Shown here: positions 1 to 38,095 of the stretch, one piece after another | Layout: each line of letters opens with the position of its first letter | Position numbering within the stretch: the stretch's first letter is position 1 | From: Desulfobacterales bacterium | GTDB taxonomy: Bacteria; Desulfobacterota; Desulfobacteria; Desulfobacterales; UBA5852 | Assembly: GCA_030065585.1 (NCBI GenBank) | Contig: JASJED010000075.1 | Span: 1-38,095, forward strand | Direction of reading: 5' to 3' | Length of the DNA stretch: 38,095 bases | Notes under the pieces: model-generated | The model's input: only the letters and a program-made list of their open reading frames with translations | What the model was told of the DNA's origin: nothing | The model's database searches: none | Program-made: the position numbers and the translations under genes

Positions 1-729
1 CTGACCCCCGGCTTCGTGTCGGTCGCCTACGGCGACCTGGACGCGGTGGAAGCGGCCGTCAATCCCAATACCTGCGGCATTCTGGTGGAGCCCATGCAGG
101 GGGAAGGCGGCATGCGGGTGCCGCCGCCCGGTTTTCTCAAGGGATTACGCGACATCGCCGACCGGCACGACCTGCTGCTCCTCTTTGATGAAATTCAGGT
201 CGGCCTGGGGCGCAGCGGACGCAGGTTCTGTTTCGAGCACGAGGGCGTCGTCCCTGACGGCTTGGTGCTGGGCAAGGCGCTCTCCGGCGGCCTGGTGCCC
301 CTTTCGGCCTTCGTGACCCACGCCGAGCTGATGGACATGGCCTTTACGAAAGGCTCCGACGGCTCCACTTTCGGCGGCTATCCCCTGGCCTGTGTGGCCG
401 GTGTGGCCGCCCTGGAGGTCTTCGAGGAAGAAGCGCTGGACCGGTCGGCCGAACGCCAGGGAATCAAACTGCGGCGGGCTATCGACGAGATCGCCGCCCA
501 CTCGCCCCATGTCGCGGAAGTGCGTGGACGGGGCCTGTTCATCGGCATCGAGGTCGAAAACCGTCAGGCCATGGCCTTCTGCCGCTGGCTGGTGGATCTG
601 GGGCTGATCATCAATGACAGCCGCGGGCACACCATCCGGGTGTCGCCGCCTCTGAACATCACGGATACCGAGATCGATTATTTGGTGGCACGCTTGAAGA
701 AAGTGCTTTTAAGCCGTGTCCATCCATAA
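1..729 (+). CDS. Class III (ornithine/acetylornithine-type) aminotransferase, 3' part
   Basis: A PLP-dependent class III aminotransferase; the reading frame is open from base 1, so the N-terminal part lies outside the window and about 242 residues remain. The C-terminal half of the fold is recognisable. It has the EPMQGEGG block, the FDEIQ motif whose Asp contacts the PLP pyridine nitrogen (codon at 187-189), the LGKAL motif with the Schiff-base lysine (codon at 274-276), and the STFGGYPLAC segment that completes the active site of the dimer. Relatives transfer an omega-amino group (ornithine, acetylornithine, GABA, diamines) to 2-oxoglutarate, giving an aldehyde or semialdehyde. The order of blocks is most like ornithine or acetylornithine aminotransferases, but the substrate cannot be decided without the N-terminus. 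The next gene on the same strand is an aldehyde oxidoreductase, 159 bp downstream, so aldehyde made here could be its substrate (inference). Confidence 0.88.
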   Translation: MTPGFVSVAYGDLDAVEAAVNPNTCGILVEPMQGEGGMRVPPPGFLKGLRDIADRHDLLLLFDEIQVGLGRSGRRFCFEHEGVVPDGLVLGKALSGGLVPLSAFVTHAELMDMAFTKGSDGSTFGGYPLACVAGVAALEVFEEEALDRSAERQGIKLRRAIDEIAAHSPHVAEVRGRGLFIGIEVENRQAMAFCRWLVDLGLIINDSRGHTIRVSPPLNITDTEIDYLVARLKKVLLSRVHP

Positions 730-888
730 AGGGCATCCTGCGGCCCGCAGCGGCGTTCGCGTTTTTCTGAAATCGTCGCGAAAGTGTTGGATCGGCAGCC
801 GCGTGGCCGATGGTCGGCAGCCCGCGATGACGATGGGAAGGTATGGCATCAATCGGGTGTGTGTTACCAATCCCTGTGGAGGTGCGCC

Positions 889-2733
889 ATGAACGGATGG
901 ATGGGTAAAATCCTGCGGGTTGATCTGACCCGGGGCGAAATGCGTGAAATGCCCCTCGATCGGGATGTGGCCAAAGACTATATCGGCGGCCGCGGGCTGG
1001 GGATCTATTTTTTAAACCGCGAGCTTGATCCGGACTGCGAGCCCCTCGCGCCGGACAATCTGCTGGTGATGGCCACCGGTCCCCTGACCGGGACCGGTGC
1101 GCCCACCGGCGCCCGCTACATGATCATGACCAAGTCCCCCCTGACCGGGGCGATCACCTGTTCCAACGCCGGCGGACGCTTTCCCACCGAGCTGAAACGC
1201 GCCGGTTTCGACGGCCTGATCTTTGCCGGCCAAGCCAAGCGCCCCGTCTACCTGTGGATCGACAACGGCCAAGCCGAGCTGCGCGACGCCGCCCACCTCT
1301 GGGGCCGGAGCACCCACAGCGCGACGGATATGCTGCGGGAAGAAACCGACCCCCGGGCCCGGGTGGCCTGTATCGGTCCGGCCGGCGAGCGCCTGGTGCG
1401 TTTTGCCGCGGTCATGAACGACAAGGACCGTGCCGCCGGCCGCTCAGGGGTCGGTGCCGTGATGGGCAGTAAAAACCTGAAAGCGGTGGCGGTGCGCGGC
1501 CGGGGACAGATATCCCTGGCGAACCCCGAACGGTTCAAGACCTTCAATCAGGAAATTCTGGGACGCTTCAAAGCGGCCAACAAAAAAACGCCCCTGGGAC
1601 TCACCGTCAACGGCACGGCCGGGGTCGTCATCACCACCCAGCATCTCGGGGTGTTGCCCACCCGCAACTGGCAGCAAGGAACCTTTGAAGGCTGGGAGCA
1701 GATCCACGGCGAAACCCTGACAGCCAAATACCTCGTGCGCAACAAGGCCTGCTACGCCTGTCCCATCGGCTGCGGGCGCATTACCCGGGTGGAAGACGAC
1801 GTTTTCGGCGGAGAAGGGGAGGGTCCCGAATACGAAACGATCTACGCCATGGGCGCCAATTGCATGATCGACAACCTGCCGGCGATCATCAAGGCCAACT
1901 ATATCTGCAACGAGCTGGGCCTGGACACGATCACCATGGGGGCCACGATCGCCTGCGCCATGGAACTGGTGGAGCGGGGATACCTGCGGGAAGACATCGT
2001 CGGGCGGCCGCTTTCCTGGGGGGATGCCGCCGCGCTGGTGGAACTAACCCGTCAAACGGGGTATCGCGAGGGCTTCGGCGACCGTTTGGCCGAGGGCAGC
2101 TACCGGTTGGCGGAAAGCTGCGGTCATCCGGAGCTGGCCATGGTTTCCAAGAAACAGGAATTTCCCGGATACGAGCCCCGCGGGGCCCAGGCCATGGGGT
2201 TGGCCTACGCCACCTCGCCCATCGGCGGGTCCCATATGCGCGGCGATCCGGCCTATTTCGAACTCTTCGGGATTCCGGAACGGGTGGACCCCCTTCAGTG
2301 GCAGGGCAAGGCCCGGATCACCAAGGACTTCCAGGACCTCTCGGCGATCATCGATGCGGCCGGCCTGTGCATCTTCTTTGCCGTCCGCAACCTGGCCGGC
2401 AAACAGCTCGACGTACCGCCCATTGGAATCCTCGAATATCTGAACGCGGCCACCGGGGCGGACTATGCCCTCGAAGAACTGATCCAGGCCGGGGAGCGGA
2501 TCATCACGGCCGAGCGCCGGTTTTTAACCCGGGCCGGTTTCTCACGCCGGGACGACACACTGCCCGAACGCCTCACCACGGAGCCGCTGCCCGACGGACC
2601 GGCCAAGGGCATGGTTTGCCACCTGGAGGCGATGCTCGACGAGTACTACCGTGAGCAGAACTGGAGCGCGGACGGGATACCCACCGCCGAGCGGCTGGCG
2701 CAGCTGGGGTTGGCCGGGGAGAAGGATGCTTGA
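889..2733 (+). CDS. Tungsten-type aldehyde:ferredoxin oxidoreductase (AOR)
   Basis: A 614-residue AOR-family enzyme, close to the ~605 residues usual for the family. These cytoplasmic tungstopterin enzymes oxidise aldehydes to carboxylates with ferredoxin, or run in reverse. The N-terminal domain carries the glycine-rich GGRGLG stretch near residue 30. The 4Fe-4S ligands are C288, C291 and C295 (CYACPIGC) plus C494. As far as I recall, these are the same positions as the ligands in the Pyrococcus furiosus enzyme. The frame is open from 784, but the ATG at 889 is preferred: it has GGAGG at 878-882 with good spacing and gives the family N-terminus MNGWMGKILRVDL. The stop overlaps the start of the MoaD-like gene, so the two are translationally coupled. 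The class (AOR, FOR, GAPOR, BCR) is not decidable by eye. Confidence 0.94.
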   Translation: MNGWMGKILRVDLTRGEMREMPLDRDVAKDYIGGRGLGIYFLNRELDPDCEPLAPDNLLVMATGPLTGTGAPTGARYMIMTKSPLTGAITCSNAGGRFPTELKRAGFDGLIFAGQAKRPVYLWIDNGQAELRDAAHLWGRSTHSATDMLREETDPRARVACIGPAGERLVRFAAVMNDKDRAAGRSGVGAVMGSKNLKAVAVRGRGQISLANPERFKTFNQEILGRFKAANKKTPLGLTVNGTAGVVITTQHLGVLPTRNWQQGTFEGWEQIHGETLTAKYLVRNKACYACPIGCGRITRVEDDVFGGEGEGPEYETIYAMGANCMIDNLPAIIKANYICNELGLDTITMGATIACAMELVERGYLREDIVGRPLSWGDAAALVELTRQTGYREGFGDRLAEGSYRLAESCGHPELAMVSKKQEFPGYEPRGAQAMGLAYATSPIGGSHMRGDPAYFELFGIPERVDPLQWQGKARITKDFQDLSAIIDAAGLCIFFAVRNLAGKQLDVPPIGILEYLNAATGADYALEELIQAGERIITAERRFLTRAGFSRRDDTLPERLTTEPLPDGPAKGMVCHLEAMLDEYYREQNWSADGIPTAERLAQLGLAGEKDA

Positions 2734-2963
2734 TCGTCAGGGTGAAGTGCTTTGCGGGCCTGCGGCGCTACGCGCCCGCGGGCCGCAGCGATTTCAAGGT
2801 TGAACTCGCCGCCGACGCCCGGGTGGGGCAATTGCTCGACCAGATGGGCGTTCCTACCGATGATCGGACGTTCGTCGCCGTGAACGGTGTGCGCGCCGGG
2901 CGGGACCAACCCCTGTCCGATGGCGACCTTGTCGTTCTCTTCACCCTCATGGAGGGTGGGTAG
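2730..2963 (+). CDS. MoaD/ThiS-family sulfur carrier protein
   Basis: A 77-residue beta-grasp protein ending in the di-glycine EGG, the hallmark of MoaD, ThiS and related carriers that are thiocarboxylated at the C-terminal Gly. MoaD delivers sulfur for the dithiolene of molybdopterin, the cofactor of the AOR encoded just upstream. The start is taken as TTG at 2730, which overlaps the AOR stop (TTGA) and is preceded by a GGGGAGAAGG ribosome site. An alternative GTG at 2742 would remove the first beta-strand. AOR genes are often followed by a dedicated MoaD-like gene, so a cofactor-assembly role for this AOR is likely. Sulfur carriage is known for the family; specificity for this AOR is inferred. 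Confidence 0.85.
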   Translation: MIVRVKCFAGLRRYAPAGRSDFKVELAADARVGQLLDQMGVPTDDRTFVAVNGVRAGRDQPLSDGDLVVLFTLMEGG

Positions 2964-3210
2964 ATGATGCGCGCTTCCCAAAAACCCATCGCCACCTGTA
3001 CCTCCGCGACATGTGATCGCTGTGCGGTCGGCCAAGACCTGCACTGCCATTTTACGCCGCGTGATCTGATCCATTTACCTGTGCGCGCAGTGCATGAATT
3101 TCGCACGCCCCTTGAACACGGTTGCCAGCGAGGTCCGCCAGGCGTTTTTCAAGTGCAATCCCGAAGTCGCCCAAGCCTGGGGTGTCGATACCTTGGACCG
3201 GGCGCCATGA
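2964..3210 (+). pseudogene. Small Cys-rich protein gene with an apparent 1-nt frameshift
   Basis: The gene starts directly after the MoaD-like stop (TAG-ATG) with a good ribosome site (GGAGGG). Its first ~37 codons encode a cysteine-rich N-terminus with Cys at residues 12, 17, 20 and 28, ending around RDLIH. Coding quality then moves to the +1 frame, which continues with a CAQC pair and a plausible tail ending at TGA 3208-3210. Dropping one T from the TTT at 3074-3076 joins the halves into an ~81-residue protein with six cysteines. In the original frame an implausible tail runs on to 3254. I do not recognise the family. The cysteine spacing and position after AOR and its carrier suggest a metal- or Fe-S-binding accessory protein. 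It could be a real lesion or a homopolymer sequencing error. Confidence 0.45.
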
Positions 3211-3438
3211 TTCCGACGGGCGTTTGCGGGCCTTCTACCCGTATTCCGGTTTAAATTCCAATCCATCCGAAAATTCCCCGTATCGTGCGGCAAGCCGTCG
3301 AATCAATATTTCATTTTCGGGCCAATCTGGTATAGATAACCGCGCGCTTGAAATGTTTCATGGCAGTTGTGTCGTGTTCGATTGGCGCTTGAGGTTTTTT
3401 AAGCAACCCATCAAGGAGCGAAAAGGGTTTGAAGCTTT

Positions 3439-4086
3439 ATGGACACACGGCCATTGCAGGCCTTCCAGAACGGAGGGGCCGTCCATCGCTTTGGCACTAG
3501 CCTGCTGGCCTGGGCGCGCCGTGATTTTATCTGGGGGCTTATGATCGTTCCCCTTTTGCTGGTGCTGCTGATATATTGGCTATCCGAGGCCAATTTCCAG
3601 GGATGGCAAGACAGCGACGTTTTCAAGCCCTTGATGGAAATCCTCCACCCGGGGCTGCTTTCCGGATTTTTGGTCGTGTCCCTGGTGCGTCTGTTGATAA
3701 GTCGGGACCGAACCTTTGCTTTCTTAGCGGTATTGGCCGCCTTTGTGCTGGGGCGTGAAATCATGGGCCAGGGTTCGTCTTTTATTCTGTTTGCCGGCCT
3801 GATCCTCCTCTTTGCCTACGGGAACAAGCACCCGGACCGCATCGCCTCACTGCTGGGCTCAAGATGGGCCACCAGTTTTCTGGCCATGTGCTTTGTCTGC
3901 TATCTGACCTCGCAACTGCTCGATCGGGGGGTCGTCAAACGAATCGGCTGGTTGATTTTCTGGGATACTTCCTGGCAGCCGCCGCATGCGTCCAACCTCG
4001 AAGAGGCGCTTGAATCCCTGGGGGGCCTTTTTCTGCTGCTGATGGCTTTGGCCATCCCCCGGCTGCCGAGGCGGTTGGTTGCATAA
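3439..4086 (+). CDS. Multi-pass inner-membrane protein of unknown function
   Basis: A 215-residue protein with about five hydrophobic segments: roughly residues 33-50 (GLMIVPLLLVLLIYWL), 73-90, 94-110, 115-130 and 148-162, with a further hydrophobic stretch near the C-terminus (GGLFLLLMALAIP). Short charged loops and an RRLVA end suggest a cytoplasmic C-terminus. No catalytic or binding motif is visible and I do not recognise the family. The start at 3439 is the first ATG of the open frame; the AAGGAG at 3413 is somewhat distant, so translation may be modest. The gene stands 79 bp before the patatin gene on the same strand and may be co-transcribed with it. The 228 bp upstream contain no clear promoter. 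Confidence 0.7.
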   Translation: MDTRPLQAFQNGGAVHRFGTSLLAWARRDFIWGLMIVPLLLVLLIYWLSEANFQGWQDSDVFKPLMEILHPGLLSGFLVVSLVRLLISRDRTFAFLAVLAAFVLGREIMGQGSSFILFAGLILLFAYGNKHPDRIASLLGSRWATSFLAMCFVCYLTSQLLDRGVVKRIGWLIFWDTSWQPPHASNLEEALESLGGLFLLLMALAIPRLPRRLVA

Positions 4087-4165
4087 AGATGCCGTACGTT
4101 TATGGGGATTGCCGGCGGACCTTTGGGCCGTCATCGCGAAACCACCAACTTAAGAATGTTTAACC

Positions 4166-6040
4166 ATGCCAAACCCGATGAACGCTATTTCCAAATCCAA
4201 TCCCGAACCGATTAGTGCCAAGGAACTCCGCCGGATTCTATCCTCCCACGCAACTTTCGCGAACCTCTCGGATAAGGCTTTCGAGGGGCTAGCCGGCATC
4301 GCCGATCGTGTCTTTGTCCCGGGCGGGACATTGATCGCCAGATCGGGAGAAGCGATCGAAGATGCCTTCATCGTCGAATACGGGAGAACCCGCCTCCAGA
4401 TAAATGAGACGTTTGCCATGAACGGCGGCCGCGGAGAATCCATCGGTATATTGTCAGTGCTGATGCAAAAACCCTTTGTGGGCGACTGCTTTGCCCTTCG
4501 TGATACCAAGCTGATACGTCTGCGGGGCTCGGATTTACTTCAGGTCCTGGCAGCCAATCCCGAGTTGATCGTAGCCCTTTCGCGATATGCCGATGACGCC
4601 ATCAGGCGCTCCCTGGGCATGCGTTTTAGCCCATATCGCCCGCGTGCTTTTGCCGTGCTGCCCGTCCGTGAGGACCCCCGGATGCGGGAAGCGGCTGACA
4701 ACCTGTTTCAGGCGCTCAAGGGAGTTGCCGGGCCGGGTTGCCTGATCGACAGTCGGCGCTTGCGTGACATTTGCGGCGGCGATGTTTCAGAATCCCACGC
4801 CTTCGAAAAGGCGCGTGACCGTCTCATCACCTGGTGTGAAGCAAGAGAGGCCGAGGGGCACTTCCTCATGTTCGTCTGCGACCCCGCGGAAACAAGCTGG
4901 ACCCGCTGGTGTGCTAAACAAACCGATCAAATCGTCATTATCGCGGGAGCGGATGCGGTGGATCAGGTCGAGCGCATCAATCGCCAGTTCGCCGGCCGTT
5001 CGGTGGCCGGTTTGGCGGTCAAGGTGGACTTAGTTCTGGTTCAGAATGCGGACAATAAGGTGCCGCGGGGAACAGGCGCCTGGTTGGCGCTTGAGTGTCT
5101 GCAACGCCATCACCACGTGCGCCTGGGCAACACGGCGGACTTCCAGCGGGCGGCGCGCCGGATGAGCGAACGGGCCATCGGCGTGGTCCTCGGCGGCGGC
5201 GGGGCTCGTGGGATCGCTCACTTGGGCGTTCTTCAGGCGCTGGATGAGGCGGGGGTCCCCATCGATGCCATCAGCGGCACCAGTATGGGCGCGGTGATGG
5301 CCGCCTGTTATGCCAAGGGCTGGTCACCCAAGCAAATTCTCGATTTAGCCCGCAGGTTTATTTCTTCCTCGCGCGCACTGATGGATCTGGACTTTCCGAT
5401 GGTCGCCTTTCTCCGCGGGCGCAAGCTTGATAACATCCTGAAGACCCTTTTCGGGACCATGGACATCATGGATCTCTGGTTACCGCACTATTGCATCTCG
5501 TCGAGCCTCAGCAAGGGGCAGATGAAGCTGCACGACCGTGGGCTGGCCTGGCTGAGCCTCCGCGCCAGCTGCTCCTATCCCGGCGTCTTTCCGCCCGTTC
5601 ACGCCGATGGGCAGCTCCTCGTGGACGGGGGCATCGTGGACAACGTTCCCATGGAAATCATGGAAGCCCAGTGCAAGGGCGGCACGGTCATCGCGGTCGA
5701 CGTGGGCGGTGGTGGGGCCGATGATCTCGCGTTTGGTGAACGCAAGGCCAGGTCCGGATGGAAATTGCTGCGCGATCGCTTGAGTCCGATGGCATCCCGC
5801 GAGCGCTTTGCCAATATTTTTCAGATCCTGGTCTGGTCGACCACGTTGAGCAGCAAAAAGACTTTGCAGCAGATCGTCGAGAATAATCGCGTCGATTTGT
5901 TTCTGGCACCGCCGTTACAGGGGTTTCAGGTGATCGGCTTCGATGCCCACGAAAAGCTGTTCGAGGTCGGCTATGAATACGCGCGCCAGCGGCTCGCCGT
6001 CTGGGAAGGTCTGCCACAGGCTCTCGGAAGGGAACCGTGA
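4166..6040 (+). CDS. Cyclic-nucleotide-binding domain/patatin-like phospholipase (NTE family)
   Basis: A 624-residue fusion. Residues ~15-150 resemble a cNMP-binding (CAP_ED) domain, with the PGGTLIARSGE block typical of its beta-roll. Residues ~150-335 form a linker region as in bacterial neuropathy-target-esterase homologues. Residues ~338-540 form a patatin domain with the oxyanion loop GGGGARG, nucleophile S373 in GTSMG, and catalytic D487 in DGG. This Ser-Asp dyad hydrolyses ester bonds of phospholipids or lysophospholipids. There is no signal peptide, so it probably acts at the cytoplasmic face of the membrane. The same CNB-patatin architecture occurs in eukaryotic NTE/PNPLA6 and in several bacterial proteins, so the fusion is real rather than an assembly artefact. 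Whether the CNB part binds cAMP/cGMP is uncertain; its phosphate-binding cassette is not obviously canonical. Confidence 0.9.
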   Translation: MPNPMNAISKSNPEPISAKELRRILSSHATFANLSDKAFEGLAGIADRVFVPGGTLIARSGEAIEDAFIVEYGRTRLQINETFAMNGGRGESIGILSVLMQKPFVGDCFALRDTKLIRLRGSDLLQVLAANPELIVALSRYADDAIRRSLGMRFSPYRPRAFAVLPVREDPRMREAADNLFQALKGVAGPGCLIDSRRLRDICGGDVSESHAFEKARDRLITWCEAREAEGHFLMFVCDPAETSWTRWCAKQTDQIVIIAGADAVDQVERINRQFAGRSVAGLAVKVDLVLVQNADNKVPRGTGAWLALECLQRHHHVRLGNTADFQRAARRMSERAIGVVLGGGGARGIAHLGVLQALDEAGVPIDAISGTSMGAVMAACYAKGWSPKQILDLARRFISSSRALMDLDFPMVAFLRGRKLDNILKTLFGTMDIMDLWLPHYCISSSLSKGQMKLHDRGLAWLSLRASCSYPGVFPPVHADGQLLVDGGIVDNVPMEIMEAQCKGGTVIAVDVGGGGADDLAFGERKARSGWKLLRDRLSPMASRERFANIFQILVWSTTLSSKKTLQQIVENNRVDLFLAPPLQGFQVIGFDAHEKLFEVGYEYARQRLAVWEGLPQALGREP

Positions 6041-6469
6041 ACGGTTGAAGGGGCCGGACCGCAGCGGTTTTCAAACCCGACCCTTAGCCGGGCGGGGTTG
6101 CCGCGGGCTTTGAATCGGTTCTCTCGACCGCCGGGGCCATTGCCGGAGCCGCTGGGTGTTCGGCCGCCGACCGTGAGTTCATCACCACGGCCGTATTGAC
6201 AGCGCGATGGGTTTGGATTATCCGTGTTTCAGGGGAATATAAAGCGATGCCGTTTCCGCGCCGCGAAACGGGGGTTTAACCATCGCGACCATAGCCTGGC
6301 ATTTGCTTTGTTATTCATTCACGCGCGCATTCCTTTTCTTCAAACATGCCCACATAATCGGCCGTCATGAAGCCTCGTAAGATTCGGAGGGCGAGGACAA
6401 TGACGGTCATTCGATGCAACCCTTCAACGGGTGGTCGATGCGTTGAAGATCTACTAACGAGGAGGCATA
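6041..6469 (+). other. Intergenic region upstream of the GAF gene, weak promoter candidate
   Basis: This holds 429 bp without a convincing gene. A perfect sigma70-type -35 hexamer TTGACA lies at 6196-6201, followed after 17 nt by the poor -10 TATCCG (6219-6224). It could drive the GAF gene, whose ribosome site GAGGAGG sits at 6459-6465. Near the patatin stop there is a short ACCGT-ga-ACGGT dyad, and at about 6077-6102 an imperfect GC-rich stem without a T-run. An open frame from 6367 overlaps the GAF gene in another frame and is not convincing. Confidence 0.3.
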
Positions 6470-7021
6470 ATGAAAAACTTGGCGATCAACTACGAAACGC
6501 TGATCAAGGTCACGCGGTCCCTTTCGAAATCCAAGGATCCGGAACAAATCATCCAGATGACGGTCGAGAGCATCCAGTCGGCGCTGGGCTTGAAGGGCTG
6601 CGCGTTGTTTCTCATCAATCCACAGACAAACGACTTGGAAGTCGCCGCTTCGGCCGGTCTAAGCGACGAATATCTGAACAAAGGTGCGGTGAGCGCACTG
6701 CGCTCCATCGCGGATTCGCTTCAGGACGGTCCCGTGGCGGTTTACGACGTCAGCGACGATCCCCGCATCCAGTACCCCGAAGCTGCTAAAAGCGAGGGCA
6801 TCGCCTCAATCCTTTCAGTACCCATCATCGTCGGTGATGATGCCATCGGCGCCGTTCGCGCTTACACGGCCGAACCCTGGGAATTCACCCTGGACGATGT
6901 GAATTTCGTTCAAGCACTGGCCCAGATCGCCGGCGTGCTCATCGAGATGAGCCGCCTCCACAAGGGGCAGAGTGAATACATCGACGTTCTGGCCACGACC
7001 TGCGAGTCGCCAGCCCTCTAG
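6470..7021 (+). CDS. Stand-alone GAF-domain protein
   Basis: A 183-residue soluble protein that is essentially one GAF domain (about residues 15-165), preceded by a short helix (TRSLSKSKDPEQIIQ). Typical GAF features are the ALGLKGCALFLI strand, the VYDVSDDPR segment and the SILSVPIIVGDDAIGAVRAY core. GAF domains bind small ligands such as cyclic nucleotides, tetrapyrroles or redox cofactors. No output domain (kinase, GGDEF, DNA-binding) is attached, so it must act through a partner, if it signals at all. The start ATG follows a near-perfect GAGGAGG ribosome site, which suggests strong expression. A strong terminator lies 22 bp after the stop, so it is probably monocistronic and not co-transcribed with the histidine kinase downstream. 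The ligand is unknown. Confidence 0.85.
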   Translation: MKNLAINYETLIKVTRSLSKSKDPEQIIQMTVESIQSALGLKGCALFLINPQTNDLEVAASAGLSDEYLNKGAVSALRSIADSLQDGPVAVYDVSDDPRIQYPEAAKSEGIASILSVPIIVGDDAIGAVRAYTAEPWEFTLDDVNFVQALAQIAGVLIEMSRLHKGQSEYIDVLATTCESPAL

Positions 7022-7042
7022 ATCGTTCTCACCACCACGAAT

Positions 7043-7100
7043 GCAAGCAGAGAGGCCGATGCCTGGCATAGGGATTGGTCTCTTTGCTTGCTTTCCTTAT
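7043..7100 (+). terminator. Rho-independent terminator of the GAF gene
   Basis: The arms 7043-7057 and 7077-7091 form a continuous 15-bp stem in RNA (13 Watson-Crick pairs and two G-U wobbles) closing a 19-nt loop. It is followed by the T-rich run TTTCCTTAT at 7092-7100. It lies 22 bp beyond the GAF stop on the same strand, as expected for an intrinsic terminator. Confidence 0.75.
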
Positions 7101-7400
7101 CGACCGGATTGAATCCGCCAACCCCGTCGTCGCCGGCGCCTTCGGCAATCAATGGTCTCTTTGGTAAAACCCGTCCTAACCGAATCGATCGGGAGGTTTT
7201 TTTCTCTCGATCTGCATTATTATGATATTTATCATGACGATGCCGGCGCCATGCCCGCCCATTCCCCTGATTGTTGCTGTGGTTAAAAAGGGTAGCAAGC
7301 GGCATTGAAATTGCCGATAGGCCGCGCCTATCCGGACGATCACCGAGGGGTTTACCCCCGATGGCCCCCGCTGCTTGTTCTTTGTGGGAGGAATCCGACC
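7101..7400 (+). other. Upstream region of the histidine kinase with a 14-nt palindrome
   Basis: These 300 bp between the GAF terminator and the kinase start contain no convincing gene. The stretch at about 7195-7235 is locally AT-rich, unlike its surroundings. It holds the perfect palindrome ATGATA-TT-TATCAT at 7222-7235, of a kind often bound by dimeric regulators; it slightly resembles half of a Fur box. No clear -35/-10 pair was found. The kinase ribosome site GGGAGGA lies at 7386-7392. Confidence 0.3.
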
Positions 7401-9923
7401 ATGTTTGTTCAGACCATTCAATACCGGGCGGCATCCCTGCGAATCGCCCTGATCTACGCGAGCCTCTCTGTCCTGTGGATCCTTTTCAGCGATCAAATCG
7501 TTCTGGCGCTGGTCAAGGATGCGGCGACCATCACCTGGATTCAGATGGGCAAGGGCTGGTTGTTTGTAGCGGCCACCGCCGTACTGATCTATTTGCTGCT
7601 TCAGCGTGAATTTGCGGCCTACCAGCGTGCCCGGGAAGAACTGGTCGCAAGTGAGGTCCGTTTTCGAACCCTGGTTGACCAGGCGGCCGATGCCATTTTT
7701 GTCTGTGACCTCGAAGGGAAGATCCTGGATGCCAATCGTCAGACGGGTGAAAGTCTTGGATGCCCACAGGGGGATTTGTTGGGACGCCGTTTGAGCGACA
7801 TCGATGCGGATCTGGCTTCCACCGAAGATGTTCAGCAGTTTCTTAATTTGATCGTCTCCGGGGGGAACGCGACGCAGACGCGCCGCTTTAGGCGCTCCGA
7901 CGACAAGACATTTCCGGTGGAACTGCGCATCGGCATCATCGAGGTGGGCCGCCGCCGCCTGATCCTGGGGCTGGCCCGGGATATTTCCGCGCGGCGCGCC
8001 GCCGAGGAAAAGCTCTCCAAGATGCAGGCCCTGCTGCAGGCCGCCATCGAACAGAGCCCGGCGGGGATCATCATCGCCGATGCCCCCGACGCCACGATCC
8101 GCTTGGCGAATTCCGCCGCCCTGGGCATCCGCGGTACCACCAAGATCCCGCTGACCAACATTCCCGTCGATCGGCATCCCGCCAACTGGCAGACCTATCA
8201 TCCCGACGGCAGTCCTTACGCCCCGGAGGACCTTCCGCTGTCACAGGCCGTTCTGTTCGGCAAGACCACGCGCAACCAGGACGTCATCATCCGGCAGCCT
8301 GACGGACAGGAACGGTGGGTGCTGGGCAATGCCGCCCCGGTCCGCGACCAAGACGGCAAGGTGGTGGCCGGTGTGGTGGTCTTTCCCGACATCACCGAAC
8401 GCAAGCAGGTCGAACAGACCCTGCAGAAATATGAACACATCGTATCGACCTCGCATGATCTCCTGGCCCTGGCCGACCGCCAGTATGTCTTCCAGGCGGT
8501 CAGCCAGTCGTATCTCGACTACTTCGGCCGCACCCGGGAAGAGGTTATCGGCCATACGGTTGCGGAGGTCATCGGCCCGGAGCACTTCGAACGCGTGGCC
8601 CGCCCCAAGGTCGACCGCTGCCTGGCGGGTGAGGAGATCCAGTACCAGACCTGGGTGACGCTGCCCGACAATCGCCGCAAGTACTTTGACATCCGCTATT
8701 ACCCCCATTACGAAAAAGGCCGTAATCGGATTTCGGGCTATGTCATCTCCGGTCGTGATCTGACCGAGTACAAGACCATGGAAGACCAGTTGCGCCAATC
8801 CACCAAGATGGAAGCCATCGGCACGCTGGCCGGTGGCATCGCCCATGATTTCAATAATATTCTCTCGGCCATCATGGGGTATGCTGATTTGACGCTGGCA
8901 CGGACCGAAGCGGATACGGAAATGCGCCCCTACGTGGAAAAAATCCGCCAGGCCGGCAAACGGGCCACCGATCTGGTCAAGCAGATTCTGACCTTTAGCC
9001 GCCAGGGTGAACAGGAACCCAAACCGCTGCAGATTCGGCTGATCATCAATGAAGCCCTCAAATTGCTACGGGCCTCGCTGCCGGCCAGCATTCCGATCGT
9101 CACCGATCTTAAATCCGACCGGCTGATCATGGCCGATCCCACCCAGGTGCATCAAATCGTCATGAATCTCTGCACCAACGCCGCCCATGCCATGCGCGGC
9201 ACCGGCGGCCAGCTCACCGTCGCCACGCGCGATACGACCCTGGATGAAGCATTTTTGCGCCGCTACCCCGATGCCCGATCCGGGGATCACGTGCGGCTCA
9301 GTGTCAGCGACACGGGCCAGGGGATTGCGGAAGACATCATGAACCGGATCTTCGATCCTTTCTTCACGACCAAACCCAAAGAGGAAGGCACCGGCATGGG
9401 GCTTTCCGTGGTTCACGGTATCGTCAAAAGTTGCGGCGGGGTGATCACCGTCGACAGCACCGTTGGCGAGGGAGCGCGTTTTGATGTCTATTTTCCGGCC
9501 GTGGAAAAAGGCGACGAGGTCATGCGCGAAGAGGATGCGCGCCCGCTGCCCACCGGCTGCGAAAGCATCCTTCTGGTGGATGATGAGGAACTTCTGGTGG
9601 AACTGGGGCAGCGCATGCTGGAGCAACTGGGCTACCGGGTCACGCCCGTCGTCAGCAGCATCGATGCCCTGCGATTATTCGAGAAAGATCCCGACCGCTT
9701 CGACCTGGTGCTGGCGGACCTGACCATGCCTAATCTGGAGGGGGATAAACTGGCCGCAGCGATGCTCAAGATACGCCCCACGATTCCCATCATAATTGCC
9801 ACGGGATTCAGCGAAAAATTAACGGAGCAGAAGCTGGCCATGATCGGGATTCGCAAAATGGTGCTCAAGCCTATCGTGATGCGCGATATTGCCGAGACCA
9901 TCCGTCAGGTTCTGGCGGGGTGA
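7401..9923 (+). CDS. Membrane-bound PAS-PAS-PAS hybrid histidine kinase with C-terminal receiver
   Basis: An 840-residue sensor kinase. Two transmembrane helices (about residues 12-35 and 48-66) flank only a very short external loop. Then follow three PAS domains (about 80-200, 205-335 and 340-465), a HisKA helix with phospho-acceptor H482 (GGIAHDFNN), and an HATPase_c domain with an N-box (MNLCTNAAHAM) and G-boxes (DTGQGI, GTGMGLS). A receiver domain (about 722-838) has acidic VDDEE and phospho-acceptor D773 (LADLTMPN). The H-D-F-N-N type of kinase often acts on sigma54 activators, but no response regulator gene lies nearby, so it is an orphan. The ATG at 7401 is chosen because of GGGAGGA upstream; the frame is open from 7305. 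The signal is unknown and is probably sensed internally by the PAS domains, since the periplasmic part is minimal. Confidence 0.93.
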   Translation: MFVQTIQYRAASLRIALIYASLSVLWILFSDQIVLALVKDAATITWIQMGKGWLFVAATAVLIYLLLQREFAAYQRAREELVASEVRFRTLVDQAADAIFVCDLEGKILDANRQTGESLGCPQGDLLGRRLSDIDADLASTEDVQQFLNLIVSGGNATQTRRFRRSDDKTFPVELRIGIIEVGRRRLILGLARDISARRAAEEKLSKMQALLQAAIEQSPAGIIIADAPDATIRLANSAALGIRGTTKIPLTNIPVDRHPANWQTYHPDGSPYAPEDLPLSQAVLFGKTTRNQDVIIRQPDGQERWVLGNAAPVRDQDGKVVAGVVVFPDITERKQVEQTLQKYEHIVSTSHDLLALADRQYVFQAVSQSYLDYFGRTREEVIGHTVAEVIGPEHFERVARPKVDRCLAGEEIQYQTWVTLPDNRRKYFDIRYYPHYEKGRNRISGYVISGRDLTEYKTMEDQLRQSTKMEAIGTLAGGIAHDFNNILSAIMGYADLTLARTEADTEMRPYVEKIRQAGKRATDLVKQILTFSRQGEQEPKPLQIRLIINEALKLLRASLPASIPIVTDLKSDRLIMADPTQVHQIVMNLCTNAAHAMRGTGGQLTVATRDTTLDEAFLRRYPDARSGDHVRLSVSDTGQGIAEDIMNRIFDPFFTTKPKEEGTGMGLSVVHGIVKSCGGVITVDSTVGEGARFDVYFPAVEKGDEVMREEDARPLPTGCESILLVDDEELLVELGQRMLEQLGYRVTPVVSSIDALRLFEKDPDRFDLVLADLTMPNLEGDKLAAAMLKIRPTIPIIIATGFSEKLTEQKLAMIGIRKMVLKPIVMRDIAETIRQVLAG

Positions 9924-9947
9924 TTGATCCGCGGGGCCGCAGTTGAT

Positions 9948-9985
9948 TTCGCAATCCCCTCGTCGGTGGGGAAATACGGTGCGAA
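9948..9985. terminator. Stem-loop between convergent genes (possible bidirectional terminator)
   Basis: An outer 6-bp stem TTCGCA/TGCGAA (9948-9953 with 9980-9985) encloses an inner 5-bp stem TCCCC/GGGGA (9955-9959 with 9968-9972). It lies in the 82-bp gap between the ends of the converging kinase and AsmA genes. No T-run follows on either strand, so a terminator function is only positional inference. Confidence 0.3.
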
Positions 9986-10005
9986 GCACTCCCGGCCAAG
10001 ATGAG

Positions 10006-13000
10006 TCAGGGACCGGTATCCGGTGCGATGAAGCAGTCGGGCACCTTGTCATCGCGGCTGATCAGCGACCACAGGACGCCTATGGCCCGGGCCGGCAGGG
10101 CTACAATCGGGATCAGGACCTGCCCGGCCAGAATGGCGGCTTCCTCCGCCGGCACTTTGACGATGGAGGGATCCTGGAGCGCGCCGTGGATGCGAACCGG
10201 AGAGCTGCGCCGGATGATCCGCCGTTTGGACCTGGGGTTGATGATCACCGCAATGGTTTCGTCCGCAAGGTTGACTTCGCCAAAGGCCTCGGTCCGCATG
10301 CCGGGGGTTTCCACGAAAAAGACCTGGATGGTGCCGGTCCCGTCTTCAAAAAGCATGCGAAACGCCGTGCACTTCAAATCCGTATAGGACTGGCCGGCCG
10401 GACCGGTGAAGAGAAAATCCAGCGCGTCCGAAGCCAATCGTTCGATCTTGCGCTGGATCTTACCATTTTCGATCACGAAACCGGTCTCGCCATGGAGATT
10501 GGCGGCTATTTCGTGCCGGGAGCGTCCGGCGCTACGCAGGTCGGCAAAAAAGGTCAGTTGTCCGCCGAGGACCAGCGGTCGATCCACCGATGTCAGAATT
10601 TCTTCGATCTGCGCATCTTCGACGGCCAAGTACAAACCCATAAAAGGGGGCGATAGATTGGCATCCACAAAGGCGTCGATGGTCGTGGTGCCGTTCAGGT
10701 ATTTAATCGTGGTCGGTCCGATCTGCAGCCGCCCGTCTTTGACCACCAGGTCCAGACCTACATTTTTGAAAACGGTCTCGCGGCTGATCACCTCGTCGGC
10801 CATGATCTTGAGGGACAGATCCAAATCATCCAGGGTCTCCAGCGACAGGGGGCGGTCGTCGAACAGACGGGTGGGGGGCTCAGCCCGCGGGGCGTCATCG
10901 GGGCGGTTTGCGGATGTCGCGCTTTGGGGATAGAAACCAAGGTCTTCTAATCGAAGGGTCTGAGCGGCCAGGGTGGCCTCGATGGCCGGTTTGTTGCCCC
11001 GGGTAGTGCCGTGAAAGTCCGCCTGGAAGCGCGATGCGCCCAAACGGACATCGCCGTTGAATTGATGCAGGCTGTCTTTTTCCCGATACCAGCCGGTGAT
11101 CTGTGTCGGGGCCAGGGGCGGCAGGGAGATGTCCAAGAGGCGCCCCCAGGCCGGGGGATCCGATGTGCTGGTTCGCAGTTGCACATCGATGCCCCGGTTT
11201 TCTCCGGCCATGGCGACCGTCCCGGCCCCCTCGGCCTCCAGACCGCCCCTTTCTTGCGACGTCACTTGAAACCGATCAATGCGGATCTGATCATCGGACA
11301 CCCCCAGCACCAGGGATCCCGCCAGACGGGGATTATCCCTGATCTCCCGCTCCAGCGCTTTTTCCAGCCAGGGACGGGCCCCGGTTTCGAAATCGACCTC
11401 GAGCCTAGCCCGCTGCAGATTGTTGATATCCCCGAGACGGCCCTTAATGGTCAGGGTGGGTGCGGTATCAGGACCCGTGCGAATTTGAACGGCTTCGAGG
11501 TCCAGGGCATTTTGGCGGTTGGTCAGCCGGCCTGCCGCCTCCACAGGACCCAGGTCGGGGAGCGCTTCGACCGTAAAACCCGGGAGGCTGCGGATGTCCG
11601 GTGCCCGGGCCTCGATGCCCAGAGCGAGCTCATGGATGCCGCCCCCCGGGATCAGGTCGATCTGCGAGATATCGCCTGCGGCAATGATCTCCAGACCCGT
11701 CGCCGAAGTGCTCTTGAGCCTGGCATTCCGGATGGCCAGGCGGCGCTCGTTACCGGTCAACTGCCAGGAGCCGACGACCGGGCCCAGATCGGGCATGGAT
11801 ATGCCGATCAGCTTAGCGATGTTATCGGTATCCGTCGTTTTTAAATCGAATTCAAACGCGACCCCGAAGTACTGAATTCTTTCTTCCTCGAACGTTTCGT
11901 AGATGTTTTGATCGATGATGTTGTCGATTTTTCCCTTGGCCTGCAGGCTAAAACGTTTACCGTCGCCGACGGCAACTTCGATGTCAGCCATGCCGAGGAC
12001 GCCGTTGCGATCGACATCCCGCCAGCTTCCCCGCACCGGCCCCACATCCGGTAGGGTGATACCGAACAGGGCGGCAAAATCCGATGAACGGGCAGCATAG
12101 ATGCTGCCGTAGGTTTCATGACCCGAGGACACGCTTTGGGTCTCCAAAGGGATACTGTCGACCCGTCCGCGCCACTCGGCGTAAAGTCGGTCAGGATGAC
12201 CGCCGGTGGCCAGAATGTTTTCAATGGACATCTCTTCCGTTGTACCACTGACATCCGCGACGCCGCTTATCGGGCCCAGGCTGGGCATGATGCTGAGCCC
12301 CAAGAGGGGTTCCCCGGCGCTCAGGGTGGGGCTTTTCCATTGAACCTTGAACCCGAGATCGCCGACCACGCGGCCGTCTGCGTGGCGCACGAAATCGATG
12401 CCCCCTGTCACGTGGGTCTCAAGCCCTTCATCTGATTGGGTCTTTAGGATGACTTCCTGAAGTTTGAATTGCCGCGAGGATCCCACGATGCGCCCCGTGA
12501 GATCGACGCGACCGAGTTCCCCCAGTGGGATTTCGTAGAATTCGCGCAGGATTTCCGAATCTTCCGCCTGGATGCTGGCCGTGAAGTCAATCTCTTCGAG
12601 AGGCTCGTCGGCCGCCAGCGGGATCCGCCCGATCCGCCCCCGATTGGTGACTTGCACCGGGCCGCTGCCGCCCCGGTCGATGAACATATCCTCCAGGGCC
12701 AGGTGGTCGATCGGCCCCACCAGCCGGGCCGTGGCCTGGACACCGCCGATTTCCGGTATGGCGTCGGTCAGCAGCGGTTTGATCGCGGCCGTATCCGGTG
12801 AAACGACATTCAAGTTCAAGTCGACCGCGGTCAGGAGCGCGTCCTCGAACGGACTGCCCAGTTTCAGCAGGCCGTCGCAATTAAAAACGATCCCCTTGTC
12901 GTTGGCCACCCAGGCATCGTTGATCGTTACGGTGTACTGACCGTCCATATGACGCAGGGCCGCGCTCAGGCGGAATTCTTCCACGATCTTCAAATCGTCC

Positions 13001-14013
13001 GGGAACAGCCAATCGAGCAGGCGGCGGTTCTTGATCGCCTGATCGATCGCCACCTCGGTGCCGCGGCCGGTAGCCAGGCTGGGCAGCGACCCCTTGGCGA
13101 CCATCTGAATGCCGGCGCCGTTGTCAACCTCGAGGTCCAATCCCATGAGGCGTAGGGATTCGATATCGCCGGTCAGTCCGGCGGTGAAGGAGAGGCGACC
13201 CAACGAGGGCACATCGAAGGCGAAAGCCCGCAAGAGGGTGGCCAGATCCTGTTCTTCGATCGTCAGTTTTAGATTAAAACCCCGGCCCTCGACGGGGTGA
13301 TCGATGCTGCCTTTCAGGTTGGCCTGGAGATCGGCGATCGTGAACGCCAGATCGATGGGAAAAGGATTTTGGCCTTGGAAAAATTCAAGCGTTCCCCCCG
13401 TACGCCCGGAAATCCGGAACGCTTCGGCATTCAGACGGCCGTTGCCCTGGAGGATGAGCGGCCCCTTGTCGTCGATGTCATCCACATTCAGGCGCTGCAA
13501 GAAAAGTTCGTGGGGCCCCCCCTCCTTTTGATCACCGAAAAGAAACTGGAGGTCATTGAGAGCCACACGTTCCACCACCGGAAAAAGAAATCCCCAAGGC
13601 CAGCGGAACGTTGGGGAGATGTCATCCGGGGGGCTGGCTTCCTGGGCGAAGTGCAGACTGTCGACCTCCAGGTCCTTGACGAGGAGGATGCCCTGCAGCA
13701 GTGGCGCCAGGGCAATGCGAATATGGATCCGGCCGATGGCGCGCAAGGGGGGCGTACGACTATCGGGCAGCGGCTCGAAGCGGATACCCGATGCGGAGAA
13801 GGCCAACTCCCGTGACCATTGAACGTCGAAATCCCCATCGATGACCATGCGGACATCGCCCAACCGTTCGGCCCCCCAGACCGCCAAGGCACGGTAATCG
13901 TCGTCGTCCATAACGGCTACAACGACAAAAACCAAGAATAAGCCCAGGACGACCAGCACGCCAACGGCGGCGATCAGAAGCATGATGCTCTTTGGGAGAC
14001 GACGGACTTTCAA
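10006..14013 (-). CDS. Giant AsmA/TamB-like envelope protein with ~78-residue repeats
   Basis: About 1335 residues. One N-terminal transmembrane anchor (IMLLIAAVGVLVVLGLF) is followed by an AsmA-type start (DYRALAVWGAERL) and a long beta-rich periplasmic region. That region contains roughly ten degenerate units, each opening with a turn like LPDLGPV followed by a Gly and the start of a strand. They recur about every 235 bp (near 13205, 12970, 12740, 12505, 12270, 12040, 11780, 11545, 11310 and 11110). The C-terminus (residues ~1080-1310) matches the AsmA C-terminal block: GLYLAVEDA, GFVIENGKI, GEVNLADETI and PVRIHGALQDPS. AsmA-like proteins (YhdP, TamB) span the periplasm and move phospholipids to the outer membrane or affect its assembly. 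A TTG start at 14013 is preferred (AAGGA nine nt upstream, basic N-terminus); an ATG at 14094 with no ribosome site would add 27 residues. Confidence 0.85.
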   Translation of the reverse strand: MKVRRLPKSIMLLIAAVGVLVVLGLFLVFVVVAVMDDDDYRALAVWGAERLGDVRMVIDGDFDVQWSRELAFSASGIRFEPLPDSRTPPLRAIGRIHIRIALAPLLQGILLVKDLEVDSLHFAQEASPPDDISPTFRWPWGFLFPVVERVALNDLQFLFGDQKEGGPHELFLQRLNVDDIDDKGPLILQGNGRLNAEAFRISGRTGGTLEFFQGQNPFPIDLAFTIADLQANLKGSIDHPVEGRGFNLKLTIEEQDLATLLRAFAFDVPSLGRLSFTAGLTGDIESLRLMGLDLEVDNGAGIQMVAKGSLPSLATGRGTEVAIDQAIKNRRLLDWLFPDDLKIVEEFRLSAALRHMDGQYTVTINDAWVANDKGIVFNCDGLLKLGSPFEDALLTAVDLNLNVVSPDTAAIKPLLTDAIPEIGGVQATARLVGPIDHLALEDMFIDRGGSGPVQVTNRGRIGRIPLAADEPLEEIDFTASIQAEDSEILREFYEIPLGELGRVDLTGRIVGSSRQFKLQEVILKTQSDEGLETHVTGGIDFVRHADGRVVGDLGFKVQWKSPTLSAGEPLLGLSIMPSLGPISGVADVSGTTEEMSIENILATGGHPDRLYAEWRGRVDSIPLETQSVSSGHETYGSIYAARSSDFAALFGITLPDVGPVRGSWRDVDRNGVLGMADIEVAVGDGKRFSLQAKGKIDNIIDQNIYETFEEERIQYFGVAFEFDLKTTDTDNIAKLIGISMPDLGPVVGSWQLTGNERRLAIRNARLKSTSATGLEIIAAGDISQIDLIPGGGIHELALGIEARAPDIRSLPGFTVEALPDLGPVEAAGRLTNRQNALDLEAVQIRTGPDTAPTLTIKGRLGDINNLQRARLEVDFETGARPWLEKALEREIRDNPRLAGSLVLGVSDDQIRIDRFQVTSQERGGLEAEGAGTVAMAGENRGIDVQLRTSTSDPPAWGRLLDISLPPLAPTQITGWYREKDSLHQFNGDVRLGASRFQADFHGTTRGNKPAIEATLAAQTLRLEDLGFYPQSATSANRPDDAPRAEPPTRLFDDRPLSLETLDDLDLSLKIMADEVISRETVFKNVGLDLVVKDGRLQIGPTTIKYLNGTTTIDAFVDANLSPPFMGLYLAVEDAQIEEILTSVDRPLVLGGQLTFFADLRSAGRSRHEIAANLHGETGFVIENGKIQRKIERLASDALDFLFTGPAGQSYTDLKCTAFRMLFEDGTGTIQVFFVETPGMRTEAFGEVNLADETIAVIINPRSKRRIIRRSSPVRIHGALQDPSIVKVPAEEAAILAGQVLIPIVALPARAIGVLWSLISRDDKVPDCFIAPDTGP

Positions 14014-14339
14014 TGACGTGGATCCTTGGGGCCGGGATGATAACCATGCGGATTCAAAGGATGGCCCGTTATGCCAAGGGGTTACATATACCATGCGCCC
14101 GCCGGAGGCAAGACGGTGATCCGCCGCCGTGGTGGGGGCGGGAGCCGTTGGTTGACTGCTTCAGAAAGGGAATCTGACTTTACCAATAAAGATCAATAGA
14201 CAGAAACGTTTTTATCCAATAAAATTAGTCAATAATCGTCGTATGGGTAGATTATACCGAACACCTAACGTCAATCCCATTCGGGCGATAATCTTTGAAT
14301 CCGTAAAGCTTGGCTACAATTATCGGCAAGGGAGTTATC
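14014..14339. other. AT-rich divergent intergenic region
   Basis: These 326 bp separate the AsmA start from the lipoprotein start and must hold the promoters of both if they are separate units. From about 14170 the sequence becomes clearly AT-richer than the flanks. A -10-like TACAAT lies at 14315-14320, very close to the lipoprotein ribosome site AAGGGAG (14328-14334), but no good -35 is spaced from it. No hidden gene is convincing here. Confidence 0.3.
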
Positions 14340-14915
14340 ATGCTAGTGAAATCATTGCGGTCTGTCTGCGCTTTGCTTCTTTTCGGGAGCATCATCTCAT
14401 GTGAAAGCAGGGTTTCGGAAAAGGATGTCGAACGAATAATCGTATCCGCATTTGAAGCCACGCAAACGTTACCGTTGAGCCTCGATCAATGGATCATTGA
14501 CGAGTTTCAGTACAAAAGTGTGGTCGAAAATATAAAGAACAACGATGATTATACCCTCACTCAGGAGAGCCGTTTCGGGATCGACAAGGACAATGGCGAT
14601 GTAAGCATGGAAGTTGTCTGGAAGATGGACGGGTACCAGGAGCCAACCTCAGGTAGTGAATTCACGGGCGCAATTGCCGTAAATTTCAGCGGCAATGTCC
14701 ATGACGATACGGATGCTGAGGATGAAATCGAAATATCTTTTGACCTATCGATCTATGGCGATAAGGTTGACACGATCGCCTTCACAATGGCCCCCGATGA
14801 ACATCGCATCGAAAGCCCGCCCGATTTGCGCGTCAACGGAGAGCCGTTTGCATTTCATCATGACCTATCTTTCATTGCGTCGGTCACCAATACCTTCAAA
14901 TCCCTGGGGTTATAA
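14340..14915 (+). CDS. Putative lipoprotein of unknown function
   Basis: 191 residues. The N-terminus is a classic lipoprotein signal: basic MLVKSLRS, a hydrophobic core (VCALLLFGSI) and a lipobox ending ISC at residue 21-22, so the mature protein would be lipid-anchored in the envelope. The rest is an acidic, Asp/Glu-rich beta-type domain (for instance DDTDAEDEIEISFDL) with no motif I recognise. The ATG at 14340 is chosen over the one at 14310 because it has AAGGGAG at the right distance and starts the signal peptide. The gene is visibly AT-richer than its neighbours, hinting at different ancestry. It ends 4 bp before the dehydrogenase start, so the two may be co-transcribed despite their different composition. 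Confidence 0.65.
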   Translation: MLVKSLRSVCALLLFGSIISCESRVSEKDVERIIVSAFEATQTLPLSLDQWIIDEFQYKSVVENIKNNDDYTLTQESRFGIDKDNGDVSMEVVWKMDGYQEPTSGSEFTGAIAVNFSGNVHDDTDAEDEIEISFDLSIYGDKVDTIAFTMAPDEHRIESPPDLRVNGEPFAFHHDLSFIASVTNTFKSLGL

Positions 14916-14919
14916 TTGA

Positions 14920-15687
14920 ATGGACACAACGTCGAAAATCGCCGTGGTGACCGGTGCCGGTTCCGGCATCGGCCAATGCGTGGCCTTGGCCCTATGCCAA
15001 GCAGGCTGGTCGGTGGCCCTGGCTGGGCGTCGCCGGAAACCTTTGGAGGCAACAGTGGGCAAGGCCGGCGCAAACGGCGCCCGCACCCTGGTCGTTCCAA
15101 CGGATGTTGCCGATCCGGCGGCGGTCGGGCATCTTTTTTCTGAAACCCTGGCGCGATTCGGCCGGATCGACCTGTTGTTCAACAATGCCGGGATTTTCGG
15201 CCCCACGGTGTCGTTCGAGGACATACCCTATGGCGAATGGCAAGCGGTCATGAACATCAATGTGACCGGGATGTTCCTATGCGCCCGCGAGGCCTTCCGG
15301 GCCATGAAGCGCCAGGACCCCATGGGCGGGCGCATCATCAACAATGGTTCCGTATCGGCTCACGTCCCGCGGCCCAATGCGGCGGCCTACACCACGGCCA
15401 AGCATGCCATCACCGGCCTGACCCGATCGCTGTCGCTCGACGGGCGCAGGCACGACATCGCCTGCTCCCAGATCGATATCGGCAACGCCGCCACCGACAT
15501 GGTCAAGAACCTCCAGGTGGACGGGGCCGGTGCGCGTCAGGCCAACGGCCGTATTGCCCCCGAGCCCACCATGGACCTGGACCACGTGGCACGGGCCGTG
15601 GTCCATATGGCCGGGCTGCCCTTGAGCGCCAATGTGCAGTTCATGACGCTCATGGCCACCAAGATGCCCTATATCGGGAGGGGATGA
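14920..15687 (+). CDS. Short-chain dehydrogenase/reductase (SDR)
   Basis: A 255-residue classical SDR, a typical length. The cofactor motif TGAGSGIG spans residues 11-18, NNAG residues 88-91, the structural Asn is N112, and the catalytic Ser-Tyr-Lys are S144, Y157 and K161 (YTTAK). The ARG-like GRRR at 36-39 after the second strand suggests preference for NADP(H). Such enzymes reduce or oxidise alcohols and ketones, including 3-oxoacyl substrates and sugars; the specific substrate cannot be read off. The C-terminal part ([19 protein letters not shown]) resembles SDRs of the general FabG-like class. It starts 4 bp after the lipoprotein gene, with only a weak ribosome site (GGGG), so it may depend on coupling to that gene. 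Confidence 0.9.
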
Positions 15688-15817
15688 AGCGTGATGCCGA
15701 GTTGATAAAAAATGTGCGCATCTGCTTTCTCATCAGTGCGATTACGGCCTAATCGAAGATGCGGGTTTCCCATTCGCCAAATGACGCAATACGGTTTCAA
15801 TAATGATTTTTCGCCGT

Positions 15818-18800
15818 TCAATCCCCCAGGCCATGATGTGATGAACTGCCTCCGTCCGCGTACTCACCTTCGTCTTCGCAACAGGCGTCAAGGCTCTGCA
15901 TGCTGCACCCGCAACAGCGGCACTTTTCGGATGGCTTGTCGCAGCACGTGTCACAGCACCGCTTGCACCCCGAGGACGTCCAGCTGGTATAGGCCATGAG
16001 GTCCAAGATCTTTTCAGGCGTTTCGGGATCATCGCTTGTGATGATCAGTTCGCTGGATCTCGGGCATTTCTCGGATGCCTTGTAGCGGATTAGGAAGTTA
16101 AGGCAGCTACCGGGATGCAGTGTCGCCGGGAAGGGGTTGTTAATCAATCTCCAGTACTTGCTAGGACGCTTCAGCGCAACGCTTGAAACGTTGAGCTTGC
16201 AGTCTCCGACGTTGCAGATCGCAATCGTGCGCTCGCCGAGACACCCGGCTTTCACGCCACCGATGCATGTCGAGCCTGTGACGACAAGCTTTCCGGACAG
16301 CGCATTTCCTGAGACCGTGACATTCTTCTGGCCGGTCGGATCGTTGCTCGTGACTGTGATGATCCCCGACTTCGGACCAAAGCTTGAAGGTGCAAAGCGG
16401 ATGGGGATCTGGACCGCCGTTTGAGGCGCAATCTCGATCGGGAAGTTCTGCACAGTCGCAACCAGAAACTCGCCGGATGAGGAGGAGATGTTCGTGACCG
16501 TTAGCGGGCACTTACCGCTGTTCTGCAAGGTCAGCGGCTGGTCGATCCCCGAGCCAACGCAGGCATTGCCAAAGGTACCGCCGTTGACGATGATCAGATC
16601 AAGCTCCGGCGCTCGGGATATCCCCGAGACATCGATCGTCCTTGACTCGAACGGCGTGCTTTCAACAGTGATCGTTGCCTGCTTCGGACCGAACGAAGCG
16701 GGCTGGAAACGGATTGGTACCTGCAACGCATTTCCCGGTTCGATGGTCAGCGGATAGGCCAGCACGTTAGGAACAACGAACTCGCCAGACGAGGACGATA
16801 GGTCCGTGATTGGAATCGTATTGACGCCGCTGTTGCTGAGGGTAAGCACCATGTCCTTGAAGGCGCCGACGCATACGTTCCCGTAGTCCCCGTCATCGGC
16901 GATGATCAGCGACAGACGCCAACCCGCCGTCTCCACGGCGGCGGCTACATCCAGCCGCCCAAAACCGTAGAACTGCGAAAAGTTTGGTCCCGCATAGCCC
17001 GGAGCTGTAGAGATAAGGCCGTTTACATCGCGCCAGCGGCCCACGGCGTCGGCGTTGTTGGGGTTGATCTTGATCGCTGTTTCGCGAAGGATGTCGCGGA
17101 CCTCCTCCCGGCGTAGCCCGGCATTGGCTGAGAGCATTAGAGCGGCCGCACTCGCCACGGTTGGCGCCGCTGCCGATGTCCCGCCGAAGGCTTGTTCGCC
17201 ACCCGACGCGTCCAAGGATGGCGCACCCTCCCCCTGTGCGCAGATGTCGATCTCGGGGCCGAAGTTCGAATCCCCCACCTTGCGTTCAACGCCGCCGCCG
17301 TCGGGCTGCGTAGAGTTCGCGACAGCAATCGTATCGGGATGTGCCGCCCAAGTGCGGAACCCGGTGATCAGTGTATCGTCATTGCCTGCCGAGTAGACCA
17401 CCACCGTGCCGAGGCCGCCACGCCCGTTGTTGGCGAGGTCCTGGAACGTGTCGTCCATGATTCCTGAAAGGGCCAACCCGTTGCTTCCGTGTGAGCAGCT
17501 GATGATGTCGGCGCCATCGGCCAGCGGCTCCGCCGGCCAGCCCGCGCTCGCGTTGCCGGTGGCAAACCCCGCCGCCCAAAGGAGGACGTCTGGGTAATTG
17601 GCGTTTGTCAGGCTGGGCCTTTCCATGACGATTTGCCTGGTGTTCGAGGCGATTCCCGAGACGTCCTCGCCGTTGTTCGTCAGCGCGGCAATGATCCCGT
17701 ATACGCCCATGCCGTGATCAGTATCAGGCGTGTACCCCGGTACGGTGCATTCCCTCAGGCCCGAGAAATCATAGCAGCGCAGGACCTGCGCCGAACCGTC
17801 GGTCAGGTTTCCGCCGATGTCCGGATGGTCAGTGTCGAGGCCACGATCGAGCGAGGCGACGACCACATTCGGGTCACCCAGAGTGCGGAGCGGATCCGCG
17901 ACGTTCAGCATGCGCCAGGCAAGGTCGACATTCTGGAGCGTCAGGTTGGCCTGGTTAGCAAATGTCGGGTCGTTCGGCGGATCGTCCGGAAAGGCGTCAT
18001 CGGTGATCTCCGCCATGATGTCCGGCTCACCGTAGACGAGCAGCCCTGCCGTGTACCAGCCTTCCACGGTCTCTATATGCCTAGCTAAATCTCCAGGGGG
18101 AAACGCAACGAGTCTTGCATTGCGCGCTTGGCGGAAACCGCGAACCACGGTGCCTTTCGCCTTTGTTATGTACCGCTCGATCTCCTCCCCGTCGATCCCG
18201 TCTCGGAATCGCAGGACGAAGTGGTTGTCGATGACCTTGCACTGGCCCTCGTGCAAGTCGACCGGAACGCCTACACGGCCGCGGCCGCCCGTAATCTTGA
18301 GTATCTTCTGATACAACTCTGTGCGAAGCTTGGGTGTGTCCTTGCGGGTGATGCGGAATATCCAGATGGAGCCCTCTGCTTGGATGAAGCCGTAGCCATC
18401 CTCTTTTTCGTCCTTCGAAGTATCAGGCTGCGCGGGTTCCAGTGGAAGCTCCTTCAGAATTCGGCCGCAAAGCGCGTCCCCCTCTTTCGGATCGGGTTTG
18501 TTCTCGGGGAAGGCGACCGCCAGCAAGGGACCGGGTGGTGGGAACGGGATGGCGTTTTGGCCGAGCCGATAGAAGGGCCAGTCGCGCTCGCCGAGGTAGA
18601 CGACGGCGTACGCCGGACTGGCGCCGACCGACAGCTTTCGCGGCGGCGAAAAGTACTTTTCGCTCGCAACCTCAAGGTCATAGATGCCAGCCGGTACGTA
18701 GCCGGAATAGACGGCTGTCTCTCCCTCACGCGTCAAGTCGTGGGTCATTCCTTCTGAGGCCAGGGTCACGGATGCCAGTGTCTCAATTGGACGGCCGAGC

Positions 18801-18874
18801 CAGTCACATACGGTGATTTCAACGATGGTTGTTTTACCGTCATGGTCCTGATGGACGTTCGAAGTCGTTTCCAT
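15818..18874 (-). CDS. Subtilisin-like S8 protease with ASH-type repeats and Cys-rich tail
   Basis: 1018 residues, much longer than a simple subtilisin. Residues ~15-80 form a small beta-sandwich (TIVEITVCDWLGRPI...) like a carboxypeptidase regulatory or collagen-binding-type domain. Residues ~215-290 resemble a propeptide or linker. The S8 catalytic domain covers ~330-650, with D343 (SLDRG), H387 (DHGMGVYG), oxyanion N498 (YSAGND) and S567 (GGTSAAAP). Three repeats follow at ~655-750, 757-857 and 862-960, each with a GNxCVG start, an LSNSG-type strand and RF.P.SFGPK, as in ASH/choice-of-anchor D domains. The end has 11 cysteines between 970 and 999. No signal peptide is visible, so export, if any, is unconventional. 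The start is well supported by TAAGGAG nine nt upstream. Substrates are unknown. Confidence 0.88.
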   Translation of the reverse strand: METTSNVHQDHDGKTTIVEITVCDWLGRPIETLASVTLASEGMTHDLTREGETAVYSGYVPAGIYDLEVASEKYFSPPRKLSVGASPAYAVVYLGERDWPFYRLGQNAIPFPPPGPLLAVAFPENKPDPKEGDALCGRILKELPLEPAQPDTSKDEKEDGYGFIQAEGSIWIFRITRKDTPKLRTELYQKILKITGGRGRVGVPVDLHEGQCKVIDNHFVLRFRDGIDGEEIERYITKAKGTVVRGFRQARNARLVAFPPGDLARHIETVEGWYTAGLLVYGEPDIMAEITDDAFPDDPPNDPTFANQANLTLQNVDLAWRMLNVADPLRTLGDPNVVVASLDRGLDTDHPDIGGNLTDGSAQVLRCYDFSGLRECTVPGYTPDTDHGMGVYGIIAALTNNGEDVSGIASNTRQIVMERPSLTNANYPDVLLWAAGFATGNASAGWPAEPLADGADIISCSHGSNGLALSGIMDDTFQDLANNGRGGLGTVVVYSAGNDDTLITGFRTWAAHPDTIAVANSTQPDGGGVERKVGDSNFGPEIDICAQGEGAPSLDASGGEQAFGGTSAAAPTVASAAALMLSANAGLRREEVRDILRETAIKINPNNADAVGRWRDVNGLISTAPGYAGPNFSQFYGFGRLDVAAAVETAGWRLSLIIADDGDYGNVCVGAFKDMVLTLSNSGVNTIPITDLSSSSGEFVVPNVLAYPLTIEPGNALQVPIRFQPASFGPKQATITVESTPFESRTIDVSGISRAPELDLIIVNGGTFGNACVGSGIDQPLTLQNSGKCPLTVTNISSSSGEFLVATVQNFPIEIAPQTAVQIPIRFAPSSFGPKSGIITVTSNDPTGQKNVTVSGNALSGKLVVTGSTCIGGVKAGCLGERTIAICNVGDCKLNVSSVALKRPSKYWRLINNPFPATLHPGSCLNFLIRYKASEKCPRSSELIITSDDPETPEKILDLMAYTSWTSSGCKRCCDTCCDKPSEKCRCCGCSMQSLDACCEDEGEYADGGSSSHHGLGD

Positions 18875-18891
18875 GGTTTGATTCTCCTTAA

Positions 18892-19074
18892 TTACGGTTC
18901 AGTTAATTCAAACATCCAAGCTACGTATTCATACGAAACCCAGAGGTGGACCCCATTGTCGAAACAGTCGTCTTCTCCATACCCAATATCTTTTAGCAGG
19001 AAGATCTCAAGTCTGCTGCCGCCGTAGCGCTTGAGTTCGTCCCAAATCTTTTCAGCAGGCGCCCTGCTAACTAA
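18892..19074 (-). pseudogene. Start-less coding remnant upstream of the S8 protease
   Basis: Reading on the minus strand, 60 open codons end at TAA 18894-18892, 17 bp before the protease start codon. The encoded stretch looks genuinely protein-like: it begins near APAEKIWDELKRYG and ends VSYEYVAWMFELTEP, rich in aromatic and acidic residues. There is no ATG, GTG or TTG in frame before the last few codons, and the frame is closed upstream by a stop at 19075-19077. It may be the 3' end of a truncated gene, or the second half of a frameshifted gene that began in the 19193 frame. The family is not recognised. The protease ribosome site lies immediately after it. Confidence 0.4.
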
Positions 19075-19193
19075 TTACTTCTTTCAGTGTGTGAAGTTAC
19101 GATAAGTTGGGATAGGAAACTCGTTGAACAATTGAAATGGCTGCAAAGTTGACTTAGAGCTGGGGCTAACAAGGGGAGAACAGGAAATATCAT
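19071..19193 (-). CDS. Possible 40-residue leader ORF
   Basis: An ATG at 19193 is preceded by AGGAGA eleven nt upstream and opens 40 codons ending in TAG at 19071. The peptide begins MIFPVLPLLAPAL, with no recognised motif. Its last bases overlap the beginning of the start-less remnant, which is in the -1 frame, so both could be halves of one broken gene. It starts about 20 nt after the predicted transcription start. No slippery heptamer is visible at the junction. Composition does not strongly support coding, so this is tentative. Confidence 0.25.
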   Translation of the reverse strand: MIFPVLPLLAPALSQLCSHFNCSTSFLSQLIVTSHTERSN

Positions 19194-19219
19194 TTTAACG
19201 AGTATCTCCTACTTACTTT

Positions 19220-19250
19220 ACTATAATTGTGCCACATAGTGGTATGTCAA
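19220..19250 (-). promoter_or_regulatory. Promoter with 19-nt spacer and central dyad (MerR-like geometry)
   Basis: On the minus strand a consensus -35 TTGACA (19250-19245) and a near-consensus -10 TATAGT (19225-19220) are separated by 19 nt. The spacer contains the dyad CCAC-TAT-GTGG (19242-19232) almost exactly at its centre. Over-long spacers with a dyad between the hexamers are typical of promoters controlled by MerR-family activators. It points towards the protease gene, leaving a leader of about 340 nt. No merR-like gene is in the window. Confidence 0.45.
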
Positions 19251-19567
19251 TAGAGGATGACCAAAATTCAAGGCCCTGATAGATTTCTTTTAGTGGAATT
19301 AGTGGGTGGGGGTTGATGCATTGATAATCCCATAGAAATCGCACAGATTAATATCTGTGATTTTCTGCCAGTATCTTTAGAAGCGGTTTCAAAACCTCAT
19401 CTAACGCCCGATGGCGGCGCTCCCAGCGTTGCTGGATTCAGCGTCGATCTTTATAACTGAAGGTGCTTTGCCGCCTTCTTCAGAATGCTCACATATCATT
19501 ATAAATGCTCCGCTTTTTCATCAGGCGGCGCCCTGCCCTCGAACGCGATCTAAGCTGGCACGGTACT
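19251..19567. other. AT-rich gap between the protease promoter and the sugar transporter
   Basis: No gene is convincing in these 317 bp, which are AT-richer than the flanking genes. A perfect inverted repeat CACAGAT-taat-ATCTGTG lies at 19342-19359; it could be an operator or a weak hairpin. A small CCAGC-gtt-GCTGG hairpin follows at about 19423-19435. No T-run terminator for the transporter operon, which ends at 19568 on the minus strand, is evident. Confidence 0.3.
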
Positions 19568-20680
19568 TTAGCCCTCGATCCGGTTGCCTGTCCCCGGCTC
19601 GAAGAACAGCGGTTTAGTGGTATCGAAAGCCAGCCGGATCGTGTCGCCGGCCTTGGGGGCCGCGTCGGGGCAGAGCCGGCAGACGATCTGGGTCTGATTG
19701 ACTTCAGTATAAACGAGGGTGTCCGGGCCGGTGGGTTCCACCACGTTGACACCGCATTCCAGCGCGGCGATGTGCGCCCAGCTTTGCATACCTTCCTGAA
19801 AATCGGTGATATTCTCCGGCCGGATGCCCATGATGATCTCACGCTCCGGGGCAAGCGCGCCGGTGTCCGCGGGGACGGGAACGGTAAACCGTCGGCCGTC
19901 GGCCGTGACGAGGGGGGCTACCAGGTGTCCGTTTTCCCTGGAAAGAGAAACCGGGATGAAGTTCATGGCCGGGGAGCCGATAAATCCGGCGACGAAAAGG
20001 TTGGCGGGGTTGGCGTAGACCCCGTCAGGCGTGTCGAACTGCTGGACGATGCCGTCTTTCATGATCGCGATGCGGTCGGCCAGGGTCATGGCCTCGATCT
20101 GATCGTGGGTCACGTAGACGATGGTGGTCCCGAGCCGCTGGTGGAGTTTTTTGATTTCGGTGCGCATCTCGACCCGCAGTTTGGCATCTAGGTTGGAAAG
20201 CGGTTCGTCGAACAGGAAGATCAGCGGCTCGCGGGCAATGGCGCGGCCCATGGCCACGCGTTGGCGCTGTCCGCCCGAAAGCTGCGAGGGCTTGCGCTCC
20301 AGAAGGTTTTCGATCTGCAGAATTTCTGCCACGCGCTGGATGCGGTTTTCGATTTCGGCCCTGGGCACCTTGCGCGTTTCCAGTCCAAAGGAAAGATTGC
20401 GGCGCACGTTCATGTTGGGGTAGAGCGCATACGACTGGAACACCATGGCGATGTCCCGGTCTTTGGGCGGGATGTTGTTGACCACCCGATCGCCCATGCG
20501 GATTTCGCCCGTGGTGATCGATTCCAGTCCCGCGATCAGGTTGAGCAGCGTCGATTTGCCGCATCCCGAAGGCCCCACCAGGACCAGAAACTCTCCGGCG
20601 TCGACGGCGATGTCGATGCCCTTGAGGACTTGGACGCGGCCGAAAGCCTTGGTGACATTGTCGATGACCAGTGATGCCAT
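19568..20680 (-). CDS. Carbohydrate ABC transporter ATP-binding protein (MalK/UgpC family)
   Basis: 370 residues, the usual length of the CUT1 ATPase subfamily. The N-terminal nucleotide-binding domain has Walker A GPSGCGKS (about residues 36-43), the Q-loop in MVFQSYALYPNM, signature LSGGQRQR, Walker B IFLFDEPLSNLD and H-loop VTHDQ. The C-terminal ~130 residues form the TOBE-type regulatory domain (MGIRPENI) characteristic of MalK, UgpC and MsmK proteins. It powers sugar import through the two permeases encoded just upstream in the same operon and is the last gene of that operon. It starts 30 bp after the preceding permease with an AGGAA ribosome site. Automated pipelines usually name this family UgpC regardless of substrate, so the name should not be read as glycerol-3-phosphate specificity. 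Confidence 0.93.
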   Translation of the reverse strand: MASLVIDNVTKAFGRVQVLKGIDIAVDAGEFLVLVGPSGCGKSTLLNLIAGLESITTGEIRMGDRVVNNIPPKDRDIAMVFQSYALYPNMNVRRNLSFGLETRKVPRAEIENRIQRVAEILQIENLLERKPSQLSGGQRQRVAMGRAIAREPLIFLFDEPLSNLDAKLRVEMRTEIKKLHQRLGTTIVYVTHDQIEAMTLADRIAIMKDGIVQQFDTPDGVYANPANLFVAGFIGSPAMNFIPVSLSRENGHLVAPLVTADGRRFTVPVPADTGALAPEREIIMGIRPENITDFQEGMQSWAHIAALECGVNVVEPTGPDTLVYTEVNQTQIVCRLCPDAAPKAGDTIRLAFDTTKPLFFEPGTGNRIEG

Positions 20681-20710
20681 AGCAATTCCTGTGGTCGCGG
20701 TCCGGCGCGC

Positions 20711-21586
20711 TTAACCCTTGACCGCTCCGGCCGTGAGGCCGCGGACAAAGTACTTGCCCGCAACAAAGTAGACGAACAGCGTCGGCAGGGCAGCGATGAT
20801 GGCGGCCGCCATGTCCACGTTGTACTCCTTGACCGACGAAGAGGTGTTGACCAGGTTGTTGAGCGCCACGGTGACCGGTTGGGTTTCGCCCGTCGAAAAG
20901 CACACGCCGAAGAGAAAGTCGTTCCAGATCTGGGTGGTTTGCCAGATGATGGTCACCATGAAGATCGGCGTACTGACCGGCAGCATGATCTTCCAGAAGA
21001 TCCGGAAAAACCCGGCACCGTCGATCCGGGCTGCATTGACCAACTCGCTGGGCACCGCAACGTAATAGTTGCGGAAGAAAAGGGTCGTAAAGGCCAGACC
21101 GTAGACGGTGTGAACCAGGACGAGTCCCCAGATCGACTCCGAAAGCCCCAGAAAGCCGAGGGTTCGCGCCATGGGCAGCAGGACCACCTGAAAGGGGATG
21201 AAGCAGCCCAGGAGCAACATGGCGAAGAAGGTATCGCTGCCCCTGAAGCGCCACTTGGAAAGCACGTAACCGTTGACCGCACCGATCAGGGTGGAGAACA
21301 GCACGGCCGGTATCACCATGCGGATGGAGTTCCAGAAGAAGCCGCGGATGCCCTCGTTGGTCACCCCGATGGTGGCATACCCCCAGGCTTTGAGCCAGGG
21401 CTCCAGTGTGGGTTGCTGGGGCAGGGCGATCAGGGTGCCGGTGCGGATTTCATCCATGTTTTTGACCGAGGTGATGACCATCACGAACAGCGGCACCAGG
21501 AAATAGACGGCAAACAGCACCAGCGTGCCGTAAATCAAGATGCGGCCGGCCGTCTCCGAGCGGGATCGACGGATGGCGTCAGGCAT
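20711..21586 (-). CDS. Carbohydrate ABC transporter permease (MalG/GtsC-like)
   Basis: A 291-residue inner-membrane permease of the CUT1 type with six predicted helices. The first spans about residues 15-37 (RILIYGTLVLFAVYFLVPLFVMVI). The EAA loop for contact with the ATPase is seen as ELVNAARIDGAGFFRIFWKI near residue 190, with the conserved Gly of the DGAG motif. This is the shorter of the two permeases, as usual for MalG-type subunits. Its start overlaps the end of the partner permease by 8 bp and has GGAGG seven nt upstream, indicating translational coupling. The neighbouring binding protein suggests a glucose/mannose-type sugar as substrate (inference). Confidence 0.92.
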   Translation of the reverse strand: MPDAIRRSRSETAGRILIYGTLVLFAVYFLVPLFVMVITSVKNMDEIRTGTLIALPQQPTLEPWLKAWGYATIGVTNEGIRGFFWNSIRMVIPAVLFSTLIGAVNGYVLSKWRFRGSDTFFAMLLLGCFIPFQVVLLPMARTLGFLGLSESIWGLVLVHTVYGLAFTTLFFRNYYVAVPSELVNAARIDGAGFFRIFWKIMLPVSTPIFMVTIIWQTTQIWNDFLFGVCFSTGETQPVTVALNNLVNTSSSVKEYNVDMAAAIIAALPTLFVYFVAGKYFVRGLTAGAVKG

Positions 21587-22481
21587 CGCGTTTCCTCCGC
21601 AACTCGGAATAGAGATAGGGCACGATAATGGCCATCACCATGGCAAACATCATCATGGCACTGGCCGCCCCCATGGCCAGCCGGCCGCGGGTAAACGCGT
21701 AGGCGTACATGAAAGTTGCCGGGAGATCGGAGGAGTAGCCCGGCCCGCCGCGCGTCAAGACCACGACGAGATCGAAACTCTTGATGGCGATGTGGGTCAG
21801 TATGATGAAGGCGCTGAAGAACACCGGGCGCAGGCTCGGAATGATGATTTTCCAGTAGATGCGCGTCAGACCGGCGCCGTCTACCTGGGCGGCCTTGATG
21901 ATGGCATCGTCGATACCGCGCAGTCCCGCCAGAAACATGGCCATGACAAAGCCGGTGGATTGCCATACGGCGGCGATGACCACACAGTAGATGGACATCT
22001 CGGAGGTCACCAGCCAGTCAAAGGTGAAAGACGACCAGCCCATCTCGCGTACCAGTCGCTCGATGCCCAAACCCGGATTCAGGAGCCATTTCCAGGCGGT
22101 GCCCGTCACCACGAAGGACAGGGCCAGCGGATAGAGATAGATGGTCCGCAGCGCCCCCTCGATACGGATTTTCTGGTCCAGGAAGATGGCCAGCATTAAT
22201 CCCAGAACCGTACAGAAGAAAATAAAAAGACCGCCGTACACCAGAAGATTGCGGCAGGCCACCCACCAGCGTTCGATTCGCCAGAGTTTGATGTACTGGG
22301 CCAGTCCAACGAAGTCATAGGTCGGCAGGAAGGTGGATTTGGTCATGGAGATGTAAAGGGTCCAGAGGATGAAACCGTAGATAAAAACGAGCATGGCCGC
22401 AAAACTCGGCGCGACGACCACCTTGGGGAGGGCGGCCTCCAGCAGGGAAGCCAAGCCTGGTTGTCGGGCGTCCGTTGGCAT
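21579..22481 (-). CDS. Carbohydrate ABC transporter permease (MalF/GtsB-like)
   Basis: About 300 residues with six predicted transmembrane helices, the first near KVVVAPSFAAMLVFIYGFIL. The EAA loop is IIKAAQVDGAGLTRIYWKI around residue 210. It forms the heterodimeric channel with the permease encoded downstream. An ATG at 22481 is chosen because GGGAGGA lies ten nt upstream; the frame remains open to a TTG at 22514, which lacks such a site. The 149-bp gap to the binding-protein gene contains a 6-bp hairpin just after that gene's stop, a common device for making more binding protein than permease. Confidence 0.92.
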   Translation of the reverse strand: MPTDARQPGLASLLEAALPKVVVAPSFAAMLVFIYGFILWTLYISMTKSTFLPTYDFVGLAQYIKLWRIERWWVACRNLLVYGGLFIFFCTVLGLMLAIFLDQKIRIEGALRTIYLYPLALSFVVTGTAWKWLLNPGLGIERLVREMGWSSFTFDWLVTSEMSIYCVVIAAVWQSTGFVMAMFLAGLRGIDDAIIKAAQVDGAGLTRIYWKIIIPSLRPVFFSAFIILTHIAIKSFDLVVVLTRGGPGYSSDLPATFMYAYAFTRGRLAMGAASAMMMFAMVMAIIVPYLYSELRRKRDA

Positions 22482-22630
22482 TCGTTTTCCATCCTCCCGA
22501 GGGTGTTGGCCCAATACGCCGGTTGAACCGCGTTAAGAGGGGGCGGCCGCCACGGGTGCATATTCAGCGCCACCGTGCGGCCGGGGTACAAAACACTTCG
22601 ATTCAGTGACCATCCAGAAAGGGGCACTGA

Positions 22631-23890
22631 TTACATCTTGGCTTCCTTGACGGCCATGGCCAGCTTCTGGGCCGCATCCTGAGGCGACATGCTGGAGTTG
22701 TAGAAGTTGGTGACCACATCGAACATGGCCCCCCGTACGGCCGGCGACACGGCCATTTCGTGGGCCATGCTGGGCATCAGGCCGCCAGTTCGAGCGGTAG
22801 CGGCAAAGTCCTGCATCGATTTTAACGCCACGGCATCGAATGGTTCTTCGGCGATACCGGAGCGCACCGGGATGGAGCCCTTGTTGACGTTGAACACGAT
22901 CTGAAAGTCGGGAGACAGGATCAGACGGGCCATGGCTTTCTGGGCTTTCTTGGCCTCCGCGTCCTTGACTTCGAACATGATGAAGGAATCCACGTTGAAA
23001 AGGAAGGCATCCGCGGTGCCCGGCACGGTGAGGGCATCGTAGTCCTTACCGGGAACCTTGCCGGCCGCCGTGAACTCGCCCTTGGCCCAGTCCCCCATGA
23101 ACTGCATCCCGGCCTCGCCTTTGATCACCATGGCCGTTGCCAGATTCCAATCACGGCCCGGGGCGTTTTTGTCGGTGTACTTTTTAATTTTCCTGAAGAT
23201 CTCGAAGACCTTGACCATGGTGTCGCTGGCCAGCGACGGCTCATCGGCCCGCACCATGGTCTTGATGTAAAAATCCGTGCCGCCGACACCCGCGACGATG
23301 GACTCCCAGGCCGTCGCTTCCTGCCAGGGCTGCCCCCCGAAGGCCACCGGGATCATACCGGCTTTCTGGATTTTTTCGCAGGCCGCGAAAAATTCATCCC
23401 AGGTCTGCGGGTACTTTGCCCCGGCTTTACGGAAGACTTCGGGATTGCACCACATCCAGTTGATACGGTGGACGTTGACCGGCACCGCCACCCATTGGCC
23501 GTTGAATTTCATGATGTCCGCCACGACCTTGGGCACCAGCGGGTCCCAGTTTTCGGCTTGGGCCACGTCATCCAGGTTGGTCAGAACCCCGAGGTCGGCC
23601 CATTCCTGGATCTGGGGGCCCTTGACCTGGGCGGCCGTAGGCGGATTGCCGGACACGGCGCGCGATTTGAGGGCCGTCATGGCGTTGGCCCCGGCCCCGC
23701 CGGCCACGGCAAAGTCTTTCCAGGTGTGCCCCTCGTTTTGCAGCATTTTTTTCAACTCCTGGACCGCGGCGGCCTCGCCGCCGGAAGTCCACCAGTGTAG
23801 CACCTCGACCTCCCCGGCCGCCGCATTGAAGGCGAACAGGGCGATCATCGATAAGGCGGCAATCACCGATTTCATCGTGCGTTTCATCAT
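22631..23890 (-). CDS. Sugar-binding protein of ABC transporter (GtsA-like, glucose/mannose type)
   Basis: A 419-residue periplasmic solute-binding protein of family 1. The signal peptide is clear (MMKRTMKS, hydrophobic core IAALSMIALFAF, cleavage near NAAAG). The mature start VEVLHWWTSGGEAAAV, the PVNVHRINWMW block and FGGQPWQ closely resemble the Pseudomonas glucose-binding protein GtsA and other glucose/mannose proteins; the Trp residues of LHWW and NWMW are expected to stack on the sugar. It is the first gene of a four-gene operon with two permeases and the ATPase. The ribosome site GAAGGGG precedes the first ATG; alternative in-frame ATGs follow at residues 2 and 6. The sugar assignment rests on recalled family resemblance and should be read as likely, not certain. 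Confidence 0.9.
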   Translation of the reverse strand: MMKRTMKSVIAALSMIALFAFNAAAGEVEVLHWWTSGGEAAAVQELKKMLQNEGHTWKDFAVAGGAGANAMTALKSRAVSGNPPTAAQVKGPQIQEWADLGVLTNLDDVAQAENWDPLVPKVVADIMKFNGQWVAVPVNVHRINWMWCNPEVFRKAGAKYPQTWDEFFAACEKIQKAGMIPVAFGGQPWQEATAWESIVAGVGGTDFYIKTMVRADEPSLASDTMVKVFEIFRKIKKYTDKNAPGRDWNLATAMVIKGEAGMQFMGDWAKGEFTAAGKVPGKDYDALTVPGTADAFLFNVDSFIMFEVKDAEAKKAQKAMARLILSPDFQIVFNVNKGSIPVRSGIAEEPFDAVALKSMQDFAATARTGGLMPSMAHEMAVSPAVRGAMFDVVTNFYNSSMSPQDAAQKLAMAVKEAKM

Positions 23891-24234
23891 ACGATCCCCT
23901 TCTGTGATTTGAGGTTATGGGTAGAGGTAAAGGCCGTGGTGAATATTGCGTATCGCGACGCGCCGTTAGCCGCCGGACGTTTTCAAGCGGGTCATCATGC
24001 CGGTTGCGTGTCGATGAGGTCGAAATCTGTTTCGGGCTGGCGGTCGGCACGGCCGAGGCGGCTATGCCGCTGAAACCCTTAACCGTCGATGACAAGCGCT
24101 CGAATGGCGACGTTGCGCTTAAGTTGAGCCTAAAAGTTTCTTGGGAAATCTGAAGCGTGTTGCCGGGTACCTGTTAATGACGGGTTTCATTCCTGTCGGG
24201 TGCACCGGTAATACCCTTGTAAGTCTGGCGATAG
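23891..24234 (-). other. Long untranslated leader of the sugar transporter operon
   Basis: About 340 bp lie between the predicted promoter and the binding-protein start. No gene or recognised riboswitch was seen. Some protein-like open stretches exist on both strands, but none has a start with a ribosome site. The length is greater than needed for translation initiation, leaving room for regulation. Confidence 0.35.
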
Positions 24235-24263
24235 AATATAGACCTTTCACCGTGGATTGTCCA
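24235..24263 (-). promoter_or_regulatory. Sigma70-type promoter of the sugar transporter operon
   Basis: On the minus strand, TGGACA (24263-24258, one mismatch to TTGACA), a 17-nt spacer and TATATT (24240-24235, one mismatch to TATAAT) form a good housekeeping promoter. It lies just downstream of the nitroreductase stop and points to the binding-protein gene, separating the sugar operon from the D-amino-acid array. Confidence 0.55.
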
Positions 24264-24284
24264 ACACCGGATGGTCGGTCCTTT

Positions 24285-25133
24285 TCAATTCGGCATCCAG
24301 CTGACGACATATTCGCATCGCTTGGGCAGGGGCGAGGGCCAGGGCTTGATTGCGGTCCAGTTCCCGTCGAGGGACAGCTCCCGTGCGGCCAATTCGAAGT
24401 GGCACATGGCGATGCCCATATCGATACGCTGCAAATCCGCCGCCGAGGTCATTCGGGTGTAGCCCGCTGCGCGCTGGAGGAAAAAATGAAAGGCCCCGTT
24501 TTGGCGCACGACGCGCCAGGGCTGCTTGTTGGTGGCCGATGGTCCCTGCCGCACCATCTCCAACGGAATTGCGTAGTCGCCGGCCGCCTGTTTATCCAGA
24601 GGGACACCCAACTCGCCATCAAAAAACATCTCTGACCAGGGTTTCCGGCGGGCCGACCCCAGACTGGCCCGGGTCACCGTATCGGTCAAGCCACGTCGCC
24701 GGGCCGGATACCCCAAGGGGCTGACGGCGGGAATCGTTTCCTGGGGTTGCAGACGGATTTTGTCCTGCAGGGGCCCTCTGGCGACGGTGACCCCGATCCA
24801 GCAGGTGGCCAGGTCCAGGTCGGTGGCCAAAAGGATGAGCTGTTCAAAGAGATAGCCGAAATCCTCCATGTCGCCCGGACCCCGCTTCATGGCGCCCACC
24901 AAAAAGGTGCCCGCCCCCTTGATCGTGCCGTAGGTGCCGGGCATGCGTCCCCTTCCCGGGGGGCCCACATCAACCAGATCGAAGCGGGGGACATTGCCCC
25001 AGAAGGGGGTTTCGAGACTTGTGCCAAACGCGTGCAGCCGGTCTTTGGTTTCAGGCTCCAGCGGGCGCGGCGCGTAACTGCGACATGATTTACGGCGTTG
25101 AATGAGGTCGATTATCGAAGTCTTATAGGTCAT
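24285..25133 (-). CDS. Nitroreductase-fold protein, TM1586 type
   Basis: About 282 residues with the nitroreductase start IQRRKSCRSYAPRPLEPE and the two-lobed arrangement of the TM1586-like subgroup. That includes an internal GPSATNKQPWRVV segment, which in nitroreductases forms part of the flavin pocket, here in the second half of the protein. Members are assumed to be FMN-dependent NAD(P)H oxidoreductases; physiological substrates are mostly unknown. It is the last gene of the D-amino-acid array. The ATG at 25133 is preferred because of AAAGAAG just upstream; an ATG at 25154 directly abutting the deacylase stop (TAAATG) would add seven residues. Its role in this operon is not evident; reduction of a keto or imine intermediate would be speculation. 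Confidence 0.82.
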   Translation of the reverse strand: MTYKTSIIDLIQRRKSCRSYAPRPLEPETKDRLHAFGTSLETPFWGNVPRFDLVDVGPPGRGRMPGTYGTIKGAGTFLVGAMKRGPGDMEDFGYLFEQLILLATDLDLATCWIGVTVARGPLQDKIRLQPQETIPAVSPLGYPARRRGLTDTVTRASLGSARRKPWSEMFFDGELGVPLDKQAAGDYAIPLEMVRQGPSATNKQPWRVVRQNGAFHFFLQRAAGYTRMTSAADLQRIDMGIAMCHFELAARELSLDGNWTAIKPWPSPLPKRCEYVVSWMPN

Positions 25134-25154
25134 GGTGTCTTCTTTCAGCGTCAT

Positions 25155-26822
25155 TTAGTCTTTGGCGCGGGTTGATACTTCTCCGGTCTCCTTTCCCGGC
25201 CGCTTGAGAACGCCGCCCGGCAACAACCCGGTGTGCTCACCCGCTTGAACGACCACCTGCCCGTTGACCACGACATAGTGGATCCCCGCCGGATAACGAT
25301 GCGGCTCCTCGAAGGTGGCCTTATCGATTACCGTGTCCGGGTCGAAGACCACCAGATCGGCGGCAAGGCCCTCGCGCAGGAGACCGCGATCGGTCAAGCC
25401 CAGTTTTTTGGCCGGAAGACCGCTCATCTTGGCGATCGCGGTTTCAAGGGACAGGGTCTTGCGCTGGCGCACGTAACGTCCCAGCACGCGGGGATAGGTG
25501 CCGTAGGAGCGCGGGTGGACCATGACCCCGGCGGCGGCGCTGTCGGCTGCCAGGGAAAAGCCGTCCGAGCCGATCATGGCGGCCGGATGCCGCATGATGC
25601 GTTCCAGGTCATCCTCGCACATGGAGAAGACGATCATGGTCAGCCCACCCTGTTCCGCCGCGAAGAGTTGGAAGATGGCTTCGGTGGGGCTGAGTTCCAG
25701 GGCATCGGCGATGGCCGCAACATGATGGCCGTCGAAGGTGCGGTAGCGCTCTGTCGTGAAACCGGCTAGCAGGATCTGGTCCCAGCCCAGTCCCTCCATG
25801 GGGTTTTCCCAGTCAAAGGGCGGCCGGGTCATCTCCCGTTCGACCCGCCGGCGCAAGTCCGTATCCGCGAGCACCCGGATCGCCGCCTGCGGACCCTGAT
25901 CTTTGACCCACGGCGGGAAGATCTCCAGCAGACCGCAGCAGTAGGCCGTATAGGGGTAGAAATCGAAATCCACCGGCAGCCCGCGCGCGCGGGCCTGATC
26001 CAGCAGGGTCAGCATCTCCACCGAGCGGCCCCAGTTGACCGGCAGTTCGCTCTTTAGGTGGGAAATTTCCAGCGCGACCCCCGAGCGGGCGGAAATCTCC
26101 AAACCTTCCTGGATGGCGTCCAGCACCCCGTGGCTTTCGCTGCGCATGTGCAGGGTGAACAAGCCGCCCGCGCCGCGCACGACCCGGGCCAGCGCACCCA
26201 ACTCTTCCGGGGCGGCAAAGGCCCCCGGATGATAGATCAACCCGGCGGACAGGCCGAAGAGACCTTGGTCGATTTCCCGCTGCAGAAGCTGGGCCATCCG
26301 CGCCAGTTGAACAGGATTGGGCGCCTGGCGGTCGAAGCCCATCACCGCACAACGCAGGGCGCCGTGACCCACCAGGGGCGCGATGTTCAGCGCCATGCCG
26401 CCGCCAGCCAGGTTTTGATAGAACGCGGCCAGGTCCGGCCAAGGCCAGTCAGCTTCCGCCGCCGGCAGATTGAAGATCCCGCCGTGGCTGTTTACGAAGG
26501 TTTTAAAATCTTCGAAGTGCCCCGGGACCACCGGCCCCAAACTGCTGCCGCAGTTGCCCACAAGTTCGGTGGTGACGCCTTGGTGGATCTTGCTCTCGGC
26601 CCGCGGGTGGGCGGACAGGGACCAGTCCGAATGGGAATGCATGTCGATGAACCCGGGGCAGACCACCCGGCCGTCGGCGTCGATGGTTTTTAACCCCGCG
26701 GGCCCCCGGCCGGGTGTGGCGATGGCCGCGATGCGTCCTTGGTCTACGGCGATGTCGCCCATGAAGGCGTCGTTTCCCGTGCCGTCGATAATCCTGGCGT
26801 TGCGAATATTGAGATCATGCAT
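25155..26822 (-). CDS. N-acyl-D-amino-acid deacylase (D-aminoacylase family)
   Basis: A 555-residue amidohydrolase that removes acyl groups from N-acyl-D-amino acids (D-aminoacylase, N-acyl-D-glutamate or -aspartate deacylases). Metal-site residues are visible: H62 and H64 in DMHSHSD, C91 in VGNCGSS, H225 in LHMRSES, H255 in ISHLKSE and D420 in IGSDG. The Cys-His-His set corresponds to the tight zinc site described for D-aminoacylase. The N-terminus MHDLNIRNARIIDG is the usual beta-sandwich start, so the ATG at 26822 is chosen. The open frame continues to 27785, but that upstream part is only antisense-frame reading across the ATPase gene. It sits between the peptide ABC transporter and the nitroreductase and fits release of free D-amino acids from imported N-acyl compounds. 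Which D-amino acid is preferred is unknown. Confidence 0.9.
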   Translation of the reverse strand: MHDLNIRNARIIDGTGNDAFMGDIAVDQGRIAAIATPGRGPAGLKTIDADGRVVCPGFIDMHSHSDWSLSAHPRAESKIHQGVTTELVGNCGSSLGPVVPGHFEDFKTFVNSHGGIFNLPAAEADWPWPDLAAFYQNLAGGGMALNIAPLVGHGALRCAVMGFDRQAPNPVQLARMAQLLQREIDQGLFGLSAGLIYHPGAFAAPEELGALARVVRGAGGLFTLHMRSESHGVLDAIQEGLEISARSGVALEISHLKSELPVNWGRSVEMLTLLDQARARGLPVDFDFYPYTAYCCGLLEIFPPWVKDQGPQAAIRVLADTDLRRRVEREMTRPPFDWENPMEGLGWDQILLAGFTTERYRTFDGHHVAAIADALELSPTEAIFQLFAAEQGGLTMIVFSMCEDDLERIMRHPAAMIGSDGFSLAADSAAAGVMVHPRSYGTYPRVLGRYVRQRKTLSLETAIAKMSGLPAKKLGLTDRGLLREGLAADLVVFDPDTVIDKATFEEPHRYPAGIHYVVVNGQVVVQAGEHTGLLPGGVLKRPGKETGEVSTRAKD

Positions 26823-26848
26823 GGTCGATCTTTCTGATGGCAATAGGG

Positions 26849-27844
26849 TCAGGTGTCCCGCGGCTGCGGCGCGGGCAGGTTCTCGGCCAGGTGGCAGGCG
26901 GCCCAGTGGCCGGGCGCCAGTTCCCGCAGCTCCGGGCGCGTTTCTTCGCAGATGGTCTGCCGGAAGGGGCAGCGGGGGTGCAGGCGGCAGCCCGTGGGCA
27001 GGTCGATCAGGCTGGGGGGCTGTTCGGCGAGCAGCACCCGCTGGCGACCCCGCTGGTGGGGCGACATCGGTGGGGACGACGCGGCCAGCCCCTGGGTGTA
27101 GGGGTGCCGGGGGGCTTGCAGGACCGCTTCCACCGGACCGATCTCCATGAGTTTGCCCAAATACATGATGGCCACCCGGTCGCTGACATAACGCACCACG
27201 TTCAAATCGTGGGAAATGAACAGATAAGTCAGCCCGAAGGCCTCCTGCAGGTCCAGCAGGATGTTCAGGACCTGGGCCTGCACCGAGATGTCCAGGGCCG
27301 AGGTGGGCTCGTCCAACACCAGCAGCCGGGGGCGCAAGAGAAGGGCGCGGGCCACGCTGATCCGCTGCTGCTGACCGCCGCTCAGCTGGTGCGGGTAGCG
27401 GTTCAAGAGCTCCGGGCCCAGGTTGACCTTGGCGAGCATCGCCAGGATCTGGTCGTCGATGCGGGCGTGTTCGAATCCGTTGGTGACGAGCGGCCGGCGC
27501 AGGGACCACTTGATCTTGGCCCGGGGATTCATCGAGGCGGCCGGATCCTGGAAGACGATGCCCATCTTGCGGCGCAGGGCCTTCATCTCCGCGGGCCGGG
27601 CCGTGGTCACCTCCCGGCCCTCCAGGCGCACCGAACCGCCGGTGGCCGTGATCAGGCGCAGCAGCAGACGGGCCACGGTGCTCTTGCCGCTGCCGCTCTC
27701 GCCCACCAGTCCCAGGGTCTCGCCGGCCGCGATGGCGAAGCTGACATCGTCCACCGCACGGACATGGGATGACACCGTGCGCCACAGGCCGCTGCGGATC
27801 TCGAAATGCTTTTCTAGGTGGGAGACCTCGACGAGCGGGTTCAT
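26849..27844 (-). CDS. Peptide ABC transporter ATP-binding protein (DppF/OppF-like)
   Basis: 331 residues with Walker [10 protein letters not shown]-loop [12 protein letters not shown], signature LSGGQQQR, Walker [13 protein letters not shown] and H-loop ISHDL. The C-terminal oligopeptide/dipeptide domain follows, with the cysteine cluster [14 protein letters not shown] and HWAACH that marks the Dpp/Opp subfamily. It pairs with the DppD-like ATPase, whose stop overlaps this start (ATGA), to power import through the DppB/DppC permeases. The association with D-amino-acid enzymes suggests peptides or N-acyl amino acids of D configuration as cargo (inference); nickel or other substrates of this family cannot be excluded from the ATPase alone. 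Confidence 0.93.
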
Positions 27845-28842
27845 GGCGGTAGATCTCCCTTGACGGTGGCGGCGACGTGGCAGGCCACCCGGTGTCCAGG
27901 CGTGATTTCGACCAGCGCAGGGGCCTGGGTTGCGCAGACCTCGATCTTCGCAGGGCAGCGATCCCGGAAGCGGCAGCCGGGGATTTCCAGTGTGGGATCG
28001 GGAAGAAGTCCGGCGATGGTGCGCAGGCGCCCGTCGCGTTTGAAGCCGCGGGGCAGCGATGCCATCAGCATCCGGGTGTAGGGGTGCCGGGGGTTGTCGA
28101 AAATGCCCAGGACGTCGGCCTCCTCCACCAGCACGCCGGCATACATGACCGCCACGCGGTCGGCGATTTCGGCCACGATGCCGAAGTCATGGGTGATTAG
28201 CCAGACCGACATTTCCAGGGCGGCGCGCAGGGCCAGGATCAGTTCTAGGACCTGGGCCTGGATGGTCACGTCCAGCGCCGTGGTGGGCTCATCGGCGATC
28301 AGCAGCCGGGGATTGCGGGCCAGCATCATGCCGATCATCACCCGCTGGCGCATGCCGCCGGAAAGCTCCTGGGGATAGCTGCGCATACGCGCCTCCGGAT
28401 CGGAGAGCTTGACCTGGTTGAAGAGCTCGGCCACCCGGCGCCAGGCCTCGATCTTGCCGATCTTATCCAGGACGATCGCTTCGTAGACCTGATAGCCGGC
28501 CCGGTAGAGGGGGTTTAGCGCGTCCAGCGGGTTTTGAAAGATCATGCCGAGCGACCGGCCGCGGACGTGGCACATCTCCTCCTCGGTCAGGCTCAGGAGA
28601 TCTTTATCTTCGAACAGCACCCGGCCGCCGATCCGGTGGCCCGGTGCGTTGATGCGGTTGATCAGGCCCATTACGGCGTGGGCCGCACTGGTTTTACCAC
28701 AGCCCGACTCACCCACCAGGGCGTAGATCTCGCCGGCGTGGATATCGAAGCTGACCTCCTGGACCGCGCGGGCCATGCCGTGGGGGGTGCTGAACTGGAT
28801 GTCCAGGTGCTGCACGCAAAGGGCTCGGCGGGTTTGATCCAT
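27841..28842 (-). CDS. Peptide ABC transporter ATP-binding protein (DppD/OppD-like)
   Basis: 333 residues. Walker [10 protein letters not shown]-loop [12 protein letters not shown], signature LSGGMRQR, Walker [13 protein letters not shown] and H-loop ITHDFG are all intact. The C-terminal domain contains the [14 protein letters not shown] cluster of the oligopeptide family. The ATG at 28842 is chosen because it opens the family N-terminus ([14 protein letters not shown]); the frame is open much further upstream only as an antisense-frame reading over the permease gene. It overlaps the DppF-like gene by 4 bp and follows the DppC-like gene after 8 bp, so the whole transporter is one translationally coupled unit. 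Confidence 0.93.
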
Positions 28843-28850
28843 GGGCGGGT

Positions 28851-29690
28851 TCACACTTTCAGTCGCGGGTCCAGGGCGTCGCGCAGGCCCTCGCCCAGCA
28901 GATTGAAGCCCAGGACCACGTAGATGATGGCCAGGCCGGGAAAGATGCTGATCCAGGGCGCGCGTCGGATATAGGTCATGCTCTCCGAGAGGATCACGCC
29001 CCAGTCGGGCAGGGGCGGCTGGGCGCCCAAGCCCAGAAATCCCAGCGCGGTGGTGTTGACCACGGCCACGGGCAGCGCCAGAGTGGCCAGCACGATGATC
29101 ACCGGAATCACGTTGGGCAGGATGTAGCGCAGGATGATGCTCAGATCGCTTTCCCCCATGGCCCGGGCCGCCTCCACGTAGGGCATGTTCTTGAGCGCCT
29201 GGGTCTTGGAGCGCACGATCCGCGTGAATTGGGCCCAGCTCACGGCGGCGATCGCAATGATCACGTTGGTCAGGCTGGGCCCCAGCAGGGTGCAGATGGC
29301 GATGGCCAGGACGATGGGGGGCAGGGCCCAGATCACGTCCGTCAGGAAGATGATCACCCGGTCCTGCCAGCCGCCGTAGTAGCCGGCCAGCAGGCCCAGC
29401 AGGACCCCCACCACGGTTTGGATCGTCACCGCGATGGCGCCCACCTTGAGAGCGATGCGCGAGCCGTGGATCAGGCGCGAAAATGAGTCGCGCCCCAGGT
29501 GATCGGTGCCCAGCCAATGCTGGCCCGAGGGCGGGCGCAGGGCCTCGACAATCACCATTTCGTCATAGGTGTAAGGAGAAATCCAGTCGGCCAGCAGGGC
29601 CGCGGCGATCAGGCTTGCCATAATCGCCAGCCCGACCAGAAAGGATTTGTTGCGGCCGGCTTCGCGCAGCGCTTTCCAGATGCTGGTCAT
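28851..29690 (-). CDS. Peptide ABC transporter permease (DppC-like)
   Basis: 279 residues with an N-terminal helix (SFLVGLAIMASLIAAALLADW), followed by the HWLGTDHLGRDSFSRLIHGSRIAL segment diagnostic for DppC/OppC proteins, then five further helices. The EAA loop is YVEAARAMGESDLSIILRYILPN. The end LGEGLRDALDPRLKV is also typical of the family. The ATG at 29690 overlaps the DppB stop (ATGA). Open reading beyond this start lies in another frame of the DppB gene and is not coding. It forms the channel together with the DppB-like protein. Confidence 0.93.
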   Translation of the reverse strand: MTSIWKALREAGRNKSFLVGLAIMASLIAAALLADWISPYTYDEMVIVEALRPPSGQHWLGTDHLGRDSFSRLIHGSRIALKVGAIAVTIQTVVGVLLGLLAGYYGGWQDRVIIFLTDVIWALPPIVLAIAICTLLGPSLTNVIIAIAAVSWAQFTRIVRSKTQALKNMPYVEAARAMGESDLSIILRYILPNVIPVIIVLATLALPVAVVNTTALGFLGLGAQPPLPDWGVILSESMTYIRRAPWISIFPGLAIIYVVLGFNLLGEGLRDALDPRLKV

Positions 29691-30634
29691 GCCACGCGGC
29701 CTCCCAATTCGGCGCGAATGCGGGGATCCAGAAGCCCCGTCAGGATGTCGCCAATGGTGGTGCTGATCACGGTGAGCAGGGTGATCAGGAGGATGATCCC
29801 CTGCACCACCGGGTAGTCCTGGGCCGAGATGGCCTTCCACAGGAGCCGCCCGGTGCCCGGCCAGGCGAAGATGGTTTCGACGATCACCGATCCACCGATG
29901 AGCCAGGGAACGGAGAGAAAAAACATCACTGTGACCGGCACCAGGGCATTGCGCAGGACATGGCGCAGAAGCACCATTTGCGGTCGCAGGCCTTTGGCCA
30001 CGGCCGTGGTCACGTGCTTTTCGCGCAGAACTTCCAGGACCTCGGAGCGGGTCAGGCGCAGGGTGTCGGCCAGGGCGGGCAGGGTAAGGGTCAATACCGG
30101 CAGGATCAGGGATTGAAAGCCCCGGTAGCCTGAAACGGGCAGGAGCCGGAAGGATACGGCGAAGACGATGATCAGGAGGATACCCAGCCAGAAATAGGGA
30201 ATCGCGCGCAGCACCGAGGTCACGCTGACGGCCAGGCGGTCGAAGACCGACCCCTGGTGGTAGCCGGCCATGAGTCCCAGGGGCACCGCGACGAGGTACT
30301 GCAGCAGAAGGGCGGTCAGGGTGATGTGCAGGGTGGCGGGCAGGCGGGCGGCCAGCAGGACCGATACCGACTGGCCGTTGGTGATCGAGCGGCCCAGATC
30401 GCCCTTAAGCACGTTGAGCAGCCAGTAAAGGTATTGGACCACCGGCGGTTTGTCCAGGCCCCAGCGGGCGCGCAGCTTGGCGGTGGTGGCCTCGTCCAGC
30501 CGGGGACTGTCGATCAGCTGGATCGGATCGCCGGGCATCATGTGCATGATGGCAAACAGCAAGATGGTAACCGCCAGCACGATGAAAACACTTTGAAAGA
30601 TGCGGCGGATGGCGTAGGCGGTCAGATCGTTCAT
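29687..30634 (-). CDS. Peptide ABC transporter permease (DppB-like)
   Basis: 315 residues, usual for DppB. The N-terminal helix (IRRIFQSVFIVLAVTILLFAIMHMMPGDP) is followed by the long first external loop, the GDLGRSITNGQSV motif and five further helices. The EAA region is RLTRSEVLEVLREKHVTTAVAKGL, and the C-terminal block includes LLWKAISAQDYPVVQG, as in other family members. It starts 12 bp after the serine hydrolase gene, with AAGG close to the ATG, and overlaps the DppC-like gene by 4 bp. The binding protein of this transporter is encoded two genes upstream. Confidence 0.93.
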   Translation of the reverse strand: MNDLTAYAIRRIFQSVFIVLAVTILLFAIMHMMPGDPIQLIDSPRLDEATTAKLRARWGLDKPPVVQYLYWLLNVLKGDLGRSITNGQSVSVLLAARLPATLHITLTALLLQYLVAVPLGLMAGYHQGSVFDRLAVSVTSVLRAIPYFWLGILLIIVFAVSFRLLPVSGYRGFQSLILPVLTLTLPALADTLRLTRSEVLEVLREKHVTTAVAKGLRPQMVLLRHVLRNALVPVTVMFFLSVPWLIGGSVIVETIFAWPGTGRLLWKAISAQDYPVVQGIILLITLLTVISTTIGDILTGLLDPRIRAELGGRVA

Positions 30635-30646
30635 GGGCTACCTTGC

Positions 30647-32068
30647 TTAAGCTCCCCGGCACCCAAGGTCAGGGGCGTCTACCGCGCTGGGGTCGTCGAA
30701 CGTGCCGCGCACCAGGCGCATTCGGCGGCCATGGCAGTGCAGCGTCAGGTATTCCGGGCGGCCCGGAGCCTCGTCCCGGGTCAGATAGTAGTCCGCCGCC
30801 GTGTCGATCCACAGCTTGTGTCGGCTGTGGGGTCTAAGGTGCCAGTCACCGCGGCTGTCCCGGATCGCACCGGCGACGGTCAGGCGACCTTCGGCGTCGG
30901 CCTGGATGGCGAAGCGGGTGCCGGCGGCCTTGGCGGCGTCCTCGGCCTGCCAGGCGCCGGTCCAGGCCGGCAGATTACCGGTGGGCGGCGGATGCCAGGG
31001 AGGCAGGGGCGCCAGCCGGTCTCCGATGGCTTCATGTACCAGGCGGCCGATAGGGATATTCGGATCCCCGATGGTGCCGCTGCTGGCGTTCATCAGCAGG
31101 ATCGCGCTGAGCCCGGCATCCGGAAAACAGGCGGCGTGGCCATGATAGCCCACCGTGCTGCCCGCGTGCCAGTATTCTTTTTCTCCCCGGCGCCGCCAGA
31201 GGAACCAGCCCAGGCCGTAGTGGCGGGGCTGGCCTGGCGGCAGCGGGTAGGGGCGGAAGACTTCCTCCCAGGCGGCGGCGGGGAGAAGGGCGCCGGCCTG
31301 CCAGGCCTGCTGCCATTTGAGCAGATCGCCGCAGGTGCTGATGATGTTGCCGTCGGCCCAGCCGACCACGGTGCGGTTGTAGGCCGTGGGTGTAAACCGG
31401 CCTGCGGCGGTGCGGCGATAGCCCCGGGCCATGCCTGTCGGGCGGCGGGACGTGTCGCCCACGCGGGTGCGGCGCATGTCCAGCGGGGTGAAGATGCGCT
31501 CTGCGAGCAAGTCGGCCAGGGATAGCTTGGCGGCCTGCTCGAGGATCTGGCCCAGGATGACATAGCCCGAATTACTGTAGGCCCAGCGCGTGCCCGGCGC
31601 GAATTCCAGCTCGGGATAGCGCCGGGCGATATGGCGTACGAGCTCGCCCTGATTGAGGACCGGGCTGTCATCCCGACAATAGGCCTTGATGAAGGCCTTG
31701 TCGAAATAGTCCGGGATGCCGGAGGTGTGCGTCATCAGATGGCGCAGGGTGACCTCACGGGCATACCCGGGCAGGCCGGGCGCATAGGCCACAATCGGCG
31801 CATCCAGATCCAGCTTGCCCTCGCCGGCCAGGAGGAGTGCCGCCACACAGAAAAACTGCTTGCTGATCGAGGCGATCAGGTAGGCGGTGTCCACGCCGGC
31901 CGGGAGTTCGCCTTCGATGTCGGCCCAGCCGTATCCGCGCTGGAGCAGAATCTCCGCACCGCGGGCGATCAGGAGCGAGGCCCCCGGCGTCAGCCGGGGG
32001 CACAGGGGCGCCATGACATCGTCGGCCAGACGTCCAAGGCCGCCTGGTTGGTTGGAAGCGCGCCGCAT
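30647..32068 (-). CDS. Serine hydrolase of the class C beta-lactamase/D-aminopeptidase family
   Basis: 473 residues with a complete penicillin-recognising triad: S67-I-S-K70, Y164-S-N166 and H301-A-G303. The C-terminal ~120 residues (WTGAWQAEDAAK onward) form a separate beta domain like the lipocalin-type domains seen in D-aminopeptidase and related peptidases. There is no signal peptide or transmembrane helix at the N-terminus (MRRASNQPGGLGRLAD), unlike true beta-lactamases, so it probably works in the cytoplasm. Sitting between the peptide-binding protein and the DppB-like permease, it is best explained as a peptidase or esterase acting on imported D-residue peptides (inference). Family members also include esterases and DD-peptidases, so specificity needs experiment. 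Confidence 0.88.
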   Translation of the reverse strand: MRRASNQPGGLGRLADDVMAPLCPRLTPGASLLIARGAEILLQRGYGWADIEGELPAGVDTAYLIASISKQFFCVAALLLAGEGKLDLDAPIVAYAPGLPGYAREVTLRHLMTHTSGIPDYFDKAFIKAYCRDDSPVLNQGELVRHIARRYPELEFAPGTRWAYSNSGYVILGQILEQAAKLSLADLLAERIFTPLDMRRTRVGDTSRRPTGMARGYRRTAAGRFTPTAYNRTVVGWADGNIISTCGDLLKWQQAWQAGALLPAAAWEEVFRPYPLPPGQPRHYGLGWFLWRRRGEKEYWHAGSTVGYHGHAACFPDAGLSAILLMNASSGTIGDPNIPIGRLVHEAIGDRLAPLPPWHPPPTGNLPAWTGAWQAEDAAKAAGTRFAIQADAEGRLTVAGAIRDSRGDWHLRPHSRHKLWIDTAADYYLTRDEAPGRPEYLTLHCHGRRMRLVRGTFDDPSAVDAPDLGCRGA

Positions 32069-32087
32069 GTGGATCGGGACGGCGATC

Positions 32088-33629
32088 TTACTTCTTCTTG
32101 AGATCGGTCACAAAGGGCTGACCGTCCGCGGCCAGGGCAAACCCCGCGATGTTCTTGCGCACCGCCACGTAGTTGACGTTGGTGACCAGGGGAATCGCCA
32201 GTCCTTTTTCCATGACCAGGGCCTGGGCCTGGCCGTAGATCTCGGCCCGCTTGGCCGGGTCGAGCTCATAGCGGCCCTGGTTGACCAGTTGGTCGATATC
32301 CGCAAAGGCGTAGTTTTTGGAGTCGGTGTGGAACAGATAGGTCAGCATGTCGCCGTCGGCCCACTGGTAGCGCCGGGCACCCAGATCGAACTTCTTGTCG
32401 CGCACGGCCTGCTTGATGTATTTGCCCTCGAACTCACGCAGCTTGAGCTCTACTCCCAGCTTCTTGTACTGGGCCTGGATCACCGGGGCCGTCTTTTTGG
32501 AAGAGGGATAGTCGGTGCCGATCATGGCCGTGATGGTCAGCTTTTGGCCGGCCTTGTCGCGAATGCCGTCACCGTTGGTGTCCTTCCAACCGGCCTGGTC
32601 CAGAAGGGCGCTGGCGGCCTTGAAGTCGTAGCCGTATTCCTTGGCGAACATGTCTTCGTACTTCTGGCTGAAACCGGCCATGGACGCTGACATGATCCCA
32701 TGGCGCACCTGGGCGTTGTTGGCCAGCACGGCCACCAGTTCCTGCCGGTTGACCCCTTTCTGCAGGGCCCGGCGCACGCGCACGTCGGTCAGGTTCGGCG
32801 CCTCGGGGTTGACATAGAACATGACGCAGCCGGCCTGCAGGTAGCTGTGCAGGACGATATCGTCATCGGCCTCGAGATCGGCCACGTTTTCCAGCGGCAC
32901 GCGCCAGATGATGTCCACGTTGCCGGACTGGATCTCGGTGACCCGGGTGAAGTCATCGGGGATGAAGCGTACCGTGATCTTGTCCACCAGGCTGGGGCCC
33001 TGGTTGCCGGCCTCGGGGAAGGTGGACTTGAAATTGGGGTTGCGCTTCAGGGCGATATGCGAGCCCTGGACCCACTCGTCCACGACCATGGGGCCGTAGC
33101 CCACCACCCGGCGGTTGAATTCCTCGGCCGTGATCTTGGCGGCCGTCTTCACGTCCACCAGGCCGCCATAGGAGGAGGCCAGGGAGACCAGGGCGGGCAC
33201 CGGTGGTGCTTTCCAATGCATCACGAGCACGTTACCCTCGGTGGTGATCTTGTCCAGGGCTTCCAGGTCGGTGGCATAGGGACTGATCTTGAGATAGCGG
33301 TCGAAGGAGGCCTTGATCGCCTCGGCGGTCAGGGGATTGCCGCTGGAAAAGGTCAGCCCCTGGGGAATGGTGAGCTTCATGGTCTTGCCGTCCGCCGACA
33401 GCGACCAGTCCGAGACCATGAAGGGCTTGACCGCGCTCATATCCCGGTTGAAGCGGATCATGGGGACCGTGACCAGGGAATGCACGATATTTTCCCACTC
33501 GATCTGCTGGATGTCGGTGCCTTCGATTTCCTCCGGTGTGGCGATGACGATCTCGCTCGCCGGCGCGAGGGTTACCAGCCCCCCGATGCCCACCAACACG
33601 ACTACCAGGCCCATCAGCACTTTTCGCAT
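32088..33629 (-). CDS. Peptide-binding protein of ABC transporter (SBP family 5)
   Basis: A 513-residue periplasmic solute-binding protein of the DppA/OppA family. The signal peptide is clear (MRKVLMG, core LVVVLVGIGGLVTL, cleavage near APASE). Family blocks are present: RFNRDMSAVKPFMVSDWSLSADGKTM, LTFSSGNPLTAEAIKASFDR, and DVRVRRALQKGVNRQEL in the second lobe. The ATG at 33629 has a very strong AAAGGAGGAG site; the frame is open to 33671. It delivers ligands to the DppB/C/D/F-like transporter encoded downstream, interrupted only by the serine hydrolase gene. The ligand cannot be read off; the gene context argues for D-amino-acid-containing peptides or N-acyl-D-amino acids. Confidence 0.93.
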   Translation of the reverse strand: MRKVLMGLVVVLVGIGGLVTLAPASEIVIATPEEIEGTDIQQIEWENIVHSLVTVPMIRFNRDMSAVKPFMVSDWSLSADGKTMKLTIPQGLTFSSGNPLTAEAIKASFDRYLKISPYATDLEALDKITTEGNVLVMHWKAPPVPALVSLASSYGGLVDVKTAAKITAEEFNRRVVGYGPMVVDEWVQGSHIALKRNPNFKSTFPEAGNQGPSLVDKITVRFIPDDFTRVTEIQSGNVDIIWRVPLENVADLEADDDIVLHSYLQAGCVMFYVNPEAPNLTDVRVRRALQKGVNRQELVAVLANNAQVRHGIMSASMAGFSQKYEDMFAKEYGYDFKAASALLDQAGWKDTNGDGIRDKAGQKLTITAMIGTDYPSSKKTAPVIQAQYKKLGVELKLREFEGKYIKQAVRDKKFDLGARRYQWADGDMLTYLFHTDSKNYAFADIDQLVNQGRYELDPAKRAEIYGQAQALVMEKGLAIPLVTNVNYVAVRKNIAGFALAADGQPFVTDLKKK

Positions 33630-33711
33630 TTTCTCCTCCTTTGGATTGAAATGGCAGTTGATGCCATGCACGCATTTACTTCGCTAATAATCAGCAGGCC
33701 GGGCCGGGGAC

Positions 33712-34767
33712 TCAGCCCAGCAGCCGCCGGATCCGGGGCCGCAATTTACCCAGGCCCTCTTCCAGGGGGCGGATCACCGGAATGTCCAGTTCCGCCGCCA
33801 GTTGTTCCTGAAAGGTTTTCAAGGCCTCGGGTGAGCCGCCCTCGCCGTTGAGCCCCACGGCAATGGTTTCGGCCCCGTAGGCGCGTAACAGCGCAATCTC
33901 CTGCGGCACGCTGGGGATGCGGCACTCGTAGCGCTCCAGCTCTTCGTAATGGGTGCGGAAAGGAACGTGCTGCAGGATCACATGCCGCACATTGCCTGAT
34001 AAGATGATCTCCGCACCGCAGGGGCCGAAGGGGTTTTGCAGCGCGGACTGTCCCTCGATTAGGATCAGGTCCGGTCGGCGCTCGGCGGCGCACTGCACGA
34101 TGGCCCGTTCCAGTTCACCGCTCACAAAATCGTTGGGGGTGGCGTCCAGAATAAAGCCGTAGGGATAGCCCTGCAGCCAACCGGTTTGTCCTGTGTAGAT
34201 CATCTCGGCGGCGATACCGTCGGCGCGGCACATCTCAAGCGTCATGCGGCAGGTGGTGCGCTTGCCCACGGCGCAGTCGGTCCCCAGCACGGCCACCCTG
34301 GGTATTTTCACCCTGTAGATGTCGCCACTGAAGAAATGCAGATCTTCAAAGGGCTTGGGTTTGCGGATGTCGATGATCCGCGCCCCGGACTTGCGGGCGG
34401 CCGCGGCCAACTCGGGATCGGCGGCCAGCGGGACGTGCAGCCCGGCCACAAGCGAGATGCCGCGCGCCAGCACCTCCAATAGAATCGGTTTCCAGCCCGG
34501 CGGCAGGATACCGCCCTCGAAGGCCACGCCAATAACGGCATACTCGGGCGGGCCGCCGTTTTTCTGGATGAGCTCGTCGAGGGTGGCACACACGGGTATG
34601 CCGCGATGGACCTGATCCAGGAGCATACCGGCGTCCGCTCCGGCGTGGGCCGGATCCAGCACGGCTCGCACGGTATAGCGCTCCGATCCGCGTATCAGGC
34701 CGTGGGCCGTCTTGCCGTAGCCGTCGCCCAGATGCCCGTTGGTGATGACCATTGCAGTGGCCGGCAT
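33712..34767 (-). CDS. dgcN: DUF1611 protein, D-glutamate N-acetyltransferase DgcN-like
   Basis: A 351-residue DUF1611 protein. The N-terminal half is Rossmann-like (MVITNGHLGDGYGKT, then GVAFEGG and HVPLAADPEL). The C-terminal half has a P-loop-like GTDCAVGKRT at residues 162-171, then IYTGQTGW, IEGQSAL (238-243) and a GLNGEGG loop. In a described marine-bacterial D-glutamate pathway the DUF1611 protein DgcN N-acetylates D-glutamate and the epimerase-family DgcA racemises the product to N-acetyl-L-glutamate. The gene for a DgcA-like protein lies 15 bp upstream in the same operon, which strongly supports this assignment. The start has AAGGAGA at good distance. An older alternative reading is a helper for dipeptide epimerase of unknown activity. 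Confidence 0.82.
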   Translation of the reverse strand: MPATAMVITNGHLGDGYGKTAHGLIRGSERYTVRAVLDPAHAGADAGMLLDQVHRGIPVCATLDELIQKNGGPPEYAVIGVAFEGGILPPGWKPILLEVLARGISLVAGLHVPLAADPELAAAARKSGARIIDIRKPKPFEDLHFFSGDIYRVKIPRVAVLGTDCAVGKRTTCRMTLEMCRADGIAAEMIYTGQTGWLQGYPYGFILDATPNDFVSGELERAIVQCAAERRPDLILIEGQSALQNPFGPCGAEIILSGNVRHVILQHVPFRTHYEELERYECRIPSVPQEIALLRAYGAETIAVGLNGEGGSPEALKTFQEQLAAELDIPVIRPLEEGLGKLRPRIRRLLG

Positions 34768-34782
34768 GTGCCGCTGTTCTCC

Positions 34783-35853
34783 TTACCCTATCGGCGTCAC
34801 ACCCAGACCGGGTGCGGCCGTGGTGCTAAGTTGACCGTTGGCGACCACGAAACCGCCCTGAAGCAAATCCCGGCCCAGATCGAAGCTGCCGTCCAGATCC
34901 AGATAACAAGTCGCGGCCGAGGCCAGGGCCGCGTGCAGGGCGGCAGCGATGCTTACGCAGCTCTCGTCGTTGCAGCCCCACATTAAGTCGATGCCGGCGA
35001 TTTGGGCCGTGCGGGCCATTTCCAGCGCCGGCGTGATGCCGCCGCATTTCATGAGCTTGATGTTGTAGATTCCGAAGGGCCGGGGGGGATGGGTGCCGCT
35101 CAAAGCATCCTCAGGGTGGCGCAGGTTCTCGTCGCCGGCACAGACCCTGCGCAGTTCCCGGGGCAGACCGCGCATGGCCGCCAACTGCGTGGCCGGCAGA
35201 GGCTGTTCGATCAATTCGAGCCCCAGATGCCGGGTTTGGCCATAAAAGGCCAGGAGTTCTTCGGCCGTATATCCCTGGTTGGCGTCCACCCGGATACCGA
35301 TATGAGCGCCCACCTTCTCGCGCAAGCGATGGAGCAGGGCGATATCTTCTTCCAGGGAATCCCCGATCTTGACTTTGAGGACCGTGAAGCCTCGGCCGAT
35401 GTATTCCTCGGCTTCGGCCAGCGACGCGGCGATGGAGCGGATGCCGATGGTGACCGAGGTGGGCAGACTCTGGTGGCGGCGGCCCAGGAGATCGACCACC
35501 GGGGATTCCAAGAGTTGCCCGGCCAGATCGTAGAGGGCCATGTCCACGGCGGCCAGCGCAGCGGGGGTGGCGGAGAGTACGCCCCGCAGCGAGCGGGTCA
35601 GGGCCGGAAAACGGCGCAGGTCCTTGCCGAGCAGACAAGGCTCAAGGTGCTGGTCCAGGGCGGCCGCGCAGTCGGCCAGCGACTCGCCGGTGACCTCGTC
35701 GCCGGGCGATGCCGCGCCATAGCCGCAGCGGCCGTCTTCCGCCTGCAGGCGTACGAAATGGTTGTCGACATCGGTGATGGTTTGATTGGCGATGCGGTAG
35801 GGGCGGGTCAGCGCCAGATGCTCCACCCAATGATCGGTTTTGGCGATTTTCAA
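34783..35853 (-). CDS. dgcA: Enolase-superfamily dipeptide epimerase, N-acetyl-D-glutamate racemase DgcA-like
   Basis: A 356-residue enolase-superfamily enzyme of the muconate lactonizing/dipeptide epimerase group. Catalytic residues are intact: K160-V-K162 on the second strand, metal ligands D190 (with N192), E216 and D241, K266 in NIKLMK, and the D319-L-D321 pair that in dipeptide epimerases binds the substrate amino group. Such enzymes epimerise the alpha carbon of L-Ala-D/L-Glu; the DgcA branch acts on N-acetyl-D-glutamate. Adjacent dgcN favours the DgcA reaction, yet the conserved DxD leaves murein-dipeptide epimerisation possible. It is the first gene of the ten-gene array. The ribosome site is weak (AGGAAAG, rather far from ATG), and a terminator-like hairpin precedes the gene. 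Confidence 0.86.
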   Translation of the reverse strand: MKIAKTDHWVEHLALTRPYRIANQTITDVDNHFVRLQAEDGRCGYGAASPGDEVTGESLADCAAALDQHLEPCLLGKDLRRFPALTRSLRGVLSATPAALAAVDMALYDLAGQLLESPVVDLLGRRHQSLPTSVTIGIRSIAASLAEAEEYIGRGFTVLKVKIGDSLEEDIALLHRLREKVGAHIGIRVDANQGYTAEELLAFYGQTRHLGLELIEQPLPATQLAAMRGLPRELRRVCAGDENLRHPEDALSGTHPPRPFGIYNIKLMKCGGITPALEMARTAQIAGIDLMWGCNDESCVSIAAALHAALASAATCYLDLDGSFDLGRDLLQGGFVVANGQLSTTAAPGLGVTPIG

Positions 35854-35928
35854 CTATTGCGCTTTCCTGTCCGTGACCCGGGCTTCGGCGAATCGTGTCG
35901 AGGGCAATTGGCTGTGGCCACCAACACT

Positions 35929-35974
35929 AAAGAAAAATGCTGGTGGTTTCAAGGACGAATCCCTTGATCACCAG
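35929..35974 (-). terminator. Terminator-like hairpin in the presumed dgcA leader (possible attenuator)
   Basis: On the minus strand CTGGTG (35974-35969) pairs with CACCAG (35945-35940). TCAAGG pairs with CCTTGA inside it, separated by a small 1x3 internal loop, with a 7-nt apical loop. The run CATTTTTCTTT (35939-35929) follows at once, as in an intrinsic terminator. It lies 75 bp before the dgcA start, pointing at that gene. No minus-strand gene lies upstream for it to terminate, so attenuation of the operon is possible. Confidence 0.5.
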
Positions 35975-36578
35975 AACTAAACGCATTTTTTGCGACGGTG
36001 GGGTAAGGTCTATACGGGTGAAGTTACCGCGTTGGCCATGCCACCAGCTTTTGGGGATAACGAGGTGAGGGTCGTGAACGTTTCGGTGGCCCATCGCTAC
36101 AGGACCGGGATCGGAAATCCAGTAAAATGTGGCGCGGGTAGCGGCCGGTTCAACATGCGGACGCTATTCGATAAGGCCGCGCATTCATGAGGTTCATTAC
36201 TAACCTGCAGATGCGAAAGGCACAATGTTCTCGTGCTGCAAGATGTTCCCGATTCTTTCCTTTTTTTCCTAACCATTGGGTAAGCATTCTCTCAATTCAG
36301 AGAGCCCCATCATTTGGCTTTTGGGGCAATATCAATAAATCCATAAAAGATAGATAGTTAATGAGGTTAATCCTTGTGATTCAGATTGGCCCAGTTTTTG
36401 ATTTAGCCTTAAATCAGGCCCGTTGGCGGGCAACCTCCCGAAATGGCGTTTTCCCCCGATCTTGAATGCGACAAATCGGCCCGCGCCTTGAGCTTGTGGA
36501 TTGTGGCAGGGCAATCCATGCAAACCCCGGATTTGAATTGGACGGCGGATGTCGGTTCGATTGCAGGCTTGGCGGTAC
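35975..36578. other. Long intergenic region between dgcA leader and L,D-transpeptidase
   Basis: About 600 bp between divergent genes with no convincing coding sequence; short open frames on both strands lack ribosome sites and family features. Two adjoining perfect hairpins occur at 36289-36304 (CTCTC-aattca-GAGAG) and 36304-36327 (GCCCCA...TGGGGC). From about 36200 to 36400 the sequence is AT-richer. No convincing -35/-10 pair was found for either flanking gene. AAAAATG at 35933-35939 and CATTTTT further right form an outer stem around the dgcA hairpin. Confidence 0.35.
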
Positions 36579-38095
36579 ATGCTAAATAAATTTATTTGTT
36601 TTGCGGCAATCGGGGCATTGCTGCTGATCGGCATGGTGACCCAATCGCGGGCCGTTAGCTGGCGGGTCGAGACGGCGCGCCAATTGGAACAGCGGTTGCA
36701 TTTGGCGGTGGCCAGCGAGGTTCGCCGCTGCGGTGATCCGCGTTTCGATCTGCATACGGCCCTGGTGCGGTTTTACCGCTATCGGGGTTTTGAGCCGGCC
36801 TGGGTGGACCGCTATGGTCTTAGGCCGGAAGGGGCCATGGCGCTGGCGGCCGTTTCCCAGGCCGGAGACCAGGGACTGCGCTATGCCGATTACCAGGATC
36901 CCTGGCTGGACGATTTGCTGGGCGGCATGCTGACGCGGCCGGTGATCATTGGTTCCTCCTTTGAAGGCAAGCAGATTCAGCTAGACCTGGTGATTACCAC
37001 AATGGTCTTGCGGTATGCCTGGCACTGCACCGAGGGACGCATTGCTGCGGATATGCCGCGGATTGAACAGCCCTCGCCAAAAGCCACCTCCCTGGATCTG
37101 GCGATGACACTGGCTGAAGCGGTGAGCTGCGGACGGCTGGAGGACTTCTTTACGCGCCTGGGGCCCAGCCATGCCGCTTACCGCGCCTTGCGACGAAGCC
37201 TGCCGCGGTATCGGCGCATCCAGCGCTCCGGGGGCTGGCCGACGATCCCCGGCGGTCCGACGCTGCAGCTTGGCGACTGCGGTCCGCGGGTGGCGCAACT
37301 GCGAAAACGCCTGGCTGCCGCCGGCGACACGCCGTCGGCTTCCAGATCGCCTGAGGATTGCTTCGACGATGATCTGGCGACGGCCGTGAAACGCTTTCAG
37401 CGCCGCCACGGATTGTACCCGGACGGGATTGCCGGCGCGCGCACCCTGGCCGCCCTGAATGTGCCTGTTGAGCAGCGTATCCGTCAGATCCAGTTGAGCA
37501 TGGAACGCTGGCGCTGGATGCCCGCCGACCTCGGAGCACGCTATGTACTGGTGAACATTCCCGGTTTCGAGATGCAGGTGGTCGAGGCCGGTGAGGTGGT
37601 CAAGGCCATGCGCACCATCGTGGGACGTAAACGGCGGCCGACACCGACCATGGCCAGCCTGATCACCTATCTCGAAATCAATCCCTACTGGTATGTCCCC
37701 CCCAAGATCGCCCGCGAGGATTTACTGCCCAAAATCCAGAAAGACCCGAATTTTCTTGTCCGCCAGAATTTCCGCGTTTTCGACGGCTGGAAAAAGGACG
37801 CCCGGGAACTCGACCCCGCGGCCATCGACTGGGCATCTCTGAGCGAAGACCATTTCCCCTGGCAGTTGCGCCAGGAACCCGCGGCCCACAATGCCCTGGG
37901 GCGCGTCAAGTTCATTTTCCCGAATCCCTGGCGCGTCTATATTCACGATACCCCGGGCAAAGGCCTATTTCGAAGATCTTCGCGGCCTTTTTCTTCGGGC
38001 TGTGTGCGCGTGGAGGAGCCCATGGCCCTAATGTCTCTGTTGCTGAAGTCGCAGGGCTGGGAGCCGGAACGCCTGTCGGAGGCCGTTATCTCCAA
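36579..38095 (+). CDS. L,D-transpeptidase (YcbB/LdtD type), 3' end outside window
   Basis: An open frame of 505 codons running off the right edge. A signal peptide (MLNKFICFAAIGALLLIGMVTQSRA) directs it to the periplasm. Residues ~45-215 form the YcbB N-terminal domain (FYRYRGFEPAW, RYADY). Residues ~235-290 form a peptidoglycan-binding domain (LQLGDCGPRVAQLRKRL, then VKRFQRRHGLYPDG). The catalytic YkuD domain starts near 320 (YVLVNIPGFEMQVVE), with H456 in IHDTPGK and nucleophile C475 in SSGCVRV, the standard His-Cys motif. Such enzymes form 3-3 cross-links between meso-diaminopimelate residues and can exchange D-amino acids at the fourth position of the stem peptide. The ATG at 36579 has only a weak ribosome site but begins the signal peptide. 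Only the last few dozen residues should be missing. Confidence 0.93.
   Translation, partial: MLNKFICFAAIGALLLIGMVTQSRAVSWRVETARQLEQRLHLAVASEVRRCGDPRFDLHTALVRFYRYRGFEPAWVDRYGLRPEGAMALAAVSQAGDQGLRYADYQDPWLDDLLGGMLTRPVIIGSSFEGKQIQLDLVITTMVLRYAWHCTEGRIAADMPRIEQPSPKATSLDLAMTLAEAVSCGRLEDFFTRLGPSHAAYRALRRSLPRYRRIQRSGGWPTIPGGPTLQLGDCGPRVAQLRKRLAAAGDTPSASRSPEDCFDDDLATAVKRFQRRHGLYPDGIAGARTLAALNVPVEQRIRQIQLSMERWRWMPADLGARYVLVNIPGFEMQVVEAGEVVKAMRTIVGRKRRPTPTMASLITYLEINPYWYVPPKIAREDLLPKIQKDPNFLVRQNFRVFDGWKKDARELDPAAIDWASLSEDHFPWQLRQEPAAHNALGRVKFIFPNPWRVYIHDTPGKGLFRRSSRPFSSGCVRVEEPMALMSLLLKSQGWEPERLSEAVIS

Follow-up and report, generated by a model that had tools for sequence, protein, structure and literature searches.

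Why would a large subtilase furnished with a prodomain and with domains of extracellular type begin without a signal peptide and end in a tail crowded with cysteines? This question is raised by a gene located in a DNA stretch of 38,095 nucleotides from a Desulfobacterales bacterium (GenBank assembly GCA_030065585.1, contig JASJED010000075.1), referred to here as the window. The gene occupies positions 15818-18874, stop codon included, and its product contains 1018 amino acids; the open reading frame and the domain profiles indicate that it is real and read on the minus strand. The ATG (18872-18874) is preceded, nine bases upstream, by the likely ribosome binding site AAGGAG (18884-18889, minus strand). 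An in-frame stop codon (18899-18901) is found 8 codons before the ATG, with further stops beyond, and no 15-residue stretch among the first 80 residues exceeds a hydropathy of 0.83, so that no hydrophobic N-terminus is present. These stops and this value bear out the claim of an earlier note, made on the same DNA, that the protease has no signal peptide. The presence of a missed N-terminal signal was rejected, since in-frame stops are found just 5' of the window gene and of three genes described below (L021, L097 and L098), and also upstream of the TTG of L022, a homologue from a MAG labelled Chloroflexi; the homologues were inspected in this respect and none shows such a signal. Just 5' of the protease, a frame without a standard start codon (18893-19060, read by eye) ends in ...WMFELTEP and is perhaps a gene remnant.

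The protein is composed, in this order, of a beta-sandwich, an alpha/beta prodomain, the S8 domain, three ASH repeats, a Cys tail and an acidic end (borders are approximate and all coordinates are on the minus strand). By every feature tested it is assigned to peptidase family S8. The catalytic domain (residues 336-639; 16958-17869), delimited by profile and by alignment with L022, obtains 99.8 bits in the profile search for a cut-off of 21.8. The triad Asp343, His387 and Ser567, described earlier as intact, is indeed present together with the oxyanion residue Asn498, and the four residues are identical in L022. A match to the PADLOC subtilase PDLC03014 (37.2 bits) is probably a generic S8 match, and no partner gene was recognised. 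The ASH/choice-of-anchor-like repeats, of which three had been proposed, were recovered by profile in 3 stretches (Choice_anch_D NF012200, 101.6 bits for a cut-off of 45; PF22544, ASH/HYDIN-type Ig, 63.2 bits for a cut-off of 25.5). According to the profiles, repeats 1 and 2 of choice-of-anchor D type extend over about residues 655-752 (16619-16912) and 757-857 (16304-16606). The third repeat, delimited by alignments (residues 860-966; 15977-16297), contains 6 Cys. It is followed by the Cys tail (residues 970-999; 15878-15967), defined by sequence and alignment, and by an acidic end with Gly, Ser and His visible in the sequence (residues 1000-1018; 15821-15877).

The model of the full-length protein has a mean pLDDT of 34, too low to be used, and the structural basis is limited to the model of residues 1-330, as distinct from the ASH repeats or the tail; the mean pLDDT of this partial model is 58.7, with values of about 60-84 across residues 14-90. 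It displays the N-terminal beta-sandwich previously anticipated (residues 14-97; 18584-18835), placed by the model and by fold comparison. This model of moderate confidence matches 5aq0_A (Z 9.5, rmsd 2.0 over 78 residues) among many similar rows, and fervidolysin's own sandwich 1r6v with a Z of 8.9. The sandwich is predicted to adopt a transthyretin-like fold of the carboxypeptidase-D type; no Pfam match was found for it, and a PDB sequence search with the N-terminal part gave nothing. In the region after the sandwich (residues 98-300; 17975-18583), strands and helices alternate in the model and were read as two beta-alpha-beta runs. The second half of this long prodomain resembles a subtilase prodomain: in L022 the second run gives a weak match to the fervidolysin prodomain PF22148 (19.8 bits for a cut-off of 21), and the window protein has no match to PF22148 at E 1. 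The sequence AIPF at residues 108-111 (AVPF in L022) merely resembles the LIPY/F motif.

L022 (JAAYXX010000456) is 60% identical to the window protease over residues 14-647, begins at the same place and likewise lacks a hydrophobic start. Its contig stops soon after the S8 domain, within a different-looking Ig-type stretch, and covers no tail region; it adjoins a leucyl-tRNA synthetase-like gene. The presence of this homologue in a Chloroflexi MAG may reflect either a transfer between phyla or a mis-binned contig. The N-terminal part, searched for elsewhere as the earlier note had advised, was matched in the own genome only among 291 genomes of the class, and in the genome of L022 only among 301 genomes of its phylum; the N-terminal part with the S8 domain, at E 1e-40, was likewise recovered from the own genome only among 291 genomes of the order. 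As an S8 protease without a signal peptide, the window protein recalls the intracellular subtilisins, the pro-peptide of which has 16-20 residues according to the excerpted text of PMC6220982. In contrast, the window protein has 335 residues before its catalytic domain (the sandwich and the alpha/beta prodomain) and about 370 after it and, by this predicted layout, is not an intracellular subtilisin.

Concerning the tail, the count of 11 Cys within residues 970-999 is exact, and shuffling the protein 10,000 times never gave more than 7 Cys in any 30 residues. The tail, which is in frame, is conserved in three relatives; these three proteins and the shuffles rule out a chance or out-of-frame tail. 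Over the whole protein, the maximal 19-residue hydropathy is 1.27, at residue 569 within the S8 domain, and the C-terminal end is Cys-rich, acidic and polar, with no hydrophobic or basic segment. C-terminal sorting signals such as LPXTG, PEP-CTERM and similar ones consist of a hydrophobic segment and a basic end, and accompany an N-terminal signal. With the ending just described, the window protein appears to carry no known C-terminal sorting signal. The motif C-x2-CC-x2-CC of the tail was found 11 times in 6 genomes of the genus, 3 times in two known genes and 8 times in frames of at most 82 amino acids. A stricter tail pattern gave four viral stretches, all in frames of at most 30 amino acids.

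A search for the tail on other S8 proteins, also advised, was successful. A second S8 gene of the own genome (L021, contig C307; product of 825 amino acids) encodes another S8 type with another N-terminus, followed by the three ASH repeats of the window protein and by a tail with, again, 11 Cys. The assignment of the contig of L021 to the window organism is supported by its repeats, which other genomes of the genus also contain. A TGA first suspected as an internal stop of this gene is simply the codon that terminates it, where the match ends. The two proteins are 51% identical over their common part and 66% over the last approximately 160 residues. These residues constitute a putative transferable cassette, made of the Cys-rich third ASH repeat and the di-Cys tail. 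The architecture, the triad, the tail and the absence of a signal were thus correctly read in the earlier note; what it had missed is that the tail and the third ASH repeat apparently form a single cassette.

The second S8 was used as query against 291 genomes of the order (E 1e-20), and matches were obtained in four of them (the own genome, G918, G1009 and G997). The cassette is present in G918 and G1009, and the match in G997 is an S8 fragment only; with 3 carrier genomes among 291, the cassette is rare in the order. The S8 fragment of G997 (L099, about 6161-6712), aligned with residues 117-301 of the second S8 at 51% identity, contains an internal TGA and may be a broken gene. G918 and G1009 belong to another family of the order, where 2 of the 7 genomes have the cassette. 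Their carriers are proteins of 1070 or 1072 amino acids with no protease, a BNR/sortilin-like propeller in front and the cassette at the end. They are 54 and 52% identical to the second S8 over the common part, and their cassettes are 71 and 68% identical to that of the window; in the four-row alignment, all cassettes are 66-71% identical to it. These two carriers, from one genus, look like orthologues since both adjoin the same oxidoreductase-like gene. The predicted cassette is therefore common to three otherwise unrelated N-terminal modules, namely two S8 types and the propeller, a pattern that suggests a reusable tail on unlike proteins.

Thirteen Cys are invariant in the 4 cassettes, which all share the motif CS-x-QS-[LI]-D-x-CC, and in the third ASH repeat five columns contain Cys in 4/4 cassettes versus 0/9 other aligned ASH repeats. 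From these invariant Cys, the common motif and the cassette-specific columns, the third repeat and the tail seem to evolve as one Cys module. Between the window protein and L021, 17 Cys are aligned (9/9 of the ASH repeats and 8/11 of the window tail). Codon differences at positions 1/2/3 amount to 22/18/57 in the third ASH repeat and to 14/14/21 in the 38 codons of the tail. Because changes in the repeat are mostly at third positions and the 17 Cys are common to both proteins, the third repeat is judged to be under purifying selection; constraint on the tail appears weaker. Tail spacing varies among carriers, and pairwise and four-row alignments place the gaps differently, so the alignment of the tail is ambiguous in spacing. 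This variation and the rarity of the cassette in the order would suit an ordinary, degenerate Cys-rich end, without function, spread with the ASH repeats by domain shuffling, the lack of signals being then an effect of the small sample. We regard this explanation as improbable: 13 invariant Cys in carriers from two bacterial families, five Cys columns specific to the cassette repeat, the third-position bias of that repeat and the retention of 9/9 ASH Cys between the two own proteins all speak against it.

The cassette was also sought at larger scale. Among 395 genomes of the phylum, its profile A1 (E 1e-3) had matches in 11, and among 301 around the genome of L022 in 4; beyond the own genome these matches are ASH repeats, and the 14 such loci inspected have at most 4 Cys in 30 residues. 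Viral contigs searched with the cassette and with the whole protein gave no match, and a plasmid search gave one unconvincing match (E 0.3). In a PDB sequence search with the cassette, three DNA-helicase chains (E 0.6) matched over the Cys stretch, which was taken as an effect of composition. Text searches of the literature did not find a description of such a tail or cassette.

In the neighbouring DNA, no gene is common to the three kinds of carrier locus. The second S8 gene is directly followed in 3' by a DUF900 alpha/beta hydrolase (L021, 1295-2251), with the end of a WD40-repeat gene farther on. A link of these neighbours with conflict systems was considered and is unsupported by the excerpted text of PMC7159879 (eLife 2020), where S8 is mentioned together with NucA only. 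In the window, the region 5' of the protease (19376-19556) contains a copy of a dispersed, MITE-like intergenic repeat whose ends are inverted repeats (intact copies read like AAGCGGTTTCAAAACCTC ... GAGGTTTTGAAACCGCTT). This repeat occurs many times in genomes of the genus, and the window copy has lost one end; the second S8 gene in L021 is likewise preceded by a related repeat. The sequence GCGTTAGAT upstream of the protease resembled an attC end. An integron cassette was rejected, because the GCGTTAGAT element, bordered by terminal inverted repeats, is repeated at many sites in the genus and has no second copy 3' of the gene. Farther upstream, an ABC-transporter operon (19568-23890) is found, the ATPase and permease DNA of which (about 19575-21700) is 77-85% identical in G002, G003 and G004 of the genus. 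A close relative of the protease was not recovered from these three genomes, whose fetched contigs end near the end of the ABC operon.

An N-terminal signal is absent from the 4 cassette carriers. As control, 15 regions were fetched, and an ASH frame was detected in 11 of them (E 1e-5); L106, L109, L110 and L116 have no such frame and were left out of the count (L116 had been chosen as an S8 region for its N-terminus). A hydrophobic N-terminus was found in 9 of these 11 tail-less ASH proteins, those counted as signal-less being L104, the frame of which starts inside the S8 domain, and L111, which scores 1.38. The hypergeometric chance of 0/4 versus 9/11 is 0.011, or 0.027 if the carriers are counted as 3 kinds, for a small sample of related and non-independent proteins. 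Among other S8 matches, 16 stop-to-stop frames had their first 150 residues scored for hydropathy, and 13 reach at least 1.9, including L042 where the hydrophobic stretch precedes the likely start; L010, L014 and L020 are below 1.9, the first two being truncated in 5' by the limits of the locus. Since the cassette was found on three kinds of signal-less proteins, the missing signal is the rule among the known carriers (n=4) and no oddity of the window gene.

This association could mean that the cassette replaces the signal peptide. It would then be a C-terminal signal for Sec-independent export or surface anchoring, its Cys tail attaching or cross-linking the proteins outside the cell; this is the main rival of the cytosolic reading presented below, and we consider it possible but doubtful. 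All modules joined to the cassette are of extracellular kind. In the clearest pair, the tail-bearing BNR protein L097 and the tail-less L102 (G275), one of the nine control proteins with a hydrophobic N-terminus, are colinear over propeller and ASH repeats (32% identity over 1129 alignment columns), and L097 starts where its match to this secreted homologue starts: its residue 3 is aligned with residue 43 of L102, immediately after the hydrophobic signal stretch. The ASH repeats of L102 are of the same kind as those of the window protein, but L102, unlike the carriers, has this N-terminal signal and lacks both the five cassette Cys and the Cys tail. In the same phylum, secreted proteins associating S8 and choice-of-anchor D (L108 from G068; the frame-broken L104 from G106) resemble the window protein by an S8 domain followed by an ASH series and an extra C-terminal element. 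They differ from it in that this element, placed where the Cys tail is in the window protein, is a hydrophobic anchor with basic residues at the end, and in that the N-terminus of L108 is hydrophobic. Against such an export signal, the C-terminus of the window protein has neither a hydrophobic nor a basic segment, and no dedicated transporter or processing gene was recognised beside the carrier loci. Moreover, we know of no export route using such a tail, and exported bacterial proteins seldom carry free Cys in such numbers. The fuller version, where proteins of extracellular type would have lost the Sec signal and gained the cassette as an undescribed address tag for an unrecognised route of export or anchoring, is in our opinion slightly less probable again.

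Carriers might also reach the surface by lysis or another non-classical release, the tail then forming disulfide cross-links in a matrix as a structural element and not as a signal. The numerous Cys could pair after oxidation, and the Cys pair of the second ASH repeat (residues 772 and 789) is also kept in signal-bearing homologues. However, nothing in the carrier loci points to programmed lysis, and no fixed disulfide pattern agrees with the variable tail spacing; there is little to recommend this scenario.

The explanation that we prefer, although at somewhat less than an even chance, is that the window gene encodes an S8 zymogen with a mobile cassette, and that the carriers are cytosolic proteins whose Cys bind metal or act as thiols and gather unlike enzymes. 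Metal binding or thiol chemistry is the most plausible role for the tail. The carriers would stay in the reducing cytosol, where the 13 invariant Cys of the repeat and the tail could be ligands of Zn(II) or Cu(I), or behave as thiols responding to oxidation. The metal or thiol state would fold the tail and draw the various enzymes towards one partner or into a single assembly. Synthesis of the protease as a zymogen is probable, and the transthyretin-like domain and the long prodomain would keep it silent until recruitment or a metal/redox change. Several points are against this cytosolic reading: the prodomain, the transthyretin-like fold, the BNR propeller and the ASH repeats are of kinds typical of exported proteins, the tail has a variable spacing and apparently a weaker constraint, and the carrier loci have no common neighbour gene. 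It is also limited to the four carriers known, two of which are orthologues in one genus.

Compared with known systems, the window tail presumably is metallothionein-like (about 37% Cys over 30 residues, CC and CxC spacings); it differs from a metallothionein in that it terminates a large protein and is attached to an Ig-like repeat that is itself Cys-rich. Di-Cys motifs in the C-terminal extension of HMA4 bind zinc with nanomolar affinity (excerpted text of PMC6255694), and metal sensing by the cytosolic sigma factors CorE, CorE2 and OrbS relies on Cys-rich C-terminal tails (excerpted text of PMC9023288). As far as these excerpts describe them, they share with the window protein a Cys-rich or di-Cys C-terminal stretch; in them it is on a cytosolic part, binds metal and tunes the protein, and the same may be true of the window tail. 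They differ by short motifs or long extensions carried on a transporter or on sigma factors, with no domain common to unlike proteins, and no homology is claimed.

C-terminal sorting tags were mostly discovered as one short tail on many unlike proteins. The cassette fits this pattern of discovery, yet it is packed with Cys and paired with the absence of a signal. Its parts are of known kinds, and the new element is a signal-less Cys cassette common to unlike proteins. The cassette would serve cytosolic enzymes as a metal/thiol docking module, or else it would be a new export or anchoring tag, and it may offer a reason for the existence of a signal-less subtilase with a prodomain and domains of extracellular type.
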